Part shown: positions 1-64,000 of the stretch, piece by piece
Layout: every line of letters starts with the position of its first letter
Numbering within the stretch: position 1 is the stretch's first letter
From: Beroe forskalii
Lineage: Eukaryota; Ctenophora; Nuda; Beroida; Beroidae
Length of the DNA: 64,000 nt
Assembly (NCBI GenBank): GCA_011033025.1
Contig: WFMF01000026.1
Span: 434,001-498,000, forward strand
Direction of reading: 5' to 3'
Program-made: the position numbers and the translations under genes
The notes under the pieces: generated by a model
What the model was told of the DNA's origin: nothing
Databases searched by the model: none
Seen by the model: only the letters and a program-made list of their open reading frames with translations

Positions 1-413
1 TCCCGCTCCCACCTAGACCTGACAGAACAGGCTGCCATAGCCACTAGGAAACCATCTATGAACAGAACAGACAGCGCTCCAAAGTGCAGCACCCTGTGGA
101 ACCCCATCCTCCCCAAGATCTCCTCAACCTTCAGACCTACTGACTCAGGAATCCTCTTCCCTAACTACTGACACCACTCTTCCCTAACTACTGACACCAC
201 TTTTCTTGTTTATGTTATTAGTGATATTGTATTTGATTATCCCGTCACCTGATCACTACACTACCCCCATCCCCCACTCCCCGGACACCACTCATTTCAT
301 TTATAAGCATCCTCTCACCTTCCATCTTCAGCTGACGACGATAATCACATGATTTTCGAAAGCTCCTGATTTAAAGTTTATCGTATCATTTAAACGTTTT
401 AATCATTTAAGAC
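1..413 (-). repeat. Dispersed repeat R1, copy 1 (runs off left edge)
   Basis: This stretch is nearly identical, in reverse complement, to 19383-19770, and a shorter piece recurs at 4190-4320. Shared landmarks are a block with AAATCAGGAGCTTTCGAAAA, a GCTGAAGATGGAAGGTGAGA block, and a stretch ending CTAGGTGGGAGCGGGA. The repeat continues beyond base 1. The longer copy suggests a degraded retroelement, possibly Penelope-like. Confidence 0.75.
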
Positions 414-1830
414 GTATGGGAAAGGTGTGTGTTAGAGGTGCTGAGAGGAGGAGGGTTAGAGATTGGGTGAGAGAGCAGTTGTGGAAAGGTGTGTTAGAGA
501 TGCTGAGAGGAGAAGGAGGGTTAGAGATTGGGTGAGGAGGTGTAGTTGTGGAAAGGTGTGTTAGAGGTGCTGGGAGGGGGAGGAGGGTTAGAGATAAGAG
601 GAGGTACAGTTGTGGAAAGGTGTGTTAGAGATGCTGGGAGGAGGAGGAGGAGGGTTAGAGATTGGGTGATGAGGTGTAGTTGTGGAAAGGTGTGTTAGAG
701 ATGCTGGGAGGAGGAGGAGGAGGGTTAGAGATTGGGTGATGAGGTGTAGTTTAGAGATGCTGGGAGGAGGAGGAGGGTTAGAGATTGGGTGAGGAAGTGT
801 AGTTGTGGAAAGGTGTTAGAGATGCTGGGAGGAGGAGGGGGTTAGAGATTGGGTGAGGAGGTGTGTTTAGGAAAGGGGTGTTAGAGGTGGGGGAGGAGGA
901 TAGAGTGGAAAGGTGTGTTAGAGATGCTGGGAGGAGGGGGGTTAGAGATTGGGTGAGGAGGGTGTAGAGGTTGAGGGAAAGGAGTGTGGAGGTTAGAGGT
1001 GCTAGAGATGCTGGGAGGAGGAGGAGGGTTAGAGATTGGGTGAGGTGTGGTTAGAGATTGTGGGTGGAAAGGTGTGTTAGAGATGCTGGGAGGAGAGGTT
1101 GGGTGAGGGGGTTAGAGATTGTGAGGAGTTGTGGGAAAGGTGTGTTAGAGATGCTGGGAGGAGGAGGGTTGAGGACAGGAGGTGTAGTTGTGGAAAGGTG
1201 CTAGAGGGAGGGGGGGTTAGGAGGGAGATTGGGTGGGGGGGAGGAGGGAGAGAGAGCAGTTGTGGAAAGGTGTGTTAGAGATGCTGGGAGGAGGAGGAGG
1301 GTTAGAGATTGGGTGAGGAAGTGTAGTTGTGGAAAGGTGTGTTAGAGGTGCTGGGAGGAGGAGGAGGGTTAGAGATTGGGTGAGGAAGTGTAGTTGTGGA
1401 AAGGTGTGTTAGAGATGCTGGGAGGAGGGGAGGGTTAGAGATTGGGTGAGGAGGTGTAGTTGTGGAAAGGTGTGTTAGAGATGCTGGGAGGAGGGGGGTT
1501 AGAGATTGGGTGAGGAGGTGTAGTTGTGGAAAGGTGTGTTAGAGATGCTGGGAGGAGGAGGAGGGTTAGAGATTGGGTGTGGAGGTGTAGTTGTGGAAAG
1601 GTGTGTTAGAGATGCTGGGAGGAGGAGGAGGGTTAGAGATTGGGTGTGGAGGTGTAGTTGTGGAAAGGTGTGTTAGAGATGCTGGGAGGAGGAGGAGGGT
1701 TAGAGATTGGGTGTGGAGGTGTAGTTGTGGAAAGGTGTGTTAGAGATGCTGGGAGGAGGAGGAGGGTTAGAGATTGGGTAAGGAAGTGTAGTTGTGGAAA
1801 GGTGTTTTACAGGTACTGGGAGGAGGAATA
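414..1830. repeat. Purine-rich 67-bp minisatellite array
   Basis: About twenty degenerate copies of a unit of roughly 67 bp lie head to tail, each with GTGGAAAGGTGTGTTAGAG, GATGCTGGGAGGAGGAGG and GTTAGAGATTGGGTGAGG. The spacing is exactly 67 bp in the best-kept part (about 1570-1760), and the middle (850-1250) is more scrambled. The plus strand is almost all purine plus T, and GGA/GGAGG runs could form G-quadruplex or triplex structures. It lies just downstream of the last visible CNOT10 exon, so it is intronic or 3' of that gene. Minus-strand ORFs here are repeat translations. Confidence 0.9.
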
Positions 1831-1971
1831 AAGAAATAAACGCATTCATTCTTGAACTTTGCTTAAACTTTGATAAGTTTAAAGTTTTAGATGAAACTTC
1901 GTGCGAAGTCAATACCTTCTCACTTTAAAAGCCGTGCTAAATCCCAAAACCTGCCTCCTTACTGTTCATAC

Positions 1972-4900
1972 CTGCGCTAAGATACGCTTCGCTCGGTTTA
2001 GATCCCGCTTCATACAGTAGAGCGCGACACTGTTGAGAATGATGGTGTTGTGAATCTCCCTGGTTTGCTGTTCCTGAGTTCCTGGCAACTTGCCGGTGTC
2101 AGGGCTGCTGCTCCCACTCCCTCCCCCTTCCTCGTTCACTGCAACATGGAAACGTTAGTAATGTCAACCGACATGGACTCTCCCTGGAAACTTGACGCAA
2201 CAGCTCGTGATTATTTATTCAAATACCTCAAAACGAGAGTACCAGTTTTCAAGACATGCTAAGTCATTTTCATCTTTCGAATTGTCATCAAACGCAACGA
2301 CAATCTAATATTGAAATATATGTCAGCTACTAAAAGCCCTATTTTACAAGAAACAGGACTTGCACTGAAAGGAAACAGTTTCATCTTAGATCATTTAAAT
2401 GTACACTGCATAACTCATGTAGCTTAATAAGTTGATACTCAGTAGAAAGGCTTTCATCCGCCGACGTGTCTGTTCTCAATGCTACGAGTTATCTTTTCCA
2501 TGTTATTTGTTAATACGCGAGAAATAGGCTGCCGGACAACTGCCCCCAACACTATCCAAGGTCACACAGAAACGATAGGCGTGTTCAGGCACAAGAATTA
2601 GGTAGGCAATGGAAAGTCAAGTCATAATACTTATGACCCAAAAATAGCGGTTGTGACCAAAAACTATACCAAATTTTACTGTTGCCCTTTCCGTCCGTAT
2701 TGGACGTTGTTTGTTATGTTGTTTTCTCATGATATGTGAGTTTAATCAGGCTTCAAACAAGGGGGTGAAAATTTTTTATCAAATTCCTGGCTCCAGCATA
2801 ACAGTACAATTATAGGTATGGGTAAATTTTGTTCAATTTAAGTTCCTCAAATTCCATTTGAATTCATAATGTATCACTGAATTGCTCCAAAACTACACAA
2901 AACCGTACAATTGTGGGGAACACTTCTAAAACAATGTGCCACCTCAGATTACAACTAATTATAATACGAGGATTACTAAATAATAAATTATTTTTGAGTA
3001 ACAACTTCTCTTTGTGACATTATAGATTCAAACACTGCAAGTAGCCCCACCTTTGTTTTGCCACGCGTTCTGTTCGATGATGCTTTCAATAAACTCTGGA
3101 GCTAGACAAGACGTTGCTTCGTTACTTCTGTTGAGAAGGATAAGAGCTTCCGCTGCGTACACACTCCCTAGCAACCTGAAAATGTTTTAAAATGTACATA
3201 CACCCCAGCAACCTGAAAATGTTCAATGTACAGTGTACACACTCCCTAGCAACCTGAAAATGTTTCTAAGTTTATACACCCCAGCAACCTGAAAATGTTC
3301 AATGTATACACTCCCTAGCAACCTGAAAATGTTCAGTGTACACACTCCCTAGCAACCTGAAAATGTTCAGTGTACACACTCCCTAGCAACCTGAAAATGT
3401 TTCTAAGTTTATGCTCCCTAGCAACCTGAAAATTTCCAGTGAACACACTCCCTAGCAACCTGAAAATGTTTTCAAATGTACACACTCCCTAGCAACCTTA
3501 AAAATGTTCAGTGTACACACTGCCTAGCAACCTGAAAATGTTCATTGTACACACTGTCTAGCAAGTAGCAACCTTATTACTATCCTGATTCCTAGCACTG
3601 TTGCTCAGCAACCCCTACAAAACTCTGAAATTACCTGAGACTGGGTGGCGCTGACTTTAGGTTCAGGAGTTCCTGGGCAGGCTGCAGAGCTTGGAGGGGG
3701 TCCCCCATACCCAGCCAGACGTACGCCAGGTTACAGAGCACAGAGGCGCGGAGTTTGGAGGTGTCTTTTAGCGGGGGCGCAGGGAGAGCGCTCACCGGGG
3801 AACTGGGAAACATTGGGTTGCTGTATTCTAAGAGAGCAGTTATTGGTTTATACAAAGCAATTTGGATAGATTCGTATAGGCAACTCAGTCCAATACCGAT
3901 ATATATATTATAGTTGGGGTTAATTTCAAAAACGTCGAACTAAGTATAGTTAAGTTGAAACTAAGTGATCGTAGCACTGCAGTTTTTATAACAGAATCTA
4001 CATACACCCATGTTTGGCATTTTATTCCCTCGGGATTACCTGTTAGCAGCATCTGGGACAGGTAGGAGGTCGAGGGCGTTGTTCAAGCAGAGGGCAGCGT
4101 ATATCAGGGAGGGTGTCGGTGTCTTTGACAGCTCCGCACTGAAACAGGGAATATCTGAATATTTGGCATGTCATTGGAATTTAGAGAGCAAGTTAAAACG
4201 TTTAAATGATACGATAAACTTTAAATCAGGAGCTTTCGAAAATCATGTGTGATTATATCAGCTGAAGATGGAAGGTGAGAGGATGCTTATAAATGAAAAT
4301 GAGTGTGAGTGATCAGGTCATTGGAATCATTTGTTATCCAACTTTTATCAATACTGCACAAATTATTGTATGTAGACGTTCTAGCCAATACCGTTACCAT
4401 GTTTCGTAATTATTTCCCTCTCAGGAATGTCCAGCTCATATTATGAGGAACATTACCAAACCACTCTAAGCTACCTGCTACCGCCACTATGTCTGGTAGT
4501 CATGTGTTTGTTATGTCTTAACTCCTTCATCATGACATTGGTTCCCAGCAGACCTCAGCACAGAATCTACATTAACTTGTTAGCAGTGGATTTAATCATT
4601 TTATTTGCAGGGATGGTCCTGCTATTCCATATTCATTACACGACCGAAACATCAGTGACTCAATACTTCGATCACTTGATCTGGATTTCCTATTATTACG
4701 GATTGTTCCTCTTCTTTGGACTTGCCCTATCGAGAGCAGCAATGATCAGATCCGCAGTATCAGTGGACAGAGGGAAGCTGGCTAACATTGTGATAAGTGT
4801 TTCGTGCATCGTAACTGTGGTAGTATTCATTGCTCACAGTACCATCAAATTCCCTGACTACAAGCGCTATCCGATTCCATCAGCAATGCAATCTGTTCTA

Positions 4901-7900
4901 ATTCTACTCCTAGTTCTGTCCACTCTACTGATGAACGCTGTCATCCTAAGGACTGTGCTCTGCCACCAAGACATCGCCTCTGCGAGTACGGCAGCTAATG
5001 TGACAGCAATACTGCTCTTCCTGAACTACTTCGTCAGCTCACTATTTGCTCTTGGGAGTTAATGTCTACTTTTTATACCTGTACAGTACCCACCACACCT
5101 GTGCGAATCACATTGAATCATCTTACAATTTCAATGACTCAGATCAATCTGCGGCTGATCACACTTCCAATCACTTCCTTTTTGAACACTCTTCTACTCT
5201 CCACCCTGACTCATGGGTTGACTTCCTGCTCTGCACTAAGCCAGGACGACACAACACGGAACTGGTGTGTTTGTTGGTCCAGTCCATTGGTAACAATGTG
5301 ATACTGCTGCTACAGAGGGAAAGTGTAGCTGTGATGAGGCGCAGTAGAGCGAGTGTGAGTGAGTGGTTGGCTGGGAGGGACGAGGAAACGAGGTCGGAAC
5401 ACACCCAGCCTTACGTCTAGTGCTGGGCAAAGGAGAGGCTGTATAAGTCGCATACCTCGAATAAACGGAATAAAATTTATACTGTTGTCGTCATCCCGTC
5501 TTATCAACTTTAACTTCGATGTTGTTTCATATTATATTACAGGTGAGAAAGCTCTTAATAGAAATTCTTATTTACAGCAGTTTAGCATTTAACTTGTTGA
5601 CAATCATCATTTTAGCATAATGAATAAGTTTCAATGACCAATTCAAAGGAAAAACTCCCAACCTTCGCTGCTTAGGATGGCTCTGGTTGGAAGTGTTGAG
5701 GATGGTTTTCCTATAGACCCCACTTCCCACGATAGCTTTCACCGTATTGCTCTTGCAGCTCTGTATTTGGGCACTGTCTGCAGATTGCTTCACCACACCA
5801 ATAGCACATTCCGCAATCCGCAGCCAAAGTCTAGGGTTCCTGGAGTACACCGTGACAGCTTGCGTTAGACAGTTAAACGCGGCTTTAGGTTGACCTGAAA
5901 TAACGACAGATTTTACAAATCAGCAAAAGTTTTCATAGCATAAACTTTCGTTAAAATCAAATACCTACACATAGCCAGAAACTTCATCCAAAGCCGTTTA
6001 TGTAAGCATATTATGCAGTGATTTAAACCAATGACTGCACTAACCCATGCGACAGGATGAAAGAAAACTTTGAACTGATATCAATTATCAGGCTTTATTT
6101 GAAAGTTCTAGATCATGCAATTTAACTAGAAGTTCTAGAAGGAGCGAAGTTTAGAACGCTAGAACTTTGTACCTGCATGAAGAAGCAGGATACCGTAGTT
6201 GTATAGGATCTGATAGTGATGATTCAAACTGTACATGGTACTGTTGCAACCTGAAAAGCATGAGATTTTCTCAAATCGACGATAATGATGTAATGAGTTC
6301 TGTTTAGCTATGATATGATGCATGGACTTAGCCAACAAGCTAAAACGAAATGAAATTAAATCTGGTCACGTACGTACACAAACCCGCGCACGTAGAATTC
6401 ATGTCAACAAAGAAATTTCATTCGCGCAATCCATATTTTACAAACTTTTGTGAAATTGCCAAAATAGAACTTCGCGCTACGAAAGGTCATTTGAATGGCA
6501 ACTTATTTGTAAGTAAATATGTAACAGTTAGAGAAAATCAGAACAGTTCATGCAGTAGAATTTAAAATAAATTTTGGCAACCAAATACCCACTGAATTTT
6601 AACAAATAAAAAGAATTTTGTTGCCTACAGGTTCCGACATACTAAGTCTTTTGATGCGTATACCTTGGGGTGCCGCTTTGACAGCCTCAGTGTTGGCTTC
6701 CAAAGCTTGACTCATGTACAAAACTCCTAGGTTGTATTTCTGCATCTGATAACAATAACGCTATAAATAACGGTGATTAAATATCAAAATTTATCCATAT
6801 CATCAGCATTTTATCATCAATTAATTACAAATAAAAATGACAGATAACTGTGGTACCAAAGCTTTTGACAAGTTGTCTGCAACCCAAAATATACACTGTG
6901 TTCATTTTATACACATCTGTAAACTCTGATGTACCTTAAAATGCATACACCCGAAGTTGTTGTAGTAGAGAGTGGGTATGTGCTCTTTACTCGGGCATGT
7001 CTTGGGTGCTGAGTTAAGAAGTTTGCAACTTTTCTTAAAGTTGTTCCTCAGATACTCGAACTCAGATTTCAGGAAAAGGGAAGACGCTGTCTGGAACAAG
7101 ATATGACGAGGTCAATAATTTGGTGTTATGATGGCAACACTGATCTCAAAAATTAGGAGTGACGTGAAAGGAAATATACCTCGCAAAATTACGACTGTTT
7201 AGATTGTTTGTTTCGACCATAAGAATCCAAAAGAAATTCAACAACCAATAAGGTAGTCTTAAAGTTAATTCTATATCCACTTACGGTGCCACAGACACTC
7301 AGAACATTCTTTATTTCCCTTTTGCAAGCTTTCAAACACTTCTGTTGGGCAAACAGTCTAGTTTTGTACTGGTGCATACGTGCCTTGTGCATTTCGTTCT
7401 GAACTGGCGTGTCTCCTGACTGAAGCGACAGGAAATGTCACAGATGTAACTATGATGTAACAGATGTAACAGATAAAATTTAATTTATTTCAGTGCGTGC
7501 TTCAGTTTTCCTTACCTTTCAAAAGTACTCCGGGTACTCACGAGTACCGGGAAATTTTTATTGACCGGGAAATTTCGAGAATTTGAAATTCTGATCAGTA
7601 AAAGCAAAATCCTAGACCCACTTCCTGGCAAAGATTCTTCCCGCTTACCGGTAGAAAAGAATATTGAATATTCCCACTTCCAGGTACTTAGGAATCGAAT
7701 CTTATTACTAATGGCGAGGAATCTTTTCCAGTCATGAGGAAATTTCCTCGCAACAAGAGCCAGTGAGAAATTTTTCCACTCCCCAGTTGCACCGAATCTT
7801 TCCAATTTCGAGTGGCACCGCATCTACCGCGGCCCCCGCTTTTAAATTTACTAGGAGGCGGGGGTTCAGGTTATACGAAGATTTTCAATGTAATAAGTAA

Positions 7901-10436
7901 TTGATGAAATATTTTTAATGGATAATATAATCTGGTAAAACGTTTCACTGAAATTCAGCTAGCAAAAATACACACAAAGATCTCCGAATAAAAGTCTCAG
8001 TAAGTCTCAGCAAGTCATCTTCCGTCCGTGCATCCTGAACAGCTCTGAAGCTGGGATCCCCATCTGTCTGGCTATAGCGTTCCTGTCCGACCCCGAAGCA
8101 AAGCGATTCCTCAGAGTCCTCCTCTGTTCCGCAGACATGGTCCTCCTGGCGCCCCCTCTTCTGTGTCTGAGTGGTCCTGCAGCTCTCCTGTCCTCGAGAT
8201 GGAGGGTGGTCAGCTTCGAGATGAGGATCTGTTCAGGGTCCTGCTGGGAGACACCACCCTCCTGGGGGTCTAGGAAGGACATGTCGAGAGCACTGATCAT
8301 GGTGGTGGTGGAGGGACTGCAGCCGTCTATCATGTCCAGGAGGGGAGAGGAGGAGAGCCTTCTGAGGGCAGCCACCCGGGGGAGCTCCTTGGGTTCCTCC
8401 TCCATGGTGGTGTCTACTATCAGAGGGGTGGGGGATGGAGTATGAGGGGCAGGTTGCGGGGAGGCTCCATTCTGAGTGGCGGGTGTATGGATGGGAGAGA
8501 GGCGGGGGGAGGGAGGGCAGTCTGTGAAGTAGCAGGGGGTAGGGAAGCTCAGTTCCTGGAACAGGACAGGGCAGAGCGGGGGCGCTGTGATCTTCAGGGA
8601 GGTGGCGAAGGGAAGGGCTGTGGGTGAGGAGGACTTGGGGCACCGGAGTCTGGATTTCATCTTACTGGAGAGTCTGTGTGGTAGTTGGGAGTAGCAAAGA
8701 GAAACTGGATGATTCTACCAACCTGATGTCGGGTTATATAGTCGAACTCTGATTGCGCGGCCTACGTTTTAGGACGCACTTTGACTGGCATTATCACATG
8801 AATTCTTCCATTACCCCATCACGGGACCAGAAGACCAAGATGACGAGCTTACGATGAATCATGTACTCAAGAGAATGGCTCATTGAGTGGTCACGTGGTG
8901 TCATCATTGACTGATTGAGGTCACGTGACATCATCAGTGAGGTCACGTGATAGCACAGCGCTGAAGAAACGTTGAAACGTGATCTAGTCCGATTGTCCCT
9001 TAACCTTCAATCGACCTCCAGTGAAGCTCTGGCTAGGGCCTATAACCTTGAAAATTATGCAATTTTTAGTGTCACAGGCTTATAATAATAACGAGCAGGC
9101 AAATGGAAGCAAAAAACGATAGTTCTATCTACTTGAAATGTCTGGCTCACTTGGGGCTCCGCCCCAGACCCCTGCTTATAACCCCTGTTTATACCAGAAC
9201 ATCTGGATTTCTTCATGCTTGCCCCCAGATTCATTCAGATTATGAATATGATGCCGTATGATGGAATATTATTTTCAAAAGACATTTCGAGAGCGAAGTG
9301 AGCAGGCCGTAAAAAGAATAAGAATTTAATTTGGCGGGGAAAATGTGGTGAGTGTCGGGAAGAAAAAGGCTTTTGAAAGGTTAGAATAACTGAAGCTATC
9401 AGGTCCAATAAGCTAACTAAGAAAGAAGGGTAAATGGCACTTGAGAGACTTCTTCTATCCAGAGCAGAATGATGAAATAAAGCCAATTCTGGATACATGG
9501 ATACAGCTAAACTCACTTCGCCCGATTTGGCAGCCATCTGCTTGTCAAGGTAATACACGACCATAGCTGCGCCTTCTGTCTGATACGTAGACAGATAGCA
9601 CTCCACCAAGAGGAAGCAAATCTTGTAAGCCAAGCCCTCCTCCAGGGGCTCTATCAACTTGAACAACTTCTCCAGGATTACCACAGCCTTGTCGTAGTTC
9701 TTAGTCTGGTAATGTACCAGAGCGATGTTGTAGAGCAACACTGCTTTCTCCACTTCATCAACTTCATCGTCTTCAGCGTCCTTATTCATCTGAGAACATG
9801 AGAGTCATCATGGGGCCCGGGGAGACGATTATAGCTATATTGTGATCATCAGGCTCTCCGCTCTTCAAAGAAGTGAAATAATTGATCATAGAAAAGCGAT
9901 AGGAGGCAATATATCACTGAAATATTTCTTGGATACCAGAAATCGAAATCTATCCTAGAATCCTTACCTTGCTCTCCAGAACTTGGAAGTTTTCCAGTAG
10001 GCACTCTAGATCTTGATCCGGACCTCTCTTTAGATACTCGCACAGAATCAGGTTCAAATGTACCTGCAAACATCGGTTATTACTAATTTCATATTTCAGG
10101 AACGCAATCGAGACAAGAACCTTGTTGGAAGTTTTATTTTAAAAATTATATTCGGCTTGTACGTTCTTGCATCCCGACGACTACCCATATTATATTGGCC
10201 AATTATTCATATGAATATTGCTGATTAACCATTTATTAATTCGAATTATTGATAACCAATGCAATGAACTCGTATATAAAGCTAATGAGTGTTGAGAAGT
10301 GACTGACTTTCGTTCCCAGGGATGAGGCAGGAGCGTTAGCAGTAAGAGTTGATATACATTCCGAGTAACGGCCTTCGTCAAAATGATTCTTAGCAACCTC
10401 CACGGCACTAGGGACACTGGCCTCCTCTCCAGTCAT
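1972..10436 (-). CDS. CNOT10: CCR4-NOT transcription complex subunit 10 (12 exons, 3' end off window)
   Basis: CNOT10 is a TPR-repeat scaffold of the CCR4-NOT deadenylase that pairs with CNOT11 on the CNOT1 N-terminus in cytoplasmic mRNA decay. Exons, high to low: 10308-10436, 9968-10063, 9517-9789, 7285-7419, 6935-7090, 6664-6745, 6173-6250, 5663-5894, 4040-4138, 3635-3820, 3051-3175, 1972-2138. Every junction is GT-AG and phases carry through for 586 codons. Family signatures include FKLIEPLEEGLAYKICFLLV, HQYKTR followed by CLKACKREIKNVLS, FLKSEFEYLRNNFKK, NPRLWLRIAECA, and a C-terminal NTIILNSVALYCMKRDLNRA. The start follows an in-frame ATG (MTGEEASVPS); the human N-terminus is longer and unlike it. 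Exon 12 ends in phase 0 at a good donor, so the last TPR exons lie left of base 1. Two other genes and a splice-acceptor minisatellite sit in its introns. Confidence 0.93.
2139..3050. other. CNOT10 intron 11
   Basis: This is AT-rich intronic sequence between exons 12 and 11. I see no second gene, RNA gene or recognisable repeat in it. Confidence 0.6.
3176..3590. repeat. 34-bp minisatellite made of the exon-11 splice acceptor
   Basis: About a dozen copies of a unit with CACTCCCTAGCAACCTGAAA plus AATGTTCAGTGTA lie in tandem, spaced 34 bp apart at 3311, 3345 and 3379. Read on the minus strand, each copy gives ACATTTTCAG followed by GTTGCTAGGGAGTGTGTAC. That is the 3' splice site and first bases of CNOT10 exon 11, whose true copy ends at 3175. 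Several copies diverge at the outer end. Confidence 0.9.
4190..4320 (+). repeat. Dispersed repeat R1, fragment
   Basis: A short copy of the R1 repeat, with the AAATCAGGAGCTTTCGAAAA and GCTGAAGATGGAAGGTGAGA landmarks in the orientation of the 19383 copy. It lies in CNOT10 intron 8, just upstream of the GPCR-like ORF. Confidence 0.75.
4427..5420 (+). pseudogene. Rhodopsin-like (class A) GPCR, intronless, one frameshift
   Basis: Two overlapping frames together give a seven-helix protein of about 330 residues, antisense in CNOT10 intron 8. The first frame (4427-5062, 211 aa) has helices near residues 15-40, 48-67, 80-108, 119-140, 155-178 and 189-210. The second (from about 5046 to 5420) gives the end of helix 6, a long third extracellular loop and a helix 7 around TELVCLLVQSIGNNVILLLQ. 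The switch is one base near 5045, inside helix 6. The Asn of helix 1 (CLNSF) and the Asp of helix 2 (LLAVDL) are kept. The usual DRY is SRA, and CWxP and NPxxY are not recognisable. A pyrimidine tract and CTCAG lie just before the ATG, so a 5' untranslated exon may be spliced on. It could be a recent pseudogene or a sequencing indel; the ligand is unknown. Confidence 0.65.
8007..8660 (-). CDS. Nested intronless gene of unknown function, 217 aa
   Basis: This open frame lies in CNOT10 intron 3, in the host gene's orientation. I do not recognise the family. The first 90 residues are rich in Pro, Ser and Thr. The middle has Ser-rich and acidic stretches (LRRLSSSPLLDMIDG, QQDPEQILISKLTTLHLED). The C-terminal 55 residues are basic (RHRRGGARRTMSAEQRRTLRNR in part), followed by DRNAIARQMGIPASELFRMH, which might be a helix-turn-helix-like segment. 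Local GC is well above the surrounding intron. A TATA box 74 bp upstream of the ATG and three E-boxes further up support an independent transcript. It may be a transcriptional or nuclear regulator, but that is inference. The antisense frame at 8137-8445 is a composition shadow. Confidence 0.6.
   Translation of the reverse strand: MKSRLRCPKSSSPTALPFATSLKITAPPLCPVLFQELSFPTPCYFTDCPPSPRLSPIHTPATQNGASPQPAPHTPSPTPLIVDTTMEEEPKELPRVAALRRLSSSPLLDMIDGCSPSTTTMISALDMSFLDPQEGGVSQQDPEQILISKLTTLHLEDRRAAGPLRHRRGGARRTMSAEQRRTLRNRFASGSDRNAIARQMGIPASELFRMHGRKMTC
8734..8740 (-). promoter_or_regulatory. TATA box of the nested gene
   Basis: On the minus strand the sequence reads CGACTATATAACCC, giving TATATAA. 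It lies 74 bp upstream of the ATG at 8660, so transcription would start near 8705 with a short leader of about 45 nt. Confidence 0.6.
8885..8950. promoter_or_regulatory. Cluster of three E-boxes (GGTCACGTG)
   Basis: CACGTG occurs at 8892-8897, 8922-8927 and 8944-8949, each inside GGTCACGTG and next to TCATCA or TGACATCA-like bases. It looks like a small tandem duplication of a 20-30 bp unit. GTCACGTGAC is the CLEAR/USF-type bHLH-zipper site. The cluster is 150-215 bp upstream of the TATA box and is best read as the nested gene's promoter. Confidence 0.5.
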
Positions 10437-10449
10437 TTCACTTCCTATT

Positions 10450-10620
10450 CTCAGAGGTAGAGAGGGTTAATGGAATGTCAACATTTAACAATGAGTGGTA
10501 GAGAGGGTTAATGGAATGTCAACATTTAACATTGAGTGGTAGAGAGGGTTAATGGAATGTTTACAGTGACTGGTAGAGAGGATTGATGAAATTTTAAATA
10601 GTGAGTGATAGAGGGTTAAT
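10450..10620. repeat. 41-bp tandem repeat at the CNOT10 5' end
   Basis: Three to four decaying copies of a unit starting GTAGAGAGGGTTAATGGAAT and containing GTCAACATTTAACA lie immediately upstream of the CNOT10 ATG, spaced about 41 bp apart. They fall in the promoter or 5' leader. Confidence 0.75.
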
Positions 10621-11612
10621 GCAATTTTAACTTAACAGTTAAACAAGGGAGTGATTTTTATAAAAGGAGCAGCCAGCATATTAGTGACAACTAGAGAATA
10701 AACAGAGAAACTTTGCTTTGGAATACAATAAAAATTAATGCGTAATTAGATAACAATAATAACAGTAAATATCAATCACACTGTGGAATAAATGAGATGA
10801 TAATTTGTACTTCAAACCAAAGAAAAGAAGAAACATTCAGTGCAACATAACTATAAACAAACTTAATAAAGTTCCCAGCATACTGCAGAAAAATTTACTG
10901 AAAGTTGTCTGTAATAATCGGGAACTCAAATAATTGCACTTTTTGTTGCATTGTTACAATTTTCAGTGCTGATTGTAGTCACGACTGAGTCCTGACCATT
11001 AAGGAGCTCACTGATTCTGAGTTAAATGAATTCAAATTATGCATCATTTAGTAACCTTAAATAATAAATCATTTCTGTATTCAAAACTCCAGCATTTTAA
11101 TAGACATGAAACCTGCAATAAAAGTATTCAGAGCCAGCATAATTTGTAAAAAGAAGTTGGACTAACACTAATATTGCATTCAATTGACACACCAATTAGT
11201 TGGTTAAATGATTGAAAATTATCCATTAAAAACGTCAATTAACATTCAAAAGCAGTAACAATACATCTTTCAAAACATGTTATCAGTATCTGAGATTATA
11301 AGCAGTCAAAAGAAGCTGGCCTTATCGACAGTCATACAGTCATCTAGCTCTACATTTTTAGTATCACACGTTAAGTCAGTGCTAATTGCGATTATCAGAA
11401 ATTTTATTATTCTTCACATTTAAGCATCAGACCAGTTAAACATAGTACTATTTAAATTGTCATATAAGTTCCACAATAACATTAACGAATTTAAATCTTT
11501 TACTCCAATATTTGCATATTTAGACAGTTATGAGTGGAAAAGTTATCAATGTCAGAAGACTCATTCCCAATGTCTGAAGGCAGTAATTACAGGTCCTGTA
11601 TAGTAGAGCGGT
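10621..11612. other. CNOT10-METTL26 intergenic spacer
   Basis: About 1 kb of AT-rich sequence between the CNOT10 5' end and the METTL26 stop codon. It should hold the METTL26 3' UTR and CNOT10 promoter. I see no other gene or repeat. Confidence 0.6.
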
Positions 11613-14158
11613 TCAGTACCTCTCACCAGCCTTCAAAAGAAGTTGAGCGTGTTGATCGGACTCCCCACCAGGAGGTAGTCTCCTGAAGACCAGTGTCTTG
11701 TTATTGGCGGGCATATCTATCACCATCTCTAGTTTCAGGCCGTTCTCTTTGCTTACCTTCTGAAGTATAAGGAAATTTACATCTGAATTGAGCATTGACC
11801 ACTCTATTTACTAACAGGATAAAAAACAGGAAGATTAATATTAGCCAGTACGTTTATCCAAACTTTGCTCTGACTTTGATTTCTATCGATTAACTTATTG
11901 CCATCCCATTCTGTTGAAATTGCAATTTGTTGATATTTAAACAGCAAATGCTACATGTCAAACCTTGAGATAATTGATATCTCGTAATCCCCAAGAAGGA
12001 TTTTGAGCTTTCAGAGAATTGTGAAAATCAACATTGCTCTGTGGGCTGATCATTCCATCTACAGCATAGGGACCATATGTGAACAAGAGTCCACCATAAA
12101 CTAGTAACTGGTAGGGATCATAGATTGAATAGTAACTAAGTAACAAATTGCAATGTAGGATCCTGGTAAAAATATAGAACATATATTAAGATATTACTTA
12201 AATTCTACTCTTCAGGCCCAAACAGGTGGCTGTAATAACTGTCCCAAACTGTGTATATGGTTTCTGAAAATGTCTTGAAAGGGTGAGGTTCAAAATAAGA
12301 GAAGGGGGATGAATTTCATCTTAATTTGGCTTTGAAATCCAATTTAAGATTTTGATCAAGTTAATAGATAAAACCATCAGATTTAACATGAGTCTATTGA
12401 CAACAAGAAGATGACACTGAAAAACAGATAATGAAATTTCCAGATTGTCGTTCGGTATCATAAATCTTTTCTGTAATATGTCTGTATTAATTATGAAACA
12501 TTTGAATTTCGTTAAGAATTTTAAATTGTCTAATTGGGTAAGGTACCAAATAACTGCCCTCAACCATGGTAAAAATCCCAGAAACTATAACTGTCCTTCC
12601 TTCCACTCCCCCAGTTTATTTGGGCCTGAAGAGTATTAACTGCTCTCTTGAAGAGCAAATAGCATGGTGCTTTGAAAGTTTCAACGAATTGACACCCCCT
12701 CCCCCATTAACTATGTTTCTAGAAAATTAAGAAATATACCTTTGCCATGTTTCTGAACAAGCCAATAGTACATTCAATCGGGGATATGTGAATCATGTTT
12801 ATACAGAGTCCAACATCATATTTTCCAGTATACTGAGGTATATAAGACCAGTCTTCCAAGTCAACTGAGATATCTACTTTCTGAAAAACTGTTTTTAAAT
12901 CTATATTCACATCCCATAAATTGATAACTGAGAAGGAAAATCTAGTAAAATCTAATCCAGTACTTTCCATTTGCTTAAAATTGCATTTTGATAAAGTATT
13001 GTACCGATATTTCAACAACTAAAAAAGTTTAAACATTATTGTTAAAGATAGTTAACATAATATATAGCATCATCAATTTGGCCCATCCAAAATAAGTAAA
13101 TGAACCCTAGCCAAATTTAGCATTTCATTCATTGCCTACTATATTGTACTACTATATTTTATTACATAATATTATGTTATTACATAAAATTGTGAATGAT
13201 GATAAAAAGATTTTCCTCAACAGTAGAATATTAGCTACAATTACATGAACTACAAAGTAGGGATGTAGGTATCATCACTAAAAAACCACCCCTGATGCTC
13301 TGATGGGTTCTCCTTTATGAATCATGGCTATAGATAAATAAATTAGTCCAATATATGCAAATTGTTCCTGGACATTTATTAACTGCAAGTCTGCAATGCT
13401 AAAAGCAACAAAACAATTTAAAAGCATATAGATAAATGAGTTATTAATATAAAGTCATTTACAAGCTTCATCCTATGAAATGTGTCCTTCATATTATATC
13501 ATACAGCTGACAAGACTGTAAGAGGCTTCCCCAAAATCACAGCGGGGATTTACCTAAGACTCAAACCCTGGATGTCATAAATGACAGGCAGAGATTTTGT
13601 ACACTCAACCAAGTGCAGCCCAAATAAATGAATAACAGATAAATTAACAACAGAATAAAATGCAAGCATCATCACAATACATCTATTAAACTACATATAA
13701 TTAACAATTCTAAACTAATGATACCAAATGTCAAACCTGTGGTGTAAGCACATTTTTAAGGTTTTTACAATGCATCTTGATATCTTCCAGTAATGTTTCA
13801 TCTAACTCAGTAGGCTCCCATTTAGCACAAGTGAAATATGAACTAAATGCTTTGGTGTGTTGTCCAGTACCTAGCAAGTCATCAGTGTGTAAGAATCTCA
13901 TAATGATAAAATTTTTAATTACCTAATAGCAACTTATATACAATGCAAATAATGAGAGTCAAATAATTCCACTCATTTTTCAATTGATCCATTCAGCAAT
14001 ACATAAATTGACTCATCAAATGATTGTGTAGACAATTACAGACCTGCAGCGACTTCAAATACTTTTATTTTGTCAGTACTCCCAAGAAACTGTTTTAAGA
14101 CTTCCAGAATAGGTTTCTCATTTCTGGTTGCAGATGGATAACAGCGAGGTTCTGTCAT
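11613..14158 (-). CDS. METTL26: Methyltransferase-like 26 (UPF0585/DUF938), 5 exons, 226 aa
   Basis: A Rossmann-fold, SAM-dependent methyltransferase-like protein of unknown substrate, found from bacteria to man. Exons: 14044-14158, 13737-13870, 12740-12880, 11964-12107, 11613-11759. All introns are GT-AG and phases agree. The SAM motif I (VFEVAAGTGQHTKAF) is formed across the first junction. Exon 3 carries DVGLCINMIHISPIECTIGL, and exon 4 carries FTYGPYAVDGMISPQSNVDF then NPSWGLRD, the family hallmark. Exon 5 has MVIDMPANNKTLVFRRLPP. The human protein is about 204 residues; the extra length is mainly a C-terminal tail after FRR. The first ATG (MTEPRCYPSATRNEKPILEV) fits the family start. It lies 1.2 kb upstream of CNOT10 on the same strand. 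Confidence 0.95.
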
Positions 14159-14399
14159 CTTTATGGTGTAATTAATCAAAAATTTGAAATACCTAAATAA
14201 CATAAAACCAAGCAGATTTCTTCACATGAGACATGAGTTACCTTCCTCTGAAAGTTGTCTCATTTTAATCTTACATTTATTATTGAATTACTCACTTTCA
14301 ATTGAAATAAAAATTTCTATTTTCAACCTCTTCTCACATTTTAATCAAAATTTCTGTTGAAATATGATCATATACCATTATATTTAGTCTTCAATGGAA

Positions 14400-14560
14400 G
14401 GCCTGTTATCAAATTTCAAATTTGTCTTGGTGCTTACCCTCAGCACACTCCAGAAGCCTCTTAATATAAAAGCAAATCAAGTAACTAGACTGTATATATT
14501 AGTTCAATGTGCTGTAAAAATATATTATTGAATTGAATTGAATTAAAGGACCTAGAATTT
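14400..14560 (-). repeat. Dispersed repeat S, copy 1
   Basis: In reverse complement this matches 43450-43620: an (AATTC)n microsatellite, then an AT-rich block, then a GTGCTGAGGG block ending in an AAATTTGAAATTTG-like stretch. Both copies lie a few hundred bases beyond the 3' end of a LINE A copy. Class unknown. Confidence 0.55.
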
Positions 14561-14584
14561 GCAGGAACTTGTAAGTAATATGGG

Positions 14585-14700
14585 ATCATTCACATATTAC
14601 GTAATCACCTAGGGGGAGGGGTGTTTTAAAATGATTACGTTTGATTACGGGGAGGGGGGGGAGGGGGTTTGGTGGTTGATTACGTAATCAAAATATCCAT
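14585..14700. mobile_element. MITE-like element with ATTACGTAAT ends
   Basis: The element starts GGGATCATTCACATATTACG, has G-rich runs around TTTGATTACGGGGAGGGG, and ends TTGATTACGTAATC. A relative lies in the opposite orientation at 29010-29160. The palindromic ends and G-rich core recall short non-autonomous DNA elements common in invertebrates. No transposase is seen. Confidence 0.5.
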
Positions 14701-14849
14701 TTTTTGACACAATTTTTGAAATTTTTTGCCTCAAGAGCATTTTTCAGCAAAATTTTCAGAAAACCAACTCAATAGAACCATTTTTCAGCTACATTTCTCA
14801 AAAATTTCCTCAATATCTTCACAAATTTTTCGAAAGTTAGAACATAATC

Positions 14850-16640
14850 AATTTTAAAGTAATAATAATAATAATTGTAATCTAAGTACACTGCTATTAA
14901 GAAAATACTTATACTCAGCAGTGTAGAACCAACTGAAGCCAAGAGAAAATCAACTAAAAGTTCATTCTAACTGAAAAAGTGCCTTCACTTGAAAGTTAAA
15001 CATTTTCAAAAACAAATACTAAATTTGATCATCACATTGAATACCTAGTAATCAAGAAAAAATTAAAAATTAGTGAGGCACCAAACATGAGTTTCAAAAG
15101 TGCAGAGGTGCAACATCAGCTAATTTTACTCCATCCATAGAACCAGATTTTAAGGATGTGTTTACCAGGTCAACAATGATTGGAAGTAACATGTCAATGT
15201 TGTCTTCAAGTAAATCTTGAGGCAGAATGTCAGCAGGAGAGCACTTGACCCCACTTTCTTTGATGATATCCTTTATCTCCTCCATTGTTGTAGGTACAAA
15301 GTCAAACAGTTGAGAGGATGTTTGATTGAAGTCCTGAACTGAATTTTCACACTTGAATTTCTCATGAATCTTGTCTATCTTATCAATATAGAAGTTGTTA
15401 AATTCACTTGCAAGCCTCTCAATATCATCATTTTCAGGAAGGGTATGACATTCCTGTCTATCAAGCACTTTATTTACAACACTGTATAGTGTGCGAGTTT
15501 TTGCTTCAGATTTCTTTATCACATTTTCTAAATATGCCTTTTTCTTGTCTTTTGCAAGTTCAGATGCCTTGAAACAAAGCTCCTTGTAAAACAAAAAAGA
15601 ATCATCTGACAGATGTTTGGTCCGCTCAGCCTGCCGTCTGAGCTTCCTGAACTCTCTATATTCTTTGTCAAACCATGGAGCTTTATCAACAACTGATATT
15701 GACTTGGAGATGGCTGGGGCATGTTTGTCAAGTAAAGTTTATTATTACTTTAATCAATTTTAAAGTAATAATAATAATAATTGTAATCTAAGTACACTGC
15801 TATTAAGAAAATACTTATACTCAGCAGTGTAGAACCAACTGAAGCCAAGAGAAAATCAACTAAAAGTTCATTCTAACTGAAAAGTGCCTTCACTTGAAAG
15901 TTAAACATTTTCAAAAACAAATACTAAATTTGATCATCACATTGAATACCTAGTAATCAAGAAAAAATTAAAAATTAGTGAGGCACCAAACATGAGTTTC
16001 AAAAGTGCAGAGGTGCAACATCAGCTAATTTTACTCCATCCATAGAACCAGATTTTAAGGATGTGTTTACCAGGTCAACAATGATTGGAAGTAACATGTC
16101 AATGTTGTCTTCAAGTAAATCTTGAGGCAGAATGTCAGCAGGAGAGCACTTGACCCCACTTTCTTTGATGATATCCTTTATCTCCTCCATTGTTGTAGGT
16201 ACAAAGTCAAACAGTTGAGAGGATGTTTGATTGAAGTCCTGAACTGAATTTTCACACTTGAATTTCTCATGAATCTTGTCTATCTTATCAATATAGAAGT
16301 TGTTAAATTCACTTGCAAGCCTCTCAATATCATCATTTTCAGGAAGGGTATGACATTCCTGTCTATCAAGCACTTTATTTACAACACTGTATAGTGTGCG
16401 AGTTTTTGCTTCAGATTTCTTTATCACATTTTCTAAATATGCCTTTTTCTTGTCTTTTGCAAGTTCAGATGCCTTGAAACAAAGCTCCTTGTAAAACAAA
16501 AAGAATCATCTGACAGATGTTTGGTCCGCTCAGCCTGCCGTCTGAGCTTCCTGAACTCTCTATATTCTTTGTCAAACCATGGAGCTTTATCAACAACTGA
16601 TATTGACTTGGAGATGGCTGGGGCATGTTTGTCAAGTAAA
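14850..16640 (-). repeat. 890-bp tandem duplication in LINE A copy 1
   Basis: 14850-15738 and 15752-16640 are almost identical and encode the same 166-residue linker segment. The one difference I noted is an A-run at 15590 versus 16495. Each ends at CATGTTTGTCAAGTAAAGTT. Such identity means a recent duplication, or an assembly duplication. Confidence 0.9.
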
Positions 16641-17446
16641 GTTTTGCAAGCAGATGATAGGCTATCAACTGCAAATCCAAATCATTTTGATGTAGTTATT
16701 GTTTCAATTATGTCCTTCATATCTGAGGAAAATGATTCCTTATCAATAGTTGCAATGTTTCTCACATGAATATTTTTGTAATATTTTCCACTCAATTGTG
16801 TATGCAAGGAGCAGAAAATTGGATAGTGGTCAGACCCTAGGGAGTTCAGAGGTTCAACTTCGCAGGCAGAGTATTTGAAGGTTTTGTTCATGGAAAACAA
16901 GAAAATCTGATCCAGAGACCCCCCATTCACATGTGTAGGTTCATTAACCAGCCTTTCCATACCATAGGATTTAAAAACATCAAGGCATTGCTTGCTGATA
17001 CGTGATTTTGTCTCAAAATGAATATTCAAATCCCCAGAAATGATGAAATTGTCTGCTTTTGCCGCAATATCCGAGAGAAGAATGTCAAGTTCATTTGAAA
17101 AAGCAGAAGTCACATTACCAGTTCTGTACAGAGTAACTAAAATGATTTTTGTAGTATCTGCTTTTAGCCACACAGCAACATGCTCAAACGTTTGAAAAGA
17201 TTTGGACAGCTTGCATACAGAAACTGATAATCCTGTTTTAAATACTACAGCAGTGCCACCCCCACGTTTTTCTTCTCTAAACTCATGAATTATTGAGTAG
17301 CCATAAGATTTTATGATACTAGTAGTAGCATTGGTATCATCATCAAGCCATGACTCACAGATTGAAGCGATATCAATGTCTTTATCATGAAACAGACCCA
17401 TTACCTCATTAATTTTGTTGTTGAGTGACCTTGGGTTGAATAGCAT
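15094..17446 (-). pseudogene. LINE A ORF2 remnant: endonuclease without RT
   Basis: The endonuclease-exonuclease-phosphatase domain (17446-16682) keeps LFNPRSLNNK, GDLNIHF and LGSDHYPI, the motifs that nick the target for target-primed reverse transcription. A broken linker follows (16680-15999, repeated at 15731-15094). The palm and thumb of the RT are absent in both tandem units. The copy could only move in trans. Confidence 0.8.
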
Positions 17447-17487
17447 AAAGTTGAATGAAGCTTCATTATCAAATGTGTGTGTGCCGA

Positions 17488-18712
17488 TTAGGCCTTTTGG
17501 TAAAAAGGGATAGTCTTTTTCACCTTTTCAAATTGCTCTAAATAAGCTGGACAGGATAAACTATTGGCTTCATGGTGTGTATCAGCTTGATTAGCCTTAG
17601 TGCAATTCACACAACAGCTGGCTCCAGAGTTAATCTTCACAGTACATGACCTAGTTTCATGGTCCCCACCACAATATCCACACTTGTGAGAGTTCTTGCA
17701 ATCCTTACTATGGTGCCCAAATTCTTGACAATTATAGCAACGAAGCACAAAAACCCTGTCATAAACTTTGCATGTCTGAGACCCAACAAAAAGGCGGTCA
17801 TTCTGTTTGCTAATGACTGATCTGATTACATTACTAACACGGATGGTTGCACGGAAAATATTGCTGTTTTTCTTGAGAGGGGCAACATAAATGACATCCA
17901 ATATTTTATCATCAGTAGATGAGGAACTCTCAATAACTGAGGTTATTCCAGGATTTTGGTTCCTTACCATAGTTGTTATTTCATCCTTTGAGTACTCTCT
18001 ATTCAGACCAACAACATTTATTGTGGGCATTTTTGTAGCAACTTTTTCAACTGTATGCTCAGGGCAATCACTAGCAATTTTTCACGGAGTTTTTCTGCAT
18101 CTGATTTATTGTTGAGAACAATACCAGTGTCTGATGACTTTTTCATGGTGAATGTTTTGTGCACAGAAATCCCATTATCAATACAAATCTGTTCCAATTT
18201 CACTGCATTAACTGGGTTACCATTAACATCTTTCTTAATGGCCATTGTGTGCTTGAGATTTTCAGTACGCTTTGTATCTTCCCAAACATTATTAGACACA
18301 GATTTGGTTGAAGAAGATGTATTGATTGCCTGGTTATGTGAATTGCAAATTGCTGCCTTTAACTCACTCATTTCTGTCTTAAAAGCATTTTTCATTGAGT
18401 CAATTTTTCTTTCAAGGGCATCAACTCGATCAACAGATTCATGAGCTCTCTTTTCCTCCTCACATGTCATACAAAAGTCACAAACAAAAAGAAAACGTCC
18501 AAACCTTTTTTCATATGCTCCTGTGTTATTTACAGCAGGTTGAATCTGATTTGAAAATACTGTTGTTGCACTGACACAATACTTCTCATTTGAACAATTG
18601 ATTGCATGAAACAAGTTCTTGCAAAACCAACATCTGATACAGTGAGCATCAACATTCACATTGGTATTGCATGCATTACATTGACCATCAGTAATAAGGT
18701 TTGTGAAACAAA
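17488..18712 (-). pseudogene. LINE A ORF1 (zinc finger, coiled coil, RRM-like, zinc knuckles)
   Basis: The nucleic-acid-binding ORF1 of LINE A. In order: a Cys/His finger (CNACNTNVNVDAHCIRC, WFCKNLFHAINC), a second Cys pair region (VCDFCMTCEE), a probable coiled coil (DRVDALERKIDSMKNAFKTE), a part starting MPTINVVGL that looks like an RRM, then CCHC knuckles (CYNCQEFGHHSKDC and CGYCGGDHETRSC) and a further CCVNC cluster. A frameshift near 18025 separates a 213-codon frame from a 180-codon frame. The plus-strand copy shows the uninterrupted reading across that point. Confidence 0.8.
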
Positions 18713-18739
18713 ATATTGTGAAACAAAATATTAGAATTT

Positions 18740-19380
18740 ATAGCTAACAATAATTTTAATTCCTTTATTAATATAGAAATAAATAAATCAATCATTCAGA
18801 TTATTAAGGACAGATAAAAATTTAAAATCAAGTAGATTCATGTCAGACGCAATTTCATGAGGTTATAAGGGTAGGTATTTCTTCTTCATAATGGAATAAT
18901 TTATTGTAATTAATATAATATATTGGAGTAATGGAGGATTCAGCCTTGGGTCTTTTTTATATTTAGTGTCAAATTTTCTAACAATTGAGGTTGAACAAAG
19001 GTTTGGGTGGAATCTTTGATTCTTGGATATTAGGGAAGTGCATCTATTCCATTTTGAAATAGGCGCTTTTTGCAGGGTGGGGAGGGTAATTTACATACTA
19101 ATACTTGACTTCGTAACGTAACCTTAACCTAGCTTGAGCAGAAAAAAATCTATCAAAGTCTTATTAATTATGCAGGGGATGCCAAGATTATTTCATAATC
19201 CTGGAAGTTCTAAATTGCAATATTATTTTAATAAGTTGAACTTTTGATGATACACATCACTGCAGCTAAAGGATGTTCTTGCCTTGTCAGCTTAATCACA
19301 TCCCCGGGACAGCAAGTATATCTTGAGTAGGGGAAATATAAGCAAAATAGGTAATATGTAAGAGAAGTTTTCATCTTAGA
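18740..19380. other. AT-rich spacer
   Basis: I see no gene or clear repeat here, only AT-rich sequence between LINE A copy 1 and repeat R1. Confidence 0.5.
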
Positions 19381-19382
19381 GA

Positions 19383-20100
19383 GCAAGTTAAAACGTTTAA
19401 ATGATACGATAAACTTTTAAATCAGGAGCTTTCGAAAATCATGTGATTATCGTCGTCAGCTGAAGATGGAAGGTGAGAGGATGCTTATAAATGAAATGAG
19501 TGGTGTCAGGGAGTGGGGGAAGGGTGGAGGTGTGAGTGATCAGGTGACGGGATAATCAAATACAATATCACTAATAACATAAACAAGAAAAAGTGGTGTC
19601 AGTAGTTAGGGAAGAGGATCCCTGAGTCAGTAGGTCTGAAGGTTGAGGAGATCTTGGGAGGATGGGGTTCCACAGGTGCTGCACTTTGGAGCGCTGTCTG
19701 TTCTGTTCATAGATGGTTTCCTAGTGGCTATGGCAGCCTGTTCTGTCAGGTCTAGGTGGGAGCGGGAGGGGGGCAATGTTGTGTCCAGTGGTGAGGGAGT
19801 GATGAGCAGGAGCAGATTTCACTCTGTCTGTAGTGTCGTCAACTGCGTTATTCAGTCTGTAGCATCTCTCGTGTTCTTTCATTCTGTCGAGGTAGGGGGC
19901 GGTAGGTCTGTCCGTTTTCATGTTTTCTGAAGAACATACTTGCAGAGTGAATTTTGTTGGTTGTTTGGTTCTATATCTAGGGGAGAAAATTAATTGAACA
20001 GAAATAGTAATGGCGAGGGGGCAGGGGGGGGGGACATCTGGGAGTGGGGGAGGGAAAAAAATTGGGCTGGGTCTTTTCATGCTTGGGGTCATAGCAGTTA
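19383..20100 (+). repeat. Dispersed repeat R1, longest copy; possible Penelope-like remnant
   Basis: Its first 390 bp match 1-413 in inverted orientation. On the minus strand, 20092-19721 has an open frame whose middle reads YLDRMKEHERCYRL, then HHSLTTGHNIAPL. An Arg-x-Lys-Glu-His, some 30 residues, then a Thr-Gly-His-x-Ile resembles the end of GIY-YIG endonucleases of Penelope-like elements. No reverse transcriptase is visible, so this assignment is weak; the repeat itself is certain. Confidence 0.5.
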
Positions 20101-20159
20101 GTTGGGTACTAATGATTTAAACTTTCTATTGGAAATTTAGACATACCAGTGGCTGCTTT

Positions 20160-20745
20160 GCAGAAGAAGTCAAGAGTGATATTAAAGCTGAGATTTTTTC
20201 TGATACATAATAAGATTATCATATTGGATATTATGGCTGTATGGATGATATATTTTCTTTCGCCCATTCAATATCATGTCCAGAAGTTTGCATTTCTAAC
20301 AGGAGATGTTCCAAGCGATTTCGGAATGTTCCTACAGGTATACTTAGGTCCGAGTTTGCTGTGGAGCCTGGAATAATTATCATTAGATGATTACTTCTAA
20401 CACATTTTGTGAGATCAGGGGCTTCGAGAAGTTTCTTAATATATATGTTCCATAACATAGTGGGATTTACAAAGAAGTTATTTCTAGAAATGTCAAGTTT
20501 GTGCTTTGGTGCAAGGAGTTTAAAGCTATTAAATCTATTACCTACACAGTTTGAAGTTTTCATAGATAGGTGATGGCGATTGGAATTTCAATACTTTAAA
20601 TACTTCCATTAAGGTCCTTAGAGTATACAGGTTTTGAAGGATAAGTAATTTATGCTTATTGAAAATAGGTTTAGTATGTTCAAGGTCATGGCTTTTTAGA
20701 GATGTATGTTCATCATATGATTTTGTTCTAGCACAAGATGTATAG
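20160..20745 (-). pseudogene. 3' fragment of a LINE RT (C-terminal tail only)
   Basis: The minus-strand frames give HTKPIFNKHKLLILQNLYTL and, after a break, a frame of 110 residues (20563-20231) with NPTMLWNIYIKK. These match the post-RT region of CR1-type LINEs and the C-terminus of LINE B at 33009-32707. No catalytic motif is left. A 19-bp unit (TAGTTAGATAAGTAGCAAG) is duplicated beside it at 20743-20780. Confidence 0.65.
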
Positions 20746-20780
20746 TTAGATAAGTAGCAAGTAGTTAGATAAGTAGCAAG

Positions 20781-23700
20781 AACCGGAACAGGCTGTCAGC
20801 CTCCTTCTTACACACGTGACTTGATTGTCGTCGCTAAGTAAGGAGGCGGATAGTTGTATTCTATTCCTTGCTTTCGTAATTTCAAATCACCGCTCACCAC
20901 TTCACCCAATTCATCGCTTTTAAAGTAGTATATTTAGTATTTACTTACTGTATATTTATTCAGTTTTACGTATATTAATTTTCATTCTATAACGGTAAAT
21001 CTTAAGTACTCAGAGAACACCAGACTTTTAAGCCTTTAAAGGTAAGTTATAGTATGACTTTAACAAGATTAAGATGTGATGAATGTAATGTAAAAATCCC
21101 AAAAAAACAATGCATTTTAAGATGTGACATCTGTGATAAGATAAAACATTCAAGGTGCCAAAACCTGACTAAGTCTGATGCAAGCTACATTGAACACCTG
21201 AAACTTCAATGGACATGCACACAGTGCATTACAGATATCTTACCTGTAAATGCGGTAACGAGGCCGCGTTCTAAAAACAATGGCTCGGCTCCAAGGTTCA
21301 AAATACAATGCGCGGCATGTAATGGTTTCTGTTACTCAGAAAGAAATGTGAGAGTATGCACGTGGTGCGAGGGCCAGGTTCATGTTAAGTGCTGGAAGGA
21401 AGGTATCGGGTGTATCTCATGTTGTGAGCAAATGATCCCCGGGTACCATGCATATCACTATGAGCTATTTGATTCTCTAGAATGCAAGAATAACTACACT
21501 TACAACCCATACAGCTCCAAAAACTTCACAATGCAAATCGGTAATGAGTTCGATACAGAGAGCAGTTCAAATAGTATGTGGAATGATATCTCGGAATTAC
21601 TTGTAAACTGTAAGTACAAACAACCCAAGTATGTAAAACCATCAAATGAGCAGGAACTCAGCATTCTTTCGTTGAATATACAAACCCTCCATAGTAAAAT
21701 TGGCGCCGTGCGGGATGACATAGGTTTCTACCAAAAATTTGACGTTTTACTGTTTCAAGAAACCAATGCCATCCTGGACAAACTGCCAAATGGTATCTCC
21801 GATATTCTAATCGAAGGGTTTCACGAACCAATACTTCAGGATCCGATCCGATCGACAGGTAAAGGTGGTGGCTTAGCTATATACGTAAATGAGGCGATTT
21901 GTGATTTCGAGGACATCGTTACTGATATAAATCCAAATCCCGAACCAGAGAACACATGTGGAGAGTTCCAATTCATCAAAATTAAAAACTGTAAGTTTGA
22001 CAATAAGACTTTTATATTAGGTAATGTATACCGCTCACCTTCTAGAATTCCTGATGCATTTAATACCCTTTTTGATACCATACTACAAAAACTGCACCGA
22101 CACACGAAAAATAACGTAATGTATATTGTGGGGGACTTTAATCAAGACCTTATAAAACATGGCAGTGATACCAATTGCCAGAATTTAGTCGATACCGCTG
22201 TCAGCCACGGATTTGTGCAACTTGTTTCGCGCCCAACACGTGTAACTGACAAATCTGCAACTTTAATAGATCATGTTTATACCAATAATGTCGATAGTAC
22301 GCTGAGCTGTAACATTCTCACTGTAAGTCTGACAGATCACTTAGCAATACACACCAAAGTATCTCTAAAATCTAACAGTGAAAACTTGGCACGTAGAACG
22401 CGAAAAGAGGACAAAGAGAACCGCGAATACAGAATATTTAATGATGCTAAATTTAAACAACTTATCGAAAATGAGTCTTGGGATATTTTTTCTAATGATA
22501 AGGACGCGCAGGCACAGTATGACGCATTCTATGACATATACATCCGACATTATAACGAGGCATATCCCTTGAAATCGCAATGTTCACGTCGTAAAAATGA
22601 AAGAAGAAATCCTAAGCCTTGGATTCTCCTCTGGCTTGAGGTTGCCTGTGCTCGTAAAAACCTATTGTACCATGAGTTTGTTAAGGAACCCTCATTAGAA
22701 AAGAAAGGTAAGTACGATAAAATGAAGGAATTTTGCTTAAAGCACGTTAACCTTGCAAAAGCGCAGTATTACAAAAAATATCTTGAGAATTACAAGGATA
22801 ACTCTAAAAAACAATGGCAATTAATCAATAATCTTCTCGGCAGGAAGTCCAAATCTAAAGGGATTAGAAAATTAATCGATGAGAAAGGCAATGTTACCAA
22901 TACAGCCACTGATATTGCTGAAAAGTTCAATGACTATTTCTCCAACATCGCAGCAGAGCTTAAGGCCAAGATGGACCCTGAATTTCATGCGAAAAATGAT
23001 GCACACAGAAAATTTTTAACCGATCGTGTGGAAAATAGTATTTTCATCTGTTCCGTCGCTCCAAGCGACATCCATAAAGTCATAAAAAATTTTAAGAACA
23101 AGGCTACGCAGGATTTGAAAATAAGCTCTCTTAAATTAGCTAACGAGTCCAGGTCTTTCACAGCGGCGTTTGCGAAAGTTATAAACAAATCATTTGACGA
23201 GGGTGTTTTCCCAGAGCAGCTGAAAACGGCAAGGGTGGTACCTATATTCAAAGAAGGATCGAAAACTAGTGTTGGAAACTACAGGCCTATTTCGCTTTTG
23301 GCGTCATTCTCTAAAATATATGAAAAACTTATGCATAACAAAATCATGAATTTTCTCGAATCCAACGAGTCACTGTCTGATATGCAGTATGGCTTTCGGC
23401 CGGGGAGATCTTGCGAGCATGCTTTGTTGAAAGCCCAAGATTCACTTTTAGATTCACTAAATAAGCGCCAGATATCGCTCCTATTACTTATTGATTTTAG
23501 CAAGGCTTTTGATATGGTTGAACATAACATACTACTCGACAAGCTAGAGCACTATGGCATCAGAGGCGTTGCATTAAAATGGATGGCTTCTTATCTGAAT
23601 AACCGAAAGCAATTTGTAACCATTAACGGCTCAGACTCATCCACAAGATCCATGAACTATGGCGTACCACAAGGTAGTATTCTAGGTCCTTTACTATTCA

Positions 23701-24650
23701 TAGTATACATAAAATGACATTCAAATGTCTTGCCAACAGCAAAGTTCATTCTCTACGCTGATGACGCGAACATAATCATAACAGGTTCAAACATCGACGA
23801 GGTATGCTCTGAGCTAGGTGTGCTCACCAAGGTTTTACCACAATGGGTGGGCCACAATGGTCTAGCTCTGAACTTAAAAAAGACAAAATATATGTTATTC
23901 TCGAGGTCTCACAAGGAGCTGAGCTTCCCTCTTAAATTATGCAACAAAACTATTGACCGGGTATCTGAAACAAGGTTTCTTGGTGTAATAGTCGACGAGA
24001 AATTGACCTGGTCCAAGCACATAGAGACTGTGAGAAGTAAGATGTCGCGATACATAGGCATAATGTACACGTTGAAAAACAAATTACCCTTGAAAGCAAG
24101 ATTGCAGATCTATCATAGCTTTATTCAATCGCATGTAAACTATTGTTCACTGGTTTGGGGATTTGCGTCAAAAACGTATTTAGATAGTATCTTCTCCAAA
24201 CAAAAGAAAGGCATGCGAGCTATTGTCCCTGGTTTCATCAACTACAAATACAGAGACGGTGAAATCCCGGGACACACTAAAAAATACTTTCTTGAATACA
24301 GCATCTTAACCATACAGAGTATCATAGTTGCGAACGCCCTGACTTTCATACACAAGGTACGCTATTTCAACTCCTCCCTGCCTAAATCGGTCGCAGAAAC
24401 CATCGCAAATGACTCACCCCAACTTGGAGCGGACCATGTTTCGTGCCAAGACTGGTTATCAAAATATCATAATAACATCTATCTAAAATCAGTCTTTTAC
24501 AAGGGACCTTTGCTTTCCTGTGAGCCGCGTTTCGCTGAATTAGTAACCCCTGAGAATATACTAAAAGTCAAACTATTCAAAAAAAGCGTTAAAGAAAAAA
24601 TGGTAAAAATACAAGCTATAGGAGAAAGTGGCAAATGTAAAGTATAGCGC
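20781..24650 (+). mobile_element. LINE C (CR1-type), near full length
   Basis: A plus-strand non-LTR retrotransposon with about 270 bp of leader, one long frame for PHD-like fingers, endonuclease and reverse transcriptase, and a 3' end running into the GAGCGC repeat array. No separate ORF1 is present, so the copy is either 5' truncated or a one-ORF element. A good splice-donor-like AAAGGTAAGT lies just before the ATG. Confidence 0.85.
21054..24647 (+). pseudogene. LINE C ORF2: PHD-like fingers, EEP endonuclease, RT; one stop
   Basis: One reading frame of 887 codons, then TGA at 23715, then 305 more codons in the same frame. Residues 8-58 and 84-130 are two Cys/His fingers (RCDECNVKIP, CDICDKIKHSRC; CAACNGFCY, CTWCEGQVHVKCW). 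The endonuclease spans about 203-445, with LSLNIQTLHSK, VGDFNQDL and LTDHLAIH. The RT starts near residue 700 (VVPIFKEGS, NYRPISLLASFSK, YGFRPGRSCEHAL, LIDFSKAFDMVEHN, YGVPQGSILGPLLF), and its YADD box follows the stop (FILYADDAN). The stop falls where relatives read YINDxPN; one extra A and one missing C seven bases apart would explain it. Apart from this lesion the frame is open, so the copy is young. Confidence 0.88.
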
Positions 24651-24655
24651 AAGGC

Positions 24656-25435
24656 TTAACTGAGCGCAAATGAGCACAATTGTTATTGAGCACATATGAT
24701 TGCTAACGAGCGCTAACGAGCGCAAAATTTTGCGCTCGTTAGCGCTCATTACCGCTCGTTAGCGCCCATTAGCGCTCTAGAGCCTCGAAAATAACTGAGC
24801 GCAAATGAGCGCAAAAATTTTGCGCTCATATATGCTCGTCATCGCTCATATGTGCTCATTAACGCTCGTTAGCGCCCATTTTGCGCCCACTTTGCGCCCA
24901 TTTTGCGCTCAGAGCGCTAACGAGCGCAAAATTTACAGAATTTGAAAATGAGCGCTAACGAGCGCTAACGAGCGCAAATTTTTGCATTTTGCGCTCAGTT
25001 TTACTGAGCGCAAATTATTTTGCGCTCATTTGCGCTCATATGCGCTCAGAACAACTGAGCGCAAATTTTCAATTTTGCGCTCAGTTGTGCTGAGCGCAAA
25101 TAATTTAATTTGCGCTCAGTTGCGCTCAATTCCGCTCAGCTGCGCTCAGTTTAGCTATTTTACAAAAAATAAAGCTTTCTTATACTCATTTGCGCTCAGT
25201 TGCGCTTAAGTGCGCTCATTAGCGCTTAATTGCGCTCATTAGCGCTCAATTACACTCATTAGCGCTTAATTGCGCTCATTAGCGCTCAATTACGCTCATT
25301 AGCGCTTAATTGCGCTCATTAGCGCTTAATTGCGCTCATTAGCGCTCAATTGCTCATTAGCGCTCGCGCTCATTAGCGCTCAATTGCGCTAGCGCGCTCA
25401 ATTACGCTCATTTGCGCTCATTTGCGCCCAGTTAT
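24656..25435. repeat. GAGCGC tandem array, left arm
   Basis: A dense array of 10-12 bp units on the theme TGAGCGCAAA, GAGCGCTAAC and their complements. From about 25170 on it is regular, alternating TGCGCTCATT and AGCGCTTAAT or AGCGCTCAAT. GCGCTCGTTAGCGCTC-type hairpins occur repeatedly. Confidence 0.9.
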
Positions 25436-26451
25436 TAGAGACTTACGTTCCTGAGCCGGAATAGGTGCCAGGTGCTGGCAGCTGGCTTGCGGAGCTCACA
25501 TGCCATCGAATCAGGGATTCAGGGGTTTAAATTATACATTCACATTCTTTGCTTCCTCGAAACGTCAAAGAACTTATGCAATTGCAAGAGGTTTAGAAAG
25601 CAGAGTTAGGCAATCACATAACGAATTGGCTCGCAGTGCCAAGTGCAGGCTATTCGTTTTCTGCAGTGGTTGCTATGAAATTTTTACAATGTCGATTGAA
25701 TTTGATGCATGACACGTGACTATCCAGTGCCGATAACGGCAGTTGGGTATCCGTATAGATTCATATTTATTATTTTTAATGCGCGGCACTAACTTCAAAT
25801 ATCCCAATTTGTCTGAATGTCTGGCGTTGCCTTCCCCTAACCAGGGGCGTCGCAAAACCAGGGTCCTGGTTAGCAGGTTAGGGCAAAGCGTTGCCAGTCC
25901 CCTTGTCGGCCGTAGACAGACCCTCGGCATCACGAGAATTCAGCGTCGGTCGCTGATTCTCATATCACCCTTACCCTAAACCTAACAAATCATGGCCTTA
26001 ATCATGATCCTTACCCTGGCCTTCCCCAAACCAGTAACCAGGGGCGTCGCTAAGTCGCTTGCCACGCACGCTGTGCGCAAAACCAGAGTCCTGGTTTTGG
26101 TTAGGGCTCCCTGGCCTTTAAAGCGTTGGATGGCAGATGCGCTTAATTAATAACTATATTATTATTTTTCCGAGTGACGTGTTTGTCATAGATGATGAAG
26201 GCGCGGGCGCTCTAATTATATTTGTCAGACGTTGTTTGACCGAAGGCGAAGGGGTCAGACAACGTCTGACAAAATTATATGGGACACTGATTTGGAGGCA
26301 AAATTTGGAGGGTCGTTTTGTCAACGGACGTTATCGGGCAAGGTCGTTGCCCATTTATTTATTCTGACTGGGTTGCCAACTGGTCAAATGGCGAAAGCGC
26401 AAATGTGACCATCGGTCAAACTCAAATAGTCAAATGTGGAACGTTGCGGGT

Positions 26452-27060
26452 ATAAGATGCGATGCGCTTAATTTTCTGGGTGACACGTGTTACTGTTACT
26501 CATGGAATTAGATAATGAAAGCTTCTGTTTCCCCAAAACCAGGGGCGTCACGCCGCGCACTCTTTGCACAAAACCAGGGTCATGGTTAGGGCAAGCTCCC
26601 GTTTATAATTTTATGGAGACTAGCCCATATTCAGTTTGGTCTAGTCTCCCATATAAACGGGAGCCATCCGTTGCATTTGCAGTTGCCCTAACCATGACCT
26701 TGTCTCTATCTATCAGTATCGATGAAAGACCCTTCTGAGCGACGCGACGCGCCGCGCACCGCTCAGTCAGCGGCTGCATCAGCGGGTTTGCACGTCTGGT
26801 ATCACCTAGATGGATTTCACCCATCCCTAGCGCGCAACACTCGAAAATTTGGAGGGTCGTGTTAAAAAAATGGCGCGCGGCGGAGGGCAGGGTAGAATCC
26901 TATCACCAGGCAACCAATACCATGACCCTGGTTTTGTGCAAAGAATGCGCGGCGCGACGCCCCTGGTTAGAGAAAACGGAAGCCTTCATAATCTAATTCT
27001 ATGACGTCACCCAGAAAATATGATTAAGCGCATCGCATCTAGCGCTTTGAAGATAAGGGG
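26452..27060. mobile_element. Small foldback element inside the large one
   Basis: 26452-26600 and 26915-27060 are imperfect inverted copies. They share GATGCGATGCGCTTAAT, TTTTCTGGGTGAC, GCTTCTGTTTCCCC-like and CAAAACCAGGGTCATGGTTA-like blocks. The loop carries a second hairpin (GCTCCCGTTTATAA against the complement near 26650). Related pieces with CCAGGGGCGTCGC lie at 25840-26160 and 30050-30260. No coding capacity; a MITE-like family. Confidence 0.7.
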
Positions 27061-27454
27061 TCAGTGCAGTGCTACCCTCCACCGCACATTTTTTGCAACA
27101 CGACTCGTAGGAAACTACTTCGAACCTGTGGTCGGCACTGGATTAGTATATAGTCACGTGACATGACATTGTTCATGTTGCCTAGCAACATGAACAAGGG
27201 TAGTCTGCACTGTGAGCCGCGACTTTTTATTCATATTGTGACACTGATTCAGATTGCTTTCAGCCTTGCTCAATAACAATGCTCGGCTTTCATATTTATA
27301 TGCCCATGCTTGCAAACATCTGTGACGTGTGCAGTTCTCTGTTCGCACGTGAAACAACAAGTAAGACCTATGTTTCGACAGTTCGTGGCTTGTGAGCTGC
27401 GCCCTTCACGCAATGTGCTAGTACAAGACACCTATGTCGGCTCAGAAACGTAAG

Positions 27455-28135
27455 CCTCTAATAACTGGGCGCAAATGAGCGCTTCCGAGCGCAAATGAAC
27501 GCTTTCGAGCGCAAATGAGCGCTTTCGAACGCAAATGAGCGCTTCCGAGCGCAAATCAGCGCTTTCGAGCGCAAATGAGCGCAAATGAGCACTTACGAGC
27601 ACATACGAGCGCAAATAGGCGCAAAATTTTTGCGCTCGTTAGCGCTCATTTGCGCTCAGAAAGGCTGAGCGCAAAATGGGCGCAAAATTGCTGAGGTGTG
27701 GTGAAACTGAGCGCAATTGAGCGCATCTGGGCGCAAATCGGCAGCAAACTGAGCGCAACTGAGCGCTAACGGGCGCTTATGGGCGCTAATGAGCGCTAAT
27801 GAGCGCAAAATTGCGCTCAGTATGGCTGAACGCAAATGAGCGCATCTGAGCGCAAAAAGACATTTTCCAAGGATCATTTTGCGCTCGTTAGCGCTCTGAG
27901 CGCAAAATGGGCGCAAAGTGGGCGCAAAATGGACGCTAACGAGCGTTAATGAGCACATATGAGCGATGACGAGCACGTATGAGCGCAAAATTTTGCGCTC
28001 ATTTGCGCTCAGTCATTTTCGAGGCTCCGGAGCGCAAATGAGCGCTAACGAGCGCTAACGAGCGCAAAATTTCCCTAATTTGAGCGCTAACGAGCGCTAA
28101 CGAGCGCAAATGAGCGCAAATTTGCGCTCAGTTAA
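27455..28135. repeat. GAGCGC tandem array, right arm
   Basis: The inverted partner of the left array, with the same 10-12 bp units; a regular portion at 27475-27600 alternates GAGCGCAAAT and GAGCGCTTTC. Short Arg/Ser/Leu-rich ORFs here are repeat translations. Confidence 0.9.
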
Positions 28136-28161
28136 TCCTTGCGCAGAACTTTACATTTGCC

Positions 28162-28500
28162 GAGAAAGTGACACGTGGACTTCAGATAATTTTCCCCTTT
28201 TTAATATAGCTGGGCTACGGAAATCCTCACGTATCAAAAATTTGGAATGCAAATGAACTTCCTATCAGAGAACTAAAAACTATAGCTTAGTAACTTAGTA
28301 TCTTGGTAAGTTCATATCTCTATCTATGCAAAAAGTAAGTTAGTGAGTGTTGATTGATCATTGATGTATATGCACAGATCACAAGGACGGCAACGAGCTG
28401 GGTTTGTAAGTAACTAAGTAGCAGACAGTATTTTTGTTCATGCGATGTAAAGTTATGCACTATGCGCATGCTGCAGTTTTAAGTTCCCATAAGAATTATT
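28162..28500. other. Spacer
   Basis: About 340 bp of mixed sequence with no gene or repeat that I recognise. Confidence 0.4.
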
Positions 28501-28505
28501 TCTTA

Positions 28506-28900
28506 TTAGGCGATTATCATCATATTAAATGCATTTATAGTAATATTATTATGACGATTGTGAAATTGAATATATATTGAATTTAATGTTATTGTAATAA
28601 AGATTTCGGCACATTGCCAGCCCCACCGTGGGTTTCCAAACAAAAAAAAAGTATTCAGGATGATCAAATGAGTAGGATTCTCCAAACAGGATACGTATAC
28701 ATCGTTTTTGTAAGTTAAAGAGTTTTTGTAATTTAGATTGGTACACACCTCCCCAGCAGTATTGAGATTATCATCACCCTCTTCAGTGTTGTCAGCCTGA
28801 AAGGATAACATCCTAAATGAGGAACCCCAGGAGAAACTACCAAAATTAGCTAGTTTTCAGAAGCACAGAAAGCTAGAGTGCTGATAATGGGGAGAGCCTC
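28506..28900 (-). pseudogene. Chimeric LINE scrap: LINE A leader joined to an RT tail
   Basis: The minus-strand start (28811, MLSFQADNTEEGDDNLNTAG) matches the leader of LINE A ORF1 at 31867 (MLSFQGTDTEESDENLNTA), including upstream bases. After about 25 codons it changes into a different LINE segment (YQSKLQKLFNLQKRCIRILF), like the post-RT region of LINE B at 33210. The two parts are in different frames and no domain is complete. Confidence 0.65.
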
Positions 28901-29009
28901 ACAACTTGAATTTAGTGTTTGAAATTGAGCTGGGGGTCCTCAAATTTGATTGTAATTAGTAGTGTTGTTAAGTTTACACTGTCCATTTTCTTCTCTTTCT
29001 ACTCAAAAA

Positions 29010-29160
29010 GGTGGGGGGGGGGGTTAAGCCATGATTACGTAATATTATCCTCAAGAGAGGGGGGTTGGGCTTTGATTGCGTTTGATTACGAGGGGGAGGG
29101 AGGGGGGTTGAAAATGGCCAAAAATTGATTACGTAATATGTGAACGATCCCTATTGGATG
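29010..29160 (-). mobile_element. MITE-like element with ATTACGTAAT ends, second copy
   Basis: In reverse complement this begins GGGATCGTTCACATATTACG, has C-rich runs and CGTAATCAAACGCAATCAAA, and ends near ATATTACGTAATCATGG. It matches the element at 14585 in the opposite orientation. Confidence 0.55.
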
Positions 29161-29740
29161 ACCTAGAATATGCAAGCATTTAATTCATTAATTAATATAA
29201 CTTACTTATACCCACAGTATCACCTGCTCCTTTTTGTGAGCCCAAAGAACAATTCCCAACACAATTATCTACTTTCTACTATTTGTGAGTAATCAATAAT
29301 TTATCTTGAAATTTTATACATTTCTTAGTATTATGGTAAAGATAGATTTAACCCCTTTTTCCACTGTTATGACCTTTTGAAAACTGCTGTAAGCAGAATT
29401 GATCAATGCTGCAAACCATTTTGGCCCTCATTCAACTGGTCCTTTTAAAAACAAAAAATGACTTCAAGATTGTTGTCCAAAGGGCCAGTAAAAAGGCCAG
29501 TTAATGTGGGGCCAGTTAGATTAAAGGCAATGCACTGAGTTTAAATTGGTTTTATCACCTCAATACAATACAATACAAAATTTTTGGAAATACAGCAACA
29601 CGATTCTGACATAAAAACAGTACTCAAACGATTGCATCATTCAATTAGATGATATAGGAATGTCATGCACAAAAAAGTACGAACCTTTCAATAAAACCTT
29701 GGCCTTTTTATTTGAATTATAATCATTGTATGTCTGAAAT
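29161..29740. other. Non-coding spacer
   Basis: Sequence of 580 bp with no ORF, RNA gene or repeat that I can support. Confidence 0.4.
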
Positions 29741-31250
29741 GATTGATCATTAATGCAGTTAAACACAATTCTCAAAAACAAAAAGGGAAAAGGGAAACAA
29801 ACTCCGAGAGGAGTCATATATAATATAGCTCAAAATATTGTTCAAAAAATAATATAGCTCAAAATATAGCTCAAAATATAGCTCAAAATATAGGATTCGA
29901 GTCAAAAATATAGCTCGAGAAAGCACCAAACAATGTTATCAAACCCACACACTAATTAACAAACAGTATCGAAATTAAATGTTTCTTTTTCAAGATCTCC
30001 AGAGAGTGAAACACAATTTTTAATTTTTCAAATTCAATTGAAATTAGTTCCCTAGCCAGGGGCGTCACGCAAGGCGCTGCGCGCGCGTTAAACTAGGGTT
30101 GCTCTAACCTTGCTAAACACGTATATCCCTGTCTGCGTTGCGCGGCGCGCGTACGCACACCTATGCGGGCTTAGGAAGCTCTAACCAGATCCCTAGTTTT
30201 ACGCACGCGCCGCGCCTTGCGACACTCCTGGTTAGGGGAAAAACTAGGGATCTGGTTAGAGCAATGAAATTAGTAGTGTTGCATGGCAGTTGTTAAGTAT
30301 AAATCAGAGGAAAATCATTTTTAAAGTAATAGGTTAATTCACTGGCCATAGAATAACTATATGTTTGCATATGTTACGCGTACGTGTCCCTGCACTGTTT
30401 GATCGTGCTCGCTCGCAGTGCGCTTTTCGAAAAATTGAAAATTGAGGCGCGCTCACGCGCGCGAAATAAATTCCGATTTAAAAAAAACATCGCATGAAAA
30501 ATGTAAAAACTTTGATAATATATTATCATATAGGTGTAATAATACACATCAAAACTATCAAAGAGCCAAAGCCCAAAAGCTTAAAATTGATAAATTATCT
30601 TTTTGATTAACTTGCTCATTGCAAAGATATTAACTGATATAAATTTCTATAACATATAACCGTGGTTAAAATGTATTGTCATCATTCATTAATAGTTGCA
30701 GCTTGCAAACCTTATCAAAAGTTTTTATTAATACATTTAACTTTGAGACCTGATAATTACATAGGATGAAGATATTATTTTTCAGTTAACAGAACCACAT
30801 GTTTAATTTGATATGATTGATCATTGCAGTGAAACACAGATTACAGAAATCTCAATAATGAAATCACATGCGAACCATATCATTTTATTATATTTCATTC
30901 TTTGTGTTCCTGTACCACTGAGTCAAAAGGGAATCATGAACCCCCATTAATGTTGTGTAGTCAATAAGTTACTATCACATTTAATGTGGTCAATCATTGA
31001 GACAAAGATGACTGTATTTGTTCTACAAAGAAGAGACACAGGAATATATTTGAATTAAAAAGGAATCTTGTTTGAAGTGATTGATCATTGATGCAGTGAA
31101 ACACAAATCTCAAAAATGAAATCAAACCCACACACTATGTATACCACTAATCGACTGACAGTTTCGAAATTAAATATTTCTTCTTCAGGATCTCCACATA
31201 GTGTAACACAACATTCTCAAATTTGATTGTAATTAGTAGTGTTGTTAAGT
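29740..31250. repeat. Dispersed repeat block T, three diverged copies
   Basis: Segments around 29740-30020, 30800-30950 and 31080-31250 share ATTGATCATT, GCAGTGAAACACA, AAACCCACACACTA, CGAAATTAAAT and TTTCTTCTTCAGGATCTCCA-like blocks. The last copy runs into the TTGTAATTAGTAGTGTTGTT block, which also occurs at 28940 and 39160. It may be a LINE A leader repeat. A 13-bp repeat (ATATAGCTCAAAA) lies at 29820-29915. Confidence 0.5.
30050..30262. mobile_element. GC-rich foldback element
   Basis: The left side CCTAGCCAGGGGCGTCACGC and GCGCGCGTTAAACTAGGG is mirrored by GTTTTACGCACGCGCCGCGC and CACTCCTGGTTAGGGG. The result is a long imperfect hairpin of about 200 bp, related to the CCAGGGGCGTC foldbacks at 26 kb. 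Confidence 0.65.
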
Positions 31251-31337
31251 TTAAAAAAAGGAATCTTTTTTCAAGAAATCAATCTGCAAGAGTTTTCTCC
31301 AACTCCATACTTGAACACAAACATGATCCCTTTACTG

Positions 31338-31605
31338 ATATGTGTTCTCATAGGTTGAAAGCAACAGGTCGAAAAGTTGGTCGAAAAGTAGGTTGAAAAG
31401 GTAGGTAGAAAGGGCTCAATAAAGACCCTTCTTGGCTTGGTAATTGCAGATCATCCTTTTAATCTTCAAGAGAGATGAGGAAAAGATAGTTCCTGTTGTG
31501 GAAACCATCCAGACTGGGGCACAGTAAAATTTTACATGTCCTTTCGACCTTCTTTTTGACCTACTTTTCAACCTGTTGTTTTCGACCTATGAAGACACAT
31601 ATGCG
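31338..31605. mobile_element. MITE-like inverted-repeat element, 268 bp
   Basis: Terminal inverted repeats of about 65 bp: left with CATAGGTTGAAAGCAACAGG and TCGAAAAGTAGGTTGAAAAG, right (31540-31603) their complement with a few changes. The middle is unique and non-coding. Confidence 0.7.
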
Positions 31606-31866
31606 TTAGGTAATGCAATGTGGAGAGCAGTAGGATCTAAGTGAGTCACACCAAGATGAGTGGTGTGCAGACATCTTCAGTCCAATACCTACTTCAGCTT
31701 AAGGGTGTTTAAACTTACAACACAACACATATTAAATTAACTAACTGAGCTCAATTTCAAGCCCTAAATTCAAGGCATAAAGCTCTGGATTTTCAGCACT
31801 TCAGCTTTCTGTGCTTTCCAAAAACAAGCAAATTTTGGTAGTTTCTCCTGGGGTTCCTCATTTAGG

Positions 31867-32096
31867 ATGTTATCCTTTCAGGGTACTGACACTGAAGAGA
31901 GTGATGAGAATCTCAATACTGCTCCAAATCTTATTACTGATGGACAATGTAAGGCATGTAATACTAATGTGAATGTTGATGCTCATTGTATCAGATGTTG
32001 GTTTTGCAACAACTTGTTTCATGCTATCAATTGTTCTAATGAAAAGTATTGTGTAAGTGCCACAACAGTGTTCTCAAATCAGATTCAGCCCTCTCA
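31867..32096 (+). pseudogene. LINE A copy 2, 5' fragment (start of ORF1)
   Basis: Begins MLSFQGTDTEESDENLNTA and carries the N-terminal finger (CKACNTNVNVDAHCIRC, WFCNNLFHAINC) up to SNQIQP. There homology to LINE A copy 1 stops, and it resumes at 39189 with NNTGAYEKRFGRF. The intervening 7.1 kb is the LINE B insertion and its flanks. The ATG follows a CCTTTCAG tract that could be a splice acceptor. Confidence 0.8.
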
Positions 32097-32560
32097 GAAT
32101 AAAACAAAATTTCAGAATAAAACAAAATTTTCTATTGACATTCCATTAATCATTCCTACATACTGGAAAATATATCAGAACAAATATCTTGTCTTGCTGA
32201 GTATTAGAGGGGTGTTGGTGTTGTGCAATCAGAGTTTGTAAACAAGATAATTCATTTTCCTAGGCTCAGCTCATAAACTTAATAAGGACCTTCCACTTGG
32301 TATTACAAGTGGGCTCTAAAATGAGGGCGGAATGCAGGGTCACAGGGCTTGAGGCTTGTTGTTTCCCTTTAATGAACCATCATTTAAAGCAAGGATAATT
32401 TTATAAATCAAGAGTATATATTCAAGGTGAAGGTGTTACAGTTATATATATATATTGAACTGAACCTAGTTATTGACTGCCTTTTGTTCATAAAAGATTG
32501 CCAATAGTGAGTTTAAAACAAAAATTATATATAAACAAATTATAATATATAACCAAAATA
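32097..32560. other. Spacer between LINE A 5' fragment and LINE B tail
   Basis: Starts with an AGAATAAAACAAAATTT unit duplicated at 32096-32135. Otherwise AT-rich with a TA microsatellite near 32440. No gene seen. Confidence 0.4.
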
Positions 32561-32706
32561 AGTTTTATTGAATAAATAAATAGCATAATTCGATTAGAAT
32601 ATTAAAACATATTCTAGTTTTCCTTTGTAACAAGGGCAACCCATAAATCCAGAGAATGGTTTTGATTATTTGAGGATGTGTGAATGCGACTACTGCTTGA
32701 AATCAA

Positions 32707-35700
32707 CTAAATATGATAGAGGTTTAACTCAATGCTATTCCAACAAGATCTGTCCCATTCATTTGGATCACCATCTGCCTGGATCTCCAACAATTTCTTC
32801 TTGAGCTCAGATTTTATTGAGAGGGATTTGGTATTAAGATCATACATTTTGACAAGGTCACGGACAACATTCCAGATTATGCTTCCATGATATCTAAAAG
32901 TTTTCGTGGGCATTGGTGTCAGTAAATATGTGTCTTTCCCAGCCCTTTTAGAAAGTTCAAATTTGCTGTAAATTCCCATTGGTGATCTAAATTTGAGAAT
33001 TTTAAACATTTCGTTTCCACAGTGATATACATATAGGTTTTGATGTTCATTATCAACTGTGAGTTGAAAAGTGGCTTGGTGTGCTCACGCCTGTAAAATT
33101 TTCATCTAGATGTTGCTCCCCCCATATGGGCAAACTCGTGCACATGTTCTGAATTTATCAAGATATTTTTCTTATTGCCAAATAAGATCCGAATGCACTT
33201 TTTCTGCATTCTAAATAGAGGTTCGAGTTTTGCGTTACTGACACCACCCCATACTGTTATACCATAAGTGAGATGACTTTCAAATAATGTATAGTAGATG
33301 TTTTTAAGAAACTCATCTGGCATGTTGTCTTTGATGACATTTATAACCCCAGTACTACATGATAGCTTTTAGTTAGGTTCCTTATGTGAGCGTTCCAATT
33401 AAGTTTCTCATCAATTGTCACCCCCAAAAATTTTGTTTCTAAAACTCTATCAATTTCATTTTCATCAATTTTCAATACATAATCTGCAGTGTCATTTTCT
33501 TGGATTTCAGTGGGTTTGAAGTCAATGTAACAGCATTTAGACATGTTTATGTGCAATCTGTTCAAGAGCATATAGTAACTAACAGATTTAAGAATTTCAT
33601 TTGCTTTTTTGTAGACTTCTATTTTATCTTTACCACTAACAAATATATTTGTGTCATCTGCAAAGAGGACAAATTCAGCATCAATTTGGGCATTTGAAAT
33701 ATCATTAATGTACATTAAGAAGAGTAGGGGGACAAGGCAGCTACCTTGAGGCACTCCAAATATTGTTTGGTAACTTATCTGAGATTTCATTGAGAACGCT
33801 CACATATTGTTTCCTATCTGACAAATAGCTCTCAATTAATTTCAATGGGATGCCACGAATTCCATAAATTTCGAGTTTTTCAAGGAGTATTCCATGATCA
33901 ATTGTATCAAATGCTTTGCTTAAGTCAATAAATATACCTAATACATGTTTTTTGTTTTGAAGTGATTGATTTATGTGGTAAATTGAATAATTAAGTGCAT
34001 GTGAAGTTGAGTGACCCTTCCTAAAACCGAATTGATTTTCTTTAATTACTCCATTTGATGCAAAAAAGCTATAAAGTCTGGTGTAAATAATTTTTTCAAA
34101 AATTTTCCCAAATATTGGGAGTGTAGACACAGGCCTATAATTTTCTAGTAGTTGTTCATTATCCTTCTTATACACTGGGGTAATTTTCCCAATCTTCAGG
34201 CATGAGGGGAATACTCCCTCTGACATTAAGTTATTAAATTGGGCTGTAAGGATTGGTGTTAAAATTTGGGAGAGTTTTTTTATTACTCGTATGGGAAAAT
34301 CACTTGCCTTGCCATTCTCAAGTTTGCTAATAATTTCAGCAACTTCCTCTTCAGTGCGAGTCCTCAAGAAAAAATGCTCTTCTCAAGGGGAGGGGGGCAT
34401 AAATTTTCTAAAGGAGTTGTTGACCACATTGGCAGTTGAATCTAGATTTACTTTGTCATTGAGATTGGATGCTAAGGATGCAAAGTATTCATTAAACTTA
34501 TTTGCAATTAAGCGGCGCTGTATGATGACTGTGCCATCAATCATGAAGTTTGGCTTTGTAGCTTTTTTGCTCTTGCCTCTCAATTGGTTTATCACTTCCC
34601 ACGTCTTTTTGATATCCCCAGAGGTTTTTTCTATTTTATTTTTGTAGTACTTAGCCTTTTGATCTTTAATGATTCTTTTGAGGGCATGCCGATATTTACT
34701 AAAATTTTCATAAAGAATTTGGTTACCTGTATCAACTGCATTTTTCTTGGTCTTAAACCAGTCAAGATATAAATTATTCTTGTGTTCAATGGCGTCAATT
34801 ATTCCATCAGTTATCCAAGGATTGTTGACAGGATTTCTTTTGGAGTGAATAGCTTTTTTCAATTTGCAGCACTGGTCGACACTATTCGAAAATAATTCAA
34901 AAAATGACTCAAAATCTAGTTCTTTACAAACATCAATTAAGTCACCATTCAGTTCTTCATACAAGGCCTCAATATTTTTATTCGAATAACAGTATTCTTG
35001 TATCTGGATACTGGAGCTGTGATTTTTGCCAGAAAAGTCTATGTTTAAAAATGAGAATATAGGTGAGTGGTGGCTCCCCATCACGAACAACTCCCTGACA
35101 AGCAAACAGCCCCAATATCACTCACTAAGATATTGTCAATACAGGTACTCTGTCTACCAGTGCTATGAGTGGCTAGGGATACCAGGGGGAATAAACCATT
35201 TGAGAGGAATATATTTTCAAAATTAAGCACAGATGGATCTAATCGTTTGAATAAATTAAAGTTAAAGTCACCCATTATTATTGATTTGGTGTTTTTTGGA
35301 AACTGTTCAATTAATGAGGTAAACTCTTCAAAGAACTGTTCATTATCCCCATTTGGAGATCGATATATGGTCCCAATATTTATGTCCTTACCTCATTTTG
35401 AATTGTTAAAAAAGTGATTCCATATTTGAGGAGACTGAACTAAGTTTTCATTTACCACTGCACTAAATGCATCATGGACGTACAGAGCAACCCCAGAGCC
35501 TTTTAGTTTTTCTTTTATTTTTTCACCATAAAAAGCTCTGTAGTTGTCTATTTTGAATAAGGATGATGTTTCATCCTTGTCTATGTTGGTTTCGGCTAAA
35601 CCAATCACTGAAAATTTCATTGATATTGTTGAAAGTTCTGAAACAAATGTGTCAAAGTTTGATTTATTACCATCTATGTTGTAGAATAATGTGCTGAAGT

Positions 35701-36067
35701 CCATTGCTGAATCCAGCTTCAATGCCTCTAATGAATTCGCAAAATAAGTTTTACAGTTGTCTAGTATTGTAGCAGTATCCTGAATGATTGAGATCTCTTC
35801 CTGGACTTCACGGTCATAGAAGTGATCAGAATCAGAGATACCGTTTGCTTCATTATCATAGTCACCAAATGGAGTATACCTTTTTGGTATGGATAACATG
35901 CAGGTTTGACACATTTGTTTTGCGTTGTGATATGAAAATTTTGATTGCTTGTAGCATTTTTTATGGACAATTTTCGAGCAGTTTTCACAGACCATATATC
36001 GATGACCAATAAGTATGTTTCCCTTGCAGCAGTCGCATTTCTCTCTCTCTATATCAACATTCATCAT
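32707..36067 (-). pseudogene. LINE B ORF2: PHD-like finger, EEP endonuclease, RT (broken)
   Basis: Residues 9-56 of the first frame form a Cys/His finger (CDCCKGNI, CENCSKIVHKKC, CQTC). The endonuclease follows, with IGLAETNI, MGDFNFNLF and GSHHSPIF; in the last the usual SDH reads SHH. The RT lies at 34367-33341 (NYRPVSTLPIFGKIFEKI, QFGFRKGHSTSHAL, FIDLSKAFDTIDH, GVPQGSC, LFADDTNIF), followed by tail frames at 33323-33102 and 33009-32707. Breaks lie near 35390, 35100, 34375, 33770, 33340 and 33100. The copy cannot make a full ORF2 protein. Confidence 0.85.
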
Positions 36068-36089
36068 ATCAAAGAATTACAGATGTGAT

Positions 36090-38132
36090 CTAGATTGGAT
36101 TTTCAGGGCCTCCCCTTGTTACATTTGCATATGATCTCCTATCAACAGACTTATTCCTCTTAGATCTGAAAATTGCTTGTTTTATGAGACTGACTAACAA
36201 ACGCACACCTTTAGTGTTGTTGATGTGGAGCACATCATTTCCATCAGCAACTGAAAGATCAGCCCTGAGTAAATATGACTGGTTGTTTACAAAACCGGAG
36301 AAGCCCTCCACAAGGTCTGTCTTGAGATTGGACTGGATGAGATCATTATAGATGTACTTGTTAAACTTGAAGATCCTCTGATTGATGACTGTAGACTTTG
36401 TAGGTAGCACAGGACAGATAAAGATCTTTCCCTGGGGGTTGTGGTGACGGATTTGAGTTATTTTGAGCTTGTATAGCTTGTAGAGTTCACGGATCTCAGG
36501 ATCTGACATGTTGTTTTTCAAATTATTTGTGCCCACCATAACAACAACATTTCTGAATGCTGAGCAAGCAATTGGATCAATGTCAGCAACTTTTGGAGCG
36601 AAGGTTCTGACACCTGGAGTGGCTTGTCCAACTTTTCCCTTTCCAGATCCAAATTGGATCTTTCCAAAATTAGAATCCCCAACCAGGATGGTGGAGTTGA
36701 AGTTGGCCCAGTGCACAGCACGGAATGTCAGACTATATCTCGTTGTTGAATTACCCTCAGAGTCAGACTCAGCCTTCATCTGGTGTTTGAAGTAGTCCTG
36801 GCTAACCCGGGTCATCTCGTACATACTTCTACTCATGCAATGAACTGGTGTCTCCAACCCACTGCCCAAGTTACGAAATGTTATTGTACGAGTTGATCCA
36901 AGGGAGACAGTGAAGATAGAGGACCAGGGACATATATCACCCTCATTATCAGAGTGCTCAGGCAATGATGATTCATTACCCTGGTATCTATTTACCAAAC
37001 ATGAGTTCAGTTCATAGAGGTACCTTTTGTCTGCTTGCTTCCTTGGTATGGCACCATTGATTTTATCCATGACTTTCTTTATTACCTCTGGACAATCTTT
37101 TGGCTTAGTCTTTGACCCCATATACTTGTAGTACTCCCCATATTGAACCACACCACGATTACCCTCCATAACAAATGTTTCATTTTCAAGAAATTCAGTT
37201 ATTTCTCGCTCTTCTTCTTCACTGATAAAGCCTTCAATGAAATCTTCAATGTAGTTTGATTTGTGTGGTGGTATTGAGTCTTCGATTTCAATTGGAGTAG
37301 GGGGATGGTGATGTTGGGCTTGGGGTAACTGATCAAGCTGTGGCAATGGGGAGTCTCTAAAGGCTTCAATTTTCTTCTCCAGTTGCTCAAGTTGTGTTGC
37401 AATAGCACTTATTGACTCCGTGTTAACATTGAGAATATTAGATAGTTTTGAGTCCACCATATTTTCAAAGGAGCTGGTGACAGTTGAGAGAAAGGTGTTT
37501 GCCTGATTAATGTTTTCAAGTGAGGTTTTATCCTTTTCAGACTTGTGGGTTTTGGGACAGGGGAATGGAACAACAAAACACCAGGGACACATCCAATGGC
37601 GCAGGATTGAGTCCAGAACCTCCTGGGTAAGTTTGTCCCCTTTGAGGTTTGCACAGTGGTTGTGCCAGACTTGACCACATGCATTGCAAGTAAGAAGCCA
37701 AGACTTCCCATTAGATGTTGTCTTGCAGGGACATCGTGATTTGAGGGGTCTTCTGGACTGCTTGTCCTCATCCTGGTCATTATTATTTTCAGAGCCACCG
37801 GTGATATCATTCTCCTTCTCCTTTTCCTTCTCTTTTTCCTTCTTCTGAGTTTTCTTTTCATTCATAGGTTGAGGTTGTGATGAGCTTGGCGTTTTTGGTC
37901 CAGCTAACCGCATAGAGCTCCTATGAGGAGTTTCCTTCAGTTTCAGATTGACAGCAGGTGCCTCTGATCGAGTTCTTCTCTGGTTATCCATTTTGAAAAT
38001 AGCAAGCTCTGGGGAAGGGGTTTCCAGGAATACATTTGTCATGAGAAGCAGGTGGAGGAGCACGGCAACCCTAATGGGGATGCCAGAGGTGTGGGGATGC
38101 GGGGCAGGGGCCATGACAGGGGATACCACCAT
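36090..38132 (-). CDS. LINE B ORF1: PHD-like finger, AlkB-like dioxygenase, SGNH hydrolase, 680 aa
   Basis: An uninterrupted 680-codon frame. Residues 91-130 are a Lys/Glu/Asp-rich linker. Residues 134-185 are a PHD-like finger (C134, C136, C149, C152, H157/H159, C160, C182, C185). A possible coiled coil lies at 240-258. Residues 295-475 match AlkB-type 2OG-Fe(II) dioxygenases: H393 and D395 of PEHSDNE, FTVSLGSTRTITF, distal H450, and R465/R471 of RYSLTFR, which would bind 2-oxoglutarate. Residues 482-655 look like an SGNH/GDSL hydrolase: block I VGDSNF (S487), block III VGTNN (534-537), block V DVLH (D633, H636). M48 at 37991 may be the true start, since the first 47 residues look unlike the family. 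PHD and esterase domains are known from CR1 ORF1 proteins; the AlkB module between them is the novelty. A likely but untested role is demethylating the element's RNA. Confidence 0.82.
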   Translation of the reverse strand: MVVSPVMAPAPHPHTSGIPIRVAVLLHLLLMTNVFLETPSPELAIFKMDNQRRTRSEAPAVNLKLKETPHRSSMRLAGPKTPSSSQPQPMNEKKTQKKEKEKEKEKENDITGGSENNNDQDEDKQSRRPLKSRCPCKTTSNGKSWLLTCNACGQVWHNHCANLKGDKLTQEVLDSILRHWMCPWCFVVPFPCPKTHKSEKDKTSLENINQANTFLSTVTSSFENMVDSKLSNILNVNTESISAIATQLEQLEKKIEAFRDSPLPQLDQLPQAQHHHPPTPIEIEDSIPPHKSNYIEDFIEGFISEEEEREITEFLENETFVMEGNRGVVQYGEYYKYMGSKTKPKDCPEVIKKVMDKINGAIPRKQADKRYLYELNSCLVNRYQGNESSLPEHSDNEGDICPWSSIFTVSLGSTRTITFRNLGSGLETPVHCMSRSMYEMTRVSQDYFKHQMKAESDSEGNSTTRYSLTFRAVHWANFNSTILVGDSNFGKIQFGSGKGKVGQATPGVRTFAPKVADIDPIACSAFRNVVVMVGTNNLKNNMSDPEIRELYKLYKLKITQIRHHNPQGKIFICPVLPTKSTVINQRIFKFNKYIYNDLIQSNLKTDLVEGFSGFVNNQSYLLRADLSVADGNDVLHINNTKGVRLLVSLIKQAIFRSKRNKSVDRRSYANVTRGGPENPI

Positions 38133-38140
38133 TACACTAG

Positions 38141-39185
38141 CACCTGAAAGAAAGTTAAGTGGGGAGTTTTGTACAGAATTGGAGTACTGAGTGTAAGAGT
38201 TTGGTAATTAAAATTCTCAACAGTGTCTTCATGTTAATTTTTGATCATTTGAAATTAATTAAACAATACATTTATATAAAACATGTATGCCATGTAACAT
38301 GTCAAGCATATTTGCACAGGTATAACATGGATCATGCAACAGTAAGACAGGAAGGAAGTTTACATAGGCTACTGCCCATGTAGCAAAAATTCTCCTGGTA
38401 AAGAGTAAAAAAGTAAAAAAGTTGAGGTTCTGAAGGCACCCCATATAATTGGAATATCAAGTAATACATGCAATCAGATTCAAATTCAAATCAAATTCAA
38501 ATTCAATTAACAGTATCAACATGTCGTATGAAAGGTGGATCGGAACTTGAATCCTTTTGGCCACCATCAAAGTTAACTCAAAAGAGTAGGACAAAAACCA
38601 GGTGTAAAAATACGCTGGTATCAACTTTGGTTATTATGAATGGCTCGGTTAGGCTGGGGGCGCCTAAACATTCCCATTTTTAAACCTGCCTGTGTTTTTC
38701 TGTTGAAATAATGATAAGAGAGTTGCAAATTAAGAGAGTTCAATGAGATTTCTAATAGACAAGTATAAAAGTTTTCAGAATTTAATATAATATATCTAAT
38801 ATGGTGTGCCTTCAGTTGGCCACTGGATGATTGGGAGGCCACAACACTACTCTTACAATCAATACCAAAAAATAAAAATTTGAGGAGGTCGAGTGCAAAT
38901 ATGCCTGAAGCATATATATGTTTTCATGACATAGAACATGCTAATCCAACACTCATACATCAATACTCAACTTAAGCATGAGGCTTAGTGCTAGTCTTCT
39001 ATGGTATATTCCCAGCATATGGCATGCCCCACATCCTTCGCAAAACTAACACCCCAAAAGGGCGAGCTCACTCCACCTGGGTCCAATTGAACATATCCTT
39101 TTCACCCCAGCCCCATAGCTTTTTTAACTTATTCCATATTTGCACTCGACATCCTCAAATTTGATTGTATAAAGTAGTGTTGTAA
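38141..39185. other. LINE B 5' flank and junction with LINE A
   Basis: No protein-coding signal. It ends with the shared block TTTGATTGTATAAAGTAGTG and GTTGTAAAGTTT immediately before LINE A copy 2 resumes. A short AAATTCAAATTCAA microsatellite lies near 38480. Confidence 0.45.
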
Positions 39186-39188
39186 AGT

Positions 39189-40232
39189 TTAAATAACACA
39201 GGAGCGTATGAGAAAAGGTTTGGGCGTTTTCTTTTCGTTTGTGACTTCTGCATGACATGCGAAGAGGAAAAGAGAGCTCATGCATCAGTTGATCGAGTTG
39301 ATGCCCTTGAAAAGAAAATTGACTCAATGAAAAATGCATTTAAAACAGAAATGAATGAGTTAAAGGCAGCAATTTGCAATCCTGATAATCAGGCTATCAA
39401 AGTATCTAGATCAACTCCATCTGTGTCCAATAACGTTTGGGAAAATACAAAGCGTACAGAAAATTTGAAACACACAATGGCCATCAAAAAAGATGTTAAT
39501 GGGAACCCAGTAAATGCAGTGAAATTGGAAAAGATCTGCATTGACAATGGTATATCTGTGCACAAAACATTCACTATGAAAAAGTCATCAGACACTGGTA
39601 TTGTTCTGAATAATAAATCAGATGCTGAGAAACTCAGAGAGAAAATTGCTAGTGATTGCCCTGAGCATACAATTGAAAAAGTTGCAACAAAAATGCCCAC
39701 AATCAATGTTGTTGGTCTGAATAGGAGTATTCAAAAGATGAAATATCTACAATGTTAAAGAATCAAAATCCTGAATAACCTCGGTCATTGAAAGTTCCTC
39801 CTCTACTGATGATAAAATATTGGATGTTATTTATGTTGCCCTCTCAAGAACAATAGCAATATTTTCCGTGCAACCATCCGTGTCAGCAATGTCATCAGAT
39901 CAGTAATCAATAAACAGAATGACCGCCTTTTTGTAGGGTCTCAAACTTGCAAAGTTTATGACAGGGTTTTTGTGCTTCGTTGCTATAATTGTCAGGAGTT
40001 TGGGCACCACAGTAAGGATTGTAAGAATTCTCACAAGTGTGGATATTGTGCTGGAGACCATGAGACTAGGTCATGTACTGTTAAGAGCAACTCTGGAGCC
40101 AGCTGTTGTGTTAATTGCACTAAGGCTGATCAAGTTGACACACACCATGAAGCCAACAGCATATCCTGTCCTGCTTATCTGGAGCAACTTGAAAAAGTAA
40201 AAAAGACCATCCCTTTTTACCAAAAAACCTAA
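39189..40232 (+). pseudogene. LINE A ORF1 (3' part), frameshifted
   Basis: The first frame (to 39758) gives the finger tail, coiled coil (DRVDALEKKIDSMKNAFKTE), linker and start of the RRM-like part (MPTINVVGLNRS). After breaks in 39730-39970 the zinc knuckles are readable (CYNCQEFGHHSKDC, CGYCAGDHETRSC, CCVNCTKADQ). Order and residues agree with copy 1. The knuckles would bind the element RNA. Confidence 0.8.
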
Positions 40233-43080
40233 TTGGCACAAACACTTCTGATGAAGAAGCATCATTTAACTTCATGCTTTTTCAACCCTAGGTCACTCAA
40301 CAAGATCAACGAGGTAATGGGTCTGTTTCATGATAAAGATGTTGGGATTGCTTCAATCTGTGAGTCATGGTTAGATGATGATACTAATGCTACTACAAGT
40401 ATCATAAAATCTTATGGCTATTCAATAATTCATGAGTTTAGAGAAGGAAAACGTGGAGGTGGTACTGCTGTGGTGTTCAAAACGGGATTATCAGTGAATG
40501 TTTACAAATTATCCAAAACTTTTCAATCATTTGAGTATGTTGCTGTTTGGTTAAAAGCTGAAACTGTAAAAATCATTTTAGTTACTTTGTACAGAACTGG
40601 TTCATTGACTTCTTTATTTTCAAATGAACTTGACCTTCTTCTGTCAGATATTTCAGCTAAAGCTGATCATTTTATTATAGCTGGTGACTTGAATATTCAT
40701 TTTGAGACAAACTCTAGAATCAGCAAACAATGCCTTGGTGTTTTTAAATCCTATGGGATGGAAAAGCTGGTCAGTGGATCTATGCATGTTAATGGAGGGT
40801 CCCTGGATCAGATTTTCTTGTTTTCAATGAACAAAACCCTCAAATATTCTGCCTGTGAGGTTGAGCCTCTTAACTCCCTTGGGTCTGACCATTTTCCTAT
40901 TTCCTGTTCCTTGAATTTGCAGTTAAGTGGGAAATACTTCAAAAATATTATTGTGAGAAGGATTGCAACTATTGATAAGGTAGCATTTTCCTCTGATATG
41001 AAAGAAATATTAGACACAATTCCTTCATCAAATGTTTTTGCCGTGCTGTTGATAACTTATCATCTGCTTGTCAAAGTGTTCGGACAAACATGCCCCTGTA
41101 ATCTCAAAGTCAATATCAGTTGTTGACAAGGCTCCATGGTTTGACAAAGAATATAGAGAGTTCAGGAAGCTTAGACGCCAGGCTGAGCGGACTAAACATT
41201 TGTCAGAGGATGCTTTTCTTTTTTACAAGGAGCTTTGCTTCAAGTCATCTGAACTTGCAAAAAGCAAGAAGAAAGCATTTTTGAAAAATGTGATTGACAA
41301 ATCTGAAACAAAAGCTCGCACATTATACAGTGTTGTAAATAAAGTGCTGGATAAACAGAAATGTCACACCCTACCAGAAAATGAGGATATCGAAGCTTGC
41401 CAGCCATTTTAACAACTTTATATTGATAAGATTGATAAGATTCGTGAAAAATTCCACTACAACAACTTGATTCAAGAATGCACTGAAAAATCCTCTGAAA
41501 TGTTTGACTTTATGCCTACATCCATGGATGAGATAAAGGATATTATCAGAGAGAGTGGAGTTAAGTGCTCACCTGCTGACATTTTGCCTCAGGAGTTACT
41601 TGAAGACAACATAGACATGTTACTTCCAAACATTGTTGACCTGGTAAACACATCCTTGAAATCTGGTTCTATGGATGGAGTAAAACTGGCTGACATTGCA
41701 CCTCTGCTTAAGGATAGAAAACTTGATTCAAATGATCTCAATAGTTACCGACCTGTTTCAAACCTTACCTTTATTGGCAAATTGGTAGAACGTGTTGTCC
41801 TCAGAAGACTGAACACCCATATGGAACAAAATAACCTCCTCTGCCCAGACCAGTTTGCATACAAGAAAAACCACAGCACAGAAACAATACTTTTCAAAAT
41901 TGTTAATAATCTGTTGATTGCTGCAGATGAGCATTCTGCCACAATTGTAATGTTGTTAGATCTCAGTGCAGCATTTGACACAGTTGATCACGATCTGCTT
42001 CTGACTATCCTCAAAAATGAAATTGGTCTCCGAGGTACTGCTTTGTCATGGTTCACAAGCTTCCTCAAAGGTCGTGCACAAAGAATAAGACTTGGCTCAA
42101 TTACTTCTGAGACAATCATTATCAAGTTTGGAGTTCCCCAGGGATCAGTTTTAGGTCCGGTTCTATTCAACATTTACATTCGATCTATCTACTTGACCAT
42201 TAAGAAACTAGGATTCAGCATTTTTGGCTATGCAGATGATCATCAGCTAACCAAGAAATTTCGTCCAACAGAACAACTGGATGTATTGACCAATCAGATA
42301 AATGACTGTTTATATGCTATTAGAAAAATGGATGTCCAAGTTTTATCTGCAGCTGAATGAGCCCAAGACTCAAATCATAGTCTTTGGGTCAAGTAAGATT
42401 CTGAAAAAAGATTGTCATCAATGGTGTGAATCTGTTATCTGGCACAACCATAAGGTTTCAATCAGTAGTGAAAACCTTGGTTTTCAAATGGACCAAAGGC
42501 TAACATTTGCCAAACAAATAGTTTCATTGAAAAGAGCTCATTTCACACTATCCGAAATCTGAGCAAAGTTAGATTTCTGCTAACAACAGATCATATGAAA
42601 TTAGTGGTCAATAGTATGGTTATATCTTGTTTGGACTACTGCAATGGCTTATACTATGGGATTGCTGAGAAACAACTGAATCAGCTGCAAGTAATTCAGA
42701 ACTCTGCTGCCAAGCTTGTTTCAGGAAAGTATAAGTATGACCATGTTGGAGATGACCTACACAACCTCCATTGGCTTCAGATCAAAAAACGCATTGTCTT
42801 TAAACTTGCACTCTTGTCATACAAAGCACTCAATGGCCATGCACCAATTTATATCCAAGACATGTTCTGCTACTCATATCAAGGTTATAGGCCAAAGTTA
42901 CTGACTCCAGCAATGAACACTACTCATGGCCAAAGGAGCCTTTCATTCATTGGACCAAAAATCCTCAATAACCTTCCTTCTTACATCACAACTGCTGAAA
43001 GTACAGTGACATTCAAAAAACTTTTGAAAACTTTTCTTTTCAGTCTCACCATCTCTGAAACTATGAATCTTACTAGGTGA
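40233..43080 (+). pseudogene. LINE A ORF2: endonuclease and RT, frameshifted
   Basis: The endonuclease (40260-40960) keeps FNPRSLNK, GDLNIHF and LGSDHFPI. A linker at 41068-41412 is out of frame. The RT frame (41467-42360) has NSYRPVSNLTFIGKLVE, QFAYKKNHSTETIL, LLDLSAAFDTVDHD, GVPQGSVLGPVLF and GYADDHQ. The thumb and C-terminal region follow in two more frames (42302-42562, 42595-43080; CLDYCNGLYYG, LHWLQIKKRI). Breaks lie near 41040, 41395, 41430, 42340 and 42560. LDLSAAFD and the C-terminal LHWLP-like box are typical of the L2/CR1 group. Confidence 0.85.
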
Positions 43081-43449
43081 CTTTCAGGAAATTTTAAGGA
43101 CACATATTTGGTGCCTCACTGAATATTTTCTGATTTTTGATATGATTAGTTGAGCTCGGCTATCTTAGTTTACTTTTCGTTTTCTTAATGTCTAGTTTCA
43201 AGTGTCAGCACTTTTTCAGTTATTAACACCTTTAGTAGAATATTTTTGGCTTCAGTTGGTTCTACACTGCTGAGTATAAGTTTTTTCTTAAAAGCGGTGT
43301 ATCTAAATTGCAATTATTATTATTAAATTGCAAGAGTTTTTATGAGGTAGGCCCCCAGCAGTCACCCCCTTGTACCAGGGTACAGCACAGGAATCATAAT
43401 AAATGTATAAATACCATACATAACCCTTCTTTGCTCAGATTTTTTAGTG

Positions 43450-43620
43450 GTCATTGAGCACTTGCGTAGAGTGCTTTCAATTCAATTCAATTCAATTATA
43501 AATTTGTACAACACAAAACTTGACATATTTTTTTTCTCTGGGTTATATAATGAAGCATCTAGGATGTGCTGAGGGCAGGCACCCAGCTAAATTTAAAATC
43601 TGTTAAATTTGGCTTAAATC
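43450..43620 (+). repeat. Dispersed repeat S, copy 2
   Basis: Starts with (TTCAA)n and has GGATGTGCTGAGGGCAGGCA. It is the counterpart of 14400-14560 in the opposite orientation. A nearby block at 43695-43760 is an inverted relative of 31262-31320. Confidence 0.55.
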
Positions 43621-43759
43621 ATAATTGTTACTTTCAATGAAAGACAGCAGTTTTATTAAATATGTTAATAATAACTTAACAACACTAAGTTGTTGGAGTT
43701 CAAGTACAGAGTTGGAGAAAAGTCTTGCAGATTGATGTCTTGAAGAAAGTTTTCTTTTT

Positions 43760-45400
43760 AATTCAAACACTACTATATAAAATCAAATTTGAGGCACCTT
43801 ATGATTAAAGCACGGAGATCCTGAAGACGAATTTTGACTTATGTTTTCTTTAAGTCATTTTCGAAACTATTAGTAGATAGTGTGGTGTTGTTGTCATAGG
43901 CTTTAATCAATGTTGGTTATTTTGACTTTTACAAAATGAGCAGTCTTATTGAATATAATAACAATAAATAATTATATTTGCAAAAATGGTGGTAATACAC
44001 CTGTCACATTATCTTAGTGTGTATACAATTATGATACAGTGACAATTTTCCCTTGTCTGTTCCCTTGTCTGTTGCCTCAGCCTTCATCCTATATCCTCCA
44101 TCTCACATTGACACACATCAAGGTTACATTCAAGTATCCTTTTTAACTTTAAATCTATTATATAGTGACACAATGTTTGTATATTTATTATATAGTGACA
44201 CAATGTTTGTATATTTAGAAGTAATTAAATTAATTAAATTGACAGGATCCAAGTGAGATACTTTTGTCAAAGATCTAGGCAGATTCAAACAAATCTTAAT
44301 GATACACCAAAAATGATATGGTGCAATGAAAGCTTACACTGTGGCACATGGACTTGCGACCATGTATTGGGGTTGAATGCATCTGATGGGTGCCCAATGC
44401 TCCCCCAACCACTAGATGGTTTGTTAGTTTCATAAGCTTCAAGTTCATTTAGGAATTTAAGTTCATCATTCGTCTTCGTCCAGTGAAGGGAATTCAAAGC
44501 TTCATCTGGTCAAACTAGATCGAAAGATCAAGTCAACTGTCACTTAAAAGCATAAAATGTTATGAGCACAATTGAAGGCAACTCAGTAGAGATGAAACAA
44601 CCAGTGGAACAATGCCTCCATATAATAACATCAACATACAATAATCAGCTCAAATAATAATCAACCTATCTGTATTCAAGGAACAGAAATAGGAAATGTC
44701 CAAAGAGAAAAATTCAATACCCAAACCTACAACCTTAGGATTATATTATGGAGTATATTCTATTGAAAACAGTCAATTCAATCTCTTAAATTTAAATAAG
44801 TATCTTGAAGCAATGAAATCTACTGACATTTTTATCTTAGTATACAGCCTAACTTATTCACCTAGATTTATCAGCACTGTAATTTCTATTTATTTTCATT
44901 GACTATACTATACTACTAAACTGTTTTAAAGGATTCATTCTTTAATTGTTGATAATTCTTGTCATTTTGTTTATTTTTATATTTCATGTTACGATAATTT
45001 TCCATAAGGTGAAATAAAGTATTACATTTAAATTTTCTTGTGACAACAACTTTTGTTTTTAAAATATTTCACACGTAGTTGTGCATAGGGTTAAAGTAAT
45101 TAATTTTATTTTGATTTACTGGATCATTTTTGGACTCACTACTCCTATAGGAAATGCAAATGGACCTTCTATGCAAATCACCCAAAACATAGTGAACACA
45201 AATTTGCACACTGTCACTACAAAAGCTATTCATGTGCCACATAAAATCCCACTCTTGAGAAGATCAAGATACCATAGTTAGAATATTAGTGGCACAATGT
45301 TTATGTAGAAGAAGTAATTACATAATGAATTAATTATGATATAACTGTCATTGTTTTCATATTCTATTGACTTGAATCTGTTCCTAAGAATGATAGTGCT
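43760..45400. other. Spacer upstream of the sulfotransferase
   Basis: AT-rich DNA. A 30-bp unit with ATAGTGACACAATGTTTGTA is duplicated at 44155-44218. I see no exon with homology; short ORFs look random. Confidence 0.45.
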
Positions 45401-45405
45401 GAACT

Positions 45406-46593
45406 ATGGCCAGCAAAAAGTTTCTTGTTTGTGCTGCTGCCTCTTTTGGTGTCCTTTATACCATCTTCCTTCATCTTCAAATGTCCTACAACTACTACAA
45501 TGATGCCTGGGAACTTGAAGGAAATCACTTACATGATAATGATCACATTGAACAACATTCAGCTGAACTTAAAAGTGATGTGAAGAAATTTGATGCTTCA
45601 AAAGCAGGAAAAATTGCTGTTATGCTAAATTGTGAGGGTAGGTCTGGATCAACCTGGTTGAGCTCATTCTTCTGGAGAAATCCTAATGTTTTTTATATCT
45701 ATGAACCATTATATCCAGTTCCTTTGAATAAATATGCCAAACAGAAAGCTAACTTGGATGATGATTTTGCCAATGTACTACAAGTTTCTGACATAGCCAA
45801 CTGCAATTTAGAAACGAAAAGTGGGGAAACAATGTTTCCAATGGTTCTTGGAAGGTACCCAAATTATCAGCCATTTTTGAAACATTGTGAAGAAAATAAT
45901 AACTGTCCACCATCATTAACATCATTTTGTCAGTCCAAAAGTCATGTTGTACAAAAAGTTATTAGATTTTATAACATAAGCTACTATCATCAGCTGCAAA
46001 ATAACCTGGAAATGCCTTTAAAGATCATCCACCTTATAAGAGATCCTCGTCCACACATACTCTCAAGGGAGAAGTTTTTTAAGGGTATGTTTAATGATGA
46101 CTTAGACTATAGTAAACTTAGTGAAGCAGAGAAAAGTGATGAAAGAAGAAAATTGTGCTTGCGTGAATATGAAAATCTTAAATTTGGAGATTCTGGTGTT
46201 TTAAATGAGGACACATATTTACGTCTAAGTCATGAGGAAATGTCACTTGACCCATTAAACTGGGCAAAAAGATTATACCAATTCACTGGTCTAGAATTTA
46301 CAGAAGAAACAGAATCATACATAAAAGAGATAACAAATGGGAAGTCTTTGGTTAAAGATGGTAAGGATCCTGATGGAAGATATGCTGGTTTTAGTGTTTA
46401 TAGGAATACACTTTCTGTCCTTTATAATTGGATGTCTGCCAAAGCAAAACACGTACACAACATTGAAAAAGAATGCAAGGAAGTACTTGATTATCTTGGT
46501 TATGTAAATGTATATGATGATGAATTAAATTTAATTAACAAAAATCCATGGCCAAGGCTAGTTGATGATGAAAATGTCCCATTAAAAATATGA
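45406..46593 (+). CDS. Carbohydrate (GlcNAc/Gal-type) 6-O-sulfotransferase, type II membrane, 395 aa
   Basis: A single-exon Golgi sulfotransferase of the CHST1-7 group, which moves sulfate from PAPS to the 6-position of Gal, GalNAc or GlcNAc in glycans. Residues 1-5 are cytosolic, and 6-26 are one hydrophobic signal anchor. A stem follows, with the catalytic domain from about residue 68. The 5'-phosphosulfate loop is GRSGSTWLSSFF at 78-89. The 3'-phosphate site is HLIRDPRPHILSR at 209-221, with Arg212 and Ser220. YIYEPLYPV (97-105) fits the family, and Asn190 is in a glycosylation sequon. The length is normal (390-480 in vertebrates) and the frame is intact. Single-exon organisation is common in this group. 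The exact acceptor sugar cannot be told from sequence. Confidence 0.88.
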   Translation: MASKKFLVCAAASFGVLYTIFLHLQMSYNYYNDAWELEGNHLHDNDHIEQHSAELKSDVKKFDASKAGKIAVMLNCEGRSGSTWLSSFFWRNPNVFYIYEPLYPVPLNKYAKQKANLDDDFANVLQVSDIANCNLETKSGETMFPMVLGRYPNYQPFLKHCEENNNCPPSLTSFCQSKSHVVQKVIRFYNISYYHQLQNNLEMPLKIIHLIRDPRPHILSREKFFKGMFNDDLDYSKLSEAEKSDERRKLCLREYENLKFGDSGVLNEDTYLRLSHEEMSLDPLNWAKRLYQFTGLEFTEETESYIKEITNGKSLVKDGKDPDGRYAGFSVYRNTLSVLYNWMSAKAKHVHNIEKECKEVLDYLGYVNVYDDELNLINKNPWPRLVDDENVPLKI

Positions 46594-47190
46594 AAGAAAT
46601 GACCCACTTCTATCTATATTCTATGACTGGCATATATTTCAGCAACGTCACTGTAAGTTCTAACATCTTACTTGGAACTTATTTCAGTTCAAAATTGTTT
46701 TCATAAACTTATTTTGTTAGTATTTATGTTTATTGAAAAGGGATGTTGTTTATATTGTAACTAATATCAAAAATATTGAAATTGATAAATTTCCTTATTT
46801 CAACAGTGCTGTTTATAAAGTTTCTATTTGAATTTCACATGTAAAGTTATGCATTGATGACAATTTAAAATTGAATCATAACTTGATGTTCACCGTGAGT
46901 TTGTTTTACTCCTTCTCATTCATAATATGCAGTACATATAAGATTTCTAATATAAGATTTCTAATATCAAGATTATATAATTCACCATATATTGATTCTT
47001 CAAAATGGAAAAAAAGGTTTAGCTACAGAACATTCAGGCTATTTATTATTCTAACTGAAAATTTGATGCCATTGTATTTTATGAATCATGATTATTTTTG
47101 TAGTACCTATTAAATATCTTAATATCATGCCTGGATGAAATTACTGAATAACTGTGTCGTAGGTAGTCTGTAGTGTTGCCCCAAAGTACC
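46594..47190. other. Intergenic spacer before HPRT
   Basis: About 600 bp of AT-rich DNA holding the sulfotransferase 3' UTR and HPRT promoter. No separate gene seen. Confidence 0.5.
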
Positions 47191-50100
47191 ATGTCAGATA
47201 ACTGCATTGAGAAGAAGTGTCTTGTGGTGAGTACAGGGTACCAATTATTACTTCTATTTCAGTCTATTATTAATGAATTAGTGACATGATTTTTTGATGC
47301 CCCTTGTAACTGATTCTGCTTTCAAAGTTTCAAGCTTATTCTATTCCACTAACACTCTAAGACTCTGTAACAAACTGAATTTAACAAGTGTGGAGCATCA
47401 TTAGATTGGTCATTGCCGACTGTTATTGATCATGATGCATGATTTCAGATTCCAGATGGGTCTGGGTACGATATCAATATGTTCAAAGTTCCAGTGAAAT
47501 ATGCTAGTTTCATCAAATCTATCCTCATTCCCAATGGACTTGTTAAAGACAGGTTAATAACTTTATAACATAGGTAATAGGCATCATCATGTGTTTCTTG
47601 TGTTTTCTATGTTGCTCGCCATAATTCGCCAGAGAAATTGTATTCTTTGATGCATCTTTTCGAATTTTGCTCAGCTTGCTCTGTCTTCCTTTAGAAGTTT
47701 AATTTCTAACTGTGTTTCAGAACACATAAAATGGCTGCAGACATTCTGACATCTTTACCTTCGTGCAAGTCTCTGGTTGTCCTTTGCGTTCTCAAAGGAG
47801 GTAAGGCGATATTACAATATTCTGATGGTGGTGTTTGTAACCAGAGTGCTAACTTTCGGGTTCTTGCAATTTGCACCTTCGTCATTCCAAACCCATAAAC
47901 CCTGGACTTCATGACGAAACGTATTGCCAACACATACTAGCACATGGTAAGCCAACACCGAACCTGGATATAATCAAAGATATTCTAATCAGACACTTCA
48001 AAGGAGGGTACAAATTCTGCAGCGAATTGGTGGATGCTATGGAACAGTACATTTGCACTTGTGAAATCAACATGTCAGTTAAAGTGGAATTCATCCGCCT
48101 CAAGAGCTACCACGTGAGTCGTTAGTAGTTGTTGCAAAAACACACGTAATTCTTTTGTTTTCTCAATGATTGATGATAGCATGATAAAACATAAGTCCTG
48201 AGTCTCTGAATGGCTAATTATCCGTCCATTTTCAAGATCAGACTTCCACTGATAATACTACAAATGTGCTCTCCTTGTAGAATCTTAAAATGTACACCAG
48301 TACACGCGGAATCTATTTCCGAAGAAATCCACATAAGTACTACCGAGATTGGTTCGGCCATGGCCATTGTTCAAATCATGTTCCTTCAGTACGATACAAT
48401 GATAGTCTCATTAAATTATTAATGTACTAACCTAATTCTGTAACAGTTATTCGTTAGATTATCTAATCTTCTAATAAAGATCTACAGCAGGGTGTCATTT
48501 GAATAATTGCGTTTTTATATATGAAATCATGCAAAAAATGGGGCGCGAAAATAATTTTGACGCTCCTATTGTACCAGTCAAATGCAGTACTGGAGGATTG
48601 AGGCCTGCTCAATAACTGTATTGTAACATTAAATTATGGTTCAGAACATTACAAAAATCATAAAGTTTCAAACATGATTATGTTTCAGAACTTTTCCTCC
48701 CGTGATTATGTTTCAGAACGTTCCAAACATAATCACGTTTCAGAACGTTCCAAACATGATTACGTTTCAGAACGTTTCAAACATGAAGAGCTACCACAAC
48801 GTTTCCAGCACCGGTGAAGTAGAAGTCATTGGTTTATCAGACTTGTCAGAACTGAGTGGGAAGGTACGTGATTAAATACATGTTCTCGTAAGTGTTGTAC
48901 CTTCATGAATATAGAAAGGCGAATATAACTACAAAATTTTATTTTCTACCCTAAACAACTCGTGATTAGCTGCCTACAGTCCTCAGTTTAGACATTGTGT
49001 AGGTGCCTTGTTACTTCATTGTGTGCTTGTGTTGCTACAGTTCAATATCACGAGCTTATTAATAACTGGTTCCATTGTGCGCTTATAAAGTAATGACTTG
49101 AACTCTCACCTTTGTTTAGAATATGTCATTGTCCAGCAATTTTCATGCTTTTATGCTGGCCTGATAACAAGGACTTACGCGAAATGTATTGAAGTACCAC
49201 GATATTGCGTAAAGTTTCACCTTCAAGTCTTCAAAAACTTGTGTTTACTGCGGCTACCACCTGTTACTTAATGGCATTCAATGCTTTGCTAGAATGGAAG
49301 AATGCATCGAGAATAGATTAGTAATAAAGTGGGAATTGTATGTTTGTGTAAGACTAATAACAGTTTTGTAGTTTACATTCCTTTCAAAGGGGCCGGGCCG
49401 GGCGGGGGTTGCGAGGTGGATTTCCGTTTTTCGTTTCTAACTTTCAGTAGGTTTTAACCGCAAAAAAGTTTTTTTTCTAGAGGAAATTAAAAAAAGTTTT
49501 TTTTTTTTTTTCTAGAGGAAATTAAACTATTTATTAGGCATATTTAAATCACAAATTATATGCTCTTAATAGACTGTGTACTGCACACAAAATCTTCTAT
49601 CGCAATTTTCTATGAATTAACTTGAAGATCTACCCCTCTTGTGTTCCAAGGAATTTCAATCAAAGTTCATGACGTTCCATAACACTTGATAATCTTTGAT
49701 GAGCCTGCTCGTAGCCCAGTACCCGTGACTTGTGTGTCTTCCTCACACTACTGAGTTATCAAACGCTTTCAGGACATTCTGATAGTAGAGGATATCATCG
49801 ACACAGGGAGGACAATGACAAAAGCTCTCAAGCTCCTCCAAACCTACAATCCCGCTAGTGTTCAATGTGCCAGTTTGCTGAACTCCCAGGCTGTATTTAA
49901 CGTTTACACATTATATAATACACAGTACACACGACCGCCACGTTTCAGTGTGTGATACTGATTTAACGGTACATACCAGTAGAAAGCACTTTCGTAATAC
50001 GTTCTACATGTTATTTATAACTGACGCTTCCGTCAGCTACCCCATCTTAGAATTCTACATGGTGCTGTGCGACTCCGAAATTTCAGAATTATTCTCATTT

Positions 50101-53100
50101 CCTCATTTCTCGAAGTTGCGACATCAGCGTTGCGCAGTATACCGTGTTACGATAAGGGTGTGGTAACACGTTGGTATGTGAGAAATGGGACATAGATCTC
50201 TATGCCACTTTGGCAAATCTAGTGCATAAGACCTGCATTAGCCTGGCTAAATGGCATACACGTTTCTGCTCGAACCATAGGTGCTGAGGAAACCACTTAC
50301 TCACTCAGAAAAGTAACTTTCAACGATCATTGAATTTTTTTTGATTGTGTCTATTATATGATTTTATTCGATGATTCACCACCTTTTCAGTTTGCTGTTG
50401 AAGAGAACACCTATGAGTTGTGGTTATGTCCCGGAATGTAAGTCAAAATCCCAATAAAACTTCAAATAAAAACCTTGTTTAGACTTCAAAAACACATATT
50501 AAAGTAATAACACTTGACCAAGTCCACCCCTAATCGGACATATTTAATCGAGTTTAAAGTGTACAATACCAAAAACCTGTGTAAATTCAATAACCACACA
50601 AAACCTACTGAATATTGTCCATCTTCCTAAACTCCACACTTCATTACACATATATTTCCATTTTATACACGTTTCTTACATTCACTCACCTGTAAAAAGG
50701 ATTTCACATGACGTGTAACGTTCCAGTACCTCGTCTAGCAGTGTGCCGTGTAGGTCTCAACCCCCCTCCCTACACACTCAGATCTACAATATATAGCTGT
50801 ATACCAACATTTCCATGTGGGACCTGACTAACTTGAATTACTGAATTAGTGTTAGGACTAATTTCTTAATCAACGACGGAAAAATTATTATCTATAGGTA
50901 TTATGTGTTCTAATAAAGTAATAATATTCAATACTTTACTATTCCTAATTCGTGCATCTTTGAAAACAATGAATTTATCTGTATATAGATAAATAATAAT
51001 GGATTTAAAATCTTGAACCTTTGAACATCGGATCTCTTGGATATCCGATCTACTTCAATACCTTATCCTCTAACTATTGTACGTAACTGCTGTAATGTGA
51101 TGTGGCATGTCCTGTAAAATAAAGGGTACCAAAATTGAGTTACATGCGCCGCGCATTCAAAGTTTAGAAGATTTCCACAGTATGTTACAGCTGGTTGTAT
51201 GTTAAGATTCAGATAGATGCTTGAAAGGTGAACTTTGATGTCTTAGAGCCTTAGAGTAGGTATGTAGGATGATCAAAATGGCTCTCTAGAGACTAGAAAT
51301 AGTCCAATAAATTGCATGTTTTATAATTTGCATATTATTAGGTATTATGTAAAGGTACCATTTACTTACTTTGGGGTGGAACGGAAAATTCGGCCGAAGC
51401 CCTACAAACCGTGCCGTCAGGAACAACCTCTGCTGGCTGACCGCTGAGCCTAAGGCTCCCTGATATATACAATAATTATATTACCAATATGATAAGCTGC
51501 GACGATCCTCCCGGAGCCTAGATGATCGTCGCTACCTCACGTCATGCAGTCCCAAAAGATAGCAAGATCCAGAGGGAAGGCAGAGACCGATCCGCAAGGT
51601 GTAGTACCTGGCACACTAGGAGTGCAGAAGTCTGGAGTTTAATACTTTTTAGTTGGATCAAAGAGATCACTTTCGGAGAAACGACCTGTGAGATTGTTAT
51701 CTACATTAGAGCTAAAAAGGTCTGGGTAGGTAAGTGAGCATTTCCCAAATAGCCCTAGTCTGATTGTCATGTATGCTGGACAGTAACAGAAAAAATGTTC
51801 TGTGGTTTCTTCCTCCCAGTCACATCTAGGGCAGATGGGGGAGGAGAAGTTGTTACATTTATACTGAAAGTAAGCTAAGGGGCTGTGGCCTGAGAATAAC
51901 CATGAAAGCCATCTGAGATGGGAGGTGGAGTTTGAAGCTAAAGGTACCATATCTACATACTAACATACGTTCCTTAAATCTCAAAGTTAATGGCATGACG
52001 TGTACTTACCATAGTAACCATAGCAACATACAATGTACGTCACACAGATCATGATTTGGAATACTCTTCCAGAGAATCAAAAAGGTAATTAGACCCTCGC
52101 TTTTGTTCATTTTGGCAGCTCTTTTCCCACCTCTGTACTGCAGTACACACTAAGCACGTAGATAACCACCAATACCACCAAATAATACCTACATTGATGA
52201 GGTAAAACAGTATAAAGTATGAATAGTATAAACAGTAAAGATAAAAAGATGGGAGTTTTCAGCTCTCACTTTTCACAAGAAAATGCCTATTAGTATGTGT
52301 ACGAAATTCTAATGAAATAATGAAATTCAAATGACAAATCCATTAAACTAGCTGTTTGCATGTTGCCGGACTAAAAAGAATGGAAGCTGTCTCTTGTTAT
52401 CTATTTTCGGTTCTGAAAAAACTATTTTAAGTGAAAAATAGACTATTTTCCATCCAGGGATCACTGTTCGTTTACTGTAGTAAACACTGTTAACACCCAC
52501 ACAGTTAAAACCCACACAGTTAACACCCACACAGTTAACACCCATACAGTTATTACCCACATTGTTAACACCCACACTATTAACACCCACACAGTTAAGC
52601 GTTAATCGTTAATACCCACACAGTGATTACACCCACACTGTTAACATCCACACAGTTAAGTGATAACACCCACACTAATAACACTCACATAGTTAACACC
52701 CACACCGTTGACACCCACACTGTTGACACCCACACAGTTAACACACACAGTTAAGTGATAACACCCACACAGTTAAGTGATAGCACCCACACAGTTAAGT
52801 GTTAACACCCACACAGTTAATTAAGTGTTGACACCCACATTGTTAACACCCACATTGTAACCACCCACACTGCTTTACCGAAACAATGCACACCTGACAA
52901 ACTTAAAGGCTTTTTAACTAAGAAACCCAACACTGGATACACTCTTTTAAATCTTGTTTTAAACACACCATGTGTTTGTACATTCTTAATAACAATTTTT
53001 GAGCAAATCTGAGGGAATCTCTAACATTCTGTGGTGATTCTGAAGCATTTTGTAACCTAAAACCATCTGGATAACACAACATAGTGAGCACTCATGTGTG

Positions 53101-56100
53101 TAAATGCCACGACAACATAAACACGCCGTCGTCAATGATACACGAGATACTTGGAATTCTTCACGTCTCCTTGGATTATTATGTGAATTCTGTGATATAA
53201 AAATGTGAAGAGGAACTGACAGTCCTTTTCGAAGGAAGCTTCTGAATGTATTTTCATCTACATGCTTACATTATTCATGTATTACAGACGTGCTGTCTTT
53301 CAATGCAAGTGACGTATCTCAAAGCACCATGAAAGGAGACATCTTTAATTTCATGATTACACAATTTCCACTGAATTCATACAGGCTACAATTACATATT
53401 GTAATCATACAACGATTATAACCCTGGGACGTAAACCTAATTCCTTACTGCTATATTGTATCACTTTAGTATCACTATTTTCATTAGGTACCTATTTCAC
53501 CCTCTTTTTACCACTCTTTATTTCACCCATTCTGACTTTCTGAGTTATTGCCTCACCTCAGTTGTGGGATTTTCTTGCCCTGACGAGTTTGTTCTGGGGT
53601 ATGGGCTGGTAAGTGCGTACTGATCTATCAGTTAATTAGTGTCGAGCAATATCTGTAAAATCGAGCTATATGCGCATTAATAATGATAATTCCTTGATAT
53701 CAATATCTCCGTGATACCTTCAATCATTGGTACTTTTATAAGCAAAAATAAAATCATGAAGCGTATCGTGAAGCTCTTTTTTATGTGATTGATAATCCTT
53801 GAAATCTTAACCTGCGATGTTTTGATGTTGAACATATATTCCGTCAATAAATGGATTGAACGTGGAAGTGATTGTCCGTGAAAACTAAAATAGTAATATC
53901 AGACATCAGACTTTTGACATTTCACATCATTATCACACCCATATGTAACAGAAATGGGCAATATAACGCACTCCATTTATGTATCATACGCAATGAAAGG
54001 CTTTAGTTTATTGAATCAGACATTGGCTTCCACGCCTTGAGACGGGCATCGTATTGTAGCAATGAACAATAACAACGGCGGGCTTAAAGTACTTCTACAC
54101 CGGATCATATCATCGATAACCAATAAATGTATGTGAGATGAGATAAAGATAGGTTTGATAAATGCCTTATTTGGAGTGCTGTGTATGAAAGTGCTGTTCT
54201 TAATTCGCTGTTTGAAAGTGCTGATCTTAATTCGCTGATTGAAAATTTATTTAACTTTCGAAAATTCTGTGTTCTTTTCTATAAGATACAGTCAATTATT
54301 TTTTGCTGGCACAATCCTTACCATCTTTCATATAATATTTCCGGTCGCAGAATATTATCAAATGTAGCGATGGAGTAGATTTCCCCTGGAAATCTTAGTT
54401 TTTATGTGAGTGTTTGTTAGCTTATGATAGTTGTCTAATGTGTAGTTTTAGTTAGCTTTTTAGAACCTTAGTTAAGTGAAGTCAGTACCACATTTTCAGT
54501 CATGGGATTTTCTGTTGAGAATGGCTTCATAATCGGCTTTGGAATTGTGAGTTGCTCCTCGTGATCGTTCAGTTTTGTAACCTTATTCAGAGCCCTCCTT
54601 ATAATTTCCTTGGGGATCCACGGTATCTTGTCTTCTTTTCATCTGAATTTTATTTGATGGAAGGGCCTATTGCATTGCATACAGAGATGGCTAGCTTGCT
54701 TCTGATTTGTAAATGTTTCTCATTAAATGCTCAATGAATGGGATTTTAAAGATTTTTTGCATTTGCTACTGTCGACTTCGCTGCTTTATCAATGTATTTC
54801 ATTCTGCACACATATACTGTATGTTCTATGATTCTAGCTCATAATTCATACATGCAAAGAGCTATTGCAATCTACTGTTGCATAGGGGAAACAATTATCA
54901 TTATATCACCTAATAAGGCTGCATGAATATGCTTGCTAATTTATCATTGTACAAGATCATTGTACAGTAGCCATTATTAAATGTACCGTGTATAATGGAG
55001 ATTGGAGATGTATGATCTTTGCATGTAAACTGCATAGCATGCTAATATCAACTCACTAGCGTTCTTAAATATTAATAAAATATGTATACCTTATATTGGG
55101 CTTAATAACTCAAACAGTGTGTGTAGTTGCTATCTTGCCATATAAAGTGTATGTCGTGTTGTGTACCTATTAACCTATTTTTTATCTGTTTATTCTAAAT
55201 TTAGTAAATCAGCTGCTATCCTATTGTGTTTGTGTACGCCCACCAAGTTTATCATGCTCATTTCTTCAGAAATCAGAATACTAAATTTACGGTCTAATAA
55301 GTCTATATAATAGAAGTAGTAACCCGACACTAACTCAATTTCTTTCAGGATTACAACGAATTCTTCCGTGATTTACCGGTACGTTTAAACATTAAATAAA
55401 GTGTTTATTGACCGAAGTGTATACATTTATCGGTGCCGAATGGTTTATTGGCATGATTAATGCACTAACTTCGGTCGATTGCCATAATTCATTCACGAGC
55501 CAGACGCTTTGATCGACTGAAACTACGCGACTTTGTTTGTGATTATGTCGGCAAGACGATTAGTGCGTTAAATTACTGCATCTCAATTCCTAGTAAGCTA
55601 GTAAATGTAAAACCTTCAAAATATTCTGTGTATGGACTATGGAGCTCTAGGACGTGTATTTCGTTCTAATACTCTGTTGGTTAAATGAGCAGTTAAATGG
55701 TCGTTGTCGGAGGAATTTACGAATAAAGGAGGGGAACTGACATTTGATCTCACGACATTCCATCTCGTGATATTTCTACTCCTGGCAAAGGTTAGGGTCT
55801 GGGTTATGTTTTGTGGTCAGGGTTAAGCTTCGTGTCAGGACAGGGTATAAGTTATCCTGAGATGAAACGTCGTACCTACCCGAATAAAAGCAGGCAAAAT
55901 GTTGAAAATTGAATATTCATATATGGAACACGCGAAAATATCGTACAAATATTTGAGATCCTGGCGCTGCATCACAAATTATCGGCGCGCGCGTGAGCAA
56001 CTAATTAAATCCTGGATTTTGCCACTACAACCAAGATCACTTGGACGAATTTTGCTTGTCGAATTACAATACCGGATTGGAATTAATCTCTGAGTAACAT

Positions 56101-56164
56101 TATTCTGCTTTTACCGCATATAGCGATTATCAATGAGGCTGGAATCGAACACTTCAAAGTGTAG
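47191..56164 (+). CDS. HPRT1: Hypoxanthine-guanine phosphoribosyltransferase, 10 exons, 221 aa
   Basis: A cytosolic purine-salvage enzyme turning hypoxanthine or guanine plus PRPP into IMP or GMP. Exons: 47191-47226, 47449-47552, 47721-47800, 48007-48113, 48798-48863, 49773-49873, 50391-50437, 53562-53608, 55349-55378, 56117-56164. Motifs in order: GSGYDINMF, ILIPNGLVKDR, VLCVLKGGYKF (the LKGG pyrophosphate loop), FIRLKSYHN then STGEVEVIG, the PRPP loop DILIVEDIIDTGRTM, LLLKRTPMSCGYVPE, VGFSCPDEFVLGYGL, DYNEFFRDLP and the tail HIAIINEAGIEHFKV. The human protein has 218 residues. Exon sizes of 66, 101, 47 and 77 (47+30) nt match human exons 4, 5+6, 7 and 8, which fixes the boundaries. Introns at 47801 and 53609 split human exons. 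Introns 4, 6 and 9 lack canonical ends in the sequence as given (see findings). Confidence 0.93.
48637..48785 (+). repeat. 27-bp repeat built from the HPRT exon-5 acceptor
   Basis: Four to five tandem copies of a unit like CATGATTACGTTTCAGAACG plus TTCCAAA lie directly before exon 5. GTTTCAG followed by AACGTTTC is what a normal acceptor plus the start of exon 5 (AACGTTTCCAGC) would be. Confidence 0.8.
51380..51955 (-). pseudogene. LINE 3' fragment with C-terminal zinc knuckle (I/R1-like)
   Basis: The minus-strand frame 51950-51639 reads LSWLFSGHSPLAYFQYKC, then CPRCDWEEETTEHFFCYCP. This is the Cys-x2-Cys ... His-x4-Cys knuckle found at the end of I, R1 and Jockey-group ORF2 proteins, after the RNase H or RT. 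The GC-rich 51380-51640 is probably its 3' UTR. It is a different lineage from LINEs A to C. Confidence 0.65.
52485..52875. repeat. CACCCACACAGTTAA minisatellite
   Basis: About 25 units of roughly 15 bp (TTAACACCCACACAG), some with an AAGTGATAACACC variant, in HPRT intron 7. The minus-strand Gly-Val-Asn repeat ORF here is an artefact of the unit being a multiple of three. Confidence 0.9.
53609..55348 (+). other. HPRT intron 8
   Basis: A 1.7-kb intron that splits human exon 8, with canonical GTAAGT and TTTCAG ends. AT-rich; no gene seen inside. Confidence 0.6.
55379..56116 (+). other. HPRT intron 9
   Basis: A 738-bp intron at the conserved human intron 8 position. It begins GTACGT, but the bases before exon 10 read TTTACCG rather than an AG acceptor. 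No gene inside. Confidence 0.6.
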
Positions 56165-56980
56165 CTGAATACGGAACCCGTCACCCAGCTCAAACAGGTA
56201 CCGAGCCAAGTTTCCCATGAATATTTCATATGAAACTTTTTGATCAGCAAATTTAGCTTTTAGCTTGGCCATTTGATTAACCAAGTTAAGTCAAAATTGC
56301 CGATAGATCACTCTTAATTTACATTGCACCTCATAATGAACTCTTTTCAGACTCGGTTCTTGAGGCAACGCAAGGAGGTCTATCATCTCAAATTTTCAAG
56401 ATTGGACATTTCGGTGACTGCTGATATACATAAGTTGGAATTATGAGAAAACTTGACACTTGTTAAGACAACGAAAAGATCGACCTAATCTTGTGTGTTG
56501 AAATTTTGAGGACATTGGGTATTAGGCTGCAATTTCGATCAGATTCTGTGTTTATGTTCGATTATCCTTTGGAGACAAGCTTAAGTAGAGATTTGTTCTT
56601 AATTACGAATATGACATTGATTTCTATGGAATGTATAATTTGTATTCACAACATTCAAAATTAAATGAAATCTTGTCGCAATGTTTCAACGTCAAAATAT
56701 TTACCCATCAGAAAATAAACATAGCTAAATTTCTGACGCAAAAGTTCACTCCGAAACGATAGGAAGCATCATAATCCCATTATAATGGTAGCATTGTAGT
56801 CCCAAAACATCAACAATCATTTAACATCAGAAATACTCTCATTGACATTTTATTTTGATGGTAATATTCCCATTTAAAACGTCCTTCCGTCAACTAATTT
56901 ATCATCATCACTTGCTGGCTTGATAAAATCTCGCACACCTTTAGTCTCTTCTGTACTCAGGGCCCTGGGGATCACTGTGA
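56165..56980. other. HPRT 3' UTR and spacer
   Basis: AT-rich; no gene or repeat recognised between the HPRT stop and the stop of the convergent minus-strand gene. Confidence 0.5.
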
Positions 56981-57411
56981 TTAGATGTTATCGATATCGA
57001 GAGCCTCGTCCCTCGTTTCCTCGCTGTCTGTAGACTCGTTACTAGCTGTCCTCAAGTTCGGTTCCTTCCTCGTCTTCTCGTTTTCGTGGCTGTTCATCAT
57101 GTTCTTTGCTATCTTTATCTTGCCCGCCAGTTTATGTCCTTCTGTTGCGTGACTCTTCTTTTCTTTGGCGGTCTGCGAAGGGAAATGTTATCGCAAATCA
57201 TAAACATAAAGCATAATACCTGAACATGCACAGTTAGGAATAGATCAGCGTTAATTTCTAGGTCCTACATGTTCATTTAAAAAAGTGCGCTGGCGCGAGC
57301 TGCGTTAGAATTGAACCACCGCAATGACTTACTTCGGTTTTTAGATTTCCCTTTTCTCCCAGCTCTTCCCTGAACCTCTTCGAAATCGTACTCGTCATAC
57401 TTGTCAGACAT
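56981..57411 (-). CDS. Small charged protein, possibly NUPR1/p8-like, 2 exons
   Basis: Exon 1 (57411-57333) begins MSDKYDEYDFEEV and continues GRAGRKGKSKNR. Exon 2 (57172-56981) has HATEGHKLAGKI, then an Asn/Lys/Glu-rich tail ending DEALDIDNI. The order acidic Tyr/Asp motif, Gly-Arg-Lys-Gly-x-Ser-Lys, then Gly-His ... Lys-Ile recalls the nuclear stress protein NUPR1 (p8), a small disordered chromatin factor. The two exons meet GTAAGT and CGCAG sites, but a direct join is out of phase by one. A small exon may be missing, or the acceptor lies two bases off. The family call is tentative. Confidence 0.45.
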
Positions 57412-59555
57412 GTTTGCTCAAATTTCAATTGTTGAATAAATCAGTAATGAGTCAAAAATAATGAATCATTAGTGGTCCTGAAAACACATTAGTCGCAAAA
57501 CAAGTTCAATGTGAGCAAAGTATTTAGCCAAGTGACAGTGAAATTAAATCATAAATACTGCGGGCTTCTGTTGCGTCAAACTCAAAAAACGTGAGACTGT
57601 TTGCTCCTTTATAATATAAAGTTACTGGAAAATACTTTCTCATTTGAAATACATCTAAGAGATTGAACAAGAAGAACGAAATTTTGATTTGAAAGTCGAA
57701 AAGCAATCAATAACGTAAGATAGTCTGGTTAGAAAGCAATGGAGTTATGGAGCTGAATGAAACTGTTGTATTGAAGAACTTTAACAAATCGATATACAAT
57801 AGTTCTACAACTTAAACATATTTTGCGTGCTTAACATACATATTAATCAGTGCGTCTATAAATATCCAAGCTGTGTGCCAGTGTACTGCATACTGTGTAG
57901 TGCCGTGTACACAGTGCACATTGCAGTACAGGATATTACACCGTTCACACGTACTCCACATAAAATGTATAATGTACTCATCGAACAAGGTGCTTCTATC
58001 ACACTATGGTGCATAGACGTCGTACGATAAGTAAAACAGAATTATGAACTTGAAGTGCCACCCCCCCCCCCAACTTCAAGTTCACTAGGGTTCCCGGTTC
58101 CGGTAATATTGCTGATAAATGCTTACAAATTAAAATGCTGTATCACTATAATACAAAGTATGAATTCGCCTAAAAGCTTCGTCCGTTTTTACATGAGTAA
58201 AATATCTTGTGCTACGCAACTATAGCAATAAATATCGGTTGGTTTAATATGATAATGATATGCGTATCATAGCTCGCCTCCCTTTTCTGATTATATAAAT
58301 GGATGAGACAGCCTACTTAACGTATTCAAATTTACCGACAAAAAATGGAACAAGGAATTAAATTTAAATACCCACGTGTACAATTTCGTTTAGAATCAAG
58401 CTAAATTTAAGTCGGGATAAATGTTTACTATTTTGAATCAGAATATAAACGTTGTCACAGAAGCACAAAGGGTGATGACAATGTTATGTACTACAGTTAG
58501 TACTACTATGACAAGATACATGGTTCACTCATAGTAAAATATTTACTTGAATACATGGAGTATTTACTAATACTATGAATGTATTTTGGACGTTTGCATT
58601 TCAGACGATTTTATAATTGTATGTGTAGGGAGGTACAAATAAAATGGGAATAGTGATACAACTGCATTTCATACAAATGGGTAGTAATTCAAATATAACA
58701 TTGAATGGAGTTAATCAAAAGTGGTCACAATGTCGAAAAATATCAAGTACTAAATTTCTTATCAAGATTAGAATGAATTGATAACATCAAAATACGATAT
58801 CAGTTGATAAGATCGATGGATTTTCATTTATTCATCTAATTTTGATTCTGAACTATTGAAGTTGAACTAACAATCTTCTCGATGGCTTACTGATTACTGC
58901 TTACGTAGATACTGATAGGCATTAATACAAAAAGTAACGGTATTTTGGTTTCCATGACATCGAAAAAAAAACGAGATTGCATTTAAAAATGAAAATGTAT
59001 TATTATCGAACAGAGCCCCATATAAATTCACGAGGTAATGAAATACCAGGGAAATCCTATCGAATAGCCGAGGCTGGCAAGTGGTGGGGTGGTTTGCAAG
59101 CCCCTGAAATCAGGCACACGATTCTCTCTGACTCTTTAACACTACTCTGTGAGGAAGCTCATGTTACAGAGGTGGAAGTTTGGAGAATTGCCAAGCTGGG
59201 ACACTAGTCGTGGTATATCAATATTAGATTCACAAAACGCGAACGCTCAAACACGCTACACAGACTTCACACGGTACTGATATTGATAAGTCTGTGGTGT
59301 GGCAGATTGGACATTTGATGTTACACGCAATCAGCACAGGTGTTTAATGGTAGTTGGCGGGCAAATTTCATTAATTGTAGTTATACGTGTAGGACTGAGA
59401 TGGGAGAACATGATGCCTGCCCATATCATTATCAATTGCAGATTGAATGATTGAATTGGGGTTCCCGTTCAGATAGGGAAATTAATAACTAATAAAAGAC
59501 GCGCTCGAGTGCGATTAATGGCAATGACACTGCAGTTTTACTTTCATAAAACTGT
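57412..59555. other. Non-coding stretch
   Basis: 2.1 kb of AT-rich sequence with a C11 run near 58063. Short ORFs (for example 58977-59207) show no domain that I recognise. Confidence 0.5.
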
Positions 59556-59559
59556 GCAT

Positions 59560-62090
59560 AATGTACATCAGCTTGCGTGCACGAATAAGCTTGTGCTGTT
59601 GTGCCGGTTGACGGTTCGAAGTTCACGTAAGCTTGTGCGCGTAAGCTTATGTGCATCGTGCACGTAAGTGCATCGTGCACCTCAGCTTATGTGCATCGTG
59701 CACGTAAGCTCGTAGGTAGCGTGTACGTAAGCTTGTGCGCACTGTGCGCGTCATGAGCTTGTGTGCATCGTGCATGTAAGCTAATGTGCATCGTGCACGT
59801 AAGCTTGTACGCACCGCGTACGTAACCTTGTGCGCACTGTGCATGTAACCTTATATGCATCGTGCACGTAAACTTGTGCGCACCGTGAGCTTTTGCGCAA
59901 CGTGCACGTAAGCTTTTGCGCACCGTGCACTTAAGCCTACAGTGCACACCTTACAAGTAAGCTTGTGCGCGTAAGCTTATGTGCATCGTGCATGTAAGTG
60001 CATCGTGCACGTGAGCTTATGTGCATCGTGCACGTGTGCTTATGATCGCGCGCGTAAGCTTGTGCATGATCGTGCACGTAAGCTTGTGCGCACCGTGCAC
60101 GTAAGCTTGTTTGCGTAAGCTTATGTGCATGTTCGTGCACGAAAGCTTGTGCGCACCGTGCACGAAAGCTTGTGCGCACCGTGCACGAAAGTTTGTGCGC
60201 ACCGTGCACGTAAGCTTGTGCGCGTAAGCTTACGCGCACCGTGCGCTTAAGAATAAGCTTATGTGCATCGTGCACATAAGCTTATGTGCATCGTGCACGT
60301 AAGCTTGTGTGCATCGTGCACGTGAGCTTGTGTGCATCGTGCACGTAAGTTCATGTGCGTCGTGCACGTAAACTTGTGTGCATCGTGCACGTAAGCTTAT
60401 GTGCATGTGCATCGTGCACGTAAACTTGTGCGCATCGTGCATGTAAGCTTATGTGCATCGTGCACGTAAACTTGTGCGCACCGTGCACATTAGCTTGTGT
60501 GCGTAAGCTTATGTACATGGTCGTGCACGAAAGCTTGTGCGCACCGTGCACATAAGCTTGTGTGCGTAAGCTTATGTACATGATCGTGCACGAATGCTTG
60601 TGCGCACCGTGTACGTAAGCTTGTGCGCTCCGTACGCGCGTAAGCTTATGTGCATCGTGCACCTAAGCTTATGTACATCGTGCACGTAAGTGCATTGCAT
60701 CGTGCACGTAAGCTTATGTGCATCGTGCAAGTAAGCTTGTGTGCATCGTGCACGTAAGCTTATGTACATCGTGCATGTAAGCTTGTGCGCACCGTGAACG
60801 TAAGCTTGTGCGCACTGTGTACGTAACCTTGTGCATCGTGCACGTAAGTTTGTGCGCACCGTGCGCGTGAGCTTTTGCGCACCGTGCACGTATGCTTACA
60901 GTGCACACTTTACAAGTAAGCTTGTGCACGTAACCTTATGAGCATCGTGCACGTAAGTTCATCGTGCACGTAAGCTTATGTTGTTATGTGCATCGTGCGC
61001 CTAAGCTTTTGCATGATCGTGCACGTAAGCTTGTGCGCGTAAGCTTATGTGCATCGTGCATGTTAGTGCATTTTGCACGTAATTGTAAGCTTATGTGCAT
61101 CGTGCACGTAAGCTTGTGTTCATCGTGCACGTAAGCTTATGTGCATCATGCACGTAAGCTTGTACGCACCGTGTACGTAAGCTTGTGCGCACTGTGCACG
61201 TAACCTTCTGTGCATCGTGCACGTAAGCTTGTGCGCACCGTGTACGTAAGCTTGTGCGCACCGTGTACGTAAGCTTGTGCGCACCGTGTACGTAAGCTTG
61301 TGTGCACCGTGCACGTAAGCCTGTGTGCACCGTGCACGTAAGCCTGTGTGCTCCGTGCACGTAAGCCTGTGTGCTCCGTGCACGTAAGCTCGTGCGCGCC
61401 GTGCATGCAAGCTTGTGTTCACCTTGCACGTAAGCCATGTGTCCACTGTGCACGTACGCTTGTGTGCACCGTGCACGTAAGCTTGTGCGCACAGTGCGCG
61501 TAGGTTTCTACGTACTGTGCATGTAAGATTATGCTACCGTGCACGTTAGCTTTTGCGTACCGTGCACGTTGACTTAAGCTTGTGCGAACCGCTAACTTTA
61601 TCTTGTGCGCACCGTGCACGTAAGCTTGTGCGCACAGTGCGCGTAGGTTTCTACGTACTGTGCATGTAAGATTTTGCTACCGTGCACGTTAGCTTTTGCG
61701 TACCGTGCACGTTGACTTAAGCTTGTGCGAACCGCTAACTTTATCTTGTGCGCACCGTGCACGTAAGCTTGTGTGCTCCGTGCACGTAAGCTCGTGCGCA
61801 CCGTGCATGCAAGCTTGTGTGCACCTTGCACGTAAGCCCTGTGTCCACTGTGCACGTACGCTTGTGTGCACCGTGCACGTAAGCTTGTGCGCACAGTGCG
61901 CGTAGGTTTCTACGTACTGTGCACGTAAGATTTTGCTACCGTGCACGTTAGCTTTTGCGTACCGTGCACGTTGACGTAAGCTTGTGCGTACCACATTACA
62001 CTTACTTTATCTTGTGCGTTCCGTGCACGTTAGCTTGTGTGCACCATACACGAAAGCTTGTGCGGACCGGGTGTGTAAGCTTGTGATTGT
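59560..62090. repeat. 23-bp palindrome-rich satellite array
   Basis: About 100 units of 23 bp, best kept at 61221-61310 with ACGTAAGCTTGTGCGCACCG plus TGT. Each unit carries AAGCTT and GTGCAC or GTGCGCAC palindromes. Variants with GTGCATCGTGCAC and 19-27 bp spacings are mixed in. At the right end a higher-order unit with GTAGGTTTCTACGTACTGTG recurs at 61499, 61639 and 61899. The minus strand is open in all three frames for long stretches, giving many spurious repeat proteins. Confidence 0.93.
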
Positions 62091-64000
62091 ACATTGTTAC
62101 TCAATGAAAAACATTTGTAACGGTAAACATTACAGAAATCTCCTTGAAATGTTCAATTCAACACAAATTAAAAAGAACATTTTTCCCTTTTTAATAACAA
62201 AACTTCAGTCATGGGTCCTAAGAGGAAGATGTGCAATTTTACAACTAAATAAACAAAACATCAAATATTACGTTCTTTCGTACCAATCATTCTTTTCAGA
62301 AATCCGTAGTCGATTTTTAACAGAAGTATATTTCAAGCAAAACAATTATTTGAGTCTTAAATTAAATGCGTAAGTTTTACGTTTTAGACCATATTGACGG
62401 CATTTCGAGTTCGACGTAGCAGGTAGTTAAAGTTTTCAAACTAATTATTTAACAGAACTGACTTTTGTCCACAGTCCCCCATCAATTAAAAATTAGTCAA
62501 GAAAAAGATAGTTAACCTTATCATTGGTATTATTAAGCAATAATTTCTAAAACATTATGGGAGCAAATAAATTAAAATAAACTTGACATTATGATCTTAG
62601 TAGGCACCAATTGGTATAACTATAACCAATAACGTTTAATTTCCAGTAGGCAAAATCTAAAACATATTTCAAATCATTGAGAAAATGATCTTCTTTCCTT
62701 TATTTTGAGGTTAATGTAACTGTTTCGTCAGGCCGCCACATCTGACAATGATTTTGAAATTTCCTTCCACTCACGCGCCGGCTGCCATTTAACTTTCATA
62801 TGCGTGCATGATTGGATTTGATGATACTGATTCAACAGTAAGTGATTATAAATACTGTCACGAACTTTTATGGTGGTGCGCGGCTTGCAAAATCAAATGT
62901 CAGAGCAATTCTGATGCAGTATCTTGTGGGCATGGTGCGAGATGAAAATTGAAATGTCGAACCAAAGCGAATCGTAATTTTTGGATGGTGAAGAATGTGT
63001 GCAGTACTAAAAAGTAAGATAAGAAGTGGCATCATCTCGCGCCGCAAGATTGAAACTACACGGTCATTCTTTTAATCCCTCATTCAGATGTGGCGAATTA
63101 CCTGCGTAATAAACAACAGTCCAAATTTTCTTCTAGATAAATTGCATTTTTCAAAAATTACACAAGGTCATTGCTATCAAGCATAAGATCAAGAATTTGA
63201 AATGCTAAAAGCATCTTAAAAATTCAACTTTATTAACTTTTTCGACTATCACTGAAAATTGAGATAAGGAAGTACCTACTACTAATATATAATATTACTA
63301 TCTGTAAATAACTAGATAGAATCGCACAATTTCTCAATTTGAACTATATATGATAATTACAATATCAAATACCATATTTCATTGTAAATGTTTTCAAGCC
63401 ACGGATTTCAGGGATAGTTGGAGATCTACTAAGCGCTCAAAAAATCAGTATATCCAAACGAATGTACCCGGTGCTAAAAATATAAAGAGAGTACTTTCGA
63501 GCAGCATTTTCAGAATTTTGAAAGATGACATCAGACAAATAGATCTCTGACAACGGAATGATTGATAGACTGATTCATTCGCACATTCATGCACAATAAA
63601 TGAACTAATTTTAGTAAAATGGGCTACTACTAACTAGGGATCGTTTGGTAATAAATGTTCTTTGTCCATAATCCTTATATTCATATTATCGTAGAGTGTA
63701 GAAGCATCTTTAATCGCCATAAAATCTAATATTTTTCATTAAAAAGAAATTAAATTTTGAAAACACAGCCGAATGAAATGTATTAATTGAAACAAATATA
63801 CAAATGCTGTGCCAGGCTAAACATAAATCCACGCAAATGTCATGTTTAATGGTGAGCGGCTTGCAATATGATGTATATTATAAGGTTTACAATGTATAAA
63901 ACAAGCATATAATTTAGTACCAGAGTACACAAAATGGTTCAATAATATCTTATTATATTCAATTCTCTCTAGTTTGGTATACCGCGTCCAAGGCGCGTTA
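62091..64000. other. AT-rich non-coding end of window
   Basis: No exon, RNA gene or repeat that I can support. ORFs of up to 130 codons here start in the satellite or lack any domain. Confidence 0.5.

Follow-up and report, generated by a model that had tools for sequence, protein, structure and literature searches.

A LINE ORF1 protein of the ctenophore Beroe forskalii that joins a PHD-like finger, an AlkB-type dioxygenase and an SGNH esterase

The first open reading frame (ORF1) of a retrotransposon in Beroe forskalii encodes, as read from its sequence, a multi-enzyme protein: a PHD-like finger, a long helix, an AlkB dioxygenase, an SGNH esterase and a basic tail follow one another in a single chain. 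ORF1 lies on the minus strand at 36090..38132 of the window, the whole 64,000-nucleotide stretch of DNA analysed here (contig WFMF01000026.1, positions 434,001 to 498,000); it starts with ATG, is intact over 680 amino acids, and is almost certainly the first ORF of an APE-type non-LTR retrotransposon (LINE) family, probably one of ctenophores. The arrangement is conserved and is paired with an ORF2 in many genomic copies, and the AlkB and SGNH parts adopt their folds in a structure model. A preliminary description had proposed just such a 680-codon LINE ORF1 with PHD, AlkB and SGNH parts, 22 bp before ORF2. Pfam searches, relatives and genomic copies support it: the spacer is as claimed (ORF2 starts at 36067) and the residue numbers are correct (finger 134-185, H393, D395, H450, R465, R471 and the SGNH blocks); the strand, which it had left out, is added here.

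The AlkB-type 2OG-Fe(II) dioxygenase (36708..37271, minus strand; residues 288-475, with H393, D395, E397, H450, R465 and R471) is seen in Pfam, PDB searches, alignment and model alike. Pfam was scanned with the window ORF1 at E <= 1 and, one by one, with 69 family sequences (the window ORF1 and 68 relatives) at E <= 0.01: 2OG-FeII_Oxy_2 (PF13532) covers residues 324-471 (E 6.5e-14; 53 bits against a curated cut-off of 31.2) and matches all 69 sequences, so the lack of an AlkB profile, on which the preliminary description was ready to be given up, did not materialize. Human ALKBH2 is the first PDB match of the single ORF1 sequence (phmmer, E 3.7e-6), and a profile built from the 69 sequences finds ALKBH2 (7e-17), ALKBH3 (8e-14) and ALKBH8 (2e-11). 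The AlphaFold2 model has an AlkB fold in this part, which superposes on ALKBH3/ALKBH2 at 2.0 A; the two rank level in the fold search, and the fold is nearer to them than to FTO. Identity between the LINE AlkB and human ALKBH2/ALKBH3 is about 24-25%.

The neighbouring parts are recognized by similar means. The SGNH/GDSL esterase (36168..36695, minus strand; residues 480-655, with S487, G507, N536, D633 and H636) is placed by Pfam, PDB profile, alignment and model, and has block I (GDS, 485-487), Asn536 and the D633/H636 pair; Lipase_GDSL_2 scores E 1.7e-4 in the window ORF1, below the cut-off for a single protein, and matches 58 of the 69 family sequences, whose profile finds a PAF-acetylhydrolase-like structure (2e-6) and the ZfL2-1 ORF1 esterase 4c1b (0.0016) in the PDB. 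The PHD-like finger (37578..37733, minus strand; residues 134-185) presents eight Cys/His ligands; PHD_4 is again below cut-off (E 5e-4) and matches 29 of 69 sequences, and the profile finds the PHD finger of BPTF (0.0017) and also DIDO1. Residues 197-259 (37356..37544, minus strand) form a long helix in the AlphaFold2 model (ten-residue blocks have a pLDDT of about 56-86); by analogy with ZfL2-1, it is probably a coiled coil through which the protein may dimerize (PMC3905857). The chain ends in a basic tail (36093..36167, minus strand), delineated in alignments of relatives, with an RxYxNxxRGG-like motif that recurs in many of them and is missing from some rows (e.g., P0043 and P0054). Pfam finds no separate RNA-binding domain, RRM and transposase-22 included, in the window ORF1 (E <= 1) or in the 69 family sequences.

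How well are the two enzymes kept? A search of 5.8 billion proteins returned at least 156 relatives at E <= 0.001, and a profile search at least 135 at E <= 1e-10. In a 140-row alignment (the window and 139 database relatives), the AlkB residues are nearly invariant (H393 and D395 in 140 rows, H450 in 138, R465 and R471 in 139 each), as are those of the esterase (S487 in 139, N536 in 138, H636 in 133, D633 in 128). Among the 133 rows that cover both enzymes, whose pairwise identity has a median of 36% and a minimum of 24%, the HxD...H metal ligands and the RxxxxxR motif, as defined in PMC544882, are complete in 132 (the exception, P0100, has H450Y), the catalytic Ser, Asn, Asp and His of the esterase in 127 (five of the six exceptions are at D633, and one is gapped at D633 and H636), and all nine residues in 126. 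Could the AlkB fold be a mere nucleic-acid-binding module, its chemistry unused? Esterase-type ORF1 proteins come without folded RNA-binding domains (PMC3905857), and an AlkB fold could supply one; but pure binding needs no metal or 2OG ligands, and with five catalytic residues kept in 132 of 133 rows this explanation is very improbable.

AlkB and SGNH distances correlate at 0.81, against 0.10 for the best of 200 permutations, and the two trees, with 64 and 65 well-supported splits, have 38 of these in common; the 15 conflicting pairs of well-supported splits may point to some exchange or to errors in the trees. The relatives that carry an organism name come from the lobate ctenophores Bolinopsis microptera (P0023, P0114) and Mnemiopsis leidyi (P0032, P0065, P0115) and from one bacterial MAG (P0110); the latter, deposited as AlkB of a Saccharospirillaceae MAG, is probably a contaminant, animal DNA in a bacterial bin. 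A search for stand-alone AlkBs gave eight matches, two of which (P0128 and P0129, 28% identity) look stand-alone; a viral-contig scan with P0129 found no match, and among phages three records with distant AlkBs came up. No relatives of ORF1 turned up in viral and prokaryotic contig collections, which says little because the collections are viral and prokaryotic.

The genome itself (a 216-Mb assembly in 1134 contigs) holds at least 72 ORF1 matches, of which 20 copies were fetched; with the window they make 21 rows. ORF2 sequence follows on the same strand in 18 of the 20 (L037 and L041 have no ORF2 match), starting within 31 bases of the ORF1 end in 17 of these and after 192 bases in L040; reverse transcriptase sequence is found in 17 of the 20, L050 having ORF2 sequence without it. 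ORF1 followed by an endonuclease-reverse transcriptase ORF2 on the same strand is the layout of an APE-type LINE. Both ORFs are open in L039, L044, L047, L048 and L049 (ORF2 longer than 1000 codons, stop to stop), the last three with incomplete PHD ligands. In the four open ORF2s that were run against Pfam, RVT_1 is above cut-off in all, and endonuclease models match all four at E <= 0.01, two of them above cut-off. The full set of AlkB and SGNH residues is present in 20 of the 21 rows, the exception being the truncated L035; 15 rows have all eight PHD ligands, and some copies have no finger.

These copies also settle whether the fusion is a chance event or annotation artefact of one dead copy, an outcome that the preliminary description had accepted as grounds for discarding its reading. 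The broken ORF2 of the window copy speaks for it; against it stand the conservation over 140 rows, the genome matches and the ORF2 pairing, and many copies and distant relatives share the arrangement with both sites kept. The explanation is rejected with near certainty. Only five copy pairs are close enough for dN/dS. L048/L050 gives 0.24 (AlkB) and 0.01 (SGNH), and window/L031, from few changes, gives 0.16 and 0.10; at a dS of about 0.02, L039/L041 (0.52 and 0.72) is uninformative. Two pairs with L035 (0.75-0.82) are artefacts because the frame used for L035 leaves the homologous stretch; the same fault makes the PHD value for window/L031 (0.49) suspect.

In the window copy itself, ORF2 is dead. 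The remains (32707..36067, minus strand) comprise an N-terminal Cys/His finger, the APE endonuclease and the reverse transcriptase, disrupted by in-frame stops and frameshifts. The whole insertion (32092..39189, minus strand; left border uncertain, about 32092-32106) sits inside ORF1 of a plus-strand LINE, as shown by an uninterrupted homologue at 18400-18703, which matches in two segments (88.5% and 91.0% identity). There is an 11-base overlap between the flank matches; because the bases on the left lie in the 3' repeat of the element and differ, there is no clear target-site duplication. This repeat, two exact 18-bp tandem units at the element's 3' end (32094..32129, minus strand; family D14 of the repeat search), marks the insertion border. 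CR1/L2 elements usually have short 3' repeats and weak target-site duplications; the ORF2 finger and the 3' tandem repeats are only leads towards placing the element there. On the insertion's 5' side, beyond the coding part, is a MITE-like inverted repeat without strand assignment (I1, 38876..39162; 28-nt arms, 96%), and pieces similar to it occur elsewhere in the window. The window contains other sequences of note. Another LINE ORF2 (21054-24647, plus strand), open but for one stop, has two N-terminal Cys/His fingers, and no ORF of at least 125 aa was found in the 2.4 kb upstream of it. Identical 166-aa frames (15094-15594 and 15999-16499, minus strand), 905 bp apart inside yet another LINE, may be either a tandem duplication or an assembly artefact. 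A 395-aa single-frame sulfotransferase (Pfam PF00685) lies at 45406-46593 on the plus strand.

Which known ORF1 proteins come closest? Type IV ORF1 proteins, known from zebrafish ZfL2-1 and CR1/L2 elements (PMC3905857, PMC4120745), likewise have an SGNH esterase with Ser, Gly, Asn and DxxH, a helical part (a probable coiled coil) before it and a gag-like place before the endonuclease-reverse transcriptase. Type IV is defined by a coiled coil linked to the esterase with no other folded nucleic-acid domain, and neither an RRM nor any other structural RNA-binding domain was found to accompany the esterase (PMC3905857); in the window ORF1, by contrast, the helix is separated from the esterase by AlkB and preceded by a PHD-like finger. 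PMC4120745 found esterase ORF1 types in two vertebrate L2/CR1 groups only and mentions no dioxygenase. From the same source come type III ORF1 proteins with a PHD and the L2 subgroup 5 ORF2 with an N-terminal PHD, which likewise have a finger in ORF1 and a Cys/His finger starting ORF2; unlike these, the window ORF1 lacks an RRM/transposase-22 match and unites PHD, AlkB and esterase in one ORF1. GDSL ORFs are also described in bdelloid elements (PMC5408684).

The preliminary description knew of no named system with this arrangement. In the open-licence literature covered here no LINE with AlkB was found, but an AlkB-bearing retroelement, an orchid Ty3/gypsy, has been published (PMC9289625), and it is of the LTR kind. 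Both are retroelements with an AlkB-type demethylase, and ALKBH5-like m6A activity has been shown in vitro for the orchid protein; the orchid case is a plant LTR element with AlkB in a separate ORF, a recent acquisition by the paper's title, whereas the window family is an animal LINE with AlkB fused in ORF1, closer to ALKBH2/3 and present in several diverged lineages. Nor does the window element look like an LTR element: the repeat search found no long direct repeats in 31500-39500, the endonuclease matches are of the APE type, and Pfam gives no integrase match in the four open ORF2s. Plant RNA viruses such as Flexiviridae also carry AlkB in their own replication protein on a mobile RNA genome, with RNA repair discussed (PMC544882); theirs is a replicase that works without reverse transcription, as opposed to a retrotransposon packaging protein. 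As far as the open-licence literature covered here reaches, this would be the first AlkB in a LINE.

The family is not alone in its genome. Pfam finds at least 150 AlkB matches there (150 of 189 candidates were scored), all above cut-off; of the 150 listed, 50 overlap ORF1 matches and 100 do not, 56 of the latter in frames of at least 400 codons. Among the matches listed, a GDSL match directly follows AlkB in 9 of the 50 and in 10 of the 100; the model is insensitive here, so its absence means little. Seven of the 100 loci were read. L051 (C1112) is a 502-aa frame with AlkB and then GDSL, the order seen in the window, and no PHD match; downstream come a frame without Pfam match and an endonuclease match (L053). 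L054 (C969), a 509-aa frame whose AlkB is 36% identical to that of the window, has an SGNH-like stretch recognized by eye only, no PHD match and an endonuclease frame next. By their layout and endonuclease matches, L051 and L054 are two putative further LINE lineages. The order is swapped, GDSL before AlkB, in L052 (G000:C847:365600-368600), a 2026-aa frame that continues into a long Pro-rich repeat, and, by coordinates only, in the 1169-codon frame at G000:C225:192371-193480. GDSL frames of about 396-413 aa with no listed AlkB within 1.5 kb (e.g., on C132, C287, C314, C394, C436 and C1091) are possible esterase-only relatives.

The remaining four loci read, L055-L058, are host-type AlkBs: L057 is an ALKBH2 orthologue (E 5e-38 to human ALKBH2), and the others were judged by eye. 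In a tree of 19 AlkB sequences, with domain ends cut by script and an extra tail in two rows, these four group together (UFBoot 92) and the transposon domains fall outside; L051 and L052 cluster with the family (90), whereas the position of L054 and other deep nodes are weak (several 32-54). A recent capture of the host ALKBH2 is not supported, since the LINE domains lie outside the group formed by the four host-type sequences.

What, then, does a LINE do with a dioxygenase? The answer favoured here, tentatively and at slightly less than an even chance, is that the AlkB domain repairs the RNA template of the element before reverse transcription. ORF1p would multimerize on the element's own RNA; its ALKBH3/ALKBH2-like AlkB domain would strip Watson-Crick-face methyls (m1A, m3C) from it; and, with the methyls that impede reverse transcription gone, ORF2p could copy the template. 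Lipids or membranes may be the target of the esterase, as has been proposed for ZfL2-1, and chromatin that of the PHD-like finger. Template repair is the strongest reading because the residues and fold are ALKBH3/2-like, the domain is fused to a packaging protein, and m1A impedes reverse transcription, a hindrance that AlkB relieves (PMC12140624, on AlkB and an R2-type reverse transcriptase); that many copies keep both active sites suggests a self-cleaning of the template by the element. The substrate cannot be read from the fold by itself (AlkB substrates are treated in PMC11431407), since ALKBH2, a dsDNA enzyme, ranks level with ALKBH3 and the LINE AlkBs lie outside the host-type group.

The closeness to ALKBH2, the best match by sequence profile and as good as ALKBH3 by fold, would also suit a role on DNA: repair of m3C/m1A, including 3mC made by host DNMTs, in the nicked target, the cDNA or the silenced element, such that the new copy is neither lost nor blocked. 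DNMTs make 3mC and co-evolve with ALKB2, CG methylation occurs within Mnemiopsis genes (PMC9246332), and the finger suggests contact with chromatin; yet the host has its own ALKBH2 orthologue, so that some particular reason is needed for the element to carry a further one, and LINE ORF1 proteins are presumed to package element RNA (PMC3905857), which leaves this role unlikely. Alternatively, the domain might take m6A, or a different regulatory mark, off the RNA of the element and so help it evade host surveillance or alter translation, a role already suggested for the orchid Gypsy element; this is unlikely for a fold nearer to ALKBH2/3 than to FTO, the orchid protein being described as ALKBH5-like (PMC9289625). 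In human L1, m6A helps rather than hinders, and retrotransposition is suppressed by its eraser ALKBH5 (PMC7873242); this weighs against m6A erasure and also against the favoured template repair, since a LINE does not always profit from demethylation. Action on some other substrate (tRNA, rRNA, protein side chains or host mRNAs), changing the cell to the element's benefit, is quite improbable for a domain fused to a LINE packaging protein, where the RNA of the element is the nucleic acid closest at hand.

If template repair is right, the family would be the first non-LTR retrotransposon known to encode a template-demethylation step of its own. A demethylase site kept intact over deep divergence suggests that methyls on the template limit retrotransposition, at least in some animals, and the AlkB of ORF1p is a protein with which this can be tested. 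Should it act on m1A/m3C RNA, such an enzyme might also aid RNA sequencing, a use to which bacterial AlkB has already been put (PMC12140624). At least 150 AlkB matches in a 216-Mb genome are a warning that "AlkB" gene models may be transposon proteins; several relatives are named "AlkB" in their source. The family adds a new enzyme class to LINE ORF1s, and it is conceivable, though held with somewhat less than even confidence, that ctenophore LINEs have an ORF1 class of their own with a standing demethylase for self-repair of the template, a class that spans three or more diverged lineages and has its domains in more than one order.
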